A DNA stretch of 64,000 nucleotides, taken from Marinobacter nauticus. GTDB lineage: Bacteria > Pseudomonadota > Gammaproteobacteria > Pseudomonadales > Oleiphilaceae. The notes under the pieces were generated by a model that was not told where the DNA came from, made no database searches, and saw only the letters and a program-made list of their open reading frames with translations. Where the stretch lies: assembly GCF_003634635.1 (NCBI RefSeq), contig NZ_RBJB01000002.1:806001-870000 (forward strand), given 5' to 3'. Below are positions 1 through 64,000 of the stretch, one piece after another (position 1 is the stretch's first letter; every line of letters begins with the position of its first letter). The translations under genes and the position numbers were made by a program.

Positions 1-200
1 ACATGGCCGATCTCGGCCACTGGTTTACCGATACCCTGTCTCGTCGCGAGGTGGATTATCTGATGACCCACGAATGGGCAATCACACCAGAGGACCTGCT
101 CTGGCGGCGAACCAAACAGGGCCTGTACATTAACCCGGAACAATACAGCGAGCTATCTGAGTATATGAACCGGAATGACCAGGTCAGTCCAGAATGCTAG
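1..200 (+). CDS. glpD: Glycerol-3-phosphate dehydrogenase, C-terminal fragment
   Basis: The reading frame enters from the left edge, so only the last ~66 residues are seen. They match the C-terminal end of the FAD-dependent aerobic glycerol-3-phosphate dehydrogenase, with the typical run EVDYLMTHEWAITPEDLLWRR followed by TKQGL. The enzyme oxidises sn-glycerol-3-phosphate to dihydroxyacetone phosphate at the inner membrane and passes electrons to quinone. The ATG at position 3 is internal, not a start. The last 17 bases overlap the 3' end of the convergent uracil-DNA glycosylase-like gene. Family assignment rests on a short fragment but a characteristic one. Confidence 0.85.
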   Translation, partial: MADLGHWFTDTLSRREVDYLMTHEWAITPEDLLWRRTKQGLYINPEQYSELSEYMNRNDQVSPEC

Positions 201-780
201 CAACTCTGGCCTGAATGGCCGGCACCACTTCCGCTTCAAACCAGGGATTCTTTCGCAACCAGAGATTATTGCGGGGGCTGGGATGGGGCATCGGAATGAC
301 ATCCGGCCAGAATTGTTGCCACTGCCGCACATTCTCGGTAACCGCGCGCCTTGCGCCGGGAATATGCCAGGCATGAGCATATTGACCGATCAGCAAGGTC
401 AGGCGAATCTCCGGCAAGCGGTCGAGCAACGCCTGGCGCCAGGCCGGAGCGCACTCGGGGCGTGGAGGAAGATCTCCGGATTTACCGGTGCCCGGATAAC
501 AGAATCCCATGGGCAGGATGGCAAGTTTCTGTTCATCGTAAAAGGTGTCGCGGGTAATGCCCATCCATTGGCGCAGCCGGTCGCCACTGGGGTCGTTAAA
601 CGGCAGACCGGTTTCGTGTACCCGTCGACCCGGCGCCTGCCCGACCACAAGAATGCGGGAGGATTCACTAAGCTGAATGACCGGCCTCGGCTCGTGGGGC
701 AGATCGCTTGCACAAATCTGACAGGCCCGAACACGCCGAACCAGCTCATCAAAGGACAGGTTTATCAAAGAATTGGTCAT
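184..780 (-). CDS. Uracil-DNA glycosylase superfamily protein
   Basis: This is a 198-residue protein of the uracil-DNA glycosylase fold. It carries the N-terminal active-site style motif VVGQAPGRRVHETGLPFNDP (about residues 45-64), then SGDRLRQWMG, and the C-terminal HPSPRN motif (about residue 167), which resembles the HPSP loop of UDG families. The likely role is base-excision repair or binding of deaminated bases. Two Cys near residues 20-23 are the only N-terminal cysteines, so an iron-sulfur cluster as in family 4 is not clearly supported. The start overlaps the glk stop by 4 bases (ATGA), so it is probably translated from the edd-glk message. The 3' end overlaps glpD tail to tail. The exact UDG family is unresolved. 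Confidence 0.8.
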   Translation of the reverse strand: MTNSLINLSFDELVRRVRACQICASDLPHEPRPVIQLSESSRILVVGQAPGRRVHETGLPFNDPSGDRLRQWMGITRDTFYDEQKLAILPMGFCYPGTGKSGDLPPRPECAPAWRQALLDRLPEIRLTLLIGQYAHAWHIPGARRAVTENVRQWQQFWPDVIPMPHPSPRNNLWLRKNPWFEAEVVPAIQARVASILD

Positions 781-1742
781 ACCTCAGAATTTCCTAACGC
801 TTCGGCAGCTCCCAGTAAACCGGTATAGGGCTCTGTCACCACGTAAACCGGTGTAAATTCCATTAGCGGACGCATCCGCCCCTTGGCTACAAAGGCTTCA
901 CGGAACGGGCTCCCAAGAAAAAAGTCGAGAAATCCTGGCAGCATACCGCCACACAGATACACGCCGCCCAGACTCCCCAGCGTCAGCGCCGAATTGCCTG
1001 CGGTTCGCCCAAGCATTTCGCAGAAATGCCGAAGGACTTCCCCGGCCAAGGCATCGGAGGCGTCCACAGCGGCGGCTGTAATCTTCTCCGGAGCATCGAG
1101 CGGGGCCGCCACGCCACGGATTTCGGCATGGGCCTGATACAGGTTCAGCAAACCCGGGCCGCACAGAATCCGCTCGACCGACACCCGCCCAAACCGGGAC
1201 CGGAGAAGGCGCAACACGTCCATTTCCGTGTCATCGGTGGGCGCAAAATCCACATGGCCCCCTTCAGTCACCAAAGGCACCCAGCCATTTCGAATCGGAA
1301 CCAGACCGGAAACGCCCAGGCCCGTTCCCGGGCCCATCACCAGTTTCGGCCGGCCAGGGTCTCCCGGGCCGCCACAAACGTGCACCAGATTGGCGTCCGA
1401 TACATGGGGCACGCCCAGCGCCATGGCGGTAAAATCATTGATGACCTTGAAGGCCGACCAGCCAAAGACCTGTCGCACCGCCTCAATATCAAAGCGCCAG
1501 TGGTTGTTGGTCATTGTCACCCGGGTACCGCGCAAGGGGGAGGCCACGGCCAGACAGGCCTGCCTGACCGACGCCATACCTACACGTTTCAGATAGGTGA
1601 CCACCGCCTGATCCAGGTTCTCGTAATCACGGCAGTGCAAAACTTCAATAGCTTCTGGCTCTATACTGCCCTGCCCCACCAGAGCAAAGCGTGCATTGGT
1701 TCCCCCAATGTCCCCCACCAGAGAATAGTGTTCTGCCGTCAT
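777..1742 (-). CDS. glk: Glucokinase
   Basis: The product (321 aa) phosphorylates glucose to glucose-6-phosphate with ATP in the cytoplasm, feeding the Entner-Doudoroff route encoded nearby. The phosphate-binding motif DIGGTNAR lies at residues 11-18. The catalytic-base region [10 protein letters not shown] follows, with the Asp at about residue 103, and a GPGTGLG nucleotide loop appears near residue 137. Length matches the bacterial Glk family (about 320 aa). The start overlaps the edd stop by 4 bases (ATGA) and the stop overlaps the next gene by 4 bases. This indicates an edd-glk-UDG operon with coupled translation. Confidence 0.95.
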
Positions 1743-3559
1743 GTCTCGTGGTTCCAGAAAAAACTGGCACCTTGTTCAGGGTTGCTTACCGAACGACGGA
1801 ACCAACCAAACAGCTCCCGCCCGTAGCCCGTATGATAGCCGGACAGATCCGTCGTTGCAGGCCTGCGGGCGGCCAGCACGTCATCCTCTACCCTGATGCT
1901 GAGGGTTCCGTTGCGGGCGTCCAGGACAACGGTATCCCCGTCTTCAACTCGGGCCAAAGGTCCGCCATCTAACGCTTCGGGGTATACGTGGATGGCGGCA
2001 GGCACTTTCCCGGAAGCGCCAGACATCCGGCCATCCGTCACCAGGCCCACTTTGTAGCCCCTGTCCTGCAACACCCCCAGATAAGGGGTGAGTTTGTGTA
2101 GCTCCGGCATACCATTGGCACGGGGACCTTGAAATCGCACAACCACAACGCAATCCCGATTCAGCTCTCCGGCCTCGAAGGCCGCCTTGAGCTCGTTCTG
2201 ATCGTTGAATACCACGGCCGGGGCCTCAATGGTATGGTGCTCAGGCGCGACTGCCGAGACCTTGATCACGCCCCTGCCCAGATTGCCCTCCAGCACCCTG
2301 AGCCCACCATCCGGCGCAAAAGGCTGGGCCACACCACGGAGTACCTCCGGCATGGCACTTTGCTCAGCTGCAGGCTTCCAGGCGGGCTTACCATCGTCGA
2401 GTTCCGGCATGCGGGCGTACTGCTCCAGGCCTGGGCCCATCACTGTGTGCACGTCGTTATGCAGGTATCCGCCAGCAAGCAGTTCGCGGATCAGGAACGG
2501 CGTACCACCCGCCTCGTGGAAGGCATTCACATCCTCCTGGCCATTGGGATAGATACGGGTCAACGAGGGCACAACCGCAGAAAGCTCGGCATAGTCATTC
2601 CAGTCAATGATGATGCCGGCAGCGCGGGCGATGGCTATCCAGTGAATGGTGTGGTTGGTTGAGCCGCCCGTTACCAGCAGGGCGACCAGAGCATTGACGA
2701 TGCTCTTTTCGTCTACCATATCGCCCAGCCCCAGATCTCCACCGTTAGGTTTCGATAACCGGATAACCTGTTCCGTCGCTGCCCTGGTCAGCGCATCACG
2801 CATCGGTGTGCCTGGATTCACAAAGGCGGCACCCGGCAAGTGCAGCCCCATCACCTCAACCAACAGCTGGTTGCTGTTGGCGGTGCCATAAAAGGTACAG
2901 GTACCGGGACTGTGGTATGACTTGCTCTCGGCTTCCAGCAACTCCTCTTTGCCAATCCTGCCTTCAGCATAGAGCTGACGGATGCGCTGCTTCTCTTTGT
3001 TGGGCAATCCGGACGGCATGGGGCCGGCGGGTACCAGTATGGTCGGCAGATAGCCAAAACTCAGCGATCCGATGAGCAGCCCCGGAACAATCTTGTCGCA
3101 GATCCCCAACAACAGCGTGGCATCAAACATGTTGTGGCTGAGAGCAACCGCCGTGCTCATGGCGATCGTGTCCCGGGAGAACAGGCTGAGCTCCATGCCA
3201 GGCTGCCCCTGGGTCACGCCATCACACATGGCGGGTGTGCCCCCGGCAACCTGGGCCACCGACCCCATACCATGGGCCGCCTCGCGGATGATATCGGGGA
3301 ACTGTTGGTAGGGTTGATGAGCCGAAAGCATATCGTTGTAGGCCGTTACGATTGCCACGTTGGCCTTGTTCATCAACTTGAGCGTGTTCTTATCCGCCTG
3401 ATTACAGGCGGCAAAGCCGTGGGCAAGGTTGCCACAGGACAGCGTGCCCCGTTGGGGGGAGTTCTTTTTCAGCGCCGCCATACGACAGAGGTACTCTTGC
3501 CGCGTGGCTTGACTTCGGGCCACAATTCTTTGAGTAACCTTCACTATGGTTGGATGCAT
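1739..3559 (-). CDS. edd: 6-phosphogluconate dehydratase
   Basis: This is the first specific enzyme of the Entner-Doudoroff pathway, converting 6-phosphogluconate to 2-keto-3-deoxy-6-phosphogluconate (KDPG). The 606-aa length fits the IlvD/Edd family. Conserved Cys stretches expected to hold the iron-sulfur cluster are visible: [24 protein letters not shown] and GTCTFYG. The family motif [12 protein letters not shown] lies near the C-terminus. It heads the edd-glk operon and is divergent from pyk. A palindromic HexR-like operator lies in the shared upstream region. A GAGGAGG Shine-Dalgarno sequence precedes the ATG. Confidence 0.97.
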
Positions 3560-3657
3560 CCTGCAGCCTCCTCTACGGATTCACTCGAACATAGAACAAA
3601 GAATAGTAAAAAACGCTTCAAAACATAGACACAGCAAAAAATTATCGCCATTATTTT

Positions 3658-3672
3658 GGTAACTTTACTACA
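3658..3672. promoter_or_regulatory. Candidate HexR operator between edd and pyk
   Basis: The 15-base element reads TGTAGTAAAGTTACC on the minus strand. It is an imperfect palindrome matching 11 of 15 positions of the HexR operator TGTAATTAAATTACA reported for gammaproteobacteria. It sits about 100 bases upstream of edd and 160 bases upstream of pyk, both usual HexR targets, and hexR itself is in this window. The assignment is by similarity only. Confidence 0.55.
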
Positions 3673-3834
3673 TATCACGAAAGCAGGCATCGGGAGCCCT
3701 CGAACCTCTAGCGAGGTGAAACCGTGTCACAGAAGGGTCATCAGTAGTTCATATACTGGCACCCGTTTTCATTGACCGCCGGCACTGTCGACTCTTCGAC
3801 CATACCGGCGAACCTGGAATAAGGACACCCACAT

Positions 3835-5283
3835 ATGCTCAGGCGCACGAAAATTGTCGCCACGCTCGGCCCCGCCACAGACACACCGGAGTCACTTGCC
3901 GCCATCATCAAGGCTGGCGTTGACGTGACTCGCCTGAATTTTTCCCATGGCAGCGCCGAAGAGCACAGGGCCCGGGCCCGCCAGGTTCGTGAAGCCGCTG
4001 CAGCACAGAGCCGCTTTGTTGCCCTTCTCGCCGACCTTCAGGGTCCCAAGCTGCGCATCGCGCGGTTCACCGATAACAAGGTATTCCTGGAAGCCGGGCA
4101 AACCTTCGTTCTCGACGCCAGCATGGACAAGGACGCCGGCACAGCCGAGCGGGTGGGCATCGACTACGAGCAACTGATTGAAGACGTTGCCCCCGGCGAC
4201 ATTCTGGTGCTCGACGACGGCCGCATCGAAATGGAAGTGATGTCGGTAGACGAGCACAGCATTACCTCCAAGGTACTGATTGGCGGTCCATTATCCAACA
4301 ACAAGGGCCTGAACAAGCGAGGCGGAGGACTGTCTGCCGAAGCTCTGACCGAGAAAGACAAGCAGGACATTGTTACCGCCGCAAAACTTGACGCGGATTA
4401 TGTCGCCGTCTCATTCGTGCGCACCGCCGAAGATATGCACATCGCGCGCAGACTGCTGAGCGAGGCCGGCTCTGAGGCGGGCCTGGTCGCCAAAATTGAG
4501 CGGGCGGAGCTGGCACACGACGACCAGGCCCTGGATGAGGTCATCCTCGCCTCAGACGCCGTCATGGTCGCCCGGGGCGACCTGGCGGTTGAGATTGGCG
4601 ATGCCGAACTGGTAGCAGTTCAGAAGCACATCATTGCCCGCGCCCGGGTTCTGAACCGGGCGGTCATCACCGCAACCCAGATGATGGAATCGATGATCAC
4701 CAACCCGATGCCCACCCGGGCCGAGGTGTCCGACGTCGCGAATGCCGTAATGGACTACACCGACGCGGTCATGCTGTCGGCCGAAACCGCAGTAGGTGAC
4801 TATCCGAAAGAAGCGGTAGAGGCCATGGTCCGCATCTGCCTGGGGGCCGAACGGCATCCCTCCATGCACCAGTCCAAACACCGGATTCACGAGAGCATGG
4901 AGCGGGTCGACGAAGCCATCGCTTTGTCTGCCATGTACGCCGCCAACCACCTGCATGGTGTACGTGCCATCATCTGCATGACTGAGACAGGCGCTACCCC
5001 CAGACTGATGTCACGCATCAAGTCCAGCCTGCCGATCTTTGCCCTGTCGCGCCATCACTCCACCCAGCACCGGGTGGTTCTTTTCCGCGGCGTGCAGACC
5101 ATACCCTTCGATTCGGCCCGGATTGCCAATGAGCAGACCAATGCTGAGGCCGTGGAACAACTGCGCAGACGCGGCGTAGTCGGCGAAGGTGATCTGGTGG
5201 TGATTACCAAGGGGGATTACGTCAACGCTCAGGGCGGCACCAACACTATGAAAATCGTGCGCGTTGGCAGCGATATCCGCTAG
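3835..5283 (+). CDS. pyk: Pyruvate kinase
   Basis: The 482-aa enzyme converts PEP and ADP to pyruvate and ATP. Motifs include [10 protein letters not shown] at the N-terminus, [13 protein letters not shown] (about residue 32), the catalytic Lys in [10 protein letters not shown], the [12 protein letters not shown] loop and TQMMESM. A short C-terminal allosteric domain ends in GGTNTMKIV. Length and sequence resemble the PykA-type enzymes. It is transcribed divergently from edd and ends at a strong bidirectional terminator shared with eda. AAGGACACCC upstream of the ATG includes an AAGGA Shine-Dalgarno sequence. Pairing of pyk with ED genes behind a HexR-type site suggests coordinated control by KDPG. 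Confidence 0.96.
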
Positions 5284-5319
5284 CCGCCGAGCAGCGCCTG
5301 ACACAGCCTTCGGCCAGAC

Positions 5320-5353
5320 ACACAAAACCCACCACGACGGTGGGTTTTGTGTT
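5320..5353. terminator. Bidirectional terminator between pyk and eda
   Basis: A perfect 13-bp stem (CACAAAACCCACC with its complement) surrounds a 5-base loop. The arms contain AAAA/TTTT tracts usable in both directions. It lies between convergent pyk and eda. Confidence 0.85.
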
Positions 5354-5360
5354 TACCGGT

Positions 5361-6008
5361 TTAAAGGTCGCCCAGACTTCCCCTGGCAATTTCCGACACT
5401 GCCGGCCAGTCTTTACCGGCAATGGCCTCTGCCGGCGTGAGCCAGGACCCACCAACAGCACAGACATTCGGTAACGCCAGATAATCTCTGGCTGTCTGGC
5501 GGCTAATGCCACCAGTCGGACAAAAGACGACATCGGGAAATGGCCCGCTGAAGGCCTTAAGCGCAGGGATACCCCCTGCCACTTCCGCCGGGAAAAACTT
5601 GAACTCCCGATAGCCCAACGCATACCCCATCATCAGCTCGGACACCGTCGAAACCCCTGGTAACAGCGGTGCCTCGGAGGTAACACCGAACTCCAGAATG
5701 GCCTCAGTAACCCCGGGGGTAATCACAAACTGCGCACCAGCAGACTCCACCTGTCGATACTGGGCAATACTGGTAACCGTTCCTGCACCAACCCAGGCTT
5801 CGGGAATGGCTTTCCTGACCTTTTCAATGGCACGCACTCCATGCTCTGTGCGCAAGGTGATTTCAAGCACCCGAATACCTCCATCTACCAGCGCACGGCA
5901 CAGCGGGATGGCATCGTCCGGGTCTTTGATCGCAATCACAGGCACCAGAGGTGAGGCTGCCAGAACGGCCTGCACCCGCTCGCGATGATAGTCCGACAAT
6001 TGATTCAT
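5361..6008 (-). CDS. eda: KDPG aldolase (2-dehydro-3-deoxyphosphogluconate aldolase)
   Basis: The 215-aa class I aldolase cleaves KDPG to pyruvate and glyceraldehyde-3-phosphate, the last step specific to the ED pathway. The general-base Glu lies in RVLEITLRTEHG (about residue 50). The Schiff-base Lys lies in EFKFFPAEVAGG (about residue 140). The phosphate-binding CPTGGI follows. The start is supported by an AGGAG sequence 9 bases upstream of the ATG. It lies 50 bases after pgl and probably forms a zwf-pgl-eda operon, the arrangement seen in Pseudomonas. Confidence 0.96.
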   Translation of the reverse strand: MNQLSDYHRERVQAVLAASPLVPVIAIKDPDDAIPLCRALVDGGIRVLEITLRTEHGVRAIEKVRKAIPEAWVGAGTVTSIAQYRQVESAGAQFVITPGVTEAILEFGVTSEAPLLPGVSTVSELMMGYALGYREFKFFPAEVAGGIPALKAFSGPFPDVVFCPTGGISRQTARDYLALPNVCAVGGSWLTPAEAIAGKDWPAVSEIARGSLGDL

Positions 6009-6058
6009 GATGATCTCCTAAAGCAGTTAGCGGCGGTGACCAGACAAGCAACGCGCCG

Positions 6059-6778
6059 TCACGGGCTCCAGAACACTTCCAGGCCGGGTTTCAGGAAGGC
6101 CCGCACCGGCATGGCAAATACATCATCCAGGGCCGAACACGCCCTTCTGAGTGTATCCAGCTTGTCCTCCCCTTTCAGGTGCAGCGCGGTAAAGCGCGCT
6201 TGCGCCAGTACCGCCCGGGTCAGCGTCACCCTGGGCTGAGGCTGGGATTCGGGTGTCATCGCCGCTACCAGGCCAGTATTGAACTTATCCATGGCTTCAG
6301 GCAGCTCAGGCGCGTCCGGAAACAGCGAAGCGGTATGACCGTCATTGCCCATTCCCAGTATCACCACATCCACCGGCAGAACCAGCACCGAAAGCGCCTG
6401 CCGAACTGCCTCCAATCCTTGATCCAAGATTTCCCCCGGCTGCTTCAGTGCCAGGTAACGGGCTTTCGCAGCCCTGCCCACTAACAGATTGTTTCTGACC
6501 AGGGTTGTGTTACTGGCAGGGTCGCCCTCCGGCACCCAGCGCTCGTCCGCCAGCACAACATCCACTCTGGACCAGTCCAGATCCGCGTCGGACAACGCCT
6601 TGAAGAAGGGTAAAGGCGTAGAGCCTCCGGACACCACCAGGCTGGCCCTGGGCGCCTGTTCAAGACGACTGGCGAGCACATCGGCGACGGTCGAGGCCAA
6701 GGCCCGGGCCACGCCCCCGGCATTATCGTCGGCGTGGAACCCGACCCCCTCTGGCAAGCGAATGTCAGGCATCCTCAT
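6059..6778 (-). CDS. pgl: 6-phosphogluconolactonase
   Basis: This enzyme hydrolyses 6-phosphogluconolactone to 6-phosphogluconate. Family motifs are [15 protein letters not shown] near residue 50, [13 protein letters not shown] near residue 82 and [13 protein letters not shown] near residue 145. I chose the ATG at 6778 (239 aa) because GGAGGAG lies 5 bases before it. An in-frame ATG 15 bases further upstream has no comparable site. The gene overlaps the end of zwf by 14 bases, so the two are translationally coupled. Confidence 0.94.
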
Positions 6779-8240
6779 ACCAGCTCCTCCCATCCCGTGT
6801 GATCATGGCAATGGAGGCAACCGGGCCCCAGGTGCCGGCGGCATATCGCTTGGGCGGTTCGCCACTGTCTCGCCAGTTCGCGATAATCTCGTCGACCCAG
6901 CGCCAGGCGTATTCCACCTCATCTCTGCGAACAAAAAGGTATTGATTACCTTTCATCACCTCCCACAGCAGACGCTCATAGGCATCCGGAATGCGTTCCG
7001 CTTCAAAGGTTTCGGAGAAGGTCAGCTCCAACGGCCCCTGCCGCAATCGCATCCCCTTATCCAGACCCTGATCCTTGGTCAGGATTTTCAGGGCCATTCC
7101 CTCATCCGGCTGCAACCGGATAATCAGTTTGTTGTTGGCCAAATGCTTCTGGTCCGGGTCAAAAATATAGTGAGGCGCGGGCTTGAAATGGATGATGATC
7201 TGGGAAAGCTTCTCCGGTAGTCGCTTGCCCGTGCGGATGTAAAATGGCACACCAGACCAGCGCCAGTTGTCGATCTCAGCCTTCAGGGCCACGAAGGTTT
7301 CGGTGGCACTGCCCTTGTTGGCATCGTCCTCCTCCAGATAACCCGGAACCGGCTTGCCATTGCTGGTGCCTGCAGTGTACTGACCACGCACGACGTACCG
7401 ATCCATCATGTCCGGGGCAATCCGCTTCAGCGCCTTGAGTACCTTTACCTTCTCGTCCCGGATACTGTCCGCTGACAGGTCAGCAGGCGGATCCATCGCA
7501 ATCAGGCACAGCAACTGCAGCAGGTGATTCTGAATCATGTCGCGAATCTGACCGGCCTGGTCAAAATAGCCCCAGCGCCCTTCTATACCGACGCTCTCCG
7601 CGACGGTAATTTCAACGTGAGAGATATGATTCTGGTCCCACTGGGAGGCAAACAGGTTGTTGGCGAATCGCAGGGCAATCAGGTTCTGCACGGTCTCCTT
7701 ACCCAGATAGTGATCAATCCGGAACAACTGGTTTTCGTGGTAGACCTCTCCAAGCTCATCGTTGATGACCCGGGACGACTCAAGGTCGTGGCCAATAGGC
7801 TTTTCCACCACCACCCGGGTTTTCTCATTACAACAACTGGTCGCTTTCATATTGCGGGCAATCACGCCATACATCGAAGGCGGCGTGGCCATATAGACGA
7901 TGAGTTCGTTGTTGGGTTCATCCCGCCACTCACGCAGAGCCCCATAGCCCTCAGGATCTGTGAAATCCAGCAACAGGTAATCCACCCGCTGCAGAAATAC
8001 ATTCGCAACACCAGCATCAAACTCACGGTCTTTCACATGATAGCGAAGCTTTTCAAACAGTTGCTCCCGGACGTCCGCTGTTGTTGCCTTCGTGCGCGCA
8101 ATCGCCAGAATGCGACTGCCCTGCGCGAGCAAGCCCGCGCGCTCCAGCTGATACAACGCAGGGAAGAGTTTACGCTGAGCCAGGTCACCCAAGGCGCCAA
8201 AAAGCATCAGGTCACACGGGGCATTCGCGTTCTTTACCAT
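6765..8240 (-). CDS. zwf: Glucose-6-phosphate 1-dehydrogenase
   Basis: The product (491 aa) oxidises glucose-6-phosphate to 6-phosphogluconolactone, making NADPH. The nucleotide-binding loop is [19 protein letters not shown] (residues 14-32), with the Leu variant of GxxGDL also known in Pseudomonas. The active-site signature [13 protein letters not shown] lies near residue 175. It is the first gene of zwf-pgl-eda and is divergent from hexR, the usual layout for HexR control. NADPH supply also suits the nearby oxidative-stress genes. Confidence 0.97.
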
Positions 8241-8447
8241 GAGTCGCGCCCTCCATGATTTGCCGCTCCACTTCGTTCACATTAACAGGAAGTAGTAGTT
8301 TTAGAAAAAAAACAGTCAAACTGCTGACTCCCGCCCCTCAGAAAACCACGTTATGACACGTTGACTACCGCACACCCACCAATAAAACGGTATACTCCCG
8401 AGTTCTTAGATGATTCGGCCCCCAAGAGATCAACGGAGCATCCATTC

Positions 8448-9320
8448 ATGACAACCAGTCACGCGCACCGGGAAGAGAATCTGCTGGAAGATATTCAGGA
8501 ACGCCTGGATAATCTGAACAAGTCCGAGCGCAAAGTGGCAGAAGCGATTCTTAAGGACCCCAGCGCTGCAACGCGGTACAGCATTGCAGCCCTGGCCCGG
8601 GCGGCCAATGTCAGCGAACCTACTGTAAACCGATTCTGTCGGAGTTTTTCAGCGACGGGCTTCCCGGATTTCAAGATCCGATTAGCACAGAGCATTGCGA
8701 CAGGAACACCCTATGTCGGCCAGAATATAGAGCCCGACGACACCGTGGCTGAATTCGCTGACAAAATCATGCTCAGCACCATTGCCAACCTGGATAAGTC
8801 TCGCCAGTCACTCGATCACAAAGCGCTAGCTTCGGCCATCGACTATCTTATCCAGGCAAAACAGATCCACTTTTTTGGCATGGGCGGCTCCGCGTCGGTC
8901 GCACTCGATGCCCAGCACAAGTTTTTTCGATTCAACATTCCCGTAACCTCATACGACGACGCTCTCATGCAGAGAATGGTAGCGGCAGGGGCGCAGGTCG
9001 GAGATGTGATCGTGATGATCTCATACACCGGCCGAACCAAGGAAAGCGTTGATATCGCCAGAGTGGCGCGAGAGAACGGCGCAACGGTTATTGGTATAAC
9101 AAACCCGGAATCCCCTCTTGCGGAGTTCTGTACGGTGGTGGTTGGCGTCACAACCCCGGAAGACACAGAAGTGTACATGCCCATGTCTTCCAGAATTATT
9201 CATTTGACGGTCATCGACATCCTCGCAACCGGTGTAACGCTGAAACGTGGATCGGATTTTCTGGGCCATCTCAAGAAAATCAAGGAAAGCCTGAAAGCTA
9301 CCCGATATCCGAAAGAATGA
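8448..9320 (+). CDS. hexR: HexR, RpiR-family transcriptional regulator
   Basis: This is a repressor of glucose catabolism genes that is released by KDPG in studied gammaproteobacteria. An N-terminal RpiR helix-turn-helix covers about residues 20-85 ([32 protein letters not shown]). A C-terminal SIS sugar-phosphate domain covers about residues 115-250 ([18 protein letters not shown]). I place the start at the ATG at 8448 (290 aa), preceded by CGGAG, rather than the in-frame TTG 87 bases upstream. The upstream TTG overlaps likely promoter sequence. Divergent pairing with zwf supports the identification. Confidence 0.93.
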
Positions 9321-9325
9321 ACCGC

Positions 9326-9361
9326 TCACAAAAAAGCCCCCGAAAGGGGGCTTTTTTGTGA
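9326..9361. terminator. Bidirectional terminator between hexR and ppiD
   Basis: The stem CACAAAAAAGCCCCC / GGGGGCTTTTTTGTG has a GAAA-type loop and A/T tracts on both arms. It separates the convergent hexR and ppiD genes. Confidence 0.9.
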
Positions 9362-9374
9362 GGTCTATAGCAAA

Positions 9375-11228
9375 TCAGTTCCGCTCAACTTCAGCTGTGT
9401 TGCTAAGGTACTGCTGGTAGGCCGTATATTCACGCTGCCCCTCCAGCTGCGCCAGGAAACGCATCAGCTGTTGGTATTCCGCACCTTCCTGATCAACCTC
9501 ACCTTCGTTGACACCGGTCAGCACAATGACAGCAGCCTGATCGGCCGTAACGGCGCGGCCAACGGTTGGCGAGTCACCATCCGGGCGGGCCATAGAAAAC
9601 ACTTCCTGCACCACGCGCGGGCTCAGGCCAGACACACTCCGGCCCTGATCTTCAAACTGCTGCCATTCACCGGCACCAAGTTCATCAGCATTGGTACCGG
9701 ATTCAAGCTGAGCCACGAGCTCATCAACACGGGCTGCCAGCGCATCCCGGGTTTCGGTTCTCTCCAGAATCCGACGAATCTCCGGCTCCACATCGGCCAA
9801 CTCCAATTGGCGCGGTTCGTGATACTCGCGCACCCGGGCAACGACCGACACGTTATCACCCACGTCGATCAGCTCGGTATTGTAGCCACCCTCAAGTACA
9901 TCTTCAGAGAACAGTTGACGTACCAGACCCGCATGATCAAAGGGTGCTGCACCGCCATCCCTGCTGACACCTTCGACCACCCGAATTTCCAGACCCAGCT
10001 CTTCGGCCGGGCTGGCAAGATCGTCGGCGGCGTAGGCCGCATCAGCCAGTTGCGAGCGAACTTCCGCAAAACGCTCACTGGCCTTGGTTCTGGCCAATTC
10101 GAGTCGCAGATCTTCACGCAACTCGTCAAAGGCAGGCACATCGGAGCGGCGCACCTCTTCCAGCTTAATCAGATGAAGACCAAAGCTGGTCTCAACCGGA
10201 CCAGAAACTTCGCCTTCGTCCAGCCCAAACAGAGCGTCTTCAAAGGCTTCATCGTAGACACCACGGCCGGCAAAACCGAGATCACCACCTTCCTGCGCAG
10301 AGACGGTATCGACTGAGTATTCCTCGGCCAGGACGGCAAACGACTCACCGTCTTCAAGACGCTGCTGGATGGTTGCGAGAGTCGCCTGCCCTTCATCACC
10401 GGCCTCTACAAGAATGTGAGCGGCACGGCGCTCTTCCCGTGCGTATTCTTCAGCACGCTCCTCGTAATAGGACCGCAATTCATCTTCGGCGACCTCAATG
10501 GACTCCGCCAACGCTCCCTGGGACAAGGTAATGTAGGCAGCATCCACCTGCTCTGGCTGACGAAACTGGTCACGGTTCTCGTCGTAGTACGCCTGTACGT
10601 CCGCCTCGGTCACATCCACCTGGTCCTGAACACTACTGCCATCGAGAGTCAGCACGCGGAAGTCACGGGTCTGGTTCTGAATGGCCAGCAAATGGGCTGC
10701 ATTCTCAGGTGCCACGACACCGGTCTGGGCGATCGCCGCGCGAATCTGGTTTACCACATAGTTCTTGCGCATGCTTTCGCGGAACTCGGCAACGCCCATG
10801 CCCACATTGCGCACTGTGGCTACAAACCGATCACGATTGAACTGGCCATCCACCTGGAACTGGGGCATCTGGGTAATCAGGGAATCGATGTCGGCGTCGG
10901 TCAGCTCCAGCCCCTGGCTCTGAGCGTCCTGAGTGAGCACGGCCTCCCGGATCAACGCATCCAGCACGTCGCGGCGAATCTGATCCTCGTCCAACAGGGA
11001 TTGATCCGGATTCTCCATCTGCATCAGGCGCTGCTGACTTTCCATCTGTACGGTACGCAGAAACTCCCGCTCGGTGATGTCCTGGCCGTTGACCGTTGCC
11101 ACTTCTGGCTCGCCAGTGAAGCCGCCAATGATGGCATCCATTCCCCAGATCGAGAGGGAAATAATCAATAGGCCAACGATAACCTTGGCGATCGTACTCT
11201 GGGCGTTATCCCGAATATCTTGAAGCAT
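9375..11228 (-). CDS. ppiD: Periplasmic folding chaperone PpiD (SurA-N/parvulin)
   Basis: The 617-aa protein is anchored to the inner membrane by one N-terminal helix (about residues 14-36). It has a SurA-like chaperone region (about 37-260) and one parvulin (PPIC) domain at about 265-365, recognisable by AAHILVEAGDE, GGDLGFAGRG and SFGLHLIKLEEV. In the family it assists outer-membrane and secreted protein folding near the Sec translocon, often with weak isomerase activity. It follows hupB in the conserved tig-clpP-clpX-lon-hupB-ppiD order. The C-terminal third is strongly acidic. Confidence 0.94.
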   Translation of the reverse strand: MLQDIRDNAQSTIAKVIVGLLIISLSIWGMDAIIGGFTGEPEVATVNGQDITEREFLRTVQMESQQRLMQMENPDQSLLDEDQIRRDVLDALIREAVLTQDAQSQGLELTDADIDSLITQMPQFQVDGQFNRDRFVATVRNVGMGVAEFRESMRKNYVVNQIRAAIAQTGVVAPENAAHLLAIQNQTRDFRVLTLDGSSVQDQVDVTEADVQAYYDENRDQFRQPEQVDAAYITLSQGALAESIEVAEDELRSYYEERAEEYAREERRAAHILVEAGDEGQATLATIQQRLEDGESFAVLAEEYSVDTVSAQEGGDLGFAGRGVYDEAFEDALFGLDEGEVSGPVETSFGLHLIKLEEVRRSDVPAFDELREDLRLELARTKASERFAEVRSQLADAAYAADDLASPAEELGLEIRVVEGVSRDGGAAPFDHAGLVRQLFSEDVLEGGYNTELIDVGDNVSVVARVREYHEPRQLELADVEPEIRRILERTETRDALAARVDELVAQLESGTNADELGAGEWQQFEDQGRSVSGLSPRVVQEVFSMARPDGDSPTVGRAVTADQAAVIVLTGVNEGEVDQEGAEYQQLMRFLAQLEGQREYTAYQQYLSNTAEVERN

Positions 11229-11306
11229 GTTGTTCTCGAATCCCTGTTCAAGGTTCTGCTGTTGGTAGTGGTGAGGCGAAAGCTGAGTGAGCCACCGTTA
11301 ACACGC

Positions 11307-11337
11307 AAAAAGGCGCACCCTTACCGGAATGCGCCTT
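11307..11337 (-). terminator. hupB terminator
   Basis: On the minus strand an 8-bp stem AAGGCGCA / TGCGCCTT is followed by a T run. It lies after the hupB stop and before ppiD. Confidence 0.75.
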
Positions 11338-11347
11338 GAATTCTGAT

Positions 11348-11373
11348 GGCAGTTCCCGAAACCGGGAACTGCC
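11348..11373. other. Hairpin just downstream of hupB
   Basis: A perfect 10-bp stem GGCAGTTCCC / GGGAACTGCC with a 6-base loop lies between the hupB stop and the T-rich terminator. No T tract follows, so it may be an mRNA 3'-end protecting structure rather than a terminator. Confidence 0.6.
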
Positions 11374-11386
11374 AGAGAAAGAACCG

Positions 11387-11659
11387 TTACTTAACGGCGT
11401 CTTTCAGGGCCTTGCCTGCCTTGAATCCAGGCACTTTAGAGGCCGGAATCTTGATTTCTGCACCAGTCTGCGGGTTGCGACCAGTACGGGCAGCACGCTC
11501 TTTCACAGAGAAGGTGCCAAAGCCGATCAGGGTAACCTGGTCGCCTTTCTTCAGTGCACCGGTGATTGAGTTGGTCATGGCATCCAGCGCACGGCCAGCT
11601 GCGGCTTTGGAGATGTCTGCGGACTCTGCAATTGCATCGATCAGTTCGGACTTGTTCAC
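11387..11659 (-). CDS. hupB: Histone-like DNA-binding protein HU (beta type)
   Basis: This 90-aa nucleoid protein bends and compacts DNA as a dimer. The complete HU fold is present, with the DNA-binding arm signature [20 protein letters not shown] and the C-terminal [14 protein letters not shown]. The open frame extends upstream, but the HU family begins with [12 protein letters not shown] therefore use the GTG at 11659, which has AAGGGG just upstream. It lies downstream of lon, as in Pseudomonas, with its own strong promoter. Confidence 0.95.
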
Positions 11660-11852
11660 ACTAAACCCCTTCGATTTCAGGTTGAAGATGTTATAGGTCG
11701 GTTTGTTTTTTCGCGGACGTTCTCGACTATCGCATAAGCGATGGGAGAATTCCATTCTTCAGTTTTTTTATTCCTTGCGGCATTAAACCGGTGTTCGGAA
11801 TAGGCACTTACTGCGCGGGAGCCCTTGGTATTGGCTGCTTCACGGCGAAACA

Positions 11853-11882
11853 GTTATACCAACGGGCTCTCAGGCGTGTCAA
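11853..11882 (-). promoter_or_regulatory. Sigma-70 promoter of hupB
   Basis: The minus strand reads TTGACA, an 18-base spacer, then TATAAC. That is a perfect -35 and a 5/6 -10. It lies just after the lon stop and about 190 bases before the hupB start, so the hupB message has a long leader. The leader contains a short inverted repeat, ATCGC-TTAT-GCGAT. Confidence 0.75.
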
Positions 11883-11897
11883 CAACTCATCCGGTGT

Positions 11898-14315
11898 TTA
11901 ATGTGTATTTATGCGCTCTGCAGCGTCGCCGGAATCATCAGAAGCGGCCGATTTGCCGGTTTCCTTGTCAGCATTTTCAGCCCGGGGATCCGGCTGGTAG
12001 GCCAGCGCAATATCCAGAACCTCATCAATCCACTTGACCGGACGAATCTCCAGCGATTCCTTGATGTTGCCAGGTATCTCTTTGAGATCCCTGACATTTT
12101 CATCCGGGATAATGACAGTCTTGATGCCGCCGCGATGGGCTGCCAGCAGCTTTTCCTTCAAGCCGCCGATCGCCAGAACGCGACCTCGCAAGGTGATTTC
12201 ACCGGTCATCGCTACATCCGCCCGAACGGGAATTCGGGTCAGTGCAGAAACCAGTGCTGTACACATGCCAATACCGGCACTCGGGCCATCTTTCGGGGTT
12301 GCCCCCTCTGGTACGTGCACGTGAAGATCGTGTTTTTCGTGGAAATCATCCGCCACACCCAGGCCGGCCGCCCTGCTCCGGACCACTGTAAGTGCCGTCT
12401 GAATGGATTCCTGCATAACGTCACCCAGCGAGCCGGTTTTAACAACACGCCCCTTACCTGGCGTCAAAGCGCACTCGATGGTCAACAGCTCGCCGCCGAC
12501 CTGGGTCCATGCCAGACCGGTCACCTGTCCGATCTGGTTGGTTTCTTCTGCCAGTCCGTATTTGAACTTTTTGACGCCTGAGTAATCCTCAAGAAGATCC
12601 GGCGTCAGGGTCACCGAGGCCTTGGTGCTGCTCTCTACGTGCTCACGCACCACCTTACGGCAGATCTTGGCTATTTCGCGCTCAAGACCCCGTACACCGG
12701 CTTCCCGAGTGTAGTAGCGGATCAGATCCCTGATGGTCTCTTCCGGCAGTTTCAGTTCGTCCTTGCGCAGACCATTGGCCTTGAGCTGCTTGGGCAGAAG
12801 GTAACGCAACGCAATATTGACCTTCTCATCTTCGGTGTATCCGGGAATCCGGATGATCTCCATGCGGTCCAGCAGTGCCGGTGGAATATCCATGGAGTTA
12901 GAGGTACACACGAACATCACGTCAGAGAGGTCGTAATCGACCTCCAGATAGTGGTCATTGAACGTATGGTTCTGTTCCGGGTCCAGCACCTCGAGCAGAG
13001 CCGAGGCCGGATCGCCACGATGGTCCATGCCCATCTTGTCGATTTCGTCGAACAGGAACAGCGGGTTCTTCACACCCACCTTGGAAAGCTTCTGCAATAA
13101 CTTGCCCGGCAACGCGCCGATGTAAGTCTTGCGGTGGCCTCGTATCTCGGCTTCGTCACGCACACCACCCAGCGCCATGCGGGTGTATTTGCGATTGGTA
13201 GCCTTGGCGATGGACTGCCCAAGGGAGGTCTTGCCAACCCCGGGAGGCCCTACCAGGCAAAGCACAGGCCCTTTTACCTTCTTGACCCGACTCTGAACCG
13301 CCAGATACTCCAGAATACGCTTCTTCACCTCGTCCAGGCCGTAGTGATCCCGGTCCAGGATTTCACGGGCCTTTTCAAGGTCGTGACGAACCCGACTGCG
13401 CTTCTTCCAGGGGACCGCCAGCATCCAGTCAATGTATCCGCGCACCACGGTAGCTTCCGCGGACATCGGCGACATCATCTTGAGCTTGTTCAGCTCTGTT
13501 TCGGTTTTCTTCCGGGCCTCTTCCGGCAGACCGGCTTCCTCAAGCTTCTGCTCGAGTTCCTCGAAATCGTTGTTACCCTCGCCGAGCTGGCCCATTTCCT
13601 TCTGGATCGCTTTCATCTGCTCGTTCAGGTAATACTCGCGCTGACTGCGCTCCATCTGCTTTTTCACACGGCCACGGATGCGCTTCTCCACTTCGATCAG
13701 ATCAATCTCACCGTCCAGCTTGCCCAGCAAAAGATCAACCCGCTTACGAACGTCCAGAGCTTCCAGCAACTCCTGTTTCTCGGGAATCCGCATCTCCAGA
13801 TGCGCGGCCATGGTATCGACCAGACGCTCAAGTTCGTGGATACCGGTCAAAGCATTGGAAACCTCAGATGGCACCTTTTTGGACAGCTTCACGTACTTCT
13901 CGAATTCGTCCATCAGGGTCTTGGTGAGGACGTCTTCCTCGCGCTCCGGCAAGGATTCCTCATCCATCAGAATGGCCTGGCCGGACAGGTAATCGCCTTC
14001 CTCGATGTCAGAAATGCTGGCTCGGGAATTACCCTCTACCAGAACCTTGACGGTGCCATCCGGGAGCCGAAGCATCTGCAGCACCGTCGCCAGGGTGCCC
14101 ATGGCAAATACATCCTTCGGGCCCGGCTCGTCGGTGGAGGCATCTTTCTGGGCTACCAGCAGGATTTCCTTGCTGCCCTCCATTGCCGCTTCCAGCGCCT
14201 GAATGGATTTTTCGCGGCCCACAAACAGCGGAACCACCATGTGCGGGAACACCACCACATCACGCAAAGGAAGCAGCGGGTATTCGTGCACAGTTTCATC
14301 AGGTATACGGGTCAT
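11898..14315 (-). CDS. lon: ATP-dependent protease Lon
   Basis: The product (805 aa) is a soluble AAA+ serine protease for misfolded and regulatory proteins. An N-terminal LON substrate domain covers about residues 12-205. The Walker A loop [15 protein letters not shown] lies near residue 357, and the Walker [11 protein letters not shown] near 420. The catalytic Ser lies in [10 protein letters not shown] near 682, and the catalytic Lys in [13 protein letters not shown] near 725. Length matches bacterial LonA. It sits between clpX and hupB with a terminator before it, so it is probably separately transcribed. A heat-shock promoter would be expected, but I could not identify one with confidence. 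Confidence 0.98.
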
Positions 14316-14432
14316 GGGGAATCCTCTGACAGTATTTCTTTCAGCATATCACCCAACATTGGGGCGCTGACAAAAATTGCAATCTTTTTACGATGGGAAA
14401 TATCAGGGAGCAAACGATAAGGGCCTGAGATG

Positions 14433-14459
14433 AAAAAGGGGCGTTGAACGCCCCTTTTA
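14433..14459 (-). terminator. clpX terminator
   Basis: Read on the minus strand, GGGGCGTTCAACGCCCC forms a tight hairpin followed by TTTTT. It lies between clpX and lon. Confidence 0.85.
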
Positions 14460-14490
14460 TATCACCCGGTATTCTACGCCCTGTGCCCGC

Positions 14491-15774
14491 TCAGTCTTCG
14501 GGCACCGCCTTGGCGTGATCGCTGCTGGCGTAGATCTTGAAGGGCTCTGAATCCCCCTTGATCACACTCTCGTCGATCACCACCTTGGAGACATCATGCT
14601 CAGAGGGAATCTGATACATGGTATCCAGCAGGGTCGCTTCCATTATCGACCGCAGACCACGGGCACCGGTCTTGCGCTCCATGGCTTTTCTGGCCACTGC
14701 GCGCAGGGCGTCTTCCCGGAAGTCCAGCTCCACCCCTTCCATATCAAACAGCTTCTGATACTGCTTGGTCAGGGCGTTTTTGGGCTCGGTCAGAATCTGC
14801 ACCAGTGCTTCTTCATCCAGTTCGGTCAACGTGGCCACCACAGGCAGACGGCCGACGAATTCCGGAATCAGGCCAAACTTCACCAGATCCTCGGTCTCGA
14901 CTTCGCGAATGATATCGCCAGTGCTCTTGCTGTCGTCCTGGCTCTTGACTGTAGCCGAGAAGCCAATGGAACTGCGCTCAGAGCGTTCCTGGATAACCTT
15001 GTCGAGGCCGGCGAAGGCACCGCCACAGATAAACAGGATGTTACCGGTATCCACCTGCAGGAATTCCTGCTGGGGGTGTTTACGCCCACCCTGAGGAGGA
15101 ACCGAAGCGACAGTACCCTCGATCAGCTTCAGCAAAGCCTGCTGAACACCCTCACCCGATACATCCCTGGTAATGGACGGGTTATCGGACTTGCGGGAAA
15201 TCTTGTCGATCTCGTCGATGTAGACAATACCGCGCTGGGCCTTTTCGACATCGTAGTCGCACTTCTGCAGCAGTTTCTGGATGATGTTTTCAACATCCTC
15301 ACCCACATAGCCTGCTTCGGTCAGCGTGGTCGCATCCGCGATGGTAAACGGTACATTCAGCATGCGCGCAAGGGTTTCCGCCAACAGGGTCTTACCGCTA
15401 CCGGTGGGACCGATCAGCAGAATGTTGCTTTTGCCCAGCTCGACATCACTCTTGCCCTCGCCGTAGCGAAGACGCTTGTAGTGGTTATACACCGCTACAG
15501 ACAGAACGACCTTGGCGCGATCCTGGCCAATAACATATTCATTCAGAGTCTCACGGATCTCTGCCGGCGTGGGCAGGCGGTCGCTGGCCTCCTCCGGGGC
15601 GTTCTCCTGAATCTCTTCCCGGATAATGTCATTGCACAGATCAACGCACTCGTCGCAGATGAACACCGAGGGCCCTGCAATGAGCTTACGGACTTCATGC
15701 TGGCTCTTTCCACAAAACGAGCAGTAGAGCAACTTGCCGTTATCGTCGCCTCTGCCGTTTCTTTCATCTGCCAT
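14491..15774 (-). CDS. clpX: ATP-dependent Clp protease ATP-binding subunit ClpX
   Basis: The AAA+ unfoldase (427 aa) feeds substrates to ClpP. A four-Cys zinc-binding domain is complete, with Cys at residues 18, 21, 40 and 43 (CSFCGKS ... ICDECVDLC). Walker A is [15 protein letters not shown] (about residue 120) and Walker B is [10 protein letters not shown]. Sensor and pore-loop regions are typical. It lies about 75 bases after clpP, and the tig-clpP-clpX order is conserved across gammaproteobacteria. Confidence 0.98.
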
Positions 15775-15850
15775 TGAAATACCTCTGTTCTTCGTTGGCC
15801 GGTGTCATCAGTGTGTACGCCGGCCGGTAGTGATGCGATGACTTTCAGTA

Positions 15851-16486
15851 TTATTTATTCGATACGCGCTTATCAAGTATTGTATCGATCAACCCGTACT
15901 CTTTGGCCTGGGCAGGATCCATGAAATTATCACGGTCGGTATCCCGGGCGATGGTCTCGATGTCCTGACCGGTGTGCTCCGCCAGCAGCTCGTTGAGCGT
16001 GTTGCGGATTTTCAGGATCTCACGGGTATGGATCTCGATGTCCGTCGCCTGCCCCTGATAGCCGCCCAGCGGCTGATGAATCATTACACGGGAGTGCGGC
16101 AGGCAGGCACGCTTGCCCTTCGCGCCACCCGACAACAGGAAAGCACCCATGCTGGCTGCCTGACCGATGCAAAGCGTTGCTACGTCCGGCTTCACGAACT
16201 GCATGGTGTCGTAAATGGACATGCCGGCGGAAACGGAGCCACCCGGACTGTTGATATAAAGATGGATATCCTTGTCCGGATTTTCGGATTCCAGGAACAG
16301 CAACTGGGCAACCACGAGGTTTGCCATGTGATCTTCAACCGGGCCAACCAGAAAGATCACCCGCTCCTTGAGCAGACGGGAATAAATGTCGAACGAACGT
16401 TCGCCGCGTGCCGTCTGTTCAATAACAATCGGCACCAGGCCTGAGCTGGTTATCATTGTAGGGCCATCAAACGGTTTCTGCGTCAT
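15851..16486 (-). CDS. clpP: ATP-dependent Clp protease proteolytic subunit ClpP
   Basis: The 211-aa serine peptidase subunit forms a tetradecameric barrel capped by ClpX. The catalytic Ser lies in [14 protein letters not shown] and the catalytic His in [11 protein letters not shown]. The third residue (Asp) lies in the downstream DTDRDNFMD region. The N-terminus has the short propeptide expected before the mature region. Length is usual for the family. Confidence 0.97.
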
Positions 16487-16588
16487 GTGCGCCTGAACTC
16501 CTTATGGACAATGGTTTGGACTCCTGCTTCAACGGGAGCCCGTTGTATTCCGGTACCCCATATACTCTGCCAGCAGATCGCCCAGATG

Positions 16589-16610
16589 AAAACAGCCGGA
16601 CACGCCGGCT
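16589..16610 (-). terminator. Weak terminator or attenuator between tig and clpP
   Basis: The minus strand reads AGCCGG-CGTGT-CCGGCT followed by GTTTT. The short T tract suggests partial read-through, so tig and clpP could still be cotranscribed. Confidence 0.45.
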
Positions 16611-16649
16611 GCTTCCAGAACACGGCACCGGGCCAGAGCCCGGCGGCCA

Positions 16650-17954
16650 TCAGCGCTGGGGCTGACCGGCCTGCACCGCTTCCTCGTACTTCATCTTCTT
16701 CTCTTTTACCTTGGCCGCGCCAAGCACAAAATCAACCACGGCATCTTCCAGTACAGAAGACTCAACCTGAGCCTTCTGATCCGGGTTGCTGTTGAAGTGT
16801 GCAACAACCTCGTCCGGCTGTTCATACGTAGAAGCGATCTCCTGGATCTTTTCTTCCACTTTCGCTTCGTCAGCCTTCAGGTCATTTTTCTTGACCACTT
16901 CCTGGAACAGCAGACCCGTCTTCACGCGACGCTTCGCCTGCTCTTCGAAGATTTCCTTCGGCAATTGCTGGAAATCCACCTGCCCGCCAAAGCGCTGAAC
17001 GGCGTCCTGACGCAGGCGATCAATTTCCTGGTCAACCAGAGCCGCAGGTACTTCCAGCTCGGTGGTCTCCAGCAGACCATCTACAACGTCGTTCTTGACC
17101 TTGTTGGATACCGCCTGCTTGAGCTCGCGCTCCATGTTCTTCTTCACTTCCTCGCGGAAAGCTGCTTCGTCTTCAGCTTCGATGCCGAAACGCTTGAAGA
17201 ATTCCTGATCCAGTTCCGGCAGCTGCGGCTCTTCTACCTTGTGGATAGTGATAGCGAACTTGGCATCTTTACCCGCCAGGTCTTCGTTATGGTAGTCCTC
17301 AGGGAAAGTGACATCGATTTCCAGCTCTTCGCCGGCTTTACCACCCACAATGCCCTTTTCAAAGCCAGGGATCATCTGACCTGAACCCAGGGTCAGACGA
17401 TGACCTTCAGCGGAGCCACCTTCGAATTCTTCACCGTCGATGGAGCCCTTGAAGTCGATAGTCACGATGTCCTTGTTCTTGGACTTGCGCTTGACCTCTT
17501 TCATGGTGGCCTGCTGGCGACGCAGATTATCGATCATGTTGTCGATATCCTTGTCGGCAACTTCAGACACCGGCTTCTCAACGTTGATCTTGCTCAGATC
17601 GCCCAGCTCAATTTCCGGCAGAACCTCAAAAGTCGCAACGAACTCGAGGTCCTTGCCTTCTTCCATGGTCTTCGGCTCCAACTTGGGCCAGCCAGCCGGA
17701 TTGATATCCTGCTCCTGCAGCGCCTTGATGTAGTTGTCGCGCATAGCCTCGCCAACCACTTCCTGGCGGATGCTGTCACCAAAACGACGCTTGACCACGC
17801 TCATGGGAACCTTGCCAGGGCGGAAACCGTTCAGGCGCACGGTGCGAGCAGTTTCCTGCAGGCGTTTCTGAACCGCCTGGTCGATTTCCTGGGCGGGCAC
17901 ACCAATCGTCATGCGACGCTCGATGTTGGAGGTCGTTTCAACAGACACTTGCAT
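16650..17954 (-). CDS. tig: Trigger factor
   Basis: The 434-aa ribosome-associated chaperone and peptidyl-prolyl isomerase has an N-terminal ribosome-binding domain (residues 1-~115) containing GFRPGKVPMSVVKRRFG. A central FKBP domain (about 150-240) contains GSGQMIPGFEKGIVGG. A helical C-terminal domain ends in a Lys/Glu-rich tail. It is first in the tig-clpP-clpX-lon series, just downstream of four tRNA genes. Confidence 0.97.
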   Translation of the reverse strand: MQVSVETTSNIERRMTIGVPAQEIDQAVQKRLQETARTVRLNGFRPGKVPMSVVKRRFGDSIRQEVVGEAMRDNYIKALQEQDINPAGWPKLEPKTMEEGKDLEFVATFEVLPEIELGDLSKINVEKPVSEVADKDIDNMIDNLRRQQATMKEVKRKSKNKDIVTIDFKGSIDGEEFEGGSAEGHRLTLGSGQMIPGFEKGIVGGKAGEELEIDVTFPEDYHNEDLAGKDAKFAITIHKVEEPQLPELDQEFFKRFGIEAEDEAAFREEVKKNMERELKQAVSNKVKNDVVDGLLETTELEVPAALVDQEIDRLRQDAVQRFGGQVDFQQLPKEIFEEQAKRRVKTGLLFQEVVKKNDLKADEAKVEEKIQEIASTYEQPDEVVAHFNSNPDQKAQVESSVLEDAVVDFVLGAAKVKEKKMKYEEAVQAGQPQR

Positions 17955-18172
17955 GGAAGTTCCTCAAATTACAGATTCTGTAGGTGAATGAAAATTAAAC
18001 CAAAATCCCGGCAGGAGCAGCTCACCCCAAAGGGACGCAAAATTAAAAGCCGGTAGTTTATCACGGTTTGCCCCGCCGAGAGAATCACCCGGCCACCCTG
18101 AATATGGGTTTGAGACGCGCCTGACAACGCGGTACGGGAATACAATGGGGACAAATCAGAAAAAAGAAAGGG

Positions 18173-18257
18173 TGGTGCGAGAGGAGAGACTCGAACTCTC
18201 ACGGTATTACCCGCTGGAACCTAAATCCAGTGCGTCTACCAATTCCGCCACTCTCGC
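18173..18257 (-). tRNA. tRNA-Leu (TAG anticodon)
   Basis: The 85-base class II tRNA has acceptor arms GCGAGAG / CTCTCGC, an encoded CCA end and a long variable arm. The anticodon loop TTTAGGT gives anticodon TAG, reading CTA. It is the last member of a Pro-Arg-His-Leu cluster upstream of tig. Confidence 0.93.
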
Positions 18258-18322
18258 ATATCCGGCGCAGCTCTGAACCATAACAGGGAATCAGGTTGCT
18301 CGGAAACAAACAAGGGGAAAAG

Positions 18323-18399
18323 TGGGGTGGACGAAGGGGTTCGAACCCTCGACCGCAGGAGTCACAATCCTGAGCTCTACCAACTGAGCTACGTCCACC
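18323..18399 (-). tRNA. tRNA-His (GTG anticodon)
   Basis: The anticodon loop TTGTGAC gives GTG. The acceptor stem is GTGGACG / CGTCCAC. The extra 5' G at position -1, the hallmark of tRNA-His, is encoded at 18399 opposite C73. The CCA end is encoded. Confidence 0.94.
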
Positions 18400-18486
18400 A
18401 CATCAGGGAGGTGCCTGCCGGCACACTACTGCTTACTTCAACTTTGCTGGTTCGGCGAGTCCGGTACCAATCTGCGATTAACGAGA

Positions 18487-18563
18487 TGGCGCGCCCGGCA
18501 GGACTCGAACCTGCGACCATCCGCTTAGAAGGCGGATGCTCTATCCAGCTGAGCTACGGGCGC
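18487..18563 (-). tRNA. tRNA-Arg (TCT anticodon)
   Basis: The 77-base cloverleaf has acceptor GCGCCCG / CGGGCGC and an encoded CCA. The anticodon loop CTTCTAA gives TCT, reading AGA, a rare codon in GC-rich gammaproteobacteria. Confidence 0.94.
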
Positions 18564-18595
18564 TTGACCGTTCGCCCACCTGAATATCCAGAAAG

Positions 18596-18672
18596 TGGTC
18601 GGGGTAGAGAGATTCGAACTCCCGACATCCTGCTCCCAAAGCAGGCGCGCTACCAGACTGCGCTATACCCCG
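18596..18672 (-). tRNA. tRNA-Pro (TGG anticodon)
   Basis: The 77-base cloverleaf has acceptor CGGGGTA / TACCCCG and an encoded CCA. The anticodon loop TTTGGGA gives TGG, reading CCA and CCG. It is first in transcription order of the four-gene cluster. Confidence 0.94.
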
Positions 18673-18891
18673 TTAACTGAACAACAAGTGCCTCAGCAAA
18701 GTTGGCGCGCATATTACCGGCGCCGATCGCGTCCGTCAACACGGAATTGAAAATTCCTTGCCGAGACAGTCCTATAAATGACCACCTGTAACCGCTGGAG
18801 TTCCCGACCACCCCTCTACATTGGCGTTAACCCTGAAGCATGAGACAATGCCCGGCCTTCACTTTTACGCCCAAACCGACAAGACGGAAAC

Positions 18892-19752
18892 ATGAGCGCC
18901 AAACTGATTAACGGAAAAGAAATTGCTGCACAGGTCCGGCAACAGGTGGCCGCCGGTGTCGAAGCCAGAAAACAGAAGGGCCTGAGAGCGCCCGGGCTGG
19001 CCGTGGTACTGGTCGGTCACGATCCGGCATCCCAGGTATACGTTGGCAACAAACGCAAGGCCTGCGAGCAGGCAGGCATCCTGTCGCTGTCCTATGATTT
19101 GCCGGAAGATACCTCCCAGGCGGCACTGGAAGCGCTGGTTGACGAGCTGAACGAGAACCCCGCCGTTGACGGCATACTGGTTCAACTTCCCCTGCCCTCG
19201 CACCTGGATGCTGATCCGATTCTGGTAAAGATACGGCCCGACAAGGACGTAGACGGCTTTCATCCCTACAACATCGGCCGCCTGATGCAGCGCAAGCCTA
19301 CCCTGCGGCCCTGCACACCGGCAGGCGTCATCACCCTGCTGGACTCCATTGGCACCCCCTACAAAGGCCAGCACGCAGTTATTGTCGGGGCCTCCAACAT
19401 TGTCGGTCGCCCCATGAGCATGGAACTGCTGCTAAAGGGAGCCACGACAACGGTATGCCATCGATTTACCGACAATCTCGAGAAATTTGTTGGGGAAGCA
19501 GACATCCTGGTGGCCGCAGTGGGCAAACCGGGCATCATCAAGGGCGAGTGGGTCAAACGCGGCGCCACCGTCATTGATGTGGGCATCAACCGGATGGATG
19601 ATGGCAAACTCTGTGGCGATGTCGATTTTGACGCTGCAGCAGAGCGTGCGGCTTACATCACCCCGGTACCGGGCGGCGTCGGCCCCATGACCATTGCCAC
19701 CCTGCTGGAAAACACCCTTTACGCCGCCGACGTGCTGCACGCCGACACCTGA
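18892..19752 (+). CDS. folD: Bifunctional methylenetetrahydrofolate dehydrogenase/cyclohydrolase
   Basis: The 286-aa enzyme interconverts 5,10-methylene-THF, 5,10-methenyl-THF and 10-formyl-THF with NADP. The catalytic Lys lies in [13 protein letters not shown] (about residue 54). FolD signatures are [14 protein letters not shown] (about 95-108) and the C-terminal [18 protein letters not shown]. The nucleotide-binding [10 protein letters not shown] is near residue 167. Divergence from the tRNA cluster parallels Pseudomonas. Confidence 0.97.
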
Positions 19753-19795
19753 CGCGCCATCCCGCGAACTCTTCGTCAGCGGGGGCAACCCCAAT

Positions 19796-19824
19796 AAAAA
19801 ACCCCGCCGAAGCGGGGTTTTTTA
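19796..19824. terminator. Bidirectional terminator between folD and glcB
   Basis: The hairpin AAAAAACCCCG / CGGGGTTTTTT has a short loop and lies between convergent genes. Confidence 0.9.
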
Positions 19825-19836
19825 TGGACGGGCGTT

Positions 19837-22017
19837 TTACTGCCCGTATTTGGCCTTGGCCTTCTGACGGTAAGCGTGCAGCAGCGGCTCAGTGTAACCG
19901 GCCGGCTGTTCGCGACCCTTCAGAACCAGATCCACAGCGGCCTGGAAGGCGATGCTGTCATCAAAGTTCGGAGCCATGTTGCGGTATGCCGCATCACCAG
20001 CGTTCTGCTTATCAACAACCGCAGCCATGCGCTTCATGGTTTCCATGATCTGCTCTTCAGAGCAGATGCCGTGGTACAACCAGTTGGTCAGCAGCTGCGA
20101 AGAAATACGCAGTGTCGCACGGTCTTCCATCAGGCCCACATCGTTGATGTCAGGCACCTTGGAGCAGCCCACACCCTGGTCGATCCAGCGTACAACGTAG
20201 CCAAGGATACCCTGGGCGTTGTTGTCCAGTTCCTGCTGAATGTCCTCGGCGCTCAACGAAGACGGATCATCCATCACCGGCACAGTCAGGATGTCGTCCA
20301 GAGACGCGCGCTGACGGTTAGCCAGCTCTTTCTGCACATCAAACACGTTCACCTGGTGGTAGTGAGTGGCATGCAAGGTAGCGGCTGTCGGAGACGGAAC
20401 CCAGGCGGTGTTGGCACCAGCCTTCGGATGACCGATCTTGGCCTCCAGCATGCCTGCCATCAGATCCGGCATGGCCCACATACCCTTACCAATCTGGGCA
20501 ACGCCGGACAGACCGGCTTCCAGGCCGATGTCCACGTTCCACTGCTCGTAGGCGTTGATCCAGGCGGCCTGCTTCATCGGCCCCTTACGGATGAAGGGAC
20601 CCAACTCCATGGATGTATGAATCTCATCACCGGTGCGATCCAGGAAGCCGGTATTGATAAACACGGTGCGCTCTTTGGCCGCGTGGATGCAGGCCTTCAG
20701 GTTCACCGTGGTGCGACGCTCTTCGTCCATGATGCCCACTTTCAGGGTGAAGCGCGGCAGACCAAGAGCGTCTTCAACACGACCGAAGAATTCATTGGTG
20801 AACGCCACTTCTTCCGGGCCGTGCTGCTTGGGCTTAACAATGTACACAGAACCCTTGGTGCTGTTCTGGAATTTGCCGTCGCCCTTCAGGTCGTGGATGG
20901 CGATCAGGGATGTTACCAAGCCGTCCATCAGACCCTCGGGGATTTCGCTACCATCCTTCAGCAGAATGGCCGGGTTAGTCATCAGGTGACCAACGTTACG
21001 AACGAACAGCAGGCTGCGACCCTTGAGGGTCAGCTCGCTGCCATCGGCGCCAGTGTAGGTGCGGTCGCCATTCATGCGACGAGTCATCATCTGGCCGCCC
21101 TTCTCAAAGGACTCTTCCAGATCGCCCTTCATCAGGCCAAGCCAGTTCTTGTAGGCGACAACCTTGTCATCAGCATCTACCGCGGCAACTGAGTCTTCGC
21201 AGTCCATGATGGTGGTCAGGGCCGATTCCATCAGAACGTCTTTAACGTGGGCACCGTCATCCTTGCCGATCGGATGGCTGGCATCAATCTGGATTTCGAA
21301 ATGCATGCCATTCTTCACCAGCAAAACGCCAGTGGGGGCACCGGCAGCGCCGGTGTAACCCACAAAACCGGACTCGTCTTTCAGACCGGTCACGTCACCG
21401 TTCTGAAGTTTAACCGCCAGCTTGCCGCCATCGATGTAGTATTTTGCGGCGTCTTTATGGCTGCCGGAAGCCAGTGGTGCAGAGCCATCCAGCAGGTTGC
21501 GGGCCCACTCAATCACCTTCGCGCCACGAACCGGGTTGTAGCCACGACCTTTCTCAGCACCATCTTCCTCAGAAATAGCGTCGGTACCGTACAGGGCATC
21601 GTACAGGCTACCCCAGCGGGCGTTAGCCGCGTTCAGGGCGAAACGGGCATTCATGACCGGCACAACCAACTGCGGGCCGGCCATGGTGGCGATTTCCGGA
21701 TCCACATTGGAGGTGGAGATTTTGAAATCCGCCGGCTCATCTACCAGGTAGCCGATGTCTTTCAGAAACGCCTTGTACTCAGCCATGTCCAGTTTCTGGC
21801 CCTTGTGCTCGCGGTTCCAGGTGTCCATTTTTTCCTGGATTTCGTCACGCTTGAGCAGCAGCTCGCGATTGCGCGGAGCGAGCTCGTTCACGATCTTGTC
21901 GAACTCGGCCCAGAACTTGTCAGCGTCAATACCGGTGCCCGGAATCGCTTCGTTATTTACAAAATCGTACAGATTCTTGGCGATCTGGATGCCGCCAACT
22001 TGAACGCGTTCTGTCAT
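19837..22017 (-). CDS. glcB: Malate synthase G
   Basis: This enzyme condenses glyoxylate with acetyl-CoA to malate, the second step of the glyoxylate shunt and of glycolate use. The protein is about 726 aa, matching the large monomeric G isoform rather than the shorter A form. Family stretches include [13 protein letters not shown] (as [14 protein letters not shown]), [30 protein letters not shown] and [17 protein letters not shown] use the ATG at 22017 with GAGG upstream. An in-frame TTG lies 15 bases further upstream. It is monocistronic. Confidence 0.96.
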
Positions 22018-22164
22018 CGTTGCTTGCCTCAATGGGTTTGTAGTTCCCGACTCCCCTGATGGCGCCTGAAAGCGCGGGGACGTTCTGATTAGAGCGCCGC
22101 ATTGTACGTGAAATTCCCTACAAGGTCATTCCCACCGGTACAATGCGACATTGCGCGAATCAAC

Positions 22165-23556
22165 TCAGTCCTGGCTCCGGCGCCAGGTGGTTCCTTCGCG
22201 GCTGTCATCCAGGATAATGCCCTTCTCCAGCAGATCATCGCGAATGCGATCAGCCTCCGCAAAGTCTTTGGCTTTGCGGGCATCGGCACGGGCCTGAATC
22301 ATGGCCTCGATGTCCTCGGCGGTCAGCTCACTGCCGGTATCCGCCTGGAAGAAGGCTTCCGGGTTCTGCTGCAGCAGACCGAGCACAGCACCCAGCCGCA
22401 CCAGAACGGCCGCGCTACGCTTGGCGGCTTCTTCATCACCTTCCCGGCGGTAATGATTGATGTCATTCGCCACTGCATGCAGCACGGCAATGGCGCCAGC
22501 AGTATTGAAATCATCATCCATTACCTCGGCAAAACGACGGTCGTGGTCCGTTTCCGCTACATCCGCTTCTTTCGCTGGCACGATACCCCGCAGGGCATGA
22601 TAGAGCTTGGTCAAGGTTCGCCCGGCCTCCGCCAGGTTATCCTCGGAATAGTCCACCTGGCTCCGGTAGTGGCTGGACACCAGGAAATAGCGAACCACTT
22701 CCGCCGGGTACTTTTCCAGAATCTCGCGAATGGTAAAAAAGTTGCCCAGCGACTTGGACATCTTTTCCTTATTCACTCGAATGGCGCCGGCATGCATCCA
22801 GGTGTGCACAAAGGTGTGGCCGGTGGCACATTCCGACTGGGCGATTTCGTTTTCATGATGGGGGAACAGCAGATCCGGACCACCACCGTGAATATCGAAG
22901 GTATCACCCAGGCACTTGGTAGACATGGCGGAACACTCAATATGCCATCCGGGGCGACCTTCGCCCCACGGCGACTGCCAGCTCACCTCGCCTGGCTTGG
23001 CGGCCTTCCAGAGCGCAAAGTCTGCAGGGCTGCGCTTGGCCTCCTGCACATCCACTCGAGCACCGGCTACCAGATCTTCCAGCTTTTTCTTGCTCAGCTT
23101 GCCGTAATCCGGGAAAGACTCCACGGCAAAGTACACGTCGCCATTATCGGCAGCGTAGGCGTGGCCACCGGCGATCAGCTTCTGGATCATGGCAATGATG
23201 TCGTCGATAAAGGCAGTCGCCCGAGGCTCATCGTTGGGTGACAGCACGCCGAGCTTCGCCTCGTCCTCGTGCATGGCCCGGATCATCCGGTCGGTCAGGT
23301 CGGTATACACCTCACCATTTTCATCAGCCCGGCGCAGGATTTTGTCGTCGATATCGGTAATGTTGCGCACATAGTGTACGTCGTATCCGCGATGCCGCAG
23401 ATACCGAGTCACTACGTCAAACGCCACCAGCACCCGGGCATGCCCCAGATGGCAATAGTCGTAGACAGTCATGCCGCACACGTACATACGAACCTTGCCA
23501 GGCTCCAGGGTTTTGAACGCTTCCTTTTGCTGTGTCAGCGTATTGTAGATACGCAT
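22165..23556 (-). CDS. cysS: Cysteinyl-tRNA synthetase
   Basis: The 463-aa class I aminoacyl-tRNA synthetase has the HIGH motif variant YCHLGHARV (about residue 33) after the zinc-binding Cys in YVCGMTVYD. The second zinc-ligand region is WHIECSAMS, with [10 protein letters not shown] following, and the KMSKS loop is [11 protein letters not shown] (about residue 265). Its start overlaps the glnS stop by one base (TAATG), indicating a glnS-cysS operon. Confidence 0.98.
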
Positions 23557-25235
23557 TACTTGCCTCCCTTACCCCAGGAATCCCGCAGCGTTACGGTACG
23601 ATTGAACACCGGCTTGCCAGACTTTTCAGTCAGTTCCTGGTCGCAGAAAAAGTATCCCTCGCGCTCGAACTGGTACGGCAGATCGGTACGGGGCTGAGCC
23701 AGACTTTTCTCAACGCGGGCACCTTTGAGAACGACCAGAGATTCCGGGTTCAGATGATCCAGAAAATCGCCTTCCTTGTCGCTGTCCGGAGATTCGTGGT
23801 TGAACAGGCGGTCGTAAAGATTGATATCCGTCTCCACGCTGTCGCTGGCCGACACCCAGTGAATCACGCCATTGGGTTTGTAGCCCTCCGGGTTCACGCC
23901 CAGGGTATTCGGATCGTATTCGCACTTGAGCTCGACAATCTCGCCGCTGCCGTCACGCACAACCTCTTTGCAGGTCATCACGTAACCACCGCGCAGCCGC
24001 ACCGCCTGGTCCGGGGCCAGCCGCTTCCACTTACGCGGCGGCTCTACCTCGAAATCTTCCCGGTCAATAAACAGGGTCTGACTCCAGGTCACTTCCCGCT
24101 CGCCCATATCCGGATTCTGCGGATGCACTGGCAGAGTGAGGGTTTCCGTCTGGTCAGCCGGATAGTTGGTCAGGGTGACCTTGAGCGGACGCATCACGCA
24201 CATGGCGCGGGGCGCACGGTTATTCAGATCTTCTCGGATAGCGTGCTCCAGCATACCGACATCCACGGTGCCACCGGCCTTGTTCACGCCGATCATGTCG
24301 CAGAAGTTGCGAATGGACTCCGGTGTGTAACCACGACGGCGCATGCCGGAAATCGTCGGCATCCGGGGGTCGTTCCAGCCACTAACCACGTTTTCATCCA
24401 CCAGCCGCTTCAGTTTGCGCTTGCTGGTAATGGTGTAGTTCAGATTCAGCCGGGCAAATTCGATCTGGCGCGGATGACAGGGGATGGTGATATTGTCCAG
24501 CACCCAGTCGTACAGCGGCCGGTGATCCTCGAATTCCAGGGTACACAGGGAATGGGTAATCCCTTCCAGAGCATCGGAGATCGGATGGGTAAAGTCATAC
24601 ATCGGATAGATGCACCACTTGCTGCCGGTCTGGTGATGATCCGCGTAGCGAATCCGGTACAGAATCGGGTCCCGCAGGTTGATATTCGGGGATGCCATAT
24701 CAATCTTGGCCCGCAACACCAGCTCACCGTTCTGGAACTTGCCGTCGCGCATGTCCCGGAACAGCTGCAGGCTTTCCTCTACCGGGCGATCCCGGTATGG
24801 GCTGTTCTTGCCGGGCTCTTTCAGGGAGCCCCGGTACTCGGCCATCTGTTCAGCGCTCAGGGCACAGACATAGGCTTTATCGTTCTGAATGAGCTCTTCG
24901 GCAAAGGCGTAGAGCTGATCAAAGTAATCCGACGCGTAACACACCTCGCCGGCCCACTCATAGCCCAGCCACTCCACGTCCTGCTTGATAGCGTCGATAT
25001 ACTCCTGGCTTTCCTTTTCCGGGTTGGTGTCGTCAAATCGCAGGTTGCACTCACCGTTAAAGGTTTCGGCAATGCCGAAATTCAAACAGATCGATTTGGC
25101 ATGACCAATGTGCAGATAGCCATTGGGCTCCGGGGGGAAACGGGTGACCACCTTCCCGGTGTGCTCCCCTTTGGCGATAGCGTCTTCAATCAGGCTCTGG
25201 ATAAAGTTGTGGGCTTTCTTCGACTCGGCGCTCAT
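23556..25235 (-). CDS. glnS: Glutaminyl-tRNA synthetase
   Basis: The 559-aa class I synthetase charges tRNA-Gln directly. The HIGH region is [16 protein letters not shown] (about residues 40-55), and the GlxRS signature [10 protein letters not shown] follows. The KMSKS-equivalent is [11 protein letters not shown], then [22 protein letters not shown]-terminal anticodon-binding beta-barrel is present in full. It is the first gene of glnS-cysS and is divergent from ppiB. Confidence 0.98.
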
Positions 25236-25396
25236 ACAATCTCTGTCAACAGGGAATGAATCATGGGAGCTGTCCGGATGCTCCGTTTAAACCGCCTATT
25301 ATACTCACAAATCCATGCCGGACTCATGCACCGGACGAAACTCTTGAGTACAATAGCCACTTTAAACATTCCGATCCCCAAACACAGGAAACCCTG

Positions 25397-25897
25397 ATGA
25401 TTCTGCTGCAGACAAACTTCGGTGATATCAAGCTGGAACTGGACTACGAGAAAGCCCCGGAAACCGCCAAAAACTTCGAACAGTACGTTCGCGACGGTTT
25501 TTACGATGGCCTGATTTTTCACCGCGTTATCAGCAACTTCATGATTCAGGGCGGCGGCTTTGAGCCTGGCATGACGCCGCGCAAAACCCGCGAACCTATC
25601 CAGAACGAGGCTGACAACGGCCTGAGCAACATGGTCGGCACCATTGCCATGGCCCGCACCATGGACCCCCACTCCGCCACCGCCCAGTTCTTCATCAACG
25701 TTGAGAACAACGGTTTTCTGGACCACACCGCCAAGAACGCAGAGGGCTGGGGCTACTGCGTATTCGGCAAGGTGGCCGAGGGCATGGAGACCGTCAACAA
25801 GATCCGCGCCGTTCGCACCACCATGCGCGCCGGCCACCAGGACGTCCCGTTTGAGGACGTAGTGATTGAAAAAGCCGAGGTTCTGGAGGACGCGTGA
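25397..25897 (+). CDS. ppiB: Peptidyl-prolyl cis-trans isomerase B (cyclophilin)
   Basis: The product is a cytoplasmic cyclophilin of 166 aa. Signatures are [19 protein letters not shown] (about residues 43-61), [20 protein letters not shown] and [11 protein letters not shown]. The open frame extends 47 codons upstream, but the family starts at MILLQTNFG. An AGGAA sequence precedes this ATG. It is coupled to lpxH by a 4-base overlap (GTGA). Confidence 0.96.
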
Positions 25898-26628
25898 CCA
25901 CGCTGTTTATCTCGGATCTGCACCTGGAAGAATCGCGCCCGGATATTACGGGAGCGTTTCTGACCTTCCTCAGAGACAAAGCCTTGGGCGTTGAGCGTCT
26001 ATACATTCTTGGCGACTTTTTTGAAGCCTGGATTGGAGATGACGAGCGAACCCCGCTGCAGGAACAGGTAGCGGCGGCCTTGCGGGAGGTGCGGGACACA
26101 GGCACCGATATTTACCTGATGCACGGCAACCGGGACTTCCTCATTGGCGAAGATTTCTGCGCGCGCGCCGGCGCCATCCTGCTGGATGATCCGACGGTAG
26201 TGGATCTGTATGGCACACCCACCCTACTGATGCACGGTGACAGCCTCTGCACGGCCGATGTGGAATATCAGAAGTTCCGGGCCAACATGCGTAACCCGCA
26301 AACGGTGAAGATGCTTCTCTCCCGCCCACTCAAAGATCGTCAGCTGATGGCACGGCAACTGCGGGAAATCTCCATGGCGAAGAATCAGGGCAAGGCTGAG
26401 ACCATCATGGATGTGACCCCCGAGGAAGTGGTGCAAGAACTGGAAGCCCATAACGTTCAACTGATGATTCACGGCCACACCCATCGCCCCGCCATTCATG
26501 AGCTGGAAGCCAATGGCAAGCCCGCCCGCAGGGTTGTACTGGGAGACTGGCACGAAAATGTCTGGTGGCTTGAGGCCAGCGCAGGCCAGCCCGTTGCCCT
26601 GAAGCACCAACCACTCGCCGATTTCTAG
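25894..26628 (+). CDS. lpxH: UDP-2,3-diacylglucosamine diphosphatase
   Basis: The 244-aa metallophosphoesterase hydrolyses UDP-2,3-diacylglucosamine to lipid X and UMP in lipid A synthesis. The full set of metal-binding blocks is visible: [12 protein letters not shown] (residue 6), [12 protein letters not shown] (about 42), HGNRDFLIG (about 78), HGDSLCT (about 113) and IHGHTHRP (about 192). It starts at a GTG that overlaps the ppiB stop, with GGAGGA just upstream. The ppiB-lpxH pairing occurs in other gammaproteobacteria. Confidence 0.96.
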
Positions 26629-26661
26629 AGACTGAATGGCAGGGTGCCCCCCAGCCGGTAG

Positions 26662-26892
26662 TCAGGAACGGTCTTTCACCCACTCGCCGTCGGCTTTGTG
26701 GTATTCCTGTTTTACCGCCGCCCACGCGACGCGATGGGCGGTTTCTTCACGATCGGCGTCGCCACGGCGGTCTTCAGGGTGGCGGTACTCCTCCCAAGCC
26801 GAATTGAACGCTTTGCGATATATTTCCTGGGCGTGGGCCGGCAGATTGTTTCGAACTCCGTCTGGCAAATCGGATTTACGATCGTAAGGCAT
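26662..26892 (-). CDS. chaB: ChaB family protein
   Basis: The 76-aa protein has the ChaB fold pattern: MPYDRKSDLPDGVRNNLPAH at the start, YRKAFNSAWEEY, then ETAHRVAWAAVKQEYHK. ChaB in E. coli was linked to cation transport but its molecular role is unclear. An AGGAGGTG sequence precedes the ATG. It lies 31 bases downstream of the PfpI-family gene on the same strand, so the two are probably cotranscribed. It starts the stress-related stretch of the window. Confidence 0.85.
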   Translation of the reverse strand: MPYDRKSDLPDGVRNNLPAHAQEIYRKAFNSAWEEYRHPEDRRGDADREETAHRVAWAAVKQEYHKADGEWVKDRS

Positions 26893-26922
26893 AGGTCACC
26901 TCCTCGCTTCTCACGCACCCGC

Positions 26923-27459
26923 TCATCCAAGGGCGGCGATCAGCGCGTCACAGAATTGCTCCAGGTCATCCGGCTTGCGGCTGGTAATGATGCCTGCCTC
27001 CTGATGGACCGCTTGGTCAACCCAGTGGCCACCTCCGTTGTTGATATCCGTCCTGAGGCTTGGGAACGACGTCATGGTTCGACCCTTGACCACCCCGGCC
27101 TCAACCAGCAACCAGGGGGCATGGCATATCGCCGCAACCGGCATATCTGACTGAACACAGTGTTTCACCAAGTCAACGGCTTCGGTGTTTAAACGTAAAG
27201 CATCGGGATTGGCCAGGCCACCAGGTAAAACCAGCGCATCGAACTGCTCAGCTGTCACCTCATTCACCGTCTTATCGACAGAGAACAAATCCCCCTTGTC
27301 CAGATGGTGATACCCTCGTATCGAGCCGGATTCGAGTGAAACCAGTTCCACCTTAGCCCCGGCCTGCCTGAGTTTGTCCCAGGGCGTTGTCAGCTCTACC
27401 TGCTCCACGCCGTCCGTTGCAAGCAGGGCCACCGTTTTCCCGCTTAATGCACCAGTCAT
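26923..27459 (-). CDS. DJ-1/PfpI family protein
   Basis: The product (178 aa) is of the class I glutamine amidotransferase-like superfamily. The nucleophile elbow is AAICHAPWLLVEAG (Cys near residue 111). The acidic partner region DALVLPGGLANPD lies near residue 75, and TSFPSLRTDINNGGGHW lies near 132. These match the PfpI/YhbO-type subgroup, described as proteases, glyoxalases or deglycases in different reports, so the substrate is uncertain. It is divergent from katE, whose C-terminal domain belongs to the same fold superfamily. GGAGGTAGAGCC upstream is a strong Shine-Dalgarno sequence. Confidence 0.88.
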   Translation of the reverse strand: MTGALSGKTVALLATDGVEQVELTTPWDKLRQAGAKVELVSLESGSIRGYHHLDKGDLFSVDKTVNEVTAEQFDALVLPGGLANPDALRLNTEAVDLVKHCVQSDMPVAAICHAPWLLVEAGVVKGRTMTSFPSLRTDINNGGGHWVDQAVHQEAGIITSRKPDDLEQFCDALIAALG

Positions 27460-27565
27460 ACGGCTCTACCTCCTCTAATAATCTTGCGCAGAAAAAACGA
27501 AGGGAACGCAAATACACTATTCCAACCCTAGTCGCATATGGTGTGGTTATTCCAGCCCTCGGGCA

Positions 27566-27579
27566 TTAACACATGTTAA
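27566..27579. promoter_or_regulatory. Inverted repeat TTAAC-N4-GTTAA upstream of katE
   Basis: TTAACACATGTTAA lies about 65 bases before the katE start. Its arms TTAACA/TGTTAA are perfect. The same 5-N4-5 layout occurs at 32629-32642 and, degenerate, at 30799-30812, suggesting a shared regulator. Confidence 0.45.
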
Positions 27580-27643
27580 AGGCAAGCAGCGGAGACTCTG
27601 CTTAAATGAGAGGCTCTTGCCAGCAAAGCATAGGAGCCAAGTT

Positions 27644-29734
<2,091 letters not shown>

Positions 29735-29757
29735 AAACGCCTCCCGTAGAAACAGAG

Positions 29758-29792
29758 ATGCCCCCATCGGATAGCCGATGGGGGCATTTTTT
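29758..29792 (+). terminator. katE terminator
   Basis: The 13-bp stem ATGCCCCCATCGG / CCGATGGGGGCAT has a 4-base loop and is followed by TTTTTT. Confidence 0.92.
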
Positions 29793-29825
29793 ATGTAGAG
29801 CCTGGTCAGGCACTCAGACCGCCAA

Positions 29826-30734
29826 TCAGCTCCAGGGTTTGAGAGGCTGAGTATTGGCACGAGCCGCGAGATACTCAGGACGCCGTTTACTTCCGCAGAA
29901 TGGCTCCACAAGGCGGTTGTCCACGCTGTTGTAAACAAAAAACAGATTGGCTCGAGGCCAGGGCGACATGTTCCGGTTAGAGGCATGCAGGGTATTGCAC
30001 TCAAACAGTAGCAGAGACCCTGCCGGACCGGTGGGCGCCTCAATACCATGCCGATTTGCCAGCTGACCTACAGCATCACGGGACGGCACCCCTGCTGTCT
30101 GCTTCTGCAGTGACTGTGTCCAGTTGTTCTCAGGCGTGGCACCGGCACAGGGCACAAAATACTCGTGCGAACCGGGAATGAGCATCAACGGGCCGTTGAA
30201 AGCATTATTATCCGTCAACATGATCGACGCGCTCACGGCCCGCATGGCGGGCATCCCGTCTTCCGTGTGCCAGGTTTCAAAATCCGAGTGCCATTCAAAA
30301 CCATTGCCGCAAAATCCCGCCTTGCTGTTAATCCGGGACTGGTGGATGTAGACGTCTCCGCCCAGCAGTTGCTGCGCGATACCCAGCAATTCAGGATCAC
30401 GGGTCAAACGGTGAAACGCCTCGGAAGTCTCATGCATTGCAAACACCGACCGGATTTTCTCGCGGTTTGCATCCATGATCACTTCATCCCGCTCACAGAA
30501 GGCCTTGTCCTGAGCCATGTCTCGCAGCTCGTCGAAGAAGCCCTCCACCATCTCCGGGGTAAAGAAGTTCTCGAGCCACAAGAACCCATCCCGCTCAAAT
30601 TGTGCCAGCTGTTGCTGGGCCAGTGGCCCTTGCTCGCGCTGCGACCCCGCGCTGTGAACGATCGGCTCGTGCCGGGGAAACATGTTTCCTGCGTTTTCCT
30701 CTCTGCTTCGGTAAAAGTCAGCTCGTTGTAACAT
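29826..30734 (-). CDS. ectD: Ectoine hydroxylase
   Basis: This is a 302-aa Fe(II)/2-oxoglutarate dioxygenase that converts the osmolyte ectoine to 5-hydroxyectoine. The EctD signature FEWHSDFETWHTEDGMP (about residues 145-161) contains two iron ligands (H-x-D), and the distal His lies in LFECNTLHASNRN (about 251). The 2-oxoglutarate-binding Arg lies in WPRANLFFVYNS. Length is normal for EctD. ectABC are not in this window, so ectD is separate from the synthesis operon here. A perfect hairpin covers the ribosome-binding site (30741-30770). Confidence 0.94.
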   Translation of the reverse strand: MLQRADFYRSREENAGNMFPRHEPIVHSAGSQREQGPLAQQQLAQFERDGFLWLENFFTPEMVEGFFDELRDMAQDKAFCERDEVIMDANREKIRSVFAMHETSEAFHRLTRDPELLGIAQQLLGGDVYIHQSRINSKAGFCGNGFEWHSDFETWHTEDGMPAMRAVSASIMLTDNNAFNGPLMLIPGSHEYFVPCAGATPENNWTQSLQKQTAGVPSRDAVGQLANRHGIEAPTGPAGSLLLFECNTLHASNRNMSPWPRANLFFVYNSVDNRLVEPFCGSKRRPEYLAARANTQPLKPWS

Positions 30735-30740
30735 GGTGAT

Positions 30741-30770
30741 GAAACCTCATTACTCTGAAAATGAGGTTTC
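30741..30770 (-). promoter_or_regulatory. Hairpin sequestering the ectD ribosome-binding site
   Basis: The arms GAAACCTCATT and AATGAGGTTTC are perfectly complementary over 11 bp with an 8-base loop. In the ectD message the 3' arm contains the GAGG Shine-Dalgarno sequence, 10 bases before the ATG. The structure could act as a translation switch (for example temperature-sensitive). Alternatively it could be a DNA operator palindrome. Confidence 0.55.
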
Positions 30771-30798
30771 AACGTAACAATCGAAACATGCCCCAACT

Positions 30799-30812
30799 AC
30801 AACATAGGTTAT
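30799..30812. promoter_or_regulatory. Degenerate TTAAC-N4-GTTAA site upstream of ectD
   Basis: ACAAC-ATAG-GTTAT lies about 65 bases before ectD. The core AACATAGGTT is identical to that at 32631-32640. Both cores lie exactly 30 bases from an identical AACGTAACAA box (30771-30780 and 32601-32610). Confidence 0.45.
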
Positions 30813-30847
30813 AAAGGGAAACCGCTAGAAGTTACTGAAAAGTAAGG

Positions 30848-31702
30848 CTATAACGCATCGCTTTCGGTAGGTTCCCGATAGCTTTCAAGGCGTTTCAGCC
30901 AGCCTGGAAGCCACCGCTCTCGCTCAATGGGCATCTCTGCGTTCTCGGCCCGCCGGGTAAGCACCCGGCCGGCCGCTTCGCGAAAGCGCTCCAAGGCCGT
31001 ATCGGCCTTGCCGGGTTCCATTTCCAGCAGCACCTGACGCAGCCCCCACCCTTGCCCCCTGTAGACCTCTTGTGACGATAAACCCTCACCTTTGAAATTC
31101 ACATAATCCATCAGGGCATAGACGCCGCCAGGTCTCTTTGAAAGTTCAGTAATGTGTGCTGTCACCGTGTCCCGCTGATCATCCGGCACGGCTTCTATAA
31201 CCCGGTGCAGAGATTGCTCTGCTCGCTTGAAAATGAAGGCCACCTGAACGGCTTTGGTTCGGTCCAGAAAGGCACGCAGTTCCGCCAGTCGTTGACTGCC
31301 TGCGGCTTCAATAAACGCGTTCTGGTCCGGCCATGGGGCATCCGGTACCGGATCTTCCGTTAACCAGTCAGGCATCGCCACTGCGCGGGCTTTCATGAAG
31401 CGAATCAGATCAGGGAAACTCTCCACAAAACGCTCGTTCACGCCCTCGGGGTACCAGATAAAATGCCCGATGCCCAGCGATGGAAAGGCCTCTCCCTGAT
31501 TCCAGTGCACCAGGCAGTCATAGCGCCCGGCACACTCATTACGAAATATCTGCTGACCAACCCATTCCAGTTGCCGCTCGGAGAGCGCAAGCGCTGGCAC
31601 GGCCGGCTTCCGAGTCAACTGATCCGCCAACACCACGGTGAGAATGGCCACTATAAGGCCGACCACAAGCCACTTGTGCACGCTACTCTCTCTCAGCAAC
31701 AA
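30848..31702 (-). CDS. Membrane-anchored lysozyme-like protein of unknown function
   Basis: This is an uncharacterised 284-aa protein. One hydrophobic segment (about residues 10-26) is a signal anchor, so the rest should be periplasmic. The segment IFRNECAGRYDCLVHWNQGE then SLGIGHFIWYPEG (about residues 52-90) resembles the T4-lysozyme-type active site. There a Glu precedes a T-I-G-x-G-H turn: Glu near residue 56 and SLGIGH near 75-80. A peptidoglycan-acting role is therefore inferred, not shown. A YxxQGWGLRQVLLEM block lies near residue 222. Two Cys near residues 57 and 62 may form a disulfide. It is codirectional with ectD and lies about 110 bases upstream of it. Confidence 0.6.
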   Translation of the reverse strand: MLLRESSVHKWLVVGLIVAILTVVLADQLTRKPAVPALALSERQLEWVGQQIFRNECAGRYDCLVHWNQGEAFPSLGIGHFIWYPEGVNERFVESFPDLIRFMKARAVAMPDWLTEDPVPDAPWPDQNAFIEAAGSQRLAELRAFLDRTKAVQVAFIFKRAEQSLHRVIEAVPDDQRDTVTAHITELSKRPGGVYALMDYVNFKGEGLSSQEVYRGQGWGLRQVLLEMEPGKADTALERFREAAGRVLTRRAENAEMPIERERWLPGWLKRLESYREPTESDAL

Positions 31703-31869
31703 AACCAGTACCTATCGGTGAATCAGAGTGAAAGAGCAGGCTGAACGATCGCCGCATATACGCCACCGGATTGCTCAGACCTTTTCAGTCAGTTGTAACT
31801 TTGAACCCGCCCTCACCGGATATACACCACTCACTGGCATCCCCGCAAATCCCTTGCCACTCAAAAGCT

Positions 31870-32610
31870 TCACAAGAACTCATCCATAAGTGCTTCCAGA
31901 TCCCGGGTATCGCGAGGCTTGGCCCGACAGGCCGTTGTTCCGGCATCGACACAGGCCTGACGATAGTCCTGGCTGCGGTTCGCAGAGATGGTCACTATTG
32001 GTGTGTATACCGGGAGGAGATTCTGATGGCGAATGGCTCTGATGGCTTCGATTCCATCCATAAAAGGCATTTCGCCGTCCATCAAGACCAGGTCCCAGCG
32101 ATCATCCGCAACGGCCAGGAGTGCCTCCACACCATCACTGACTCCGGTCACCTGAACGCCCAGGTTGGAGAGCTTCTTGCACATCACCATCCGTACTCCC
32201 GCATCGTCATCCACCACAAGTACTCGGACAGGCAGTGAAAACCCCAGTCGACGTGCCAGGGGCTCCGGTCTGGACGGCGAACGCGGTGCCGGGTTCTCTT
32301 CCAGAATGGTCGAAATGCGTTCCCCACCAAGCACCAACCTGACCCAACTCCTCAGAGCCAGAAACATCAATGCCAGCGCCAGAAGACTCGTCAGGGGAGC
32401 ATGATATGGGAGCCAATAATTAATAAATCGTATTTCGAAGTTCGAAAACAGCGTCCACTCCAGGGCAATCAACGCTGCTACTCCGGCAATCGTGATTAGT
32501 GAGGCAGAGCATGACCGCTGCACCAGCGCACCCGATGCGCTCTGATCTTTGAATGGGAATCTGATTATCTTTTCCTTAAATTCACTCGAAGTGTGCCGCC
32601 AACGTAACAA
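31870..32610 (-). CDS. Membrane-tethered response-regulator receiver protein
   Basis: The protein has two predicted membrane helices (about residues 35-57 and 72-96) followed by a single complete receiver domain (about 125-246) and nothing else. The receiver has the acidic pair (VLVVDDDAG), the phospho-acceptor Asp (LVLMDGEMP), the Ser switch (IVTISAN) and the conserved Lys (CRAKPRD). There is no kinase or output domain, so it resembles the two ends of a hybrid sensor kinase without its middle. The open-frame start is a TTG at 32610 with no Shine-Dalgarno sequence. That TTG lies in a box repeated in the ectD promoter, so the true start may be downstream (for example GTG at 32523). Function is unknown. 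Confidence 0.7.
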   Translation of the reverse strand: MLRWRHTSSEFKEKIIRFPFKDQSASGALVQRSCSASLITIAGVAALIALEWTLFSNFEIRFINYWLPYHAPLTSLLALALMFLALRSWVRLVLGGERISTILEENPAPRSPSRPEPLARRLGFSLPVRVLVVDDDAGVRMVMCKKLSNLGVQVTGVSDGVEALLAVADDRWDLVLMDGEMPFMDGIEAIRAIRHQNLLPVYTPIVTISANRSQDYRQACVDAGTTACRAKPRDTRDLEALMDEFL

Positions 32611-32618
32611 CGTGTTCT

Positions 32619-32642
32619 GTAACCGTCGTTAACATAGGTTAA
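32619..32642. promoter_or_regulatory. Two overlapping xTAAC-N4-GTTAA sites before the receiver and Crp/Fnr genes
   Basis: GTAAC-CGTC-GTTAA (32619-32632) and TTAAC-ATAG-GTTAA (32629-32642) share the central GTTAAC, with centres 10 bases apart, one helical turn. The 5-N4-5 geometry matches Crp/Fnr-family operators. The nearby Crp/Fnr gene at 32785 is the obvious candidate regulator. Confidence 0.5.
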
Positions 32643-32784
32643 ACCAGGACCATTATTCGAACACATTGAAAGGCCTGGTCCGCGACTCGCGCATTCGGCC
32701 CTTCCACTGACCTACCTTGCCCGTCCCGCCTTCCTTTGCTATCAATAGGTTGTTCACTGGCTGGCGGTAAGAAAAGGTAATCAC

Positions 32785-33537
32785 ATGGAAAGCGGTTGCA
32801 TCATCAAACACTTCGAGAGCTACGCCCCTATCTCCCGTTCTGAGGCAGAGCTGCTGGCATCCCTCGAGAAAAATCCCAAAGACTACGGCAAGAACAGCTA
32901 TGTGTGGTGCCAGGGGGATACACCCGGAGATTTCTACTCGCTGAAGCAGGGATGGGCTTACTCCTTCAGAGACTTGGAGGACGGCACCCGTCAGGTACTG
33001 GATGTCTACGTGCCGGGTAATGTGATCGGTTTGAGGGACTATGCGTTCCGGAGTCGTGTATCCGGCTTGAGAATGCTCACGGACGGAGTGCTGTGTGCCT
33101 TTCCCCGGTCTCGTCTGACAGAAGTCTTCGCGGAATCTTTGTTGCTTTGCAACATTTTTTTCACGATCGGATCACGAGATCAGGCCATCCTGATTGAGCG
33201 GCTGGTTAACCTGGGACGCCGGTCCGCGCGGGAAAAAGTTGCTCATTTCCTGGTTGAAACCGTCTATCGTGTGGACAGGACCGTTACCCAGCCAAACCAG
33301 CCACTACACCTTCCCCTCACGCAGTCACTGATTGCGGATGCTCTCGGCCTCAGTGCAGTCCACGTAAACCGGGTATTTCAGGAACTGAAGGACGAAGGCC
33401 TGGTTAGCTCACCCAACTCCGGAGTTCAGCTACAGGAACTGAATCGCCTCAAGGAAATTGCAAGGTTCGACCCGACGTATCTCGAGGAAGATATCCAGGC
33501 TGCCATGGGCGAGGCTGGGCAATTCAGGCAGTTATAG
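32785..33537 (+). CDS. Crp/Fnr family transcriptional regulator
   Basis: The 250-aa regulator has an N-terminal cyclic-nucleotide-binding-like domain (about residues 18-130, with GDTPGDFYSLKQGWAYSF) and a C-terminal winged helix (about 150-225). The recognition helix is ALGLSAVHVNRVFQEL. The FNR-type N-terminal Cys cluster is absent, and the Crp phosphate-binding RxS motif is not evident. The inducer is therefore unknown. The helix differs from FNR (E--SR) and CRP (RE--GR), so an unusual operator is expected. AAAAGG lies 7 bases before the ATG. It is divergent from the receiver gene and may control both. Confidence 0.88.
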   Translation: MESGCIIKHFESYAPISRSEAELLASLEKNPKDYGKNSYVWCQGDTPGDFYSLKQGWAYSFRDLEDGTRQVLDVYVPGNVIGLRDYAFRSRVSGLRMLTDGVLCAFPRSRLTEVFAESLLLCNIFFTIGSRDQAILIERLVNLGRRSAREKVAHFLVETVYRVDRTVTQPNQPLHLPLTQSLIADALGLSAVHVNRVFQELKDEGLVSSPNSGVQLQELNRLKEIARFDPTYLEEDIQAAMGEAGQFRQL

Positions 33538-33698
33538 ACCAGGACCGCGCAAGCACCATAATCAGACAAGAGCCCCTTGAGGTCGCTGCCCCATCCACGG
33601 CGAACTTACGCCGTCTCCTTTACCCTGTGCTCGGCTAATTCTGCCTTGGCATCGTCCTGCTGTGAAAGAGCGAAAACTATACACACAAACTTTGTCGC

Positions 33699-33735
33699 AA
33701 AAAAAAAATCCCGGAGCGTTAACCCCGGGATTTTT
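33699..33735 (-). terminator. fpr terminator
   Basis: On the minus strand AAATCCCGG / CCGGGATTT form a stem followed by a run of T residues. It lies just after the fpr stop. Confidence 0.85.
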
Positions 33736-33754
33736 CGCTCGTACTTTAGTCGAA

Positions 33755-34525
33755 TTACTGCTCCACGAAGGCCCGCTCAATCACATAGTGGCCCATGTCG
33801 CCACCACGGGCTTCGCGAAAGCCCATGTTATCGAGAATGGCACAGGTGTCCTTGAGCATACTCGGGCTGCCACAGATCATGAAGCGGTCCTGCTCCACGT
33901 CGAAGTCCGGCAGCCCCAGATCCCGGGTGATCTTGCCGGTTTCCATGGCATCGGTCAGCCGGCCCTGATTTCGGAAGGGCTCGCGGGTAACGGTGGGGTA
34001 ATACACCAGTTTGCCACTGACCATTTCACCAAAGAACTCGTTTTCTGGCAGTTCTTCAATCTCTTGCTGGTACGCCAGCTCCGAGATGTAACGTACGCCG
34101 TGGGTCAGGATCACCTTGTCATAGGCCTCGTAAACTTCCGGATCCTTGATGATGCTCATGAACGGTGCCAGCCCGGTGCCGGTGCTGATCAGCCAGAGAT
34201 TTCGGCCCGGCAGAAGATTGTCCAATACCAGCGTACCCGTTGGCTTGCGGCTGACCAGAATCTCGTCACCCACTTTGATCTGTTGCAGGCGCGAGGTCAG
34301 CGGGCCATCAGGAACTTTGATAGAGAAAAACTCCAGCTCTTCTTCATAGTTCGCACTGGCAATACTGTAGGCGCGCATCAACGGTTTGCCATCTGTCTCC
34401 AGACCGATCATTACAAAATGACCGTTCTTGAAGCGGAAGCCGGGATCCCGACTGGTCTTGAAGCTGAACAGCGTATCGTTCCAGTGGTGCACACTGGTTA
34501 CGGTTTCTTTCATCAGGTTGCTCAT
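33755..34525 (-). CDS. fpr: Ferredoxin/flavodoxin-NADP+ reductase
   Basis: The 256-aa flavoprotein moves electrons between NADPH and ferredoxin or flavodoxin. The FAD-binding motif is MRAYSIASANYEEE (about residues 49-62) and the NADP-binding motif is ISTGTGLAPFMSII (about 113-126). The C-terminus ends VIERAFVEQ without the extended aromatic tail of plant-type enzymes, as in proteobacterial subclass I/FprA. It is divergent from a LysR gene of the FinR type, which in Pseudomonas activates fpr under oxidative stress. Confidence 0.95.
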   Translation of the reverse strand: MSNLMKETVTSVHHWNDTLFSFKTSRDPGFRFKNGHFVMIGLETDGKPLMRAYSIASANYEEELEFFSIKVPDGPLTSRLQQIKVGDEILVSRKPTGTLVLDNLLPGRNLWLISTGTGLAPFMSIIKDPEVYEAYDKVILTHGVRYISELAYQQEIEELPENEFFGEMVSGKLVYYPTVTREPFRNQGRLTDAMETGKITRDLGLPDFDVEQDRFMICGSPSMLKDTCAILDNMGFREARGGDMGHYVIERAFVEQ

Positions 34526-34661
34526 GGGAGCCCTCGCCTATTAACGTCAGTCCATCAGGAATTGGGAATAGTTTAACCTTTTGCTTGAAATCGACAAAAC
34601 GGGCTGTTTTCATAAGGCTATTCGATTTTTCCGATAAACAGCTTCCACCGGAAGAGACCCT

Positions 34662-35567
34662 ATGAAATACAGCTTTCGTCAGCTCGAAGTTTTCCTGGCC
34701 GCCGCCCATTTCCAGAACATCACCCGGGCTGCCGAATCGCTGGCCATGTCCCAGTCCGCCGCCAGCAGCGCCCTGAAAGAACTGGAGAGCCAGTTCGATA
34801 TCCAGCTCTTCGACCGCGTGGGCAAACGGCTGCAATTGAACGAACTCGGCCGACTCTACCGGCCCAAGGCAGAGTCCCTGCTGGCGCAGGCCACGGAACT
34901 GGAACAGGCCTTCAGTAAACATTCAGAAGTCGGCGCCCTGAAAGTCGGCGCTACCCTGACTATAGGGAACTATCTGGCCGTGGGCGTGATGGCCAAATAC
35001 ATGAATACCCCTACCCGCCCGAAGGTTTCACTGGAGGTGGCCAACACCAGCTCCATAGCCCGCCGGGTCCGGGACTTCGAACTGGATATCGGTCTGATTG
35101 AAGGCGAGCTACAGTCCCCGGAGCTGGAGGTAATTCCCTGGCGGGAAGACGAACTGACGGTATTCTGCTCTCCGTCACACCCCCTGGCCCGAAAACAGGC
35201 TCTGACCGACGAGGACCTTCGTCAGGCGGTCTGGATTATGAGGGAACCGGGATCTGGCACGCGGCAGAGCTTTGAGCGGGGAATGCACGGCCTGTTGCCA
35301 GACCTCAACATCCTGCTGGAACTCGAACATACCGAGGCCATCAAACGGGCCGTAGAGGCGGATCTGGGCATCGGATGCCTGTCCAAAGTAGTCCTGGCCG
35401 ATGCTTTCAAACGCGGTAGCCTGGTCCCCCTGAGCGTCCCCGACTATCGGAAATTCGACCGTCAGTTCTACTTCATTCTGCACAAACAGAAATACCGCAG
35501 CGCCGGAATCGCCCGCTGGATGTCACTTTGCCAGGAGCTTCAACCTGCCAGAACCGGGCCGCTGTGA
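34662..35567 (+). CDS. finR: LysR-family regulator, FinR-like
   Basis: The 301-aa LysR-type regulator has an N-terminal winged HTH (about residues 1-60, SQSAASSALKELESQFDIQL) and a periplasmic-binding-like effector domain (about 90-295). In Pseudomonas, FinR is encoded divergently from fpr and activates it in response to superoxide. The identical arrangement here is the basis for the symbol. The two genes share a 136-base intergenic region with an AT-rich stretch. The 3' end overlaps convergent miaE by 28 bases. Confidence 0.78.
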   Translation: MKYSFRQLEVFLAAAHFQNITRAAESLAMSQSAASSALKELESQFDIQLFDRVGKRLQLNELGRLYRPKAESLLAQATELEQAFSKHSEVGALKVGATLTIGNYLAVGVMAKYMNTPTRPKVSLEVANTSSIARRVRDFELDIGLIEGELQSPELEVIPWREDELTVFCSPSHPLARKQALTDEDLRQAVWIMREPGSGTRQSFERGMHGLLPDLNILLELEHTEAIKRAVEADLGIGCLSKVVLADAFKRGSLVPLSVPDYRKFDRQFYFILHKQKYRSAGIARWMSLCQELQPARTGPL

Positions 35568-36151
35568 AAGCGGAACTCGGAATCCGGAGATTCAATCAGC
35601 TTTTGCTCGATGGCCAGGAACTGCACAACGCGTTCATCCACCGGGCCACCATTGGCCTGCTCGGCCAGCGTCAGGTAATCCTGGTAATGACGTGCCTCGG
35701 ATTTAAGCAGGCTGTTGTAGAACTCAGCCAGCTTTTCATCCAGCGAGGGAGCCAGGGCAGCAAAACGCTCACAGGATCTGGCCTCAATAATGGCGCCGAC
35801 GATCAAGACATCGACCAGCCGCCCGGGATCCTCTGTTCGTACCGCTTCCCGCAGGCCGGCGGCATACCGTGCCGGTGACAGATGCGCATAGGTAACCCCC
35901 CGCTTTTTCATGATCGCCAGTACCTGCTCGAAGTGCCTCAGTTCCTCACGGGCCAGACGCGACATCTTGTTGAGCAACTCGGTGTTGTCCACGTAGCGAT
36001 ACATCAGACTCAGCGCGGTGGACGCCGCCTTCTTTTCACAATGCGCATGATCGATCAGCAGCAGGTCCTGGTTCGCCAGGGCGCTGTCAATCCAGGTTTG
36101 CGGGGTACGGCACGGAAGGAAATCGTGAATTTCTTGCAGAGCATCGTTCAT
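35540..36151 (-). CDS. miaE: tRNA-(ms2io6A)-hydroxylase
   Basis: This non-haem di-iron monooxygenase hydroxylates the isopentenyl group of ms2i6A at tRNA position 37. The four-helix bundle shows paired Glu/His ligands: AHCEKKAAST, REELRHFEQV, EARSCERF and SEARHYQDYL. I place the start at the ATG at 36151 (203 aa). An in-frame GTG 45 bases upstream is possible but lacks a better ribosome-binding site. It is monocistronic and convergent with finR, with overlapping 3' ends. Confidence 0.92.
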   Translation of the reverse strand: MNDALQEIHDFLPCRTPQTWIDSALANQDLLLIDHAHCEKKAASTALSLMYRYVDNTELLNKMSRLAREELRHFEQVLAIMKKRGVTYAHLSPARYAAGLREAVRTEDPGRLVDVLIVGAIIEARSCERFAALAPSLDEKLAEFYNSLLKSEARHYQDYLTLAEQANGGPVDERVVQFLAIEQKLIESPDSEFRFHSGPVLAG

Positions 36152-36408
36152 ATCGGGGTTCAGGCTGAAAATTCGGGAGGCCGGAGTATAGCGCACTTAG
36201 CAGATTCCTCCGACCTCTGTCCAACTTAACTTTATAAGGGGTTTCCTATAGAATGCAGCGCCAGATCAAGGAGTCTCTGAATAAATCCTGAAACCCCATC
36301 AGTGATTTGAGGCGTTATTCAGAGGCTCCTGCGGCCTTTTCGCCAAAAAACTCCCGCCGGGCACCACGCCCACAGCGCGGAACATTCCAACTGATGAGGG
36401 TCCATATC

Positions 36409-39003
36409 GTGTTAGAAGCCTATCGTGAACACGTTGCCGAACGTGAAGCCCTGGGTATTCCCCCCAAGCCCCTGAACGCCGAGCAGACCGCCGCCCTGGT
36501 TGACCTGCTGAAGAACCCGCCGGCCGATGAAGAAGAAACCCTGGTTTACCTGCTGGAAAACCGCATTCCGCCGGGCGTAGACGAAGCTGCCTACGTTAAG
36601 GCTGCATTCCTGTCTGCCATCGCCAAGGGCGAAGCCTCTTCCCCGCTGGTCAGCAAAGAATACGCTGTGAAACTGCTGGGCATGATGCAGGGCGGTTACA
36701 ACATCGAGACCCTGGTTGAGCTGCTGGACAACAGCGACCTGGCCGAACTGGCCGGTGAGCAGCTGAAGAAAACCCTGCTGATGTTCGACGCCTTCAACGA
36801 TGTGAAGGAAAAGATGGACGCCGGCAACGCCGTTGCCAAGTCTGTGGTTGAGTCCTGGGCCAACGCCGAGTGGTTCACCAACAAGAAGAAGGTTCCCGAG
36901 AGCACCAAAATGGTGGTGTTCAAGGTGACCGGCGAAACCAACACCGACGACCTGTCTCCGGCCCCGGATGCCTGGTCCCGCCCGGACATCCCGCTGCACG
37001 CCCGCGCTGCCTATAAAATGGAACGTGACGGCCTGAAGCCGGAAGAGCCCGGCGTAACTGGCCCGATGAGCCAGATCGACGAAATCAAATCCAAGGGCCT
37101 GCCCGTTGCCTTCGTTGGTGACGTAGTGGGTACCGGTTCTTCCCGTAAGTCTGCCACCAACTCTGTTCTGTGGTTCTTCGGTGAAGACATCCCGGGCGTG
37201 CCGAACAAGCGCGCTGGCGGTGTCTGTATCGGTAACAAGGTTGCCCCGATCTTCTTCAACACCATGGAAGATGCCGGTGCTCTGGTATTCGAGGCCCCGG
37301 TTGACGACATGAACATGGGCGACGTCATCGAAATCCGCCCGTACGAAGGCAAGATCCTGAACGAAGCCGGTGAAACCATCTCCGAGTTCAAGTTCAAATC
37401 TGATGTGATCCTGGACGAAGTTCAGGCCGGCGGCCGTATTCCGCTGATCATCGGCCGTGGTCTGACCAACAAGGCCCGCCAGGCTCTGGGCATGGGCGCT
37501 ACTGACATCTTCCGTCTGCCGAAAGATCCTGAAGCTGGCGACAAGGGTTTCACCCTGGCCCAGAAGATGGTTGGCAAGGCATGCGGTCTGCCGGAAGGCA
37601 AAGGCGTTCGCCCGAACACCTACTGTGAGCCGCACATGACGACCGTAGGCTCCCAGGACACCACTGGCCCGATGACCCGTGACGAGCTGAAAGACCTGGC
37701 GTGTCTGGGCTTCCAGGCAGACCTGGTGATGCAGTCCTTCTGTCACACCGCCGCTTATCCGAAGCCGGTTGACGTTGAAATGCAGCACACCCTGCCGGAC
37801 TTCATCCGCACCCGTGGCGGTGTTTCCCTGCGTCCGGGCGACGGCATCATCCACTCATGGCTGAACCGCATGCTGCTGCCGGACACTGTGGGCACTGGTG
37901 GTGACTCCCACACCCGTTTCCCGATGGGCATCTCCTTCCCGGCCGGTTCTGGCCTGGTGGCCTTTGCCGCTGCTACCGGCGTTATGCCGCTGGATATGCC
38001 GGAATCCGTTCTGGTTCGCTTCAAAGGCGAAATGCAGCCTGGCATCACCCTGCGTGACCTGGTACACGCCATCCCGCTGTACGGCATCAAGCAGGGCATG
38101 CTGACTGTTGAGAAGAAAGGCAAGATCAACGAATTCTCCGGCCGTATTCTGGAGATCGAAGGTCTGGAGCACCTGACTGTCGAGCAGGCGTTCGAACTGT
38201 CTGACGCCTCTGCCGAGCGTTCCGCTGCCGGTTGTACCATCAACCTGTCGGAAGACTCCGTGGCTGAGTACCTGCGCTCGAACATCGTAATGCTGCGCTG
38301 GATGATTGCTGAAGGTTACGGCGATCCGCGTACCCTGGAGCGTCGCGCCCAGCAGATGGAAGAGTGGCTGAAAGATCCGAAGCTGATGCGTGCTGATAAA
38401 GACGCGGAATACGCCCACGTGATCGAAATCGATCTGGCTGACATCAAAGAGCCGATCGTGTGCTGCCCGAACGACCCTGACGATGCCAAGTTCCTGTCCG
38501 AAGTGGCTGGTGACAAGGTAGACGAAGTGTTCATCGGTTCCTGCATGACCAACATTGGTCACTTCCGTGCCGCTGGCAAGCTGCTGGAGCAACACAAGGG
38601 CGCCCTGAGCACCCGCCTGTGGATGTCTCCGCCCACCAAGATGGATCAGCAGCAGCTGATGGAAGAAGGCTACTTCAACACCTACGGCACCGCCGGTGTT
38701 CGCACCGAGATGCCGGGCTGCTCCCTGTGCATGGGTAACCAGGCACGTGTAGCACCGAAGTCAACGGTCCTGTCTACCTCTACCCGTAACTTCCCGAACC
38801 GCCTGGGTGATGGTGCCAACGTGTACCTGACCTCCGCGGAACTGGCTGCTGTGGGCGCGGTACTGGGCAAACTCCCGACTCCGGCGGAGTACATGGAGTA
38901 CGCCAAGGACCTGAACAGCATGTCCAAGGAGATCTACAAGTATCTCAACTTCGACCAGATGGAAGAGTACACCCAGAAAGCATCTGAGGCTTCCGTAGCC
39001 TGA
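36409..39003 (+). CDS. acnB: Aconitate hydratase B
   Basis: The 864-aa TCA-cycle enzyme isomerises citrate to isocitrate through a [4Fe-4S] cluster. In the B type the small (swivel) domain is N-terminal. The cluster Cys lie in [15 protein letters not shown] and in GCSLCMGNQ near the C-terminus, with another in the [12 protein letters not shown] region. I chose the GTG at 36409, preceded by GATGAGGG, because the product then begins [13 protein letters not shown], matching E. coli AcnB. Codon use is strongly biased to optimal codons (CTG, GGT, AAC), indicating high expression. Confidence 0.96.
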
Positions 39004-39033
39004 GATCTTCTGAGGTAACCTACCTCTGATCTG

Positions 39034-39065
39034 AAAACGCCAGCCTTCGGGCTGGCGTTTTTTTT
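39034..39065 (+). terminator. acnB terminator
   Basis: The 12-bp stem AAAACGCCAGCC / GGCTGGCGTTTT has a TTCG tetraloop and an eight-base T tract. Confidence 0.95.
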
Positions 39066-39124
39066 GGTCCTGACACACAGGCCCGGCCACCCCCATGACC
39101 GGCGACACTCCATTGTTCAAGGAC

Positions 39125-39151
39125 AAAAAAAGGGCTCCCGAAGGAGCCCCT
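39125..39151 (-). terminator. putP terminator
   Basis: On the minus strand GGGGCTCC-TTCG-GGAGCCC is followed by TTTTTTT. It lies just downstream of the putP stop. Confidence 0.88.
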
Positions 39152-39171
39152 TATTCAGTGCAGGTGAATTA

Positions 39172-40666
39172 TCACCGTTCGATGTGCTGGTACTCACCGG
39201 CATCAGAAGTGGCCAGAGTCACCACAACGATAGCGATAAACGCAGCAATGAAGCCCGGGATAATCTCATACACACCCGGGCCACCCATGAACTCACCATT
39301 CCAGCCCAGAGATATCCAGATCATCACGGTGGCTGCACCTACGATCAGACCAGCCAGCGCGCCTGCACCGTTGGTACGCGGCCAGGTCAGGGCCAGGATG
39401 ATCAGAGGACCGAAGGCAGCACCAAAGCCCGCCCAGGCGTTACTGACCAGCCCCAGGACCTGGGAGTTGGGATCGGAAGCGATAACCGCAGCAACCAGAC
39501 CAACCGCAATAACGCAGGCACGGCCGACATTCACACATTCTTTATCCGTTGCTTCCTTACGCAGGAACAGGCGGTAGAAATCTTCGGTCAGAGAGGCGGA
39601 GGAAACCAGCAACTGACTGGAGATGGTACTCATGACTGCCGCCAGCAACGCAGCGTACAGGAAGCCGGTAATCAACGGGTGGAACAGCAGATCTGACAGA
39701 ACAATGAAAATGGTTTCCGGATCAGCAACGTCCAGGCCATTACGCACAGCATAGGCACGGCCAAACACACCCAGCGCGATCGCACCAATCAGGGAGATGC
39801 CCATCCAGGACATACCGATATTACGGGCAGTCCCTACCTCACCCACGGTACGGATAGCCATGAAACGCACGATGATGTGCGGCTGGCCGAAATAGCCAAG
39901 CCCCCAGGTAACCGCCGACAGCCAGCCAGCCAATCACCGTGAGCCCTTCCGTCCACGACAGGAGCGTTGGATCCACACTGTTCAGGGTCTCGGAAGCCTG
40001 GGCGAAACCACCACCGCCTTCGCCGAACAGCACCACTGCAGGCATGATGACCAGAGCGAGCATCATGATGCAGCCCTGTACAAAGTCCGTCATGCTCACC
40101 GCGAGGAAGCCGCCGACAACGGTGTAAGCCAGCACCACACCCAGGGTGATCACGATACCGGCGGCGTAGTCGCTCATGCCACCGAAGTTGAAGATACCAG
40201 CGAAGGCACTTTCAAACAGCTTGCCGCCGGCAACCAGGCCAGAGGCGGTATAAACCGCGAAGAACAGCACGATAACGATGGCTGATACTGTGCGCAGCGG
40301 CAGGGCCTTGGTTGGGAAACGGTTGGCCAGAAACGCCGGGATGGTGAGTGCATTGCCATAATGCACGGTCTGCTCCCGCAGCCGGGGTGCAACCACAACC
40401 CAGTTGATGAAAGCACCAACAAACAGGCCGATACCAATCCAGGCCGAGGCCAGACCGGTAACATAGAGGGCGCCGGGCAAACCCAGCAGCAACCAGCCAC
40501 TCATGTCTGATGCGCCGGCTGACAAAGCCGCAACTTTAGGACTGAGGGCACGGCCCCCCAGCATGTAATCCTCAGCAGTGGCTGATGATGTGCGCATGGC
40601 CCAGAGGCCAATTACGATCATCAGGGCGAAATACGCAAATAGACTGATCCAAACTCCAATAGCCAT
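39172..40666 (-). pseudogene. putP: Sodium/proline symporter PutP, broken by a 4-base frameshift
   Basis: Two overlapping frames together encode a complete SSS-family Na+/proline transporter of about 496 aa. The N-terminal part (40666 to about 39932) carries ASDMSGWLLLGLPGALY with the Na+-site Asp, and the frame ends at 39839. The C-terminal part starts with WLSAVTWGLGYFGQPHI and runs to 39172. The join lies in a GCCA tandem repeat (39921-39932) with three copies. Removing one copy restores ...TVIGWLSAVTWGLGYFG... in a single frame. All else looks intact, with about 13 membrane helices and no further stops. It may be a recent mutation, a phase-variable allele or a sequence error. Confidence 0.85.
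39921..39932 (-). repeat. (GCCA)3 tandem repeat causing the putP frameshift
   Basis: Three perfect copies of GCCA (TGGC on the coding strand) lie inside putP. Two copies would keep the conserved transporter frame. Confidence 0.85.
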
Positions 40667-40978
40667 ATGGCTCCTCCGGTTTTATGAGTCGGATAAGATC
40701 CGCTCGATTGGCACAACACCAGATCAAAGATCGGCACTGTGTGCCGTTTTTTTGTATGTCTCGGATTCGTCAGACCTGTAGCAAGAATCAACTTGCCGGG
40801 ATTCCTCATTGAATATAGCTGATCGCCAGATCTTTGCGACCAGCCAGCTCAGCTCCGGAGCCTCGGTCCTCGGGCGATATAAATTAGTATTACTACGGAT
40901 TCGAGGCTTACAAAATCCTACGATTATTTTGCAGAATCCTACGGGACTGACGTCAAAACCTACGAATCCGTGCCTGAA
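40667..40978 (-). promoter_or_regulatory. putP upstream region, gene-free
   Basis: This 312-base region has no supported gene. It contains three direct repeats (listed separately) and an AT-rich promoter-like stretch (AGTAATACTAATTTATATCG on the minus strand, about 40877-40896). That places the transcript start roughly 180-200 bases before the putP ATG. Confidence 0.5.
40912..40964. repeat. Three 21-bp-spaced direct repeats upstream of putP
   Basis: AAAATCCTACG (40912-40922), AGAATCCTACG (40933-40943) and CAAAACCTACG (40954-40964) are exactly 21 bases apart, two helical turns. This is the spacing of araI1/araI2-type half-sites. They adjoin the 3' end of an AraC-family gene and lie upstream of the likely putP promoter. 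Confidence 0.7.
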
Positions 40979-41758
40979 TCAGGCCACATGTTCATTAAGC
41001 TGTAGCCTCGAGGGTGTAATACCCCGGTGTTTTCTGAGCGCGTTGGTCAGCGCACTTTGCGATGAAAAGCCCGTGCGATAACTGATTTCAGAAACCGAAA
41101 GCGAGGTCGAGGAAAGCAGCCCAACCGCCTGATCGAGGCGGGTCTGCAGCAGAAACTGATGCGGCGTGGTCCCGGTAACCTGACGAAAAATTTCGTGAAA
41201 CCGGCTCACACTCAGGCATGCGACACCGGCCAGATCCTGAACGGTTATCTTGCGGTGAAGATTGCCGACGATATAGCGGCGGATGTCCTCGGGATTGAGA
41301 CTGTTTCTGTTACTGGAAACGGGGGGCCGGTCGACGATGCGCTCAGCCATGCAATGAAGAATACTGGCGGCGAGGTGCTGATGCAGCGCCCGGTTATCCG
41401 GTGAACGGTCGAATTCACCGGCGGCAAACTGGACCAACCCCTGAATACGGTTATCCATCTGTACCGTACGCGGCTTCTCAAACAGCCGCATCAACTTGTC
41501 GTAGTCCGAGTGCAGTGGTGTCGACAGTGCTGCGCAGAAGGGATCAACATTGATGACCAGCACGTGGTTTTGCTGATCACCACAATAATCGTGGCGCGCC
41601 TCTGTAGGTACCAGACAGGCTTTCCAGGTGTCGAGGCAGGCACCGGATCCATCAATGCTCAGCTCCGCCTGCCCGCGCACACCGACCACGATCTGGTGGT
41701 GTTCATGGTGATGCTGTTGGGCAGCCGTGGGTAGCTTCAAAAGTTTCGCGTTGAGCAT
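40979..41758 (-). CDS. AraC-family transcriptional regulator
   Basis: The 259-aa regulator has an N-terminal cupin-like effector domain with a His-rich stretch (QQHHHEHHQ, about residues 14-22) and a C-terminal double HTH (about 155-255). HTH motifs include VACLSVSRFHEIFRQVTG and FSSQSALTNALRKHRG. It lies immediately upstream of putP on the same strand. In Pseudomonas the AraC-type PruR controls proline catabolism, so a proline-responsive activator of putP is plausible but inferred. The 21-bp repeats lie between this gene and putP. Confidence 0.85.
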   Translation of the reverse strand: MLNAKLLKLPTAAQQHHHEHHQIVVGVRGQAELSIDGSGACLDTWKACLVPTEARHDYCGDQQNHVLVINVDPFCAALSTPLHSDYDKLMRLFEKPRTVQMDNRIQGLVQFAAGEFDRSPDNRALHQHLAASILHCMAERIVDRPPVSSNRNSLNPEDIRRYIVGNLHRKITVQDLAGVACLSVSRFHEIFRQVTGTTPHQFLLQTRLDQAVGLLSSTSLSVSEISYRTGFSSQSALTNALRKHRGITPSRLQLNEHVA

Positions 41759-41856
41759 TACTACTGAAAGCCGTTATCGAGAATGTTCCTCAATTAAAGC
41801 AGAACATTACAAAAAGTGCACGAAAACACCGGGATTCGCCAGCGATCTGTCTGCTG

Positions 41857-42501
41857 TCAGTCAGAAACCGGCAGTTTTGCCAATGCGGTCAGGAGGGCTG
41901 ATACACTCTCGGATACCTGCTCGAGGGGTAAGGCGGCGTTTACCACATGGTAGCGCCCGGGCATTTCCGTCGCGCGCTCCAGATAGGTTTCCCGTATCCG
42001 CTGAAAAAATGCCTGCGCCTCCCGCTCAAACCGGTCAAGCTCACCGCGCTTTCGAGCACGAGCCATACCGGTTTCCACAGGTGCATCCAGCAGGATAACG
42101 TGGTCCGGACGCATCTCACCCTGAACCAGAGCCTCAAGCAACGCAATCCGTTCTCTGGAGACGCCACGGCCACCTCCCTGATAGGCGAAGGTGGCATCGG
42201 TAAACCGGTCACAGAGAACCCACTTACCGGCGGAAAGTGCCGGGAGGATTCTGTTATGGAGGTGCTGAGCCCTGGCGGCAAACATCAGCAGCAGCTCGGT
42301 GGTTTCGTGTACTGACTCCTCTCTGGGGGCCAGCAACAGCTCACGGATGCTTTCTGCCATAGGGGTGCCACCTGGCTCACGGGTCACAATGTAATCAATA
42401 CCAAGCCGTTCCAGGGTTTTCGCAGCGTTATCCAGCTGTGTTGACTTGCCAACCCCTTCGGTACCCTCGAATGTAATGAATCGCCCTCTGGCCAAAATCA
42501 T
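41857..42501 (-). CDS. tmk: Thymidylate kinase
   Basis: The 214-aa kinase phosphorylates dTMP to dTDP. The P-loop is FEGTEGVGKSTQL (about residues 10-22), and the TMPK signature CDRFTDATFAYQGGGRG lies near residue 97. The lid region is LDAPVETGMARARKRGELD. The start overlaps mltG by 4 bases (ATGA), continuing the fab-pabC-mltG-tmk operon. Confidence 0.97.
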   Translation of the reverse strand: MILARGRFITFEGTEGVGKSTQLDNAAKTLERLGIDYIVTREPGGTPMAESIRELLLAPREESVHETTELLLMFAARAQHLHNRILPALSAGKWVLCDRFTDATFAYQGGGRGVSRERIALLEALVQGEMRPDHVILLDAPVETGMARARKRGELDRFEREAQAFFQRIRETYLERATEMPGRYHVVNAALPLEQVSESVSALLTALAKLPVSD

Positions 42502-43571
42502 TGCTCTCCGTTACTGCTGGTTTCTGAATCCGGGGCCGGGAATGAACGGTAATCTTCCCGGCGGTTCAGCTGGAACTCACGCACGGCTTTCTGGTGCTCG
42601 GCAAGCGTACGGGAAAACTTGTGACTGCCATCCCCCCGGGCGACAAAGTACAGGGCATCGCCGTCATCCGGATGCAACGCGGCATGAATGGATTCTCGTC
42701 CCGGTAACGCAATAGGCGTTGGCGGCAGGCCATCAATGCGATACGTGTTATAGGGTGTCCAGGTACGAAGATCACTGCGACCAATCCGGCCCCGATATTT
42801 GTCACCCATACCGTAAATAACCGTTGGGTCCGTCTGCAGGCGCATACCCTTCTTCAGGCGCCGGACGAACACACCCGCCACCTGTTGTCGCTCGCCGGCC
42901 ACTCCGGTTTCACGCTCCACAATCGACGCCATGATCAGTGCCTCATAGGCGTTGTCGTACGGAAGCCCTTCCTCACGGTTCTGCCATTCCTCCTCAAGGA
43001 CCTCGGTCATGATGTTGTAGGCCCTTTTGAGAATATCGAGATCGGTTTCACCACCGTGAAACAGGTAGGTATCCGGGAAAAACCAGCCCTCGGGATGCTG
43101 CCCTTCGGCTCCCAGAGCCGCCATGATCTCCTCATCCGTCCAATCGGTGGTCTGCCTGGTGAGCCTGTCGGTGCGCGCCAGCGCTGCCCGCATCTCGGCA
43201 AAGGTCCAGCCCTCGATAAACTGCACGGACCAGAGCTTGACCTTACCTTCTACCATCTGGTTGATCATGTCGACCGGGGTCATACCAGAGGTGAACTCGT
43301 AGTCCCCAGCCTTGATCAGAGTCTGCTCCGGGTTCAGGCGCCCGTGAATCCGCAGCCAGAGCGGATCATCCACAAATCCTTTCGCAGCCAGCTCCCGCGC
43401 AACGCGACCAAACGCCGTACCGGGCTCGACAGAAAACAGAGTGGGCTCGTCAAGGACAACCGGGGTCTCAAGTGTTTTCAAACCCTGCCAGAGCCAGAGA
43501 CCACTGCCGGTAACCGCCAGAACAGCAAGAGCAACAATACCTACGAGTAGCTTTTTGAACACGCGCATCAA
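42498..43571 (-). CDS. mltG: Endolytic murein transglycosylase MltG
   Basis: The 357-aa single-pass inner-membrane enzyme (helix about residues 9-30) cleaves nascent glycan strands and may set their length. The YceG domain contains MASIVERETGVAGERQQVAG with the catalytic Glu near residue 217. It also has LQTDPTVIYGMG and the C-terminal PGRESIHAALHPDDGDALYFVA. It overlaps pabC and tmk by 4 bases each, showing tight translational coupling. Confidence 0.95.
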   Translation of the reverse strand: MMRVFKKLLVGIVALAVLAVTGSGLWLWQGLKTLETPVVLDEPTLFSVEPGTAFGRVARELAAKGFVDDPLWLRIHGRLNPEQTLIKAGDYEFTSGMTPVDMINQMVEGKVKLWSVQFIEGWTFAEMRAALARTDRLTRQTTDWTDEEIMAALGAEGQHPEGWFFPDTYLFHGGETDLDILKRAYNIMTEVLEEEWQNREEGLPYDNAYEALIMASIVERETGVAGERQQVAGVFVRRLKKGMRLQTDPTVIYGMGDKYRGRIGRSDLRTWTPYNTYRIDGLPPTPIALPGRESIHAALHPDDGDALYFVARGDGSHKFSRTLAEHQKAVREFQLNRREDYRSFPAPDSETSSNGEQ

Positions 43572-44386
43572 TCCGGTCGCTTATGAGGATCGCAAATTGT
43601 CGCAAGCCGGTTGCCCACAGGCAAATCAAGGCCCGCCAGATTGCGAACCGGAACAACTCCAAGCACGCTGTTGGTCAGGTACAGACCCTGGCATTCGCGG
43701 CCCAGCAGGTCCTCCACCTGCAGTTCACATTCCCGGAACGGCTCACCCGCCACGAGCAGGCATTCGATCACCTTTCGGCGCATCACACCGGAAACCGCCA
43801 ACGAGGCCGCCGGAGGTGTTCTCCAACCATCAGGGCCATGCAGGAATAAATTGGTTCTGGTACCTTCAACCACATGCCCTGCCGCGTTGGTCATCAGCAA
43901 TTCAAACGTTGGATCCTTCATTTCACGGGCCGCCATGACCTGCTCCAGCCGATTGAGGCTCTTGATGCCAGACAGGAGTGGATTGACCGTCAACGGTACC
44001 CGGGAGAAGTCCACCATAACCCCGGTTTCGGGCGGTAGCGGAGGAAGAACAGAATGGAACAGATACAGATGGGGGCTGACATCAGCTGCCGGCCGATATC
44101 CGCGGCCACCGCTGCCACGGGTTACCACCAGCTTGAGCACCCAGTGGCTGATGCCATGAATGGCGCCATAGCGCTTCATTGCATGGGCAACCGCTGACTC
44201 CAGTTCGGGCCGACTCAGACGAATACCCAGGCGCCCGGCATCCCGCACCAACCGGTCAAGGTGATAGACCAGCAAAGGCGCGGAATCCCCGTTCACCCTG
44301 ATGGTTTCGAACAGGCCATCTCCATATGCCAGCCCCCGGTCACCAGGGAGCAGGCAGTCGTCGTCTGCCCAGTAGAGCTTCAACAC
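43568..44386 (-). CDS. pabC: Aminodeoxychorismate lyase
   Basis: The 272-aa fold-type IV PLP enzyme makes 4-aminobenzoate and pyruvate from aminodeoxychorismate for folate synthesis. The N-terminal DRGLAYGDGLFETIRV (about residues 17-32) is typical. The PLP Lys lies in LLSGIKSLNRLEQVMA (about residue 140), and the phosphate-binding region is EGTRTNLFL. It lies 6 bases downstream of fabF, as in E. coli and Pseudomonas. Confidence 0.94.
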   Translation of the reverse strand: MLKLYWADDDCLLPGDRGLAYGDGLFETIRVNGDSAPLLVYHLDRLVRDAGRLGIRLSRPELESAVAHAMKRYGAIHGISHWVLKLVVTRGSGGRGYRPAADVSPHLYLFHSVLPPLPPETGVMVDFSRVPLTVNPLLSGIKSLNRLEQVMAAREMKDPTFELLMTNAAGHVVEGTRTNLFLHGPDGWRTPPAASLAVSGVMRRKVIECLLVAGEPFRECELQVEDLLGRECQGLYLTNSVLGVVPVRNLAGLDLPVGNRLATICDPHKRPD

Positions 44387-44392
44387 CCGGGC

Positions 44393-45640
44393 TCAACCCT
44401 CGTAGCGGCTGACGATCAGGGTCCCGTTGGTGCCGCCAAAGCCGAACGAATTCGACAACGCGACCTTCACATCGGCATCTCTGGATTTGTGCGCAACAAA
44501 GTCCAGATCACAACCTTCATCCGGATGATCAAGGTTGATGGTGGGCGGCAACACCCCGTCCCGGACTGCCAATACCGAGAATATAGCCTCAACGGCACCC
44601 GCGGCGCCCAGCAGGTGTCCGGTCATGGATTTGGTGCTGCTCATGGCCAGTTTTTCCGCATGGCTGCCAAACACCGATTTGACTGCAGCCACCTCAGCCA
44701 CATCGCCAACCTGAGTGGAGGTTCCATGGGCATTGATGTATCCGACCAGATCCGGGCTGATGCCGGCATCGCGGATGGCATTTCGCATGGAGCGCGCCGC
44801 GCCCTCACCATCGGCCGGGGGGGCCGTGATGTGATGGGCGTCATCGCTCATACCAAAGCCGATGACTTCGCCGTAAATGGTTGCTCCTCGCGCCCTGGCG
44901 TGTTCCAGCTCTTCCAGAACCACAACGCCGGCGCCATCACTGAGTACAAAGCCGTCACGGTCACGATCCCAGGGGCGACTGGCCTTTTCCGGCTCATCAT
45001 TGCGGGTCGACAGGGCCCGGGCGGAGGAAAATGCCGCCACGCCGCTGCGTGTGGTCGCCATTTCAGAGCCGCCGGCCAGCATGACATCGGCATCGCCGTA
45101 GGCGATGGTTCTGGCGGCATAGCCGATATTGTGTGTTCCAGTGGTACAGGCGGTCACGATCGCAATATTCGGCCCCTTGTAGCCGAAACGGATCGCCGCA
45201 TTACCGGAAATCATATTGATGACGGATGCCGGCACAAAAAACGGCGAAACCTTGCGCGGGCCGGCCTTATCCATCTGAAGAACGTTCTTTTCGATGTATT
45301 CCAGGCCACCGATACCTGAACCTATGGCAATCCCTACCCGCTCCTTGTCGAGCTTGCTGTATTGCTCAAGGCCGCTGTCATCTACCGCCTGCTGCGCTGC
45401 AATCAGGCCATAGTGAATAAAGGCATCCAGCTTTCGCGCTTCCTTGCTGGACAACCAGGGCTCGATATCAAGATCCTTGACGGCACCGCCAATGCGAGTG
45501 GTGTACTCGGACGCGTCAAAGCGGTCAATCAGTCCGATGCCACTGCGTCCGGCACGAATGGCTTCCCAGGAAGACGTCACATCATTCCCCACCGGAGAAA
45601 GCATACCCATTCCCGTGATGACAACCCGTCGCTTGCTCAT
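44393..45640 (-). CDS. fabF: 3-oxoacyl-[ACP] synthase II
   Basis: The condensing enzyme (415 aa) elongates acyl-ACP with malonyl-ACP. The nucleophile Cys lies in [15 protein letters not shown] (about residue 164). The two catalytic His lie in [11 protein letters not shown] (about 304) and [12 protein letters not shown] (about 341). The frame is open to 45700, but the ATG at 45640 with GGGG upstream gives the family N-terminus [18 protein letters not shown] hairpin separates it from acpP and probably lowers its expression relative to acpP. Confidence 0.97.
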
Positions 45641-45700
45641 ATCCCCAATCACCCGATTGTTCCGTGTCTGATGGTTCACTGCTGGCCAATGTCCGACCAA

Positions 45701-45740
45701 TAAAAAAGCCGTCCTTCAATAAGCCCAAAGGACGGCTTTT
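45701..45740 (-). terminator. Terminator/attenuator between acpP and fabF
   Basis: On the minus strand AAAAGCCGTCCTTT and AAGGACGGCTTTTTT form a strong stem followed by T residues. acpP is usually expressed far above fabF, so partial termination fits. Confidence 0.8.
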
Positions 45741-45765
45741 GCCTGGCTATCTGATTCGCAGGGTA

Positions 45766-45999
45766 TCAGGTGTGCGCGACAATGTAGTCGATCGCGTCCT
45801 GAACGGTGCCCAGCTTTTCGGCCTCTTCGTCAGGAATTTCGGTCTCGAATTCCTCTTCCAGGGCCATAACCAGCTCAACAGTGTCCAGTGAGTCAGCGCC
45901 AAGATCCTCTACAAAAGAAGATGTGTTCTGAACTTCGGACTCTTTCACGCCCAACTGCTCACAAACAATCTTCTTAACGCGCTCTTCAACTGTACTCAT
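45766..45999 (-). CDS. acpP: Acyl carrier protein
   Basis: The 77-aa acidic carrier is nearly identical in pattern to E. coli AcpP. The phosphopantetheine Ser lies in [20 protein letters not shown] (about residue 37). It lies between fabG and fabF. A gap of about 130 bases from fabG may hold an additional promoter. Confidence 0.98.
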
Positions 46000-46131
46000 A
46001 ATGTCCTCACTTTATGTGTCAACCAAGCAACTCTATGGCTGCCAGTTTAGTTTAAACCCCACCTGCAAACAAGCAGGGATTCTGTCAAACATGTTGTGCG
46101 ACAAGGGGTTGCACACCAGCCCGGAACGGAC

Positions 46132-46875
46132 TTAACCCATGTACATGCCGCCATTCACATGAATGGTTTCTCCGGTTACGTAAGCGGCGCCGTCCGATGC
46201 CAGGAAAGCCACCACAGCGGCAACCTCCTCCGGCGACCCCAGGCGACCAGCCGGTATGATTTCCAGCATAGCCTCACGCTGCTTATCGTCCAGTTTTTTG
46301 GTCATGTCTGTGTCAATAAAACCAGGTGCCACGCAGTTCGCCGTGATACCGCGGTTAGACATTTCCTTGGCCAGGCTACGGGTAAAACCCTCAACACCGG
46401 CCTTCGCCGCACAGTAATTGCCCTGCCCGGGATTTCCCATACCAGCAACCACTGAGCTGATATTGATGATTCTGCCCCAACGGGCTTTCGCCATACCACG
46501 CAATACCGCCTTGCTGGTGCGATAGACGCTGGACAGGTTGGTTTCCAGAACCTCAGACCAGTCATCGTCTTTCAAGCGCATCAGAAGGTTATCACGGGTG
46601 ATGCCGGCATTATTGACCAGAATCAGGGGCGCACCTGATTGCTCGGCAAGCTGCTTGAGGCCAGCCTCGATGCTCTCGGGCTCTGCCACATTCATAACAA
46701 TGCCATAGCCACTGAAACCCGCATCTTTCAGGCCATCGGTAATGGCCTGGGCCCCCTCGGCACTGGTCGCGGTACCCACCACTTCGGCTCCCTGCCGGGC
46801 AAGTTCATGAGCAATGGCTTTGCCAATGCCTCGACTGGCGCCGGTTACCAATGCAACTTTGCCTTCCAAAGACAT
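46132..46875 (-). CDS. fabG: 3-oxoacyl-[ACP] reductase
   Basis: The 247-aa short-chain dehydrogenase reduces 3-oxoacyl-ACP with NADPH. The Rossmann motif is VTGASRGIGKAIA (about residues 10-22), and the NNAGITRDNLLMR block follows. The catalytic Ser lies in NISSVVAGMGNPGQGNY, with Tyr and Lys in YCAAKAG (about 154-160). It follows fabD by 16 bases. Confidence 0.97.
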   Translation of the reverse strand: MSLEGKVALVTGASRGIGKAIAHELARQGAEVVGTATSAEGAQAITDGLKDAGFSGYGIVMNVAEPESIEAGLKQLAEQSGAPLILVNNAGITRDNLLMRLKDDDWSEVLETNLSSVYRTSKAVLRGMAKARWGRIINISSVVAGMGNPGQGNYCAAKAGVEGFTRSLAKEMSNRGITANCVAPGFIDTDMTKKLDDKQREAMLEIIPAGRLGSPEEVAAVVAFLASDGAAYVTGETIHVNGGMYMG

Positions 46876-46891
46876 AATTCACTCCGTGTAA

Positions 46892-47830
46892 TCAGGACTG
46901 ACCAAAGGCCTTAAGGGCTTCAGCCAGAGAATCAGGACTCTCGATGCCGTGAACCGGCAGAGAACGATCGATACGTTTGATCAAACCGGCCAGTACCTTG
47001 CCGGCGCCACACTCAACAGCCACACCCACCCCTTCGGTAGACAGCCGCTGTACCGAGTTTGTCCACAGCACCGGTGAGTATAGCTGCTTGAGCAGATTAG
47101 CTTTCAGCACCTCTGCATCCCTTGCCGGCTCAGCATTGACATTCTGGACAACAGGAATGACAGCATCGTTAAACCGAATATCCTCAAGGGCTTCAGCCAA
47201 CTGTTCCGCCGCCCCCTTCATGAGCGCACAGTGGGAGGGAACCGAAACCGGCAACGGCATGGCCTTGCGGGCACCTTTGGCTTTGCAGGCTTCAATGGCC
47301 CTTTCAACGGCCGCTGCGCTACCGGCAATAACCACCTGGCCCGGCGCGTTAAAATTCACTGCGGCAACCACATCACCTTCAGCAGACTCCTCACACGCCG
47401 ACACCACATCCGAGTCCTCAAGACCCAGAATGGCCGCCATACGCCCCTGCCCTTCAGGCACGGCATCCTGCATCAGTTCACCGCGCAGCTGAACCAGCTT
47501 TACAGCTTCAATAAAATCCAGGCTTTCCGCCGCCACCAGGGCGCTGTATTCACCCAGACTGTGGCCAGCAACAAAATCCGGCCGGGGGCCGTCAGATACA
47601 CACCACTGCCGCCACAGCGCAACACTTGCGGTCAGCAGAGCAGGCTGAGTAACCATGGTTTTATTGAGCTCTTCGGCGGGGCCATGCTGACAAAGATGCC
47701 ACAGGTCATAACCAAGAACGTTGGACGCCTCGTCAAACGTTTCGGTGATCATCGGCCACGCTTCAGCGGCAGCAGATAACATGCCGAGTGACTGGGAGCC
47801 TTGTCCGGGAAAAACAAACGCTGATTTCAT
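46892..47830 (-). CDS. fabD: Malonyl-CoA:ACP transacylase
   Basis: The 312-aa enzyme loads malonyl groups onto ACP. The nucleophile Ser lies in VAGHSLGEYSALVAA (about residue 93), the active-site Arg in QLRGELMQ, and the catalytic His in VPSHCALMKGA (about 203). FPGQGSQSLGM opens the protein. It lies between plsX and fabG, with 127 bases after plsX. Confidence 0.97.
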   Translation of the reverse strand: MKSAFVFPGQGSQSLGMLSAAAEAWPMITETFDEASNVLGYDLWHLCQHGPAEELNKTMVTQPALLTASVALWRQWCVSDGPRPDFVAGHSLGEYSALVAAESLDFIEAVKLVQLRGELMQDAVPEGQGRMAAILGLEDSDVVSACEESAEGDVVAAVNFNAPGQVVIAGSAAAVERAIEACKAKGARKAMPLPVSVPSHCALMKGAAEQLAEALEDIRFNDAVIPVVQNVNAEPARDAEVLKANLLKQLYSPVLWTNSVQRLSTEGVGVAVECGAGKVLAGLIKRIDRSLPVHGIESPDSLAEALKAFGQS

Positions 47831-47957
47831 AAGCGGAATCTTATCGTCATTGAAGGGTTACTGAAGATTAGCCAATAGTACAATCAGGGCCAATTATCCG
47901 CGAATAAGAGCCGGGATGCGGGACGACTTTAGTCGCGCTCCCGGTAACGAGGAGGGA

Positions 47958-48962
47958 TCATAACATCAGATCATCGAGTCTTTCGTTGATCCTTCGTGGC
48001 ACTTCCAGCTGAACCTCACGAACGGCCTGCCGGATCGCCGCCAGCATCGCCCGCTCATTGGCGTTGCCGTGACTCTTGATGACCACACCCTGCAACCCGA
48101 GCAGACTGGCGCCATTGTGCCTGGAAGGGTCCATCAATTGCAGAAGTCGCCCGATAATCGGCCTGGCCAGCAAGCCCACAAAACGACCGTACATGGAGCG
48201 TGTGAATGCCTGCTCCAGCAATTCGATCAACAGGCCGGCAACCCCCTCTCCGGTCTTGAGGGCTATATTGCCCACGAAACCGTCACACACTACAACATCG
48301 GCGACATCGCGAAAAAGGTCACTTCCCTCGACATAACCGATGTAGTTGATGGTGTCGCACTGGGCCAGCATGTGTGATGCGAGCCGGACCTGTTCATTAC
48401 CCTTGATTTCTTCCTCACCGACATTCAGCAGTGCCACCCGTGGCTCGGACTGGCGGCAGATAGCGGATGCCATCAGGGACCCCATCAGGGCGTACTGGTA
48501 GAGATTCTCCGCTGTGGAATCGACGTTGGCACCAAGATCCAGGACATGGCAACGGCCACGCAGAGAGGGGATCAGCTTTGCGATGGCAGGACGTTCAATC
48601 CCGGGATACATCCGAATGATCGAGCGACCGAATGCCATCAGCGCACCGGTATTTCCGGCACTGACACAGCCCTGCGCTTCTCCGTCCCGCACGAGACTGA
48701 GCGCAATGGCCATAGAGGAGTTTTTCTTGTGGCGGAGGGCATGGGAAGGCCGCTCGTTCATACGAACGACGTCGGCAGCCTCAACAATGCGAATACGGGC
48801 ATGCCCCTCATGCAACAAAGCCTCGAGCTCGCTCCGGATTCCCACCAGAACAAGACTCAAGGCTTCGTTTTCACGCACTGCTTCCAGCGCAGCATGGACG
48901 ACAACCGCGGCACCGCGATCACCGCTCATAGCATCAATGGCAATGGTGACCGGCGTGTTCAC
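47958..48962 (-). CDS. plsX: Phosphate acyltransferase PlsX
   Basis: This enzyme makes acyl-phosphate from acyl-ACP for phospholipid synthesis. Family motifs are IAIDAMSGDRGA at the N-terminus, VSAGNTGALMAFG, LDLGANVDSTAENL and VVCDGFVGNIALKTGEG. Three in-frame GTG codons occur at the start (48980, 48965, 48962). I use 48962 by alignment to the usual N-terminus, giving 334 aa. It lies just downstream of rpmF, and the yceD-rpmF-plsX-fab order is strongly conserved. Confidence 0.94.
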   Translation of the reverse strand: MNTPVTIAIDAMSGDRGAAVVVHAALEAVRENEALSLVLVGIRSELEALLHEGHARIRIVEAADVVRMNERPSHALRHKKNSSMAIALSLVRDGEAQGCVSAGNTGALMAFGRSIIRMYPGIERPAIAKLIPSLRGRCHVLDLGANVDSTAENLYQYALMGSLMASAICRQSEPRVALLNVGEEEIKGNEQVRLASHMLAQCDTINYIGYVEGSDLFRDVADVVVCDGFVGNIALKTGEGVAGLLIELLEQAFTRSMYGRFVGLLARPIIGRLLQLMDPSRHNGASLLGLQGVVIKSHGNANERAMLAAIRQAVREVQLEVPRRINERLDDLML

Positions 48963-49004
48963 CACTCGTCCATGCGGCACAGGTCAGAAGAAATTCCCGA
49001 CGAA

Positions 49005-49184
49005 TTACTCGTCGCGAGCCTCAACTACCTGCTTGCCACGGTAGAAACCGTCTGGAGATACGTGATGGCGACGATGAACTTCACCAGTTGTTGCGTCGGT
49101 AGACAGAGCAGCAGCACTCAGTGCGTCGTGTGAACGGCGCATGCCACGCTTTGAACGAGTTTTGCGATTTTGCTGTACAGCCAT
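49005..49184 (-). CDS. rpmF: 50S ribosomal protein L32
   Basis: The short 59-aa gene begins [20 protein letters not shown] and ends [14 protein letters not shown], matching L32 over its whole length. The zinc-binding Cys pairs of some L32 versions are absent ([13 protein letters not shown] in their place), as in other gammaproteobacteria. It lies between yceD (30 bases upstream) and plsX. Confidence 0.96.
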
Positions 49185-49214
49185 GGTTATGCTCCTGACC
49201 TATTTTCGAATACG

Positions 49215-49772
49215 TTAATGCTTTGTCGTCTTAAGTCCCGCCAGAACACTGAACGGGTTCTCTTTTCTTTGCTCTGTCTCGGGCTCTTCGGTAGCCTCGG
49301 GCACTTCGAGCGCTTCAAGATCTTCTTTTGCCGGACACTCTTCCCGCTCGTGGAGCGGAAATGGCGGCAGCACCAGAAGCAACTCGTCTTCCACCATTGC
49401 CCAGAGATCGGCGTTGAAATCTTCTACCAGAAATGGCTCCAACGCTTTCGGCAACCGCTGCGCCTGCTCATCACTGATGACCAGACCGAGATCAAAACGG
49501 GATTCCAGAGTCACCTGCATGTCACCCATGCAGCGCTGGCATTCCAGAATGACCGGCGCAGACAACTCACCCGACACTATCCGGCGACGCTCCCCATCCC
49601 GATAGAAAGACAGCTTTACGCTGCACTCACCATCTTCTGGCAGTCCCGGCACAGCTTCACGAAAACGAGAAAGCCCCCTGAAAGGAATCACCCCTTCAAG
49701 CGTTGTGTTCTGCTCTGCCAACTTGTTTGGGTCGACAGATCTGGGCAGTTCGACGATCGGCGCTTTGGACAT
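49215..49772 (-). CDS. yceD: YceD family (DUF177) protein
   Basis: The 185-aa protein has the DUF177 pattern, with a CxxC pair in ILECQRCMGDMQ (about residue 72) and the conserved VEDFNADLWAMVEDELLL region. YceD is encoded next to rpmF across bacteria and has been tied to 23S rRNA or L32 homeostasis, but its mechanism is not settled. The C-terminus is very acidic. Confidence 0.92.
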   Translation of the reverse strand: MSKAPIVELPRSVDPNKLAEQNTTLEGVIPFRGLSRFREAVPGLPEDGECSVKLSFYRDGERRRIVSGELSAPVILECQRCMGDMQVTLESRFDLGLVISDEQAQRLPKALEPFLVEDFNADLWAMVEDELLLVLPPFPLHEREECPAKEDLEALEVPEATEEPETEQRKENPFSVLAGLKTTKH

Positions 49773-49913
49773 AGGCGCGCAATTTTAGGGGCGAGACCCG
49801 CCTCTGTCAAAGACTTAATCGACTTTCTACCGGGCCTTTCGCCCGGAATAGGGGTATTTTACGATATCAGCCCGAAAGAACCCCCATATCCAACCGACCG
49901 GACCTGAAACCCT

Positions 49914-50507
49914 ATGCTTCCTCCCAAGCTGCTATTGGCCTCTTCCTCACCCTACCGAAAGCAATTGCTGGCCCGGCTCGACCTTGCGTTCGACACTGCC
50001 AGCCCCGACATCGACGAAACACCCACTCCAGGAGAAGCAGCCGAAGCCCTGGCCGTCCGACTTGCAGAAAGCAAAGCAAAAGCTCTCGCCCCGCGCTTTC
50101 AGGACCATATCATCATCGGCTCTGACCAGGTGGCGGCATTACCGGATGGCAGCCTGCTGAGCAAACCCGGCCACTACGACACAGCAAAACAGCAATTGAT
50201 GCGAAGCAGTGGCAACCGGGTGCGCTTTCTCACCGGTCTGGCCGTTCTGGATACCCGAAGCGGCAACCTTCAAACTCACTGCGAACCGTTTGAGGTGCAC
50301 TTCAGGGACTTACAGGAAGAGGAAATTGAAGGCTACCTGCAGAAAGAGCAGCCTTACGACTGCGCGGGCAGCTTCAAGATGGAAGGTCTTGGCATCGCCC
50401 TGTTCAGCCGCCTTCAGGGCGACGATCCCAACAGCCTGATCGGCCTGCCGCTGATTGCGCTCACCCGTATACTGAGAGAGCTGGGCATCAATCCATTGCT
50501 GGACTGA
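49914..50507 (+). CDS. maf: Maf family nucleotide pyrophosphatase (YceF type)
   Basis: The 197-aa house-cleaning enzyme has LLLASSSPYRKQLLARL at the N-terminus, DIDETPTPGE, IIGSDQVAALPDG with the metal-binding Asp, and YDCAGSFKMEGLG. The position beside yceD-rpmF and the sequence indicate the YceF subgroup, which prefers 7-methyl-GTP. It is the only plus-strand gene in this 12-kb minus-strand block and is divergent from yceD. Confidence 0.92.
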   Translation: MLPPKLLLASSSPYRKQLLARLDLAFDTASPDIDETPTPGEAAEALAVRLAESKAKALAPRFQDHIIIGSDQVAALPDGSLLSKPGHYDTAKQQLMRSSGNRVRFLTGLAVLDTRSGNLQTHCEPFEVHFRDLQEEEIEGYLQKEQPYDCAGSFKMEGLGIALFSRLQGDDPNSLIGLPLIALTRILRELGINPLLD

Positions 50508-50520
50508 TGCCCGAGGCAAC

Positions 50521-51570
50521 TTATCGGAGCTCCAGTCGTGACTCCATCAACCGGGTTGCGACACCTTCACCAACGGCGACCCCCAGCTGATCCACAAACT
50601 TCTGAAAAGGAGAGCGGCTGCGACTGTAATCGACAAGCTCCTCTTCGCCCACCAACTGGCGCGCGACCCAGGATGAACTGCCCAGACCATCTACAAGCCC
50701 CAGCTCTACCGCCTGCTCACCACTCCAGACCAGACCACTGAACAGCCGGGGATCATCCGCAAGGCGATCGCCCCGCCCCTGCCTGACCGCTTCAATGAAC
50801 TGCTTATGGGTGTTTTCAAGCACGCCTTGCCAGAACGCAACCTCTTCCTCCTGCTCCGGCGAGAACGGGTCCAGGAAAGCCTTGTTGTCACCTGCGGTAT
50901 AAAGACGACGATCCACGCCAATCTTTTCCATCGCCTCAGTGAAGCCAAAACCACCGGCCACTACACCAATCGATCCGACCAGACTGGCCCGGTTGGCGTA
51001 TATCTCATCGGCTGCTGCGGCAATGTAATAAGCGCCCGATGCACCAATATCAGAAATCACCGCGTAGATCTTCTTGTCGGGATATTCCTCCCTCAACCGC
51101 TTGATCTCATCATAGACATAGCCGGACTGCACCGGACTGCCACCCGGACTGTTAATCCGCAGCACAACCGCCTTCGAGCTCTCGGCCTCAAACGCGGCAC
51201 GCAATGCCCCGACCAGGTTATCTGCACTGGCCAGCTCATCAGCAGCAATCGGGCCATTCACCTCTACCAGCGCGGTATGGCTTCCCACTGTGGCCCCGAC
51301 GCCTTCTCCGAAGGGCGCACGAATCATGAACAGCAGCGCAAACAGATATCCGAACGTGAGCAGCTTGAAGAAAATACCCCAACGACGACTGCGCCGCTGC
51401 TCCGCCTGCAAGGACATCACCAGCTTTTCAATCAGACGCCAATCACGCCCCGTCTCCGGCGGCATCGACGGCTTCCTGCTGCCAAACAAGCCACCTCGGG
51501 CGCCCCGGGCTTCTGACTCAACGGGCTTGTCGCCCCACTCCGACTGCTTATCCGAATCCCACTCGCTCAT
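50521..51570 (-). CDS. sppA: Signal peptide peptidase SppA-like protease (S49)
   Basis: The 349-aa short-form S49 protease is anchored by one N-terminal helix (about residues 65-82). The catalytic Ser lies in SDIGASGAYYIAAAADE, and the downstream NRASLVGSIGVVAGGF and EAMEKIGVDRR supply the probable Lys. INSPGGSPVQSGYVYDEI is a family hallmark. It degrades cleaved signal peptides in the membrane. It lies 29 bases after the HAD phosphatase gene. Confidence 0.92.
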   Translation of the reverse strand: MSEWDSDKQSEWGDKPVESEARGARGGLFGSRKPSMPPETGRDWRLIEKLVMSLQAEQRRSRRWGIFFKLLTFGYLFALLFMIRAPFGEGVGATVGSHTALVEVNGPIAADELASADNLVGALRAAFEAESSKAVVLRINSPGGSPVQSGYVYDEIKRLREEYPDKKIYAVISDIGASGAYYIAAAADEIYANRASLVGSIGVVAGGFGFTEAMEKIGVDRRLYTAGDNKAFLDPFSPEQEEEVAFWQGVLENTHKQFIEAVRQGRGDRLADDPRLFSGLVWSGEQAVELGLVDGLGSSSWVARQLVGEEELVDYSRSRSPFQKFVDQLGVAVGEGVATRLMESRLELR

Positions 51571-51599
51571 TCGTATTCCTTACTTGCAACGTCCTGCTG

Positions 51600-52253
51600 T
51601 TAGCGCAGACCCAACACCTTCCGGAGGTCCGCCACTGAATTCACCACTGCATGAGGATCATAGGTCTCAAGCACATCACGCTTGTGCACCCCCCACTCCA
51701 CACCGATGGAGGGCATACCAACACGCTGAGCCATCTCCAGATCGTAACGGGTATCGCCAATCATCACAGCCTCTTCCGGTTCATAGCCGTAGAACGCCAG
51801 GATTTCCTCCAGCATCAACGGATGCGGCTTGGACCGGGTTTCATCCGCACAGCGCGTGATATCAAAATGCGACCCCAGACCACTGGAGGTCAACGCCAAT
51901 TCAAGACCCCGCCGACTCTTGCCAGTCGCCACCGAACACCCACGCCCGGAACCCCGGAGATCGGCAACCACATCTGCCATGCCGTCGAACACATTCTGGG
52001 GCGTGGTCACCTTCTTGAAGAAGTAACCGGCATAACCTTCACGGATACGAACCATCTCCTCACGACTCAGCCCCGGATACAGCTTCTCCAGCGCCTCAAT
52101 CATGCCCAGACCAATAATGTCGCGATAGGCCTCTCGCTCCAGCTCTGGATACCCCAGCTCCGTTGCCGCCTGGTGCAGGCTGTCAGCGATATGGTCCACT
52201 GAATCAATCAGCGTTCCGTCCCAGTCAAAAATAACGACTTTTACCTTCATCAA
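51600..52253 (-). CDS. HAD-family hydrolase (Gph-like phosphatase)
   Basis: The 217-aa HAD superfamily phosphatase has motif I VIFDWDGTLIDS (residues 7-18), motif II CSVATGKSRRG, and motif III/IV KPHPLMLEEIL with AVMIGDTRYDLEMA. The substrate is unknown. Homologues beside rluC are often called phosphoglycolate phosphatase-like. It overlaps rluC by 4 bases. Confidence 0.88.
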   Translation of the reverse strand: MMKVKVVIFDWDGTLIDSVDHIADSLHQAATELGYPELEREAYRDIIGLGMIEALEKLYPGLSREEMVRIREGYAGYFFKKVTTPQNVFDGMADVVADLRGSGRGCSVATGKSRRGLELALTSSGLGSHFDITRCADETRSKPHPLMLEEILAFYGYEPEEAVMIGDTRYDLEMAQRVGMPSIGVEWGVHKRDVLETYDPHAVVNSVADLRKVLGLR

Positions 52254-53317
52254 GACCGCTTCCCGCTTCGCTTGGTCAATTCTTCGAGCACCCCGGAAAA
52301 GGGCCCGTCGTATACTGCTTCCAGCCGCATGGGCTCACCCGAACCCGGAAGCGAAAACTCAAGAGCCCTGGCGTGCAACATCAAGCGCTGCCCACCAATG
52401 GCCCGGAAAGCTTTCAGGCTCGCATCATCCATATACTTGTCATCGCCCGCAATCGGATGACCCGCCCAGGCACTGTGTACTCGAATCTGGTGAGTCCTGC
52501 CGGTCACCGGCGATGCCTCAACAAGACTATACCCCTGAAATCGCTGCAAACAGGTAAACAAAGTCAGGGAACTCTTGCCCTCCTCACTGACCCGAACCCG
52601 ACGCTCGCCATTAGGCATCTCAAAACGCAACAGCGGCTCAGCAACACGATCAACATATTCCGGCCAACTGCCGACCACCAGAGCGTGGTAATACTTGCGA
52701 ATCCGCTTCTGCCGCAGCTCATCCTGCAAAAACCGCAACGCGGAACGCTTTTTAGCCACCATTACCAGACCAGACGTATCGCGATCCAGACGATGAACCA
52801 GCTCCAGGAACCTGGCTTCCGGCCGGGCCGACCGCAACACTTCAATCAAACCGAAACTCAGTCCGCTTCCGCCATGAACCGCTATACCGGAGGGCTTGTT
52901 CACCACCAGCATTTCATCGTTTTCGAAAACGACCGCAGCCTCCATAACCCCCTGCACCCGACTGCCGGGCTTGGGCTGCTCCGCCCTGGCCTGCTGCACC
53001 AGCGGCGGAATTCTGACCACATCCCCCGGATTAAGACGGGTATCAGGCTTTACACGCCCCTTGTTTACCCGCACCTCACCCTTTCTGACAATGCGGTAGA
53101 CAATGCTTTTGGGCACCCCCCGCAATCGTGCAAGCAGGAAATTATCCACCCGCTGCCCTGCCATATCCTCATCAACGGTAATCCACTGAACCTCTGTCGC
53201 CACCTTTCCCTGAACACGATCAGAACCCGCCTTCACAGCAGCCTTTCCAACTTCACGGACCTTCCCACTGGCGGGGCGACGACCCTTTGTCTTACGGGAA
53301 TCGGGGGAGCGCGACAT
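52250..53317 (-). CDS. rluC: 23S rRNA pseudouridine synthase RluC
   Basis: The enzyme (355 aa) makes pseudouridine at 23S positions 955, 2504 and 2580 in E. coli. A basic N-terminal tail is followed by an S4 RNA-binding domain (about residues 55-115) and the RluA-type catalytic domain. The catalytic Asp lies in LVHRLDRDTSGLVMVAK. I use the ATG at 53317, with AAGGG just upstream, not the GTG 30 bases earlier. Divergence from rne is conserved in gammaproteobacteria. Confidence 0.93.
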   Translation of the reverse strand: MSRSPDSRKTKGRRPASGKVREVGKAAVKAGSDRVQGKVATEVQWITVDEDMAGQRVDNFLLARLRGVPKSIVYRIVRKGEVRVNKGRVKPDTRLNPGDVVRIPPLVQQARAEQPKPGSRVQGVMEAAVVFENDEMLVVNKPSGIAVHGGSGLSFGLIEVLRSARPEARFLELVHRLDRDTSGLVMVAKKRSALRFLQDELRQKRIRKYYHALVVGSWPEYVDRVAEPLLRFEMPNGERRVRVSEEGKSSLTLFTCLQRFQGYSLVEASPVTGRTHQIRVHSAWAGHPIAGDDKYMDDASLKAFRAIGGQRLMLHARALEFSLPGSGEPMRLEAVYDGPFSGVLEELTKRSGKRS

Positions 53318-53390
53318 GTAAACCCTTGCGTTGGTAAATTGCGGCACCGTATGGCCGCCCCTGCATACCGGGACGGACGCAACTGAGGAG

Positions 53391-53419
53391 TTGCCTGCCC
53401 ACGCCGTACCTGTTATATT
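53391..53419 (+). promoter_or_regulatory. Probable rne promoter
   Basis: TTGCCT, a 17-base spacer and TATATT form a good sigma-70 promoter. It would give an rne leader of about 520 bases. Confidence 0.7.
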
Positions 53420-53425
53420 CCGGCG

Positions 53426-53947
53426 TGCTCTGCCGTTTGTCTACGGCCTGACGAACTCTGGTCAGAAGCCGGAGCGGCAGCAGTATACCGATACTGATTA
53501 AGAGTTTGAACGCTGCAAAACCAATCATTAACGGATGCAGCGGGAAACAGACTCCCGGAATCACAGGCCAGACCGAGAAAGGCTGTTACCTGCTCCGGGA
53601 GAGGAAAACCGACTGGAAAACCGTCGGGCGACATCGCGAAGAATCATTGCCACGCAAACCCGGGCCGTCCAGCAAACCAATACGACGTGAGACCCAGGGG
53701 CTTGTGTGAACCTGAAACGGATATTATGCGTCAACAGACTCTCACCCTATTCGACCTCGACCTGCCCACCGGCAGGCGGGATGTCGGCGGTGGTCTCAGA
53801 CACCCAGGATTGCACCCCATAAGGGTATGATCCGTCTGGCCGCCGGCCTGCCTGCTGTAAAGGGCCCGCGGCACGCACATCCTGCTTCGCTGATGCGAAT
53901 CCCCCCGGTTTTCTGTCACCAACAAACGACAGGAACCCTTTCTTTCC
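53426..53947 (+). promoter_or_regulatory. Long 5' leader of rne
   Basis: No gene is supported in this stretch. It can fold: CTCCCGGA (53552-53559) pairs with TCCGGGAG (53594-53601), and CCTGCC-CACC-GGCAGG (53761-53776) is a perfect hairpin. In E. coli the rne leader is a 361-base element through which RNase E controls its own mRNA stability. A similar role is inferred here. Confidence 0.6.
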
Positions 53948-56900
53948 ATGAAAAGAATGCTGATCAATGCAACTCATCCCGAAGAGTTGCGCGTCGCGCT
54001 GGTTGACGGCCAACGGCTGTTCGACCTTGATATCGAATCCAGTACCCGCGAACAGAAAAAGGCCAACATCTACAAGGGGCGCATTACCCGGGTAGAACCC
54101 AGCCTTGAAGCGGCTTTCGTTGACTTTGGCGCAGAGCGCCACGGCTTCCTGCCCCTGAAGGAAATCTCCAAAGAGTATTTCAAGAAGTCGCCCGGGCAGA
54201 TTGAGGGCAAAATCAACATCAAGGATGTTGTCTCCGAAGGCCAGGAAGTCATTGTTCAGGTCGACAAGGAAGAGCGTGGCAACAAGGGCGCTGCCCTAAC
54301 CACCTTTATCTCCCTGGCTGGCCGCTACCTGGTGCTGATGCCCAACAACCCCCGCGCCGGTGGTATTTCGCGCCGCATTGAAGGCGAAGAACGGACCCAG
54401 TTGAAAGAAGCGATGAACGGCGTTCAGGTGCCGAAGTCCATGGGCATTATTGTGCGTACGGCCGGCATTGGCCGCACCACCGAAGAGCTCCAGTGGGACC
54501 TCGACTACCTGGTACAGTTCTGGGAAGCCATCACCCAGGCGGCCGGCGAGCGCAAGGCTCCTTTCCTGATCCATCAGGAAAGTAATGTGATCATCCGCGC
54601 CGTGCGCGATTACCTCCGCCAGGACATCGGCGAAGTCCTGATCGACGCCGAAAGCGTGTACGAAGACGTTCTGAGCTTCGTTCGTGCGGTCATGCCCACC
54701 TTCGAAAACAAGATCAAGCTGTACAAAGACGAGATCCCCCTGTTCAGCCGTTATCAGATCGAAGGCCAGATCGAAACGGCGTTCCAGCGCGAAGTGAAAC
54801 TGCCCTCCGGCGGCTCGATTGTCATCGACCCAACCGAAGCCCTGGTGTCCATTGACATCAACTCATCACGGGCCACCAAAGGCCAGGACATTGAAGAAAC
54901 GGCCCTGCAGACCAACCTTGAAGCGGCCGAAGAAATCGCGCGCCAACTGCGCCTGCGGGATATGGGCGGCCTGATCGTTATCGACTTCATCGACATGACG
55001 CCAGCCAAACACCAGCGGGAAGTCGAGCAGAAGATGCGTGAAGCGCTGGAACTCGACAGGGCCCGCGTTCAGGTTGGCAAGATCTCTCGTTTCGGCCTGC
55101 TGGAAATGTCACGTCAGCGTCTGCGCCCCTCACTGGGCGAGACCCGCAGCGAGGTTTGCCCGCGCTGTGAAGGCCAGGGCACCATCCGGGGTATCGAATC
55201 TCTGGCGCTGAGCATCATGCGCCTGATCTACGAAGAATCCTCCAAGGAGAAGACCGCAGAAGTACGAGCCATGGTGCCGGTTTCTGTGGCCACCTTCCTG
55301 TTGAACGAAAAACGCAAGCAGCTGGCCGACATTGAAGCCCGCCAGGGCGTAGCGGTTGTGGTCGCACCTGTGCCCAACATGGAAACGCCGCACTTCGAGA
55401 TTCTGCGCCTGCGTCAGGACGAAACCTCTCCAGAGCATGTCTCCAGCCATCAGGTAGCTCAACAGTACAGCGAGCGCGAGGAAGAGGCAGCCGTAGAAGT
55501 TGCAAGTGCCGAGAAACCGGTGCGCGAACAGGCCGCCGTGAAAGCCATCCGTCCCTCTGCGCCAGCCCCAGCACCGACAGCCGCTGCGCCAACGGCTGCT
55601 GAGCAGGAAGAAGGCCTGTTCCGCAAACTGGGCAAGAAGATCGCGTGCTTCTTCCGGGGTGAAGAACCGGAGCAGGAAGCCAGCCGCGACACTAACCGGA
55701 ACCGGAGTGAAGAGCGTCGCAACCAGGCCCGCCAGGATCGCCGCAAATCCCGCGTTGCCCGCGATGACCAACGCACCGGCGGCAACCGCAGCGGCAATGA
55801 TCGCCGTCAGGGTAGCCAGCAGAACCGTGGCGATGACAACCGCGGCCGCAATCGTGGTGGCCGTGGTGACGATCAGAATCGCGGTGAACGTGGTGGCCAG
55901 AACCGTTCCAACCGGGACGACCGCTCTGGCGACAGCAAGGGCAATGACAACCGCCGGGACAACCGCAAGGACTCCCAGGGCCGCGGCCAGAACCGGAACC
56001 GTCCCCAGCGTGACCAGAAAGGCCCGCAGGACAACCGGGAACAGCAGGAATCCCAGAAGGGACCTTCCAACGACAAGCAGGGCGGTGACGACAAGCAACG
56101 CAAACCACGCCGACAACGTAACCGGGACGGCTCGCCCGCCGAGACTCCGGCATCGACGCCAGCAGAACGCAAAGCGGAACGCAGCGAGAAGCACCAGAAA
56201 GATACCCAGCCGGAAAAAGCGGCTGACAAGACAGCTCCTGTGGACGCTAAAGCCAGTGAGTCGCGCGTAGATAAAGCCGAGCAACCGGCCGCAACAACGC
56301 CGGAAACCAAAACTGCGCCAGAGAGCCGCAAGCCTGAACAACAGGAAATGGCCGAGAAGCCGGAGACCAAAACCGAACAGGCCGAGCAGAAAGAGGCTCC
56401 CTCAGCAGAAGACAAGCCTGAAGCAAAGGATGAGAGCAGCCGCAAAGAGAAGTCTGACGGCCGCAAAGGCCGCAGCTCCGGCCGCCAGCGCAAGCCTCGC
56501 TCTGCGGATAGCGCCGAAAAATCCGGTACTACCGAAGACAAGGGTGACAAGGAGAGCTTGCCAGCAGAAGCCGAGCAGAAACAGGCCGCCAAGCCTCAGC
56601 GTACCGAGCAGGTCACCGCAACAGAAGCCGAGCAGCCTGCAGAAAAGGCCAGCGCCGAGCCTGCCAAAGCCGAAGACAAAGAACCGGTCAAGGCAGAGGC
56701 CAAGGCACCCCGGCAAGCCAAGGCTGACTCACCGAAGGCGTCTGAGCCGGAAACCGGCGCGGCTTCTGATCAGAAGGCTGCCGAGGATAAAGCCGACAAG
56801 GCGCCGGAACAGAAAGCCGAGGCCGCTAAAACCGAGCCTGAAGTAGATACGGCGCCCGAGAAGCAGGCCGGATCCAGCAGCGAAAAACCCGCTGACAAAC

Positions 56901-57115
56901 CGGAGCAGCCTGCAGAGCCCGTAAAAGCCGAGCCAGCTCCAGCCAGCGAAAAGCCAGCGGAGCAGAAAGAAGAGACTCAGGAAGCCAGTGCATCGGAAGC
57001 TATCCCGGTGACTCCGGGCCGGGCCTATAATGACCCAAGAGAGGTCCGCAAGCGCCAACGCGCGGCCGAAGAAGCCAAAAAGGCAGAAGAGGCCAAGCAG
57101 GCCGGGAGCAACTGA
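53948..57115 (+). CDS. rne: Ribonuclease E
   Basis: The 1055-aa endoribonuclease is the core of the RNA degradosome. The catalytic half has the S1 domain (about residues 35-125), the Mg-binding Asp residues in [13 protein letters not shown] and LIVIDFIDM, and the zinc-link Cys at exactly 404 and 407 (CPRCEGQG) as in E. coli. A segment around residue 565 ([16 protein letters not shown]) resembles the amphipathic membrane-targeting helix. The remainder is disordered: an Arg/Asn/Asp/Gly-rich RNA-binding stretch (about 580-730), then a Glu/Lys/Ala/Pro-rich region to the end. Confidence 0.97.
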
Positions 57116-57117
57116 TC

Positions 57118-57660
57118 ATGCTGAGCAACTCGGACATCGAAGCGCTGGAAGACATTCTGTTCGCCGAACCCTGGGGAGATCATGCCCTGGACTTTTTCGG
57201 GTTCCATGGCGTGGTGTGTGCCAGCGTGATCGGGCCGGTCAGCCTGAAGGCGGAAGACCTCTTCCGCCTTGCCACAGGCACAGATCAGTTGCCGGATACC
57301 GGCATTCCCGACACGTTTACCCATTGTGTAAATGAGCTTGCACGGGATATGGCCCACGCCCTGGATATGGGCCAGCCACTGGAGCTGCCGGAGCCAGAAG
57401 ACGGCGACCCGATGAATGCTCTGGAAAACTGGTGTGCGGGCTTCGTCGATACCTTCCTCGAACATGAGGAGGCCTGGCTGCAAGCTGCGGATGAGGATGA
57501 AGTAGCTGACCTCATGGTGCCGATGCTGACACTGTCTGGCCTGTTTGAGGACGAGGACTTCCAGAAAGTCCGGAATGACGAGAAGCTGTCAGCCAAGATG
57601 GCAGAGGCCATCCCGGACTCGCTGACCGACCTCTACCTGTTGTTCCACGCGCCGGATTGA
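57118..57660 (+). CDS. UPF0149 (YecA/YgfB) family protein
   Basis: This 180-aa acidic helical protein is of the YecA/YgfB family, with LDFFGFHGVVCASVIGPV (about residues 23-40) and the conserved WCAGFVDTF (about 105-113). The C-terminal zinc-binding SEC-C motif of YecA is absent. Its role is unknown. It begins 2 bases after the rne stop, so it is likely translated from the same message. Confidence 0.8.
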   Translation: MLSNSDIEALEDILFAEPWGDHALDFFGFHGVVCASVIGPVSLKAEDLFRLATGTDQLPDTGIPDTFTHCVNELARDMAHALDMGQPLELPEPEDGDPMNALENWCAGFVDTFLEHEEAWLQAADEDEVADLMVPMLTLSGLFEDEDFQKVRNDEKLSAKMAEAIPDSLTDLYLLFHAPD

Positions 57661-57664
57661 AGCC

Positions 57665-58537
57665 TCAGGCTTCAATCGGCTGCCGAAAATGATGCCAGAC
57701 GGGCTCCAGCCCCTCTGGCATTTTCATTATGCGCCCCAGCTCACACCAGGGAGCTCCCGGGAAGTGAAAATCACTGCCCTGAGAGGCCCAGAGTTTTTCC
57801 CGCCGCGCCAGCTCGGCCACAAAACCCAGATCGCCACTGGACTGGCCCGACACTGACACCTCAATGCCCTGCCCTCCGGCACGGCCGAAATCCGCAGTTA
57901 ATGCCCGTAAACGGGTTGCTGTGAGACGATATTTCCTGGGATGCGCCAGCACAGCAATCCCGCCGGCCGCCACGATCCATTGCACCACCTCCGGCAACTC
58001 CGGCCAACACGCCTTTACATCTCCTGGCTTGCCAGTTCCCAGATACCGTTTAAACGCGTGCGCCACCTTGGGCACAACACCGTCTTCCACCAGAACTTCG
58101 GCAAAATGCGGGCGCCCGGGCACGTCCCCTCCGGCCACTTTCGTCGCCCGCTCAAGAAGCTGGTCGACGTTCAGGCGGCTTAGCCTGTCGGCGATCATAC
58201 GCGCCCGCTGCCAGCGGTTCTCGTTCTGGCGCTCAAGTGCGGCGAGAAACGCGGGATCACGTTCGTCAAAATCGAGCCCAACCACATGAATGGTATGACT
58301 GCGCCAGACACAGGAAAGCTCCACACCGTTAATCAGGGAGAGGCCGGAACCTGATGCCGCACTTCTCGCCACTTCAAGGCCAGCGATGGTGTCGTGATCG
58401 GTCAATGCCAGATGGCTAACCCCTTGCTCAACAGCTCTGGCTACCAGAGCCTCGGGAGACAGCGCGCCATCGGATGCCGTGCTATGGCAATGCAGATCAA
58501 TGCACGTTCTGGAGTCTTGGGGTATAGTCACGAACAT
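57665..58537 (-). CDS. rnm: PHP-domain phosphoesterase, RNase AM/YciV-like
   Basis: The 290-aa protein is of the PHP family. Metal-binding motifs are DLHCHSTASDGAL (about residues 14-26), LTDHDTIAG, LAHPRKYRL and the C-terminal SDFHFPG. YciV/RNase AM in E. coli removes nucleotides from the 5' ends of rRNAs after RNase E cleavage and hydrolyses 3',5'-bisphosphonucleotides. The gene lies convergent to the rne block. Confidence 0.85.
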   Translation of the reverse strand: MFVTIPQDSRTCIDLHCHSTASDGALSPEALVARAVEQGVSHLALTDHDTIAGLEVARSAASGSGLSLINGVELSCVWRSHTIHVVGLDFDERDPAFLAALERQNENRWQRARMIADRLSRLNVDQLLERATKVAGGDVPGRPHFAEVLVEDGVVPKVAHAFKRYLGTGKPGDVKACWPELPEVVQWIVAAGGIAVLAHPRKYRLTATRLRALTADFGRAGGQGIEVSVSGQSSGDLGFVAELARREKLWASQGSDFHFPGAPWCELGRIMKMPEGLEPVWHHFRQPIEA

Positions 58538-58618
58538 TCCTGAATAACGAAACGGGCACCAGTGTAGCAGCCTTCAGGCAGTGCCCCTAACCTCAGCTGA
58601 TCGCAGATCGGAGAACTC

Positions 58619-58918
58619 ATGTATTACGCCATCATCAGCGAAGACATTGCCAACAGCCTGCCCTTGCGCAAAGAAGCCCGACCCGCGCACCTGGCCCGGC
58701 TGGAACAGCTCAAGGCCGAAGGTCGGTTACTGGTAGCCGGCCCCCATCCCGCCATTGATTCGCCCGATCCTGGAGAAGCAGGCTTCAGTGGTAGCCTGGT
58801 CATCGCCGAGTTTGAATCGCTGGAGAAGGCTCAGGCCTGGGCCGATGCAGATCCCTACGTCGATGCCGGCGTGTATGAAAAGGTAATCGTCAAACCCTAC
58901 AAGGTGGTGCTGCCCTGA
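58619..58918 (+). CDS. yciI: YciI family protein
   Basis: The 99-aa ferredoxin-like-fold protein has the conserved His in [17 protein letters not shown] (about residue 24) and Asp in [12 protein letters not shown] (about 78). The fold is shared with muconolactone isomerases, but the substrate is unknown. YciI is often near the yciV gene, as here. Confidence 0.9.
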
Positions 58919-59035
58919 ACGCAGCCGCCGCCAGCATGAGCGGATTGTAACGCTGAGGTGCTTGAATAGCGGCCACCTTGTGACAGAATTGCGGGTTTAA
59001 ATCATCAGTAATAACACTATCAGGGAACGTACTCC

Positions 59036-59704
59036 GTGACACCGCTCCGCCTCCTTTTCAGCCTTGTGCTTATTGTCAGCTCCGTTTCCGTTGCGCAGGC
59101 GCGCACCGTCTGGGTCGATGATCAGCTTTACCTGCCTGTGCGCTCGGGCGCTGGCAGCCAGTACCGGATCATCGAAAACGCGGTTCCCAGCGGAACGCCA
59201 CTGGAAGTTCTCGAGACCGGTGAGAGCTATACCCGCGTACGCACCCCGAAAGGCACCGAAGGCTGGGTATCGAGCCAATACCTGAGCAATGAACCCATCG
59301 CCGCAGACCAACTACGAAGAGTCAGCCAGCAGCTGGATGCGGCACGGGCCGAGCTGACCGAAACACGGCAGCAACTGGCAACCGTTACCGAAGAACGAAA
59401 TTCTCTGCAGAATGCCGAGAATAATCTTTCCAATCGGGCTGAAGACCTGCAAACTGAACTACAACGCATCAAGAATATTGCCGCTGACTCCATCAATCTT
59501 GAGCGTCGTAACCGTGAATTGCGCGAAGAAAACCAGAAACTGCGGAATGATCTGGAAGTACTGACAGCGGAAAACGAGCGTCTTGAGGCCAGCAAGGAAT
59601 CTGATTTCATGCTTCTGGGCGCGGGCCTCGTGTTTGGCGGCGTACTGCTGGCCCTGATCATTCCCATGCTCAAACCGACAAGAAAAACCGACAACTGGGC
59701 GTAA
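59036..59704 (+). CDS. SH3-domain membrane protein (TIGR04211-like)
   Basis: The 222-aa protein has a signal peptide (cleavage near AQA at residues 20-22). A bacterial SH3 domain follows (about 23-90, YLPVRSGAGSQYRIIE ... EGWVSSQYL), then a long coiled coil (about 95-192) and a C-terminal membrane helix (about 195-215). This layout fits a periplasmic cell-envelope protein tethered to the inner membrane. It starts at a GTG. The function is unknown. A PilZ gene follows 2 bases later. Confidence 0.82.
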   Translation: MTPLRLLFSLVLIVSSVSVAQARTVWVDDQLYLPVRSGAGSQYRIIENAVPSGTPLEVLETGESYTRVRTPKGTEGWVSSQYLSNEPIAADQLRRVSQQLDAARAELTETRQQLATVTEERNSLQNAENNLSNRAEDLQTELQRIKNIAADSINLERRNRELREENQKLRNDLEVLTAENERLEASKESDFMLLGAGLVFGGVLLALIIPMLKPTRKTDNWA

Positions 59705-59706
59705 AG

Positions 59707-60000
59707 GTGATGAAAGATTACTCTGAGAAGCGCGACTTCCATCGTATGCAGGTGAACAGCACCATCACGATTATCGGCAACGATGGTGAAACCCACACCG
59801 GTACCTGCCGGGATCTCAGTGCCGCCGGTATGCAAGTAGCAGTGGAACGACCGTTCAGGATTGGCGAAGAGCTGAGGACCCGAATGGAGTCCGCTGGGGA
59901 TCAGTTCCCGCCCCTGGAGACGCTCGGTGAGGTGGTGCGTTGCGAGCCGGATGGTGATGGTTATCTGCTCGGAATCAACATCATAGAAGTGACCCAATAA
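59707..60000 (+). CDS. PilZ-domain protein
   Basis: The 97-aa stand-alone PilZ domain begins with EKRDFHRMQVNS. The canonical c-di-GMP motif RxxxR is only partly kept (one Arg, at RDFHR). The second motif, DLSAAGMQV, matches D/NxSxxG. Binding to c-di-GMP is plausible. The start could be the GTG at 59707 or the ATG at 59710. It is coupled to the SH3-domain gene. Confidence 0.85.
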   Translation: MMKDYSEKRDFHRMQVNSTITIIGNDGETHTGTCRDLSAAGMQVAVERPFRIGEELRTRMESAGDQFPPLETLGEVVRCEPDGDGYLLGINIIEVTQ

Positions 60001-60029
60001 AAAACGGCGGCCCAAAGGCCGCCGTTTTT
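59998..60029. terminator. Bidirectional terminator between PilZ gene and rraA
   Basis: AAAACGGCGGCC-CAAA-GGCCGCCGTTTT has A/T tracts on both sides and lies between convergent genes. Confidence 0.93.
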
Positions 60030-60049
60030 GTCTGTGCCGAGGCCGCGGC

Positions 60050-60529
60050 TTAAACCAGCGGCTTCTCTGAGACGATGATGCCGTTGTTATCGGCATACAC
60101 ATACTGCCCGGGCTTGAACGTCACACCGTGGAATGTCACCGGGATATTCAGATCACCGATACCACGCTTTTCGGTCTTGCGCGGTACGGTACCCAGGGCC
60201 TGAACGCCCAGAGTAGTCTGTCCAATCTCATCTACATCACGGATGCAGCCATAGATGATCAGGCCAGCCCAGCCGTTTTCCGCGGCTTTCTCGGCCAGCA
60301 TATCACCCAGCAGTGCATTGCGCTTGGACGCGCCACCGTCAACCACCATCACGCGGCCGTTACCGGGCAGCCCAACCTGCTCTTTAACCACTGAGTTGTC
60401 TTCAAAGCACTTCACGGTCACGATCTCACCGCCGAACTGGCGCACGCCACCGTAATTGTTGAAGCCAGGTTCGACCACCTGCACTTCCGGAAATTCGTCA
60501 CACAGATCCGGAGTAATAATCTTGCTCAC
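60050..60529 (-). CDS. rraA: RraA, regulator of RNase E activity
   Basis: The 159-aa protein shares the fold of RraA/4-hydroxy-4-methyl-2-oxoglutarate aldolases. Motifs are [33 protein letters not shown] and [12 protein letters not shown]. In E. coli the trimer binds the RNase E C-terminal region and inhibits it. Some RraA homologues are aldolases, so inhibitor function is inferred. It lies 38 bases downstream of ppsA, probably in one transcript. Confidence 0.92.
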
Positions 60530-60567
60530 GTTGTCGCTCTCCTTTTCCCATTCCCAAGTGTTGGTGA

Positions 60568-62940
60568 TCAGTCGATCTTCTCGTCGGCCAGGAAGAACCA
60601 GGTATCGAGTACCGAATCCGGGTTCAGAGACACAGTATCAATGCCCTCATCCATCAGCCACTTGGCCAGATCCGGATGATCTGACGGGCCCTGACCACAG
60701 ATGCCGATATACTTACCGGTTTTCTTGCAGGCCTGGATAGCGTTGGACAAGAGCGCCTTCACCGCATCGTTACGCTCATCGAACAGGTGGGCAATGATAC
60801 CGGAATCCCGGTCAAGACCGAGCGTCAGCTGAGTCAGATCGTTGGAACCGATGGAGAAGCCATCAAAGTGCTCCAGGAACTGCTCCGCCAGAATGGCATT
60901 GGCCGGCAGTTCACACATCATGATGACCCGCAGGCCGTTCTCACCGCGCTTCAGGCCGTTTTCCGCCAGCAGGTTCACCACCTGTTCGGCTTCGCCGACA
61001 GTCCGTACGAACGGCACCATCACTTCAACGTTGGTCAGGCCCATTTCATTACGGACCTTCTTCAGAGCCCGACACTCAAGCTCGAAACAGTCGCGGAAGG
61101 TATCGGAGATATAGCGCGATGCACCACGGAAGCCCAGCATCGGGTTTTCTTCGTCCGGCTCGTACAGGGTGCCACCAATCAGATTGGCGTACTCATTGGA
61201 TTTGAAGTCGGACAAACGCACAATCACTTTCTTCGGAGCGAACGCCGCTGCCAGGGTGGAAATACCTTCCACCAGCTTGTCCACGTAGAAATCCACCGGT
61301 GAGGCATAGCCGGAAATGCGCTTTTCCACGGTCTGTTTGATGTCACGGGGCAGGCCATCGAAGTTCAACAGCGCTTTCGGGTGCACGCCGATCATCCGGT
61401 TAATGATGAACTCAAGGCGGGCCAGACCCACACCTTCATTGGGCAGCGCCTGGAAGTCAAAGGCGCGGTCCGGGTTACCCACGTTCATCATGATCTTGAA
61501 CGGAATGTTGGGCATGGAGTCCACGGTATTCTCACGCAGCTCGAAGTCCAGAGCACCCTCGTAGATCATACCGGTGTCACCTTCGGCGCAGGAGACGGTC
61601 ACGTCCTGACCATCCTTGAGCACCTCGGTGGCATCGCCACAGCCCACAACCGCCGGAATACCCAACTCCCGGGCAATAATGGCGGCGTGGCAGGTACGGC
61701 CGCCACGGTCGGTAACAATGGCCGAAGCCCGCTTCATCACCGGCTCCCAGTCCGGGTCGGTCATATCGGTGACGAGCACGTCGCCGGCCTGTACCCGGTC
61801 CATTTCGTTAATGCTGGTGATGATCTTCACCGGGCCACTGCCGATCTTGTGGCCGATACTGCGACCTTCCACCAGTACTTTGCCGGTTTCCTTCAGCAGG
61901 TAACGTTCCATCACATTGGCAGCTGCACGACTCTTGACCGTTTCCGGCCGGGCCTGAACGATGTAGATCTTGCCGTCATCACCATCTTTGGCCCACTCAA
62001 TGTCCATCGGGCGCTGGTAATGCTTTTCAATAATCATGGCCTGCTTGGCCAGTTCTTCCACTTCCGCATCGGTGATGGAAAAACGATTACGGTCTTCCTG
62101 CTCTACCTTCACGGTTTCAACAAACTTACCTTCACCCGGTTCGGAATGGTAAACCATCTTGATGGCCTTGCTGCCGAGGTTACGGCGCAATACCGACGGA
62201 CGTCCGGCTTCCAGGGTCGGCTTGTGTACGTAGAATTCGTCAGGGTTCACGGCACCCTGCACCACGGTTTCACCGAGGCCGTATGAGGAGGTAATAAACA
62301 CAACATCGCGGAAACCGGACTCGGTATCCAGGGTGAACATAACACCGCTGGAAGCGGTTTCACTGCGAACCATCTTCTGGATACCGGCAGACAACGCTAC
62401 CAGCTTGTGATCAAAACCATGGTGCACGCGATAGGAGATCGCCCGGTCATTGAACAGCGAGGCAAACACCTCTTTCACCGAGGTACGAACCTGCTCCAGG
62501 CCCACCACGTTCAGGAAGGTTTCCTGCTGGCCGGCGAAAGAGGCATCAGGAAGGTCCTCCGCGGTGGCGGAGGAACGCACCGCGACAGCCATCTGGTCAT
62601 TACCGGCCTGAAGCTTGGCATAGGCTTCTTTCAAGGCGTTATCCAGCACTTCCGGAAACGCGGTGTCGATTACCCACTGGCGAATCTGGGAGCCAACCCG
62701 CGCCAGTTCGTTAACGTCGTTGACATCCAGGGCATCCAGGGCTTCGTCAATGCGGTCTTTCAGGCCGTCGGTGGCCAGGAATTCACGGTAAGCATGAGCA
62801 GTGGTAGCGAAACCGCCAGGGACGGTAACACCAGCATTGGCGAGATTACTGATCATTTCACCGAGGGAAGCATTCTTGCCTCCAACCCGGTCTACGTCGG
62901 ACATTCCCAGGTGGTCAAACCAGATAATGTAATCTTCCAA
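60568..62940 (-). CDS. ppsA: Phosphoenolpyruvate synthase
   Basis: The 790-aa enzyme makes PEP from pyruvate and ATP for gluconeogenesis. An N-terminal ATP-grasp-like domain begins [11 protein letters not shown]. The phospho-His lies in [17 protein letters not shown] (about residue 420), and the catalytic Cys in [12 protein letters not shown] near the C-terminus. It is divergent from ppsR. Its presence beside the ED genes and pyk shows both directions of PEP-pyruvate flow. Confidence 0.97.
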
Positions 62941-63072
62941 AGCGTGTCTCCCTTGAGTCTGTGTAGCGCGGAGTCTCGAATCTGGCGTGTATGATACTGT
63001 AAGCTGCGGAAATTACCTAGGGAGGCAACCAAAGACTCCCGGGAACAAGTTCAAACCAGACCGGATACGACC

Positions 63073-63888
63073 ATGAAAAGAACGGCGTTTTTTATCTCTG
63101 ATGGCACTGGCCTTACGGCAGAAGCGCTCGGCCATGCCCTTTTGGCGCAGTTTGAAAAAATCGAGTTTGAGCGGGTTACCGTGCCCTATATCGACGATGA
63201 GGAGAAGGCCCGGGATCTTGTCAGCCGCATCAACAAAGCGTCGGAAATCGATGGGGAACGGCCGCTGGTATTCGACACCATCGTTAATGGCGGCATCAGG
63301 GAAATTATCAGCCGGGCAGACGGCTTTATGGTAGATATCTTCGGAACCTTCCTGAACCCTCTGGAGCAGGAACTCAACTCGTCGTCCTCCTACTCCGTAG
63401 GCAAATCCCACTCCATCAATAACGCGGGCAGCTACGAGCGCCGGATCCACGCAGTCAACTTCGCGCTGGACAATGACGACGGTGCCCGCACCCGGCATTA
63501 CGATGAGGCCGACCTGATTCTGATCGGGGCATCCCGGAGCGGTAAAACGCCCACCTGCCTGTACCTGGCCCTGCAGTACGGCATCAAGGCCGCCAACTAT
63601 CCGATTACCGAAGAAGATCTGGACGACCAGAAGATGCCCGCCGCGCTCCGGCCCCATAAGGAAAAACTGTTTGGCCTGACCATCGAACCGGAACGCCTTG
63701 CCACCATTCGTAACGAGCGCCGACCGAACTCCCGCTACTCATCGCTGCAGCAATGCATGCATGAGATTGAAGAAATCGAATTAATGTACAAGCGGGAGCG
63801 GATTCCCTATCTGAATACTACGGCGTATTCCGTTGAGGAAATCTCGACCAGAATCATGGTGACAACGGGCCTGAAGCGGCACCGCTGA
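63073..63888 (+). CDS. ppsR: PEP synthase regulatory protein (kinase/pyrophosphorylase)
   Basis: The 271-aa DUF299 protein switches PEP synthase off by ADP-dependent phosphorylation and on by Pi-dependent dephosphorylation. The N-terminal [19 protein letters not shown] and the P-loop-like [17 protein letters not shown] (about residues 151-167) are diagnostic. It is divergent from ppsA, as in most gammaproteobacteria. Confidence 0.96.
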
Positions 63889-63898
63889 GGCAGGAAAC

Positions 63899-63927
63899 CC
63901 GGCAGAGAGCCAATGGCCCTCTGCCGG
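63899..63927 (+). terminator. Hairpin after ppsR
   Basis: CCGGCAGAG pairs with CTCTGCCGG, with an inner GCC-AAT-GGC. No T tract follows, so termination is uncertain. It lies between convergent genes. Confidence 0.5.
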
Positions 63928-63932
63928 TCAGA

Positions 63933-64000
63933 TCAAAGTTCCTGAATGTCCATGCCAAGCCCTTCCACAACCGCACGGTTGTCGGGGCTTGTCACGACGG
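63933..64000 (-). CDS. C-terminal end of an unidentified gene
   Basis: A minus-strand frame enters from the right edge and ends at a TGA at 63933. The visible residues are VVTSPDNRAVVEGLGMDI then QEL. I do not recognise the family from so short a tail. Its convergent placement after ppsR and smooth codon use suggest it is a real coding end. Confidence 0.5.
   Translation of the reverse strand, partial: VVTSPDNRAVVEGLGMDIQEL

Follow-up and report, generated by a model that had tools for sequence, protein, structure and literature searches.

A perfect inverted repeat over the predicted transcription start of ectD in Marinobacter nauticus, a possible silencer of readthrough

The ectD locus and its gene order

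The DNA analysed here (the window) is a stretch of 64,000 nucleotides from Marinobacter nauticus, which carries on its minus strand a gene for an ectoine hydroxylase of 302 amino acids, ectD (29826-30734), with its ATG at 30734-30732. The protein scored 366.5 bits against the TIGR02408 model, whose curated cut-off is 336.5, and is thus a member of the EctD family. The same genome has a further ectD gene (G000:C3:210476-211363), 58% identical to that of the window. An ectD remnant with several internal stops was also seen at G114:C1:697118-697762.

Upstream of ectD, and co-directional with it, lies a core gene of 284 amino acids (30848-31702, minus strand), which occurs in 123 of 124 Marinobacter genomes and has no match in Pfam or NCBIfam. 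No terminator-like site was found between this gene and ectD on their strand, and a cruder scan of 160 nt behind its homologues gave none in 11 other genomes. Further upstream are a gene with a response-regulator domain (31870-32610, minus strand; Pfam Response_reg) and, on the plus strand, a gene for a regulator of the Crp/Fnr family (32785-33537; Pfam cNMP_binding and HTH_Crp_2). The listed TTG start of the response-regulator open reading frame overlaps its own predicted -10 element; judging from the sequence, the true start is probably downstream of this TTG, where inspection by eye gave no usual start codon after a possible Shine-Dalgarno (SD) sequence.

A catalase gene (katE), for which the best model is catalase HPII with a score below the cut-off, lies beside ectD. 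The gene order in two relatives (L182 and L185) is lysR-fpr-core-lpxH; in the window, ectD-katE separates the core gene from lpxH. Here the core gene has the genes for the regulator and the response regulator on one flank, and ectD, the catalase gene and a DJ-1-like gene on the other. The labels lpxH, fpr, lysR and DJ-1 are presumptive. Over 25894-34525, this gene order suggests an insertion on both sides of one core gene. With ectD-katE lying between the core gene and lpxH, ectD is exposed to readthrough behind a co-directional gene.

The window and another locus (L188) share fpr at 100% and lpxH at 92.5% identity, against only 64% for the core gene, which may have been replaced together with the insert or may be fast-evolving. 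At the L004 locus (genome G030), too, ectD and the catalase gene lie next to each other and converge, and a close regulator gene is not adjacent. The two genes may travel as a pair.

A conserved Crp/Fnr-type promoter

A predicted Crp/Fnr-type operator, ATAACCTATGTTGT (30799-30812, minus strand), is conserved in the ectD leaders of the clade. It is followed by a predicted extended -10 element (30771-30779, minus strand), made of TG at 30779-30778 and TACGTT at 30776-30771, the first T of which is 29.5 bp from the operator centre. The spacing of operator and -10 places the predicted transcription start of ectD at 30762-30766 (about 30764) on the minus strand, a position within the 5' arm of the inverted repeat described below. 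A generic sigma-70 scan gave no minus-strand hit in the ectD leader, and the promoter described here was recognised solely by comparing leaders across the clade.

Nine leaders were aligned, those of the window and of its eight clade relatives within the genus (L032-L038 and L004), whose ectD genes are 67-74% identical. The palindrome ATAAC-N4-GTTRT precedes ectD in all nine, in one of them with one mismatch. The extended -10 pattern TGnTAnnnT was found at index 33 or 34 from the first base of the operator in eight of these leaders; in the ninth, from G030, this place is taken by TACGGT, immediately preceded by TG. Three further leaders of the clade, from two other genera of the family, all have TGnTAnnnT at index 33 and an operator with 2-3 mismatches, bringing the combination of operator and TGnTAnnnT at index 33 or 34 to 11 of 12 ectD leaders. 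Around these genes, when both strands were searched and up to two mismatches allowed, 15/50 operator-like sites had this arrangement, the background rate of TGnTAnnnT for two positions being 0.0008. Crp/Fnr activators of class II have the centre of their operator at about -41.5. In the ectD leaders, 29.5-30.5 bp separate the operator centre from the first T of the -10, which puts the centre at about -41.5 and thus gives the class II spacing.

The regulator gene is directly divergent from ectD in five of the eight genus relatives (L032, L033, L035, L036 and L038), and in G030 ectD and its operator are present with no close regulator gene adjoining. The solved chain nearest in sequence to the regulator of the window is FixK2 (E 1e-9); the NCBIfam Fnr and FixK models matched it below their cut-offs only. 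A similar palindrome occurs upstream of the regulator gene in 12/12 genus loci with at most two mismatches, and in ten of them with at most one, counts that have no chance control; it is also found in loci without an adjacent ectD. A second predicted operator, TTAACCTATGTTAA (32629-32642, minus strand), precedes the response-regulator gene and is followed by TGTTACGTT (-10 at 32606-32601) at a spacing equal to that of the ectD promoter.

The regulator at 32785-33537 is presumed to bind the ectD operator, and a Crp/Fnr-family regulator together with this operator is the likely controller of the stand-alone ectD clade; the same regulator also appears to control the response-regulator gene. This conserved promoter is the most robust result of the analysis. 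It resembles the class II promoters of Crp/Fnr activators in its N5-N4-N5 operator, its spacing and its linked regulator gene, and differs from them in that its extended -10 is weak and the binding of the regulator is predicted. Its half-site, ATAAC/GTTAT, differs from those of FNR and CRP. Other matches to the operator pattern occur elsewhere in 35/124 genomes of the genus; several of these, by eye, lie some 15 kb from a distant Crp/Fnr homologue and were taken as unrelated. A limited literature search found no paper joining ectD, ectoine and 'Crp Fnr'.

The inverted repeat and its rarity

Upstream of the ATG lies a perfect inverted repeat (30740-30771, minus strand), with two fully complementary arms of 12 bases and a loop of 8 nt. 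In the direction of ectD it consists of the 5' arm TGAAACCTCATT (30771-30760), the loop (30759-30752) and the 3' arm AATGAGGTTTCA (30751-30740). The original prediction described this repeat correctly as perfect and with an 8-base loop, and gave its arms as 11 bp, where they measure 12 bp; it was also right in placing the GAGG SD sequence of ectD, at 30748-30745 on the minus strand, within the 3' arm.

Perfect repeats of this size (arms of at least 12, loop of 3-12) are expected by chance about 0.1 times per 64 kb, as the mean of ten simulations with first-order Markov sequences of the window's composition. The window has nine, the ectD-leader repeat included, and the other eight are mostly terminator-like by eye. 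Two other long perfect inverted repeats of the window, one of 13 bp with an 11-nt loop at 45704-45740 and one of 12 bp with a 4-nt loop and no obvious T-run at 11347-11374, are perhaps terminators. No T-run was found on either side of the ectD-leader repeat, and the reading of the hairpin as an intrinsic terminator or attenuator was rejected because a U-run is absent after both arms.

In a mechanical scan of 93 loci, an SD-like four-mer was found inside a perfect stem of at least 9 bp in 4/529 open reading frames, and the ectD of the window was the only one of these four with an ATG start. The genome itself has no second copy of the 32-bp repeat within three mismatches, and the exact matches of the half-site in it are the two hairpin arms only. 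A phage origin of the palindrome was considered and rejected, since the viral contigs contained no exact copy of its inner 30 bp.

With up to three mismatches allowed, the repeat is also missing from all 123 other Marinobacter genomes searched, among them the genus-mates with the closest ectD genes, so that it was found in one of 124 genomes of the genus. In the eight genus relatives, perfect stems in the 130 nt before ectD do not exceed 6 bp, and the other pairings there are shorter and imperfect; the scoring of leaders covered ectD genes down to about 67% identity. As far as seen, the hairpin as such thus appears to be private to the genome of the window. No relative was seen to keep the stem, leaving no compensatory changes to compare, and because the sequence is confined to one genome, selection on the hairpin cannot be shown. 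An Rfam search of 29500-31000 with E up to 1 gave two hits, both elsewhere than the hairpin and below their gathering scores, and no thermometer family was among the matches.

Folding of the long and the short leader RNA

With the predicted start inside the 5' arm, the ectD mRNA from its own promoter would be unable to form the stem, as an RNA beginning at about 30764 is predicted to keep only the last few bases of this arm. Computed folding follows this division. In RNA with both arms, the SD sequence is unpaired with a probability of 0.0003-0.0004 (0.000 to three decimals in a second run). As the start is moved downstream, the value rises from 0.000 (30771 or further upstream) through 0.024 (30768) to 0.23-0.29 (30766-30760). 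The burial of the SD sequence claimed originally thus holds in full only for RNA with both arms, in which SD and AUG are both hidden.

The cost of opening positions -20 to +3 was 16.4 kcal/mol for the readthrough RNA and 7.5 for the own-promoter RNA, the latter falling within the range of the other eight genus leaders (3.8-10.3 kcal/mol). Opening GAGG alone costs 8.6 kcal/mol in RNA from 30848 and 5.6 in RNA from 30764, a difference of about 3, which is small because the short mRNA folds weakly over SD and AUG (-6.9 kcal/mol over its first 55 nt). Accessibility of an SD four-mer depends on the four bases chosen as SD; the measure then adopted was the cost of opening the start region as a whole. 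The isolated stem has a folding energy of -15.3 kcal/mol at 37 C and of -8.2 at 60 C.

Readthrough and occlusion in twelve ectD leaders

If it is important to mute readthrough, an occlusion specific to the long RNA is to be expected where the gene upstream of ectD is co-directional. The statistic used was the cost of opening the start region in the long RNA minus that in the short RNA, computed for 12 leaders with an assumed start at index 48. It was largest in the window (8.9), M. bryozoorum (7.9) and M. segnicrescens (6.7), exactly the three leaders with a recognised co-directional upstream gene, which in the latter two species is a response-regulator homologue. In these two species (loci L034 and L037) again no terminator-like site was found between the upstream gene and ectD. 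In the other nine leaders the nearest recognised gene (the nearest long open reading frame in G030) is divergent, with small unrecognised reading frames intervening in L198 and L199; their differences were 4.5 in M. zhanjiangensis, 2.9 in G149, 2.7 in M. orientalis, 2.2 in G152, 1.9 in M. salicampi, 1.0 in both M. vulgaris and G141, 0.2 in M. denitrificans and -0.3 in G030.

The upstream part of each leader was also randomised, and the shuffles reaching the observed difference were counted. At index 48 these were 3/300 for the window, 1/300 for M. bryozoorum and 17/300 for M. segnicrescens, against 35-256/300 for the other nine; at index 50 the counts were 0/100, 2/100 and 5/100, with 13-81/100 for the other nine. 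At index 46 they were 8/300, 4/300 and 108/300, and the difference for M. segnicrescens (3.9) drops below that of M. zhanjiangensis (4.5), the three outside-genus leaders being left out of this comparison. The clean ranking thus holds for a start at index 48 or 50 and is lost at 46. At index 48 it would arise by chance once in 220, or once in 55 with the two sister species taken as a single case, for a correlation that comes from two lineages only, M. bryozoorum and M. segnicrescens sharing their arrangement, and for a hypothesis framed after the folds of the first nine leaders, with only the three outside-genus leaders scored afterwards. By pairing of the SD four-mer, the window (0/200 shuffles) and, from one start, M. 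bryozoorum (0.020) stood out, and M. segnicrescens did not. By opening cost, long-RNA occlusion with a different sequence was found in 2/11 relatives, in one of them depending on the start site.

Origin and possible function of the hairpin

Hydroxyectoine is a stress solute, and the original prediction saw in the hairpin a possible heat- or ion-sensing switch on the normal ectD mRNA. The SD sequence would indeed be fully buried if both arms were transcribed, a feature shared with RNA thermometers of the ROSE and fourU types. These known thermometers differ from the window, where the stem is perfect and stable and the 5' arm apparently lies outside the normal mRNA. The sequence opposite the SD is also of another kind, CCUC in the window rather than the U-run of thermometer families. 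The isolated stem, still at -8.2 kcal/mol at 60 C, would make a poor thermometer. Two observations had been named in advance as speaking against such a switch, loss of the repeat in close relatives and a transcription start inside the hairpin; the repeat occurs in none of the 123 other genomes, and the start is predicted within the 5' arm, so that the SD sequence would be unpaired with this arm in the normal mRNA. With no Rfam thermometer family matching at 29500-31000, a thermometer or ion-sensitive switch is very improbable. A paper that might bear on it mentions RNA thermometers in general only, in its available part (PMC12421958).

A DNA operator, offered originally as the alternative, would have a repressor dimer bind the 32-bp palindrome, centred at about +8 from the predicted start, and block the promoter. 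This position suits a repressor, and the available part of a study on Methylomicrobium alcaliphilum describes an operator of the MarR-family protein EctR that overlaps the -10 of the ect promoter (PMC3979721). The same source places the EctR gene often divergent from ectoine genes, and in this the window is similar; it differs in having a regulator of the Crp/Fnr family and a stand-alone ectD. Against the operator, the site recurs at no other target or orthologous promoter searched: its genome holds no second copy or exact half-site elsewhere, the other genomes of the genus and the viral contigs gave no match, and the other leaders of the clade keep the Crp/Fnr operator and not the palindrome. 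No positive support for it emerged here, and we consider it unlikely. Better placed, and a serious rival even if itself rather improbable, is a neutral by-product, in which a template-switch mutation or chance made the 5' arm perfect, and this arm, having no function, would be tolerated because it lies outside the normal mRNA. Its occurrence in a single genome agrees with this, as does the predicted start, which makes the arm cheap in the main mRNA, and perfect arms are what a templated mutation would leave. A by-product accounts less well for the two other leaders with a co-directional upstream gene, which at index 48 and 50 are also strongly occluded in readthrough RNA by different sequences. 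The probability left after these readings and the one preferred below goes to possibilities not listed here.

The best explanation, which we hold tentatively and at somewhat less than even probability, is that the repeat is a promoter-embedded hairpin silencing readthrough, of the type of phage T4 gene e. In it, ectD would have a Crp/Fnr-activated promoter of class II type from which transcription begins within the 5' arm, and the short, regulated mRNA, without most of this arm, would be translated. Readthrough from the co-directional gene at 30848-31702 would carry both arms and fold into the 12-bp hairpin, which would prevent ribosomes from loading on ectD. Part of this readthrough might originate at the response-regulator promoter, itself apparently under the same regulator. 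The hairpin would be new in the genome of the window, having arisen after the insertion of the ectD module beside the core gene. The repeat, the spacing of operator and -10, the linkage of the regulator, the gene order and the absence of a terminator-like site are read from the DNA, and the start region is computed to be more occluded in the long than in the short RNA; to these we add by inference the exact start, the binding of the regulator, the occurrence of readthrough and the keeping of the hairpin for muting it.

End structures of IS10 and IS50 have a readthrough-silencing role. The precedents nearest to the window are found in phages. In T4 gene e, a helix in long early transcripts conceals the SD and/or AUG, and late promoters just upstream give RNAs without the 5' part; in related phages the late promoter overlies the DNA coding for the 5' strand of the helix (PMC3014915). 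The T4 genes e, soc, 49 and I-TevI have SD-sequestering hairpins in long transcripts, and the window RNA is alike in this by computation only. It differs from T4 gene e in being a chromosomal stress gene of a bacterium with a predicted Crp/Fnr-dependent promoter and putative readthrough, and in that its stem was not found in the nearest relatives, although some T4-like phages also lack the structure and its conservation is typical rather than strictly defining (PMC3014915). What is claimed is a likeness to gene e and not membership in its type, the occlusion being computed and the start predicted. No precedent for readthrough silencing was found in the available part of a paper on IS10 (PMC5006887).

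It is further conceivable, if doubtful, and a shade less probable than a neutral origin, that such hairpins arise repeatedly in the ectD module when a co-directional gene lies upstream, and did so independently in the window and in the lineage of M. bryozoorum and M. segnicrescens. Their stems would then come from unrelated sequence, and leaders behind a divergent gene would be without them. An SD-burying hairpin should not be called a thermometer before the 5' end of the RNA is known. If the readthrough reading is right, a newly inserted, regulated stress gene would be shielded from its neighbour's transcription by a short piece of DNA across its start site, an arrangement that could be sought genome-wide where start sites are mapped. 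A repeated origin, if true, would mean that a phage trick serves chromosomes as a general means of insulation, evolving once a gene has been inserted.
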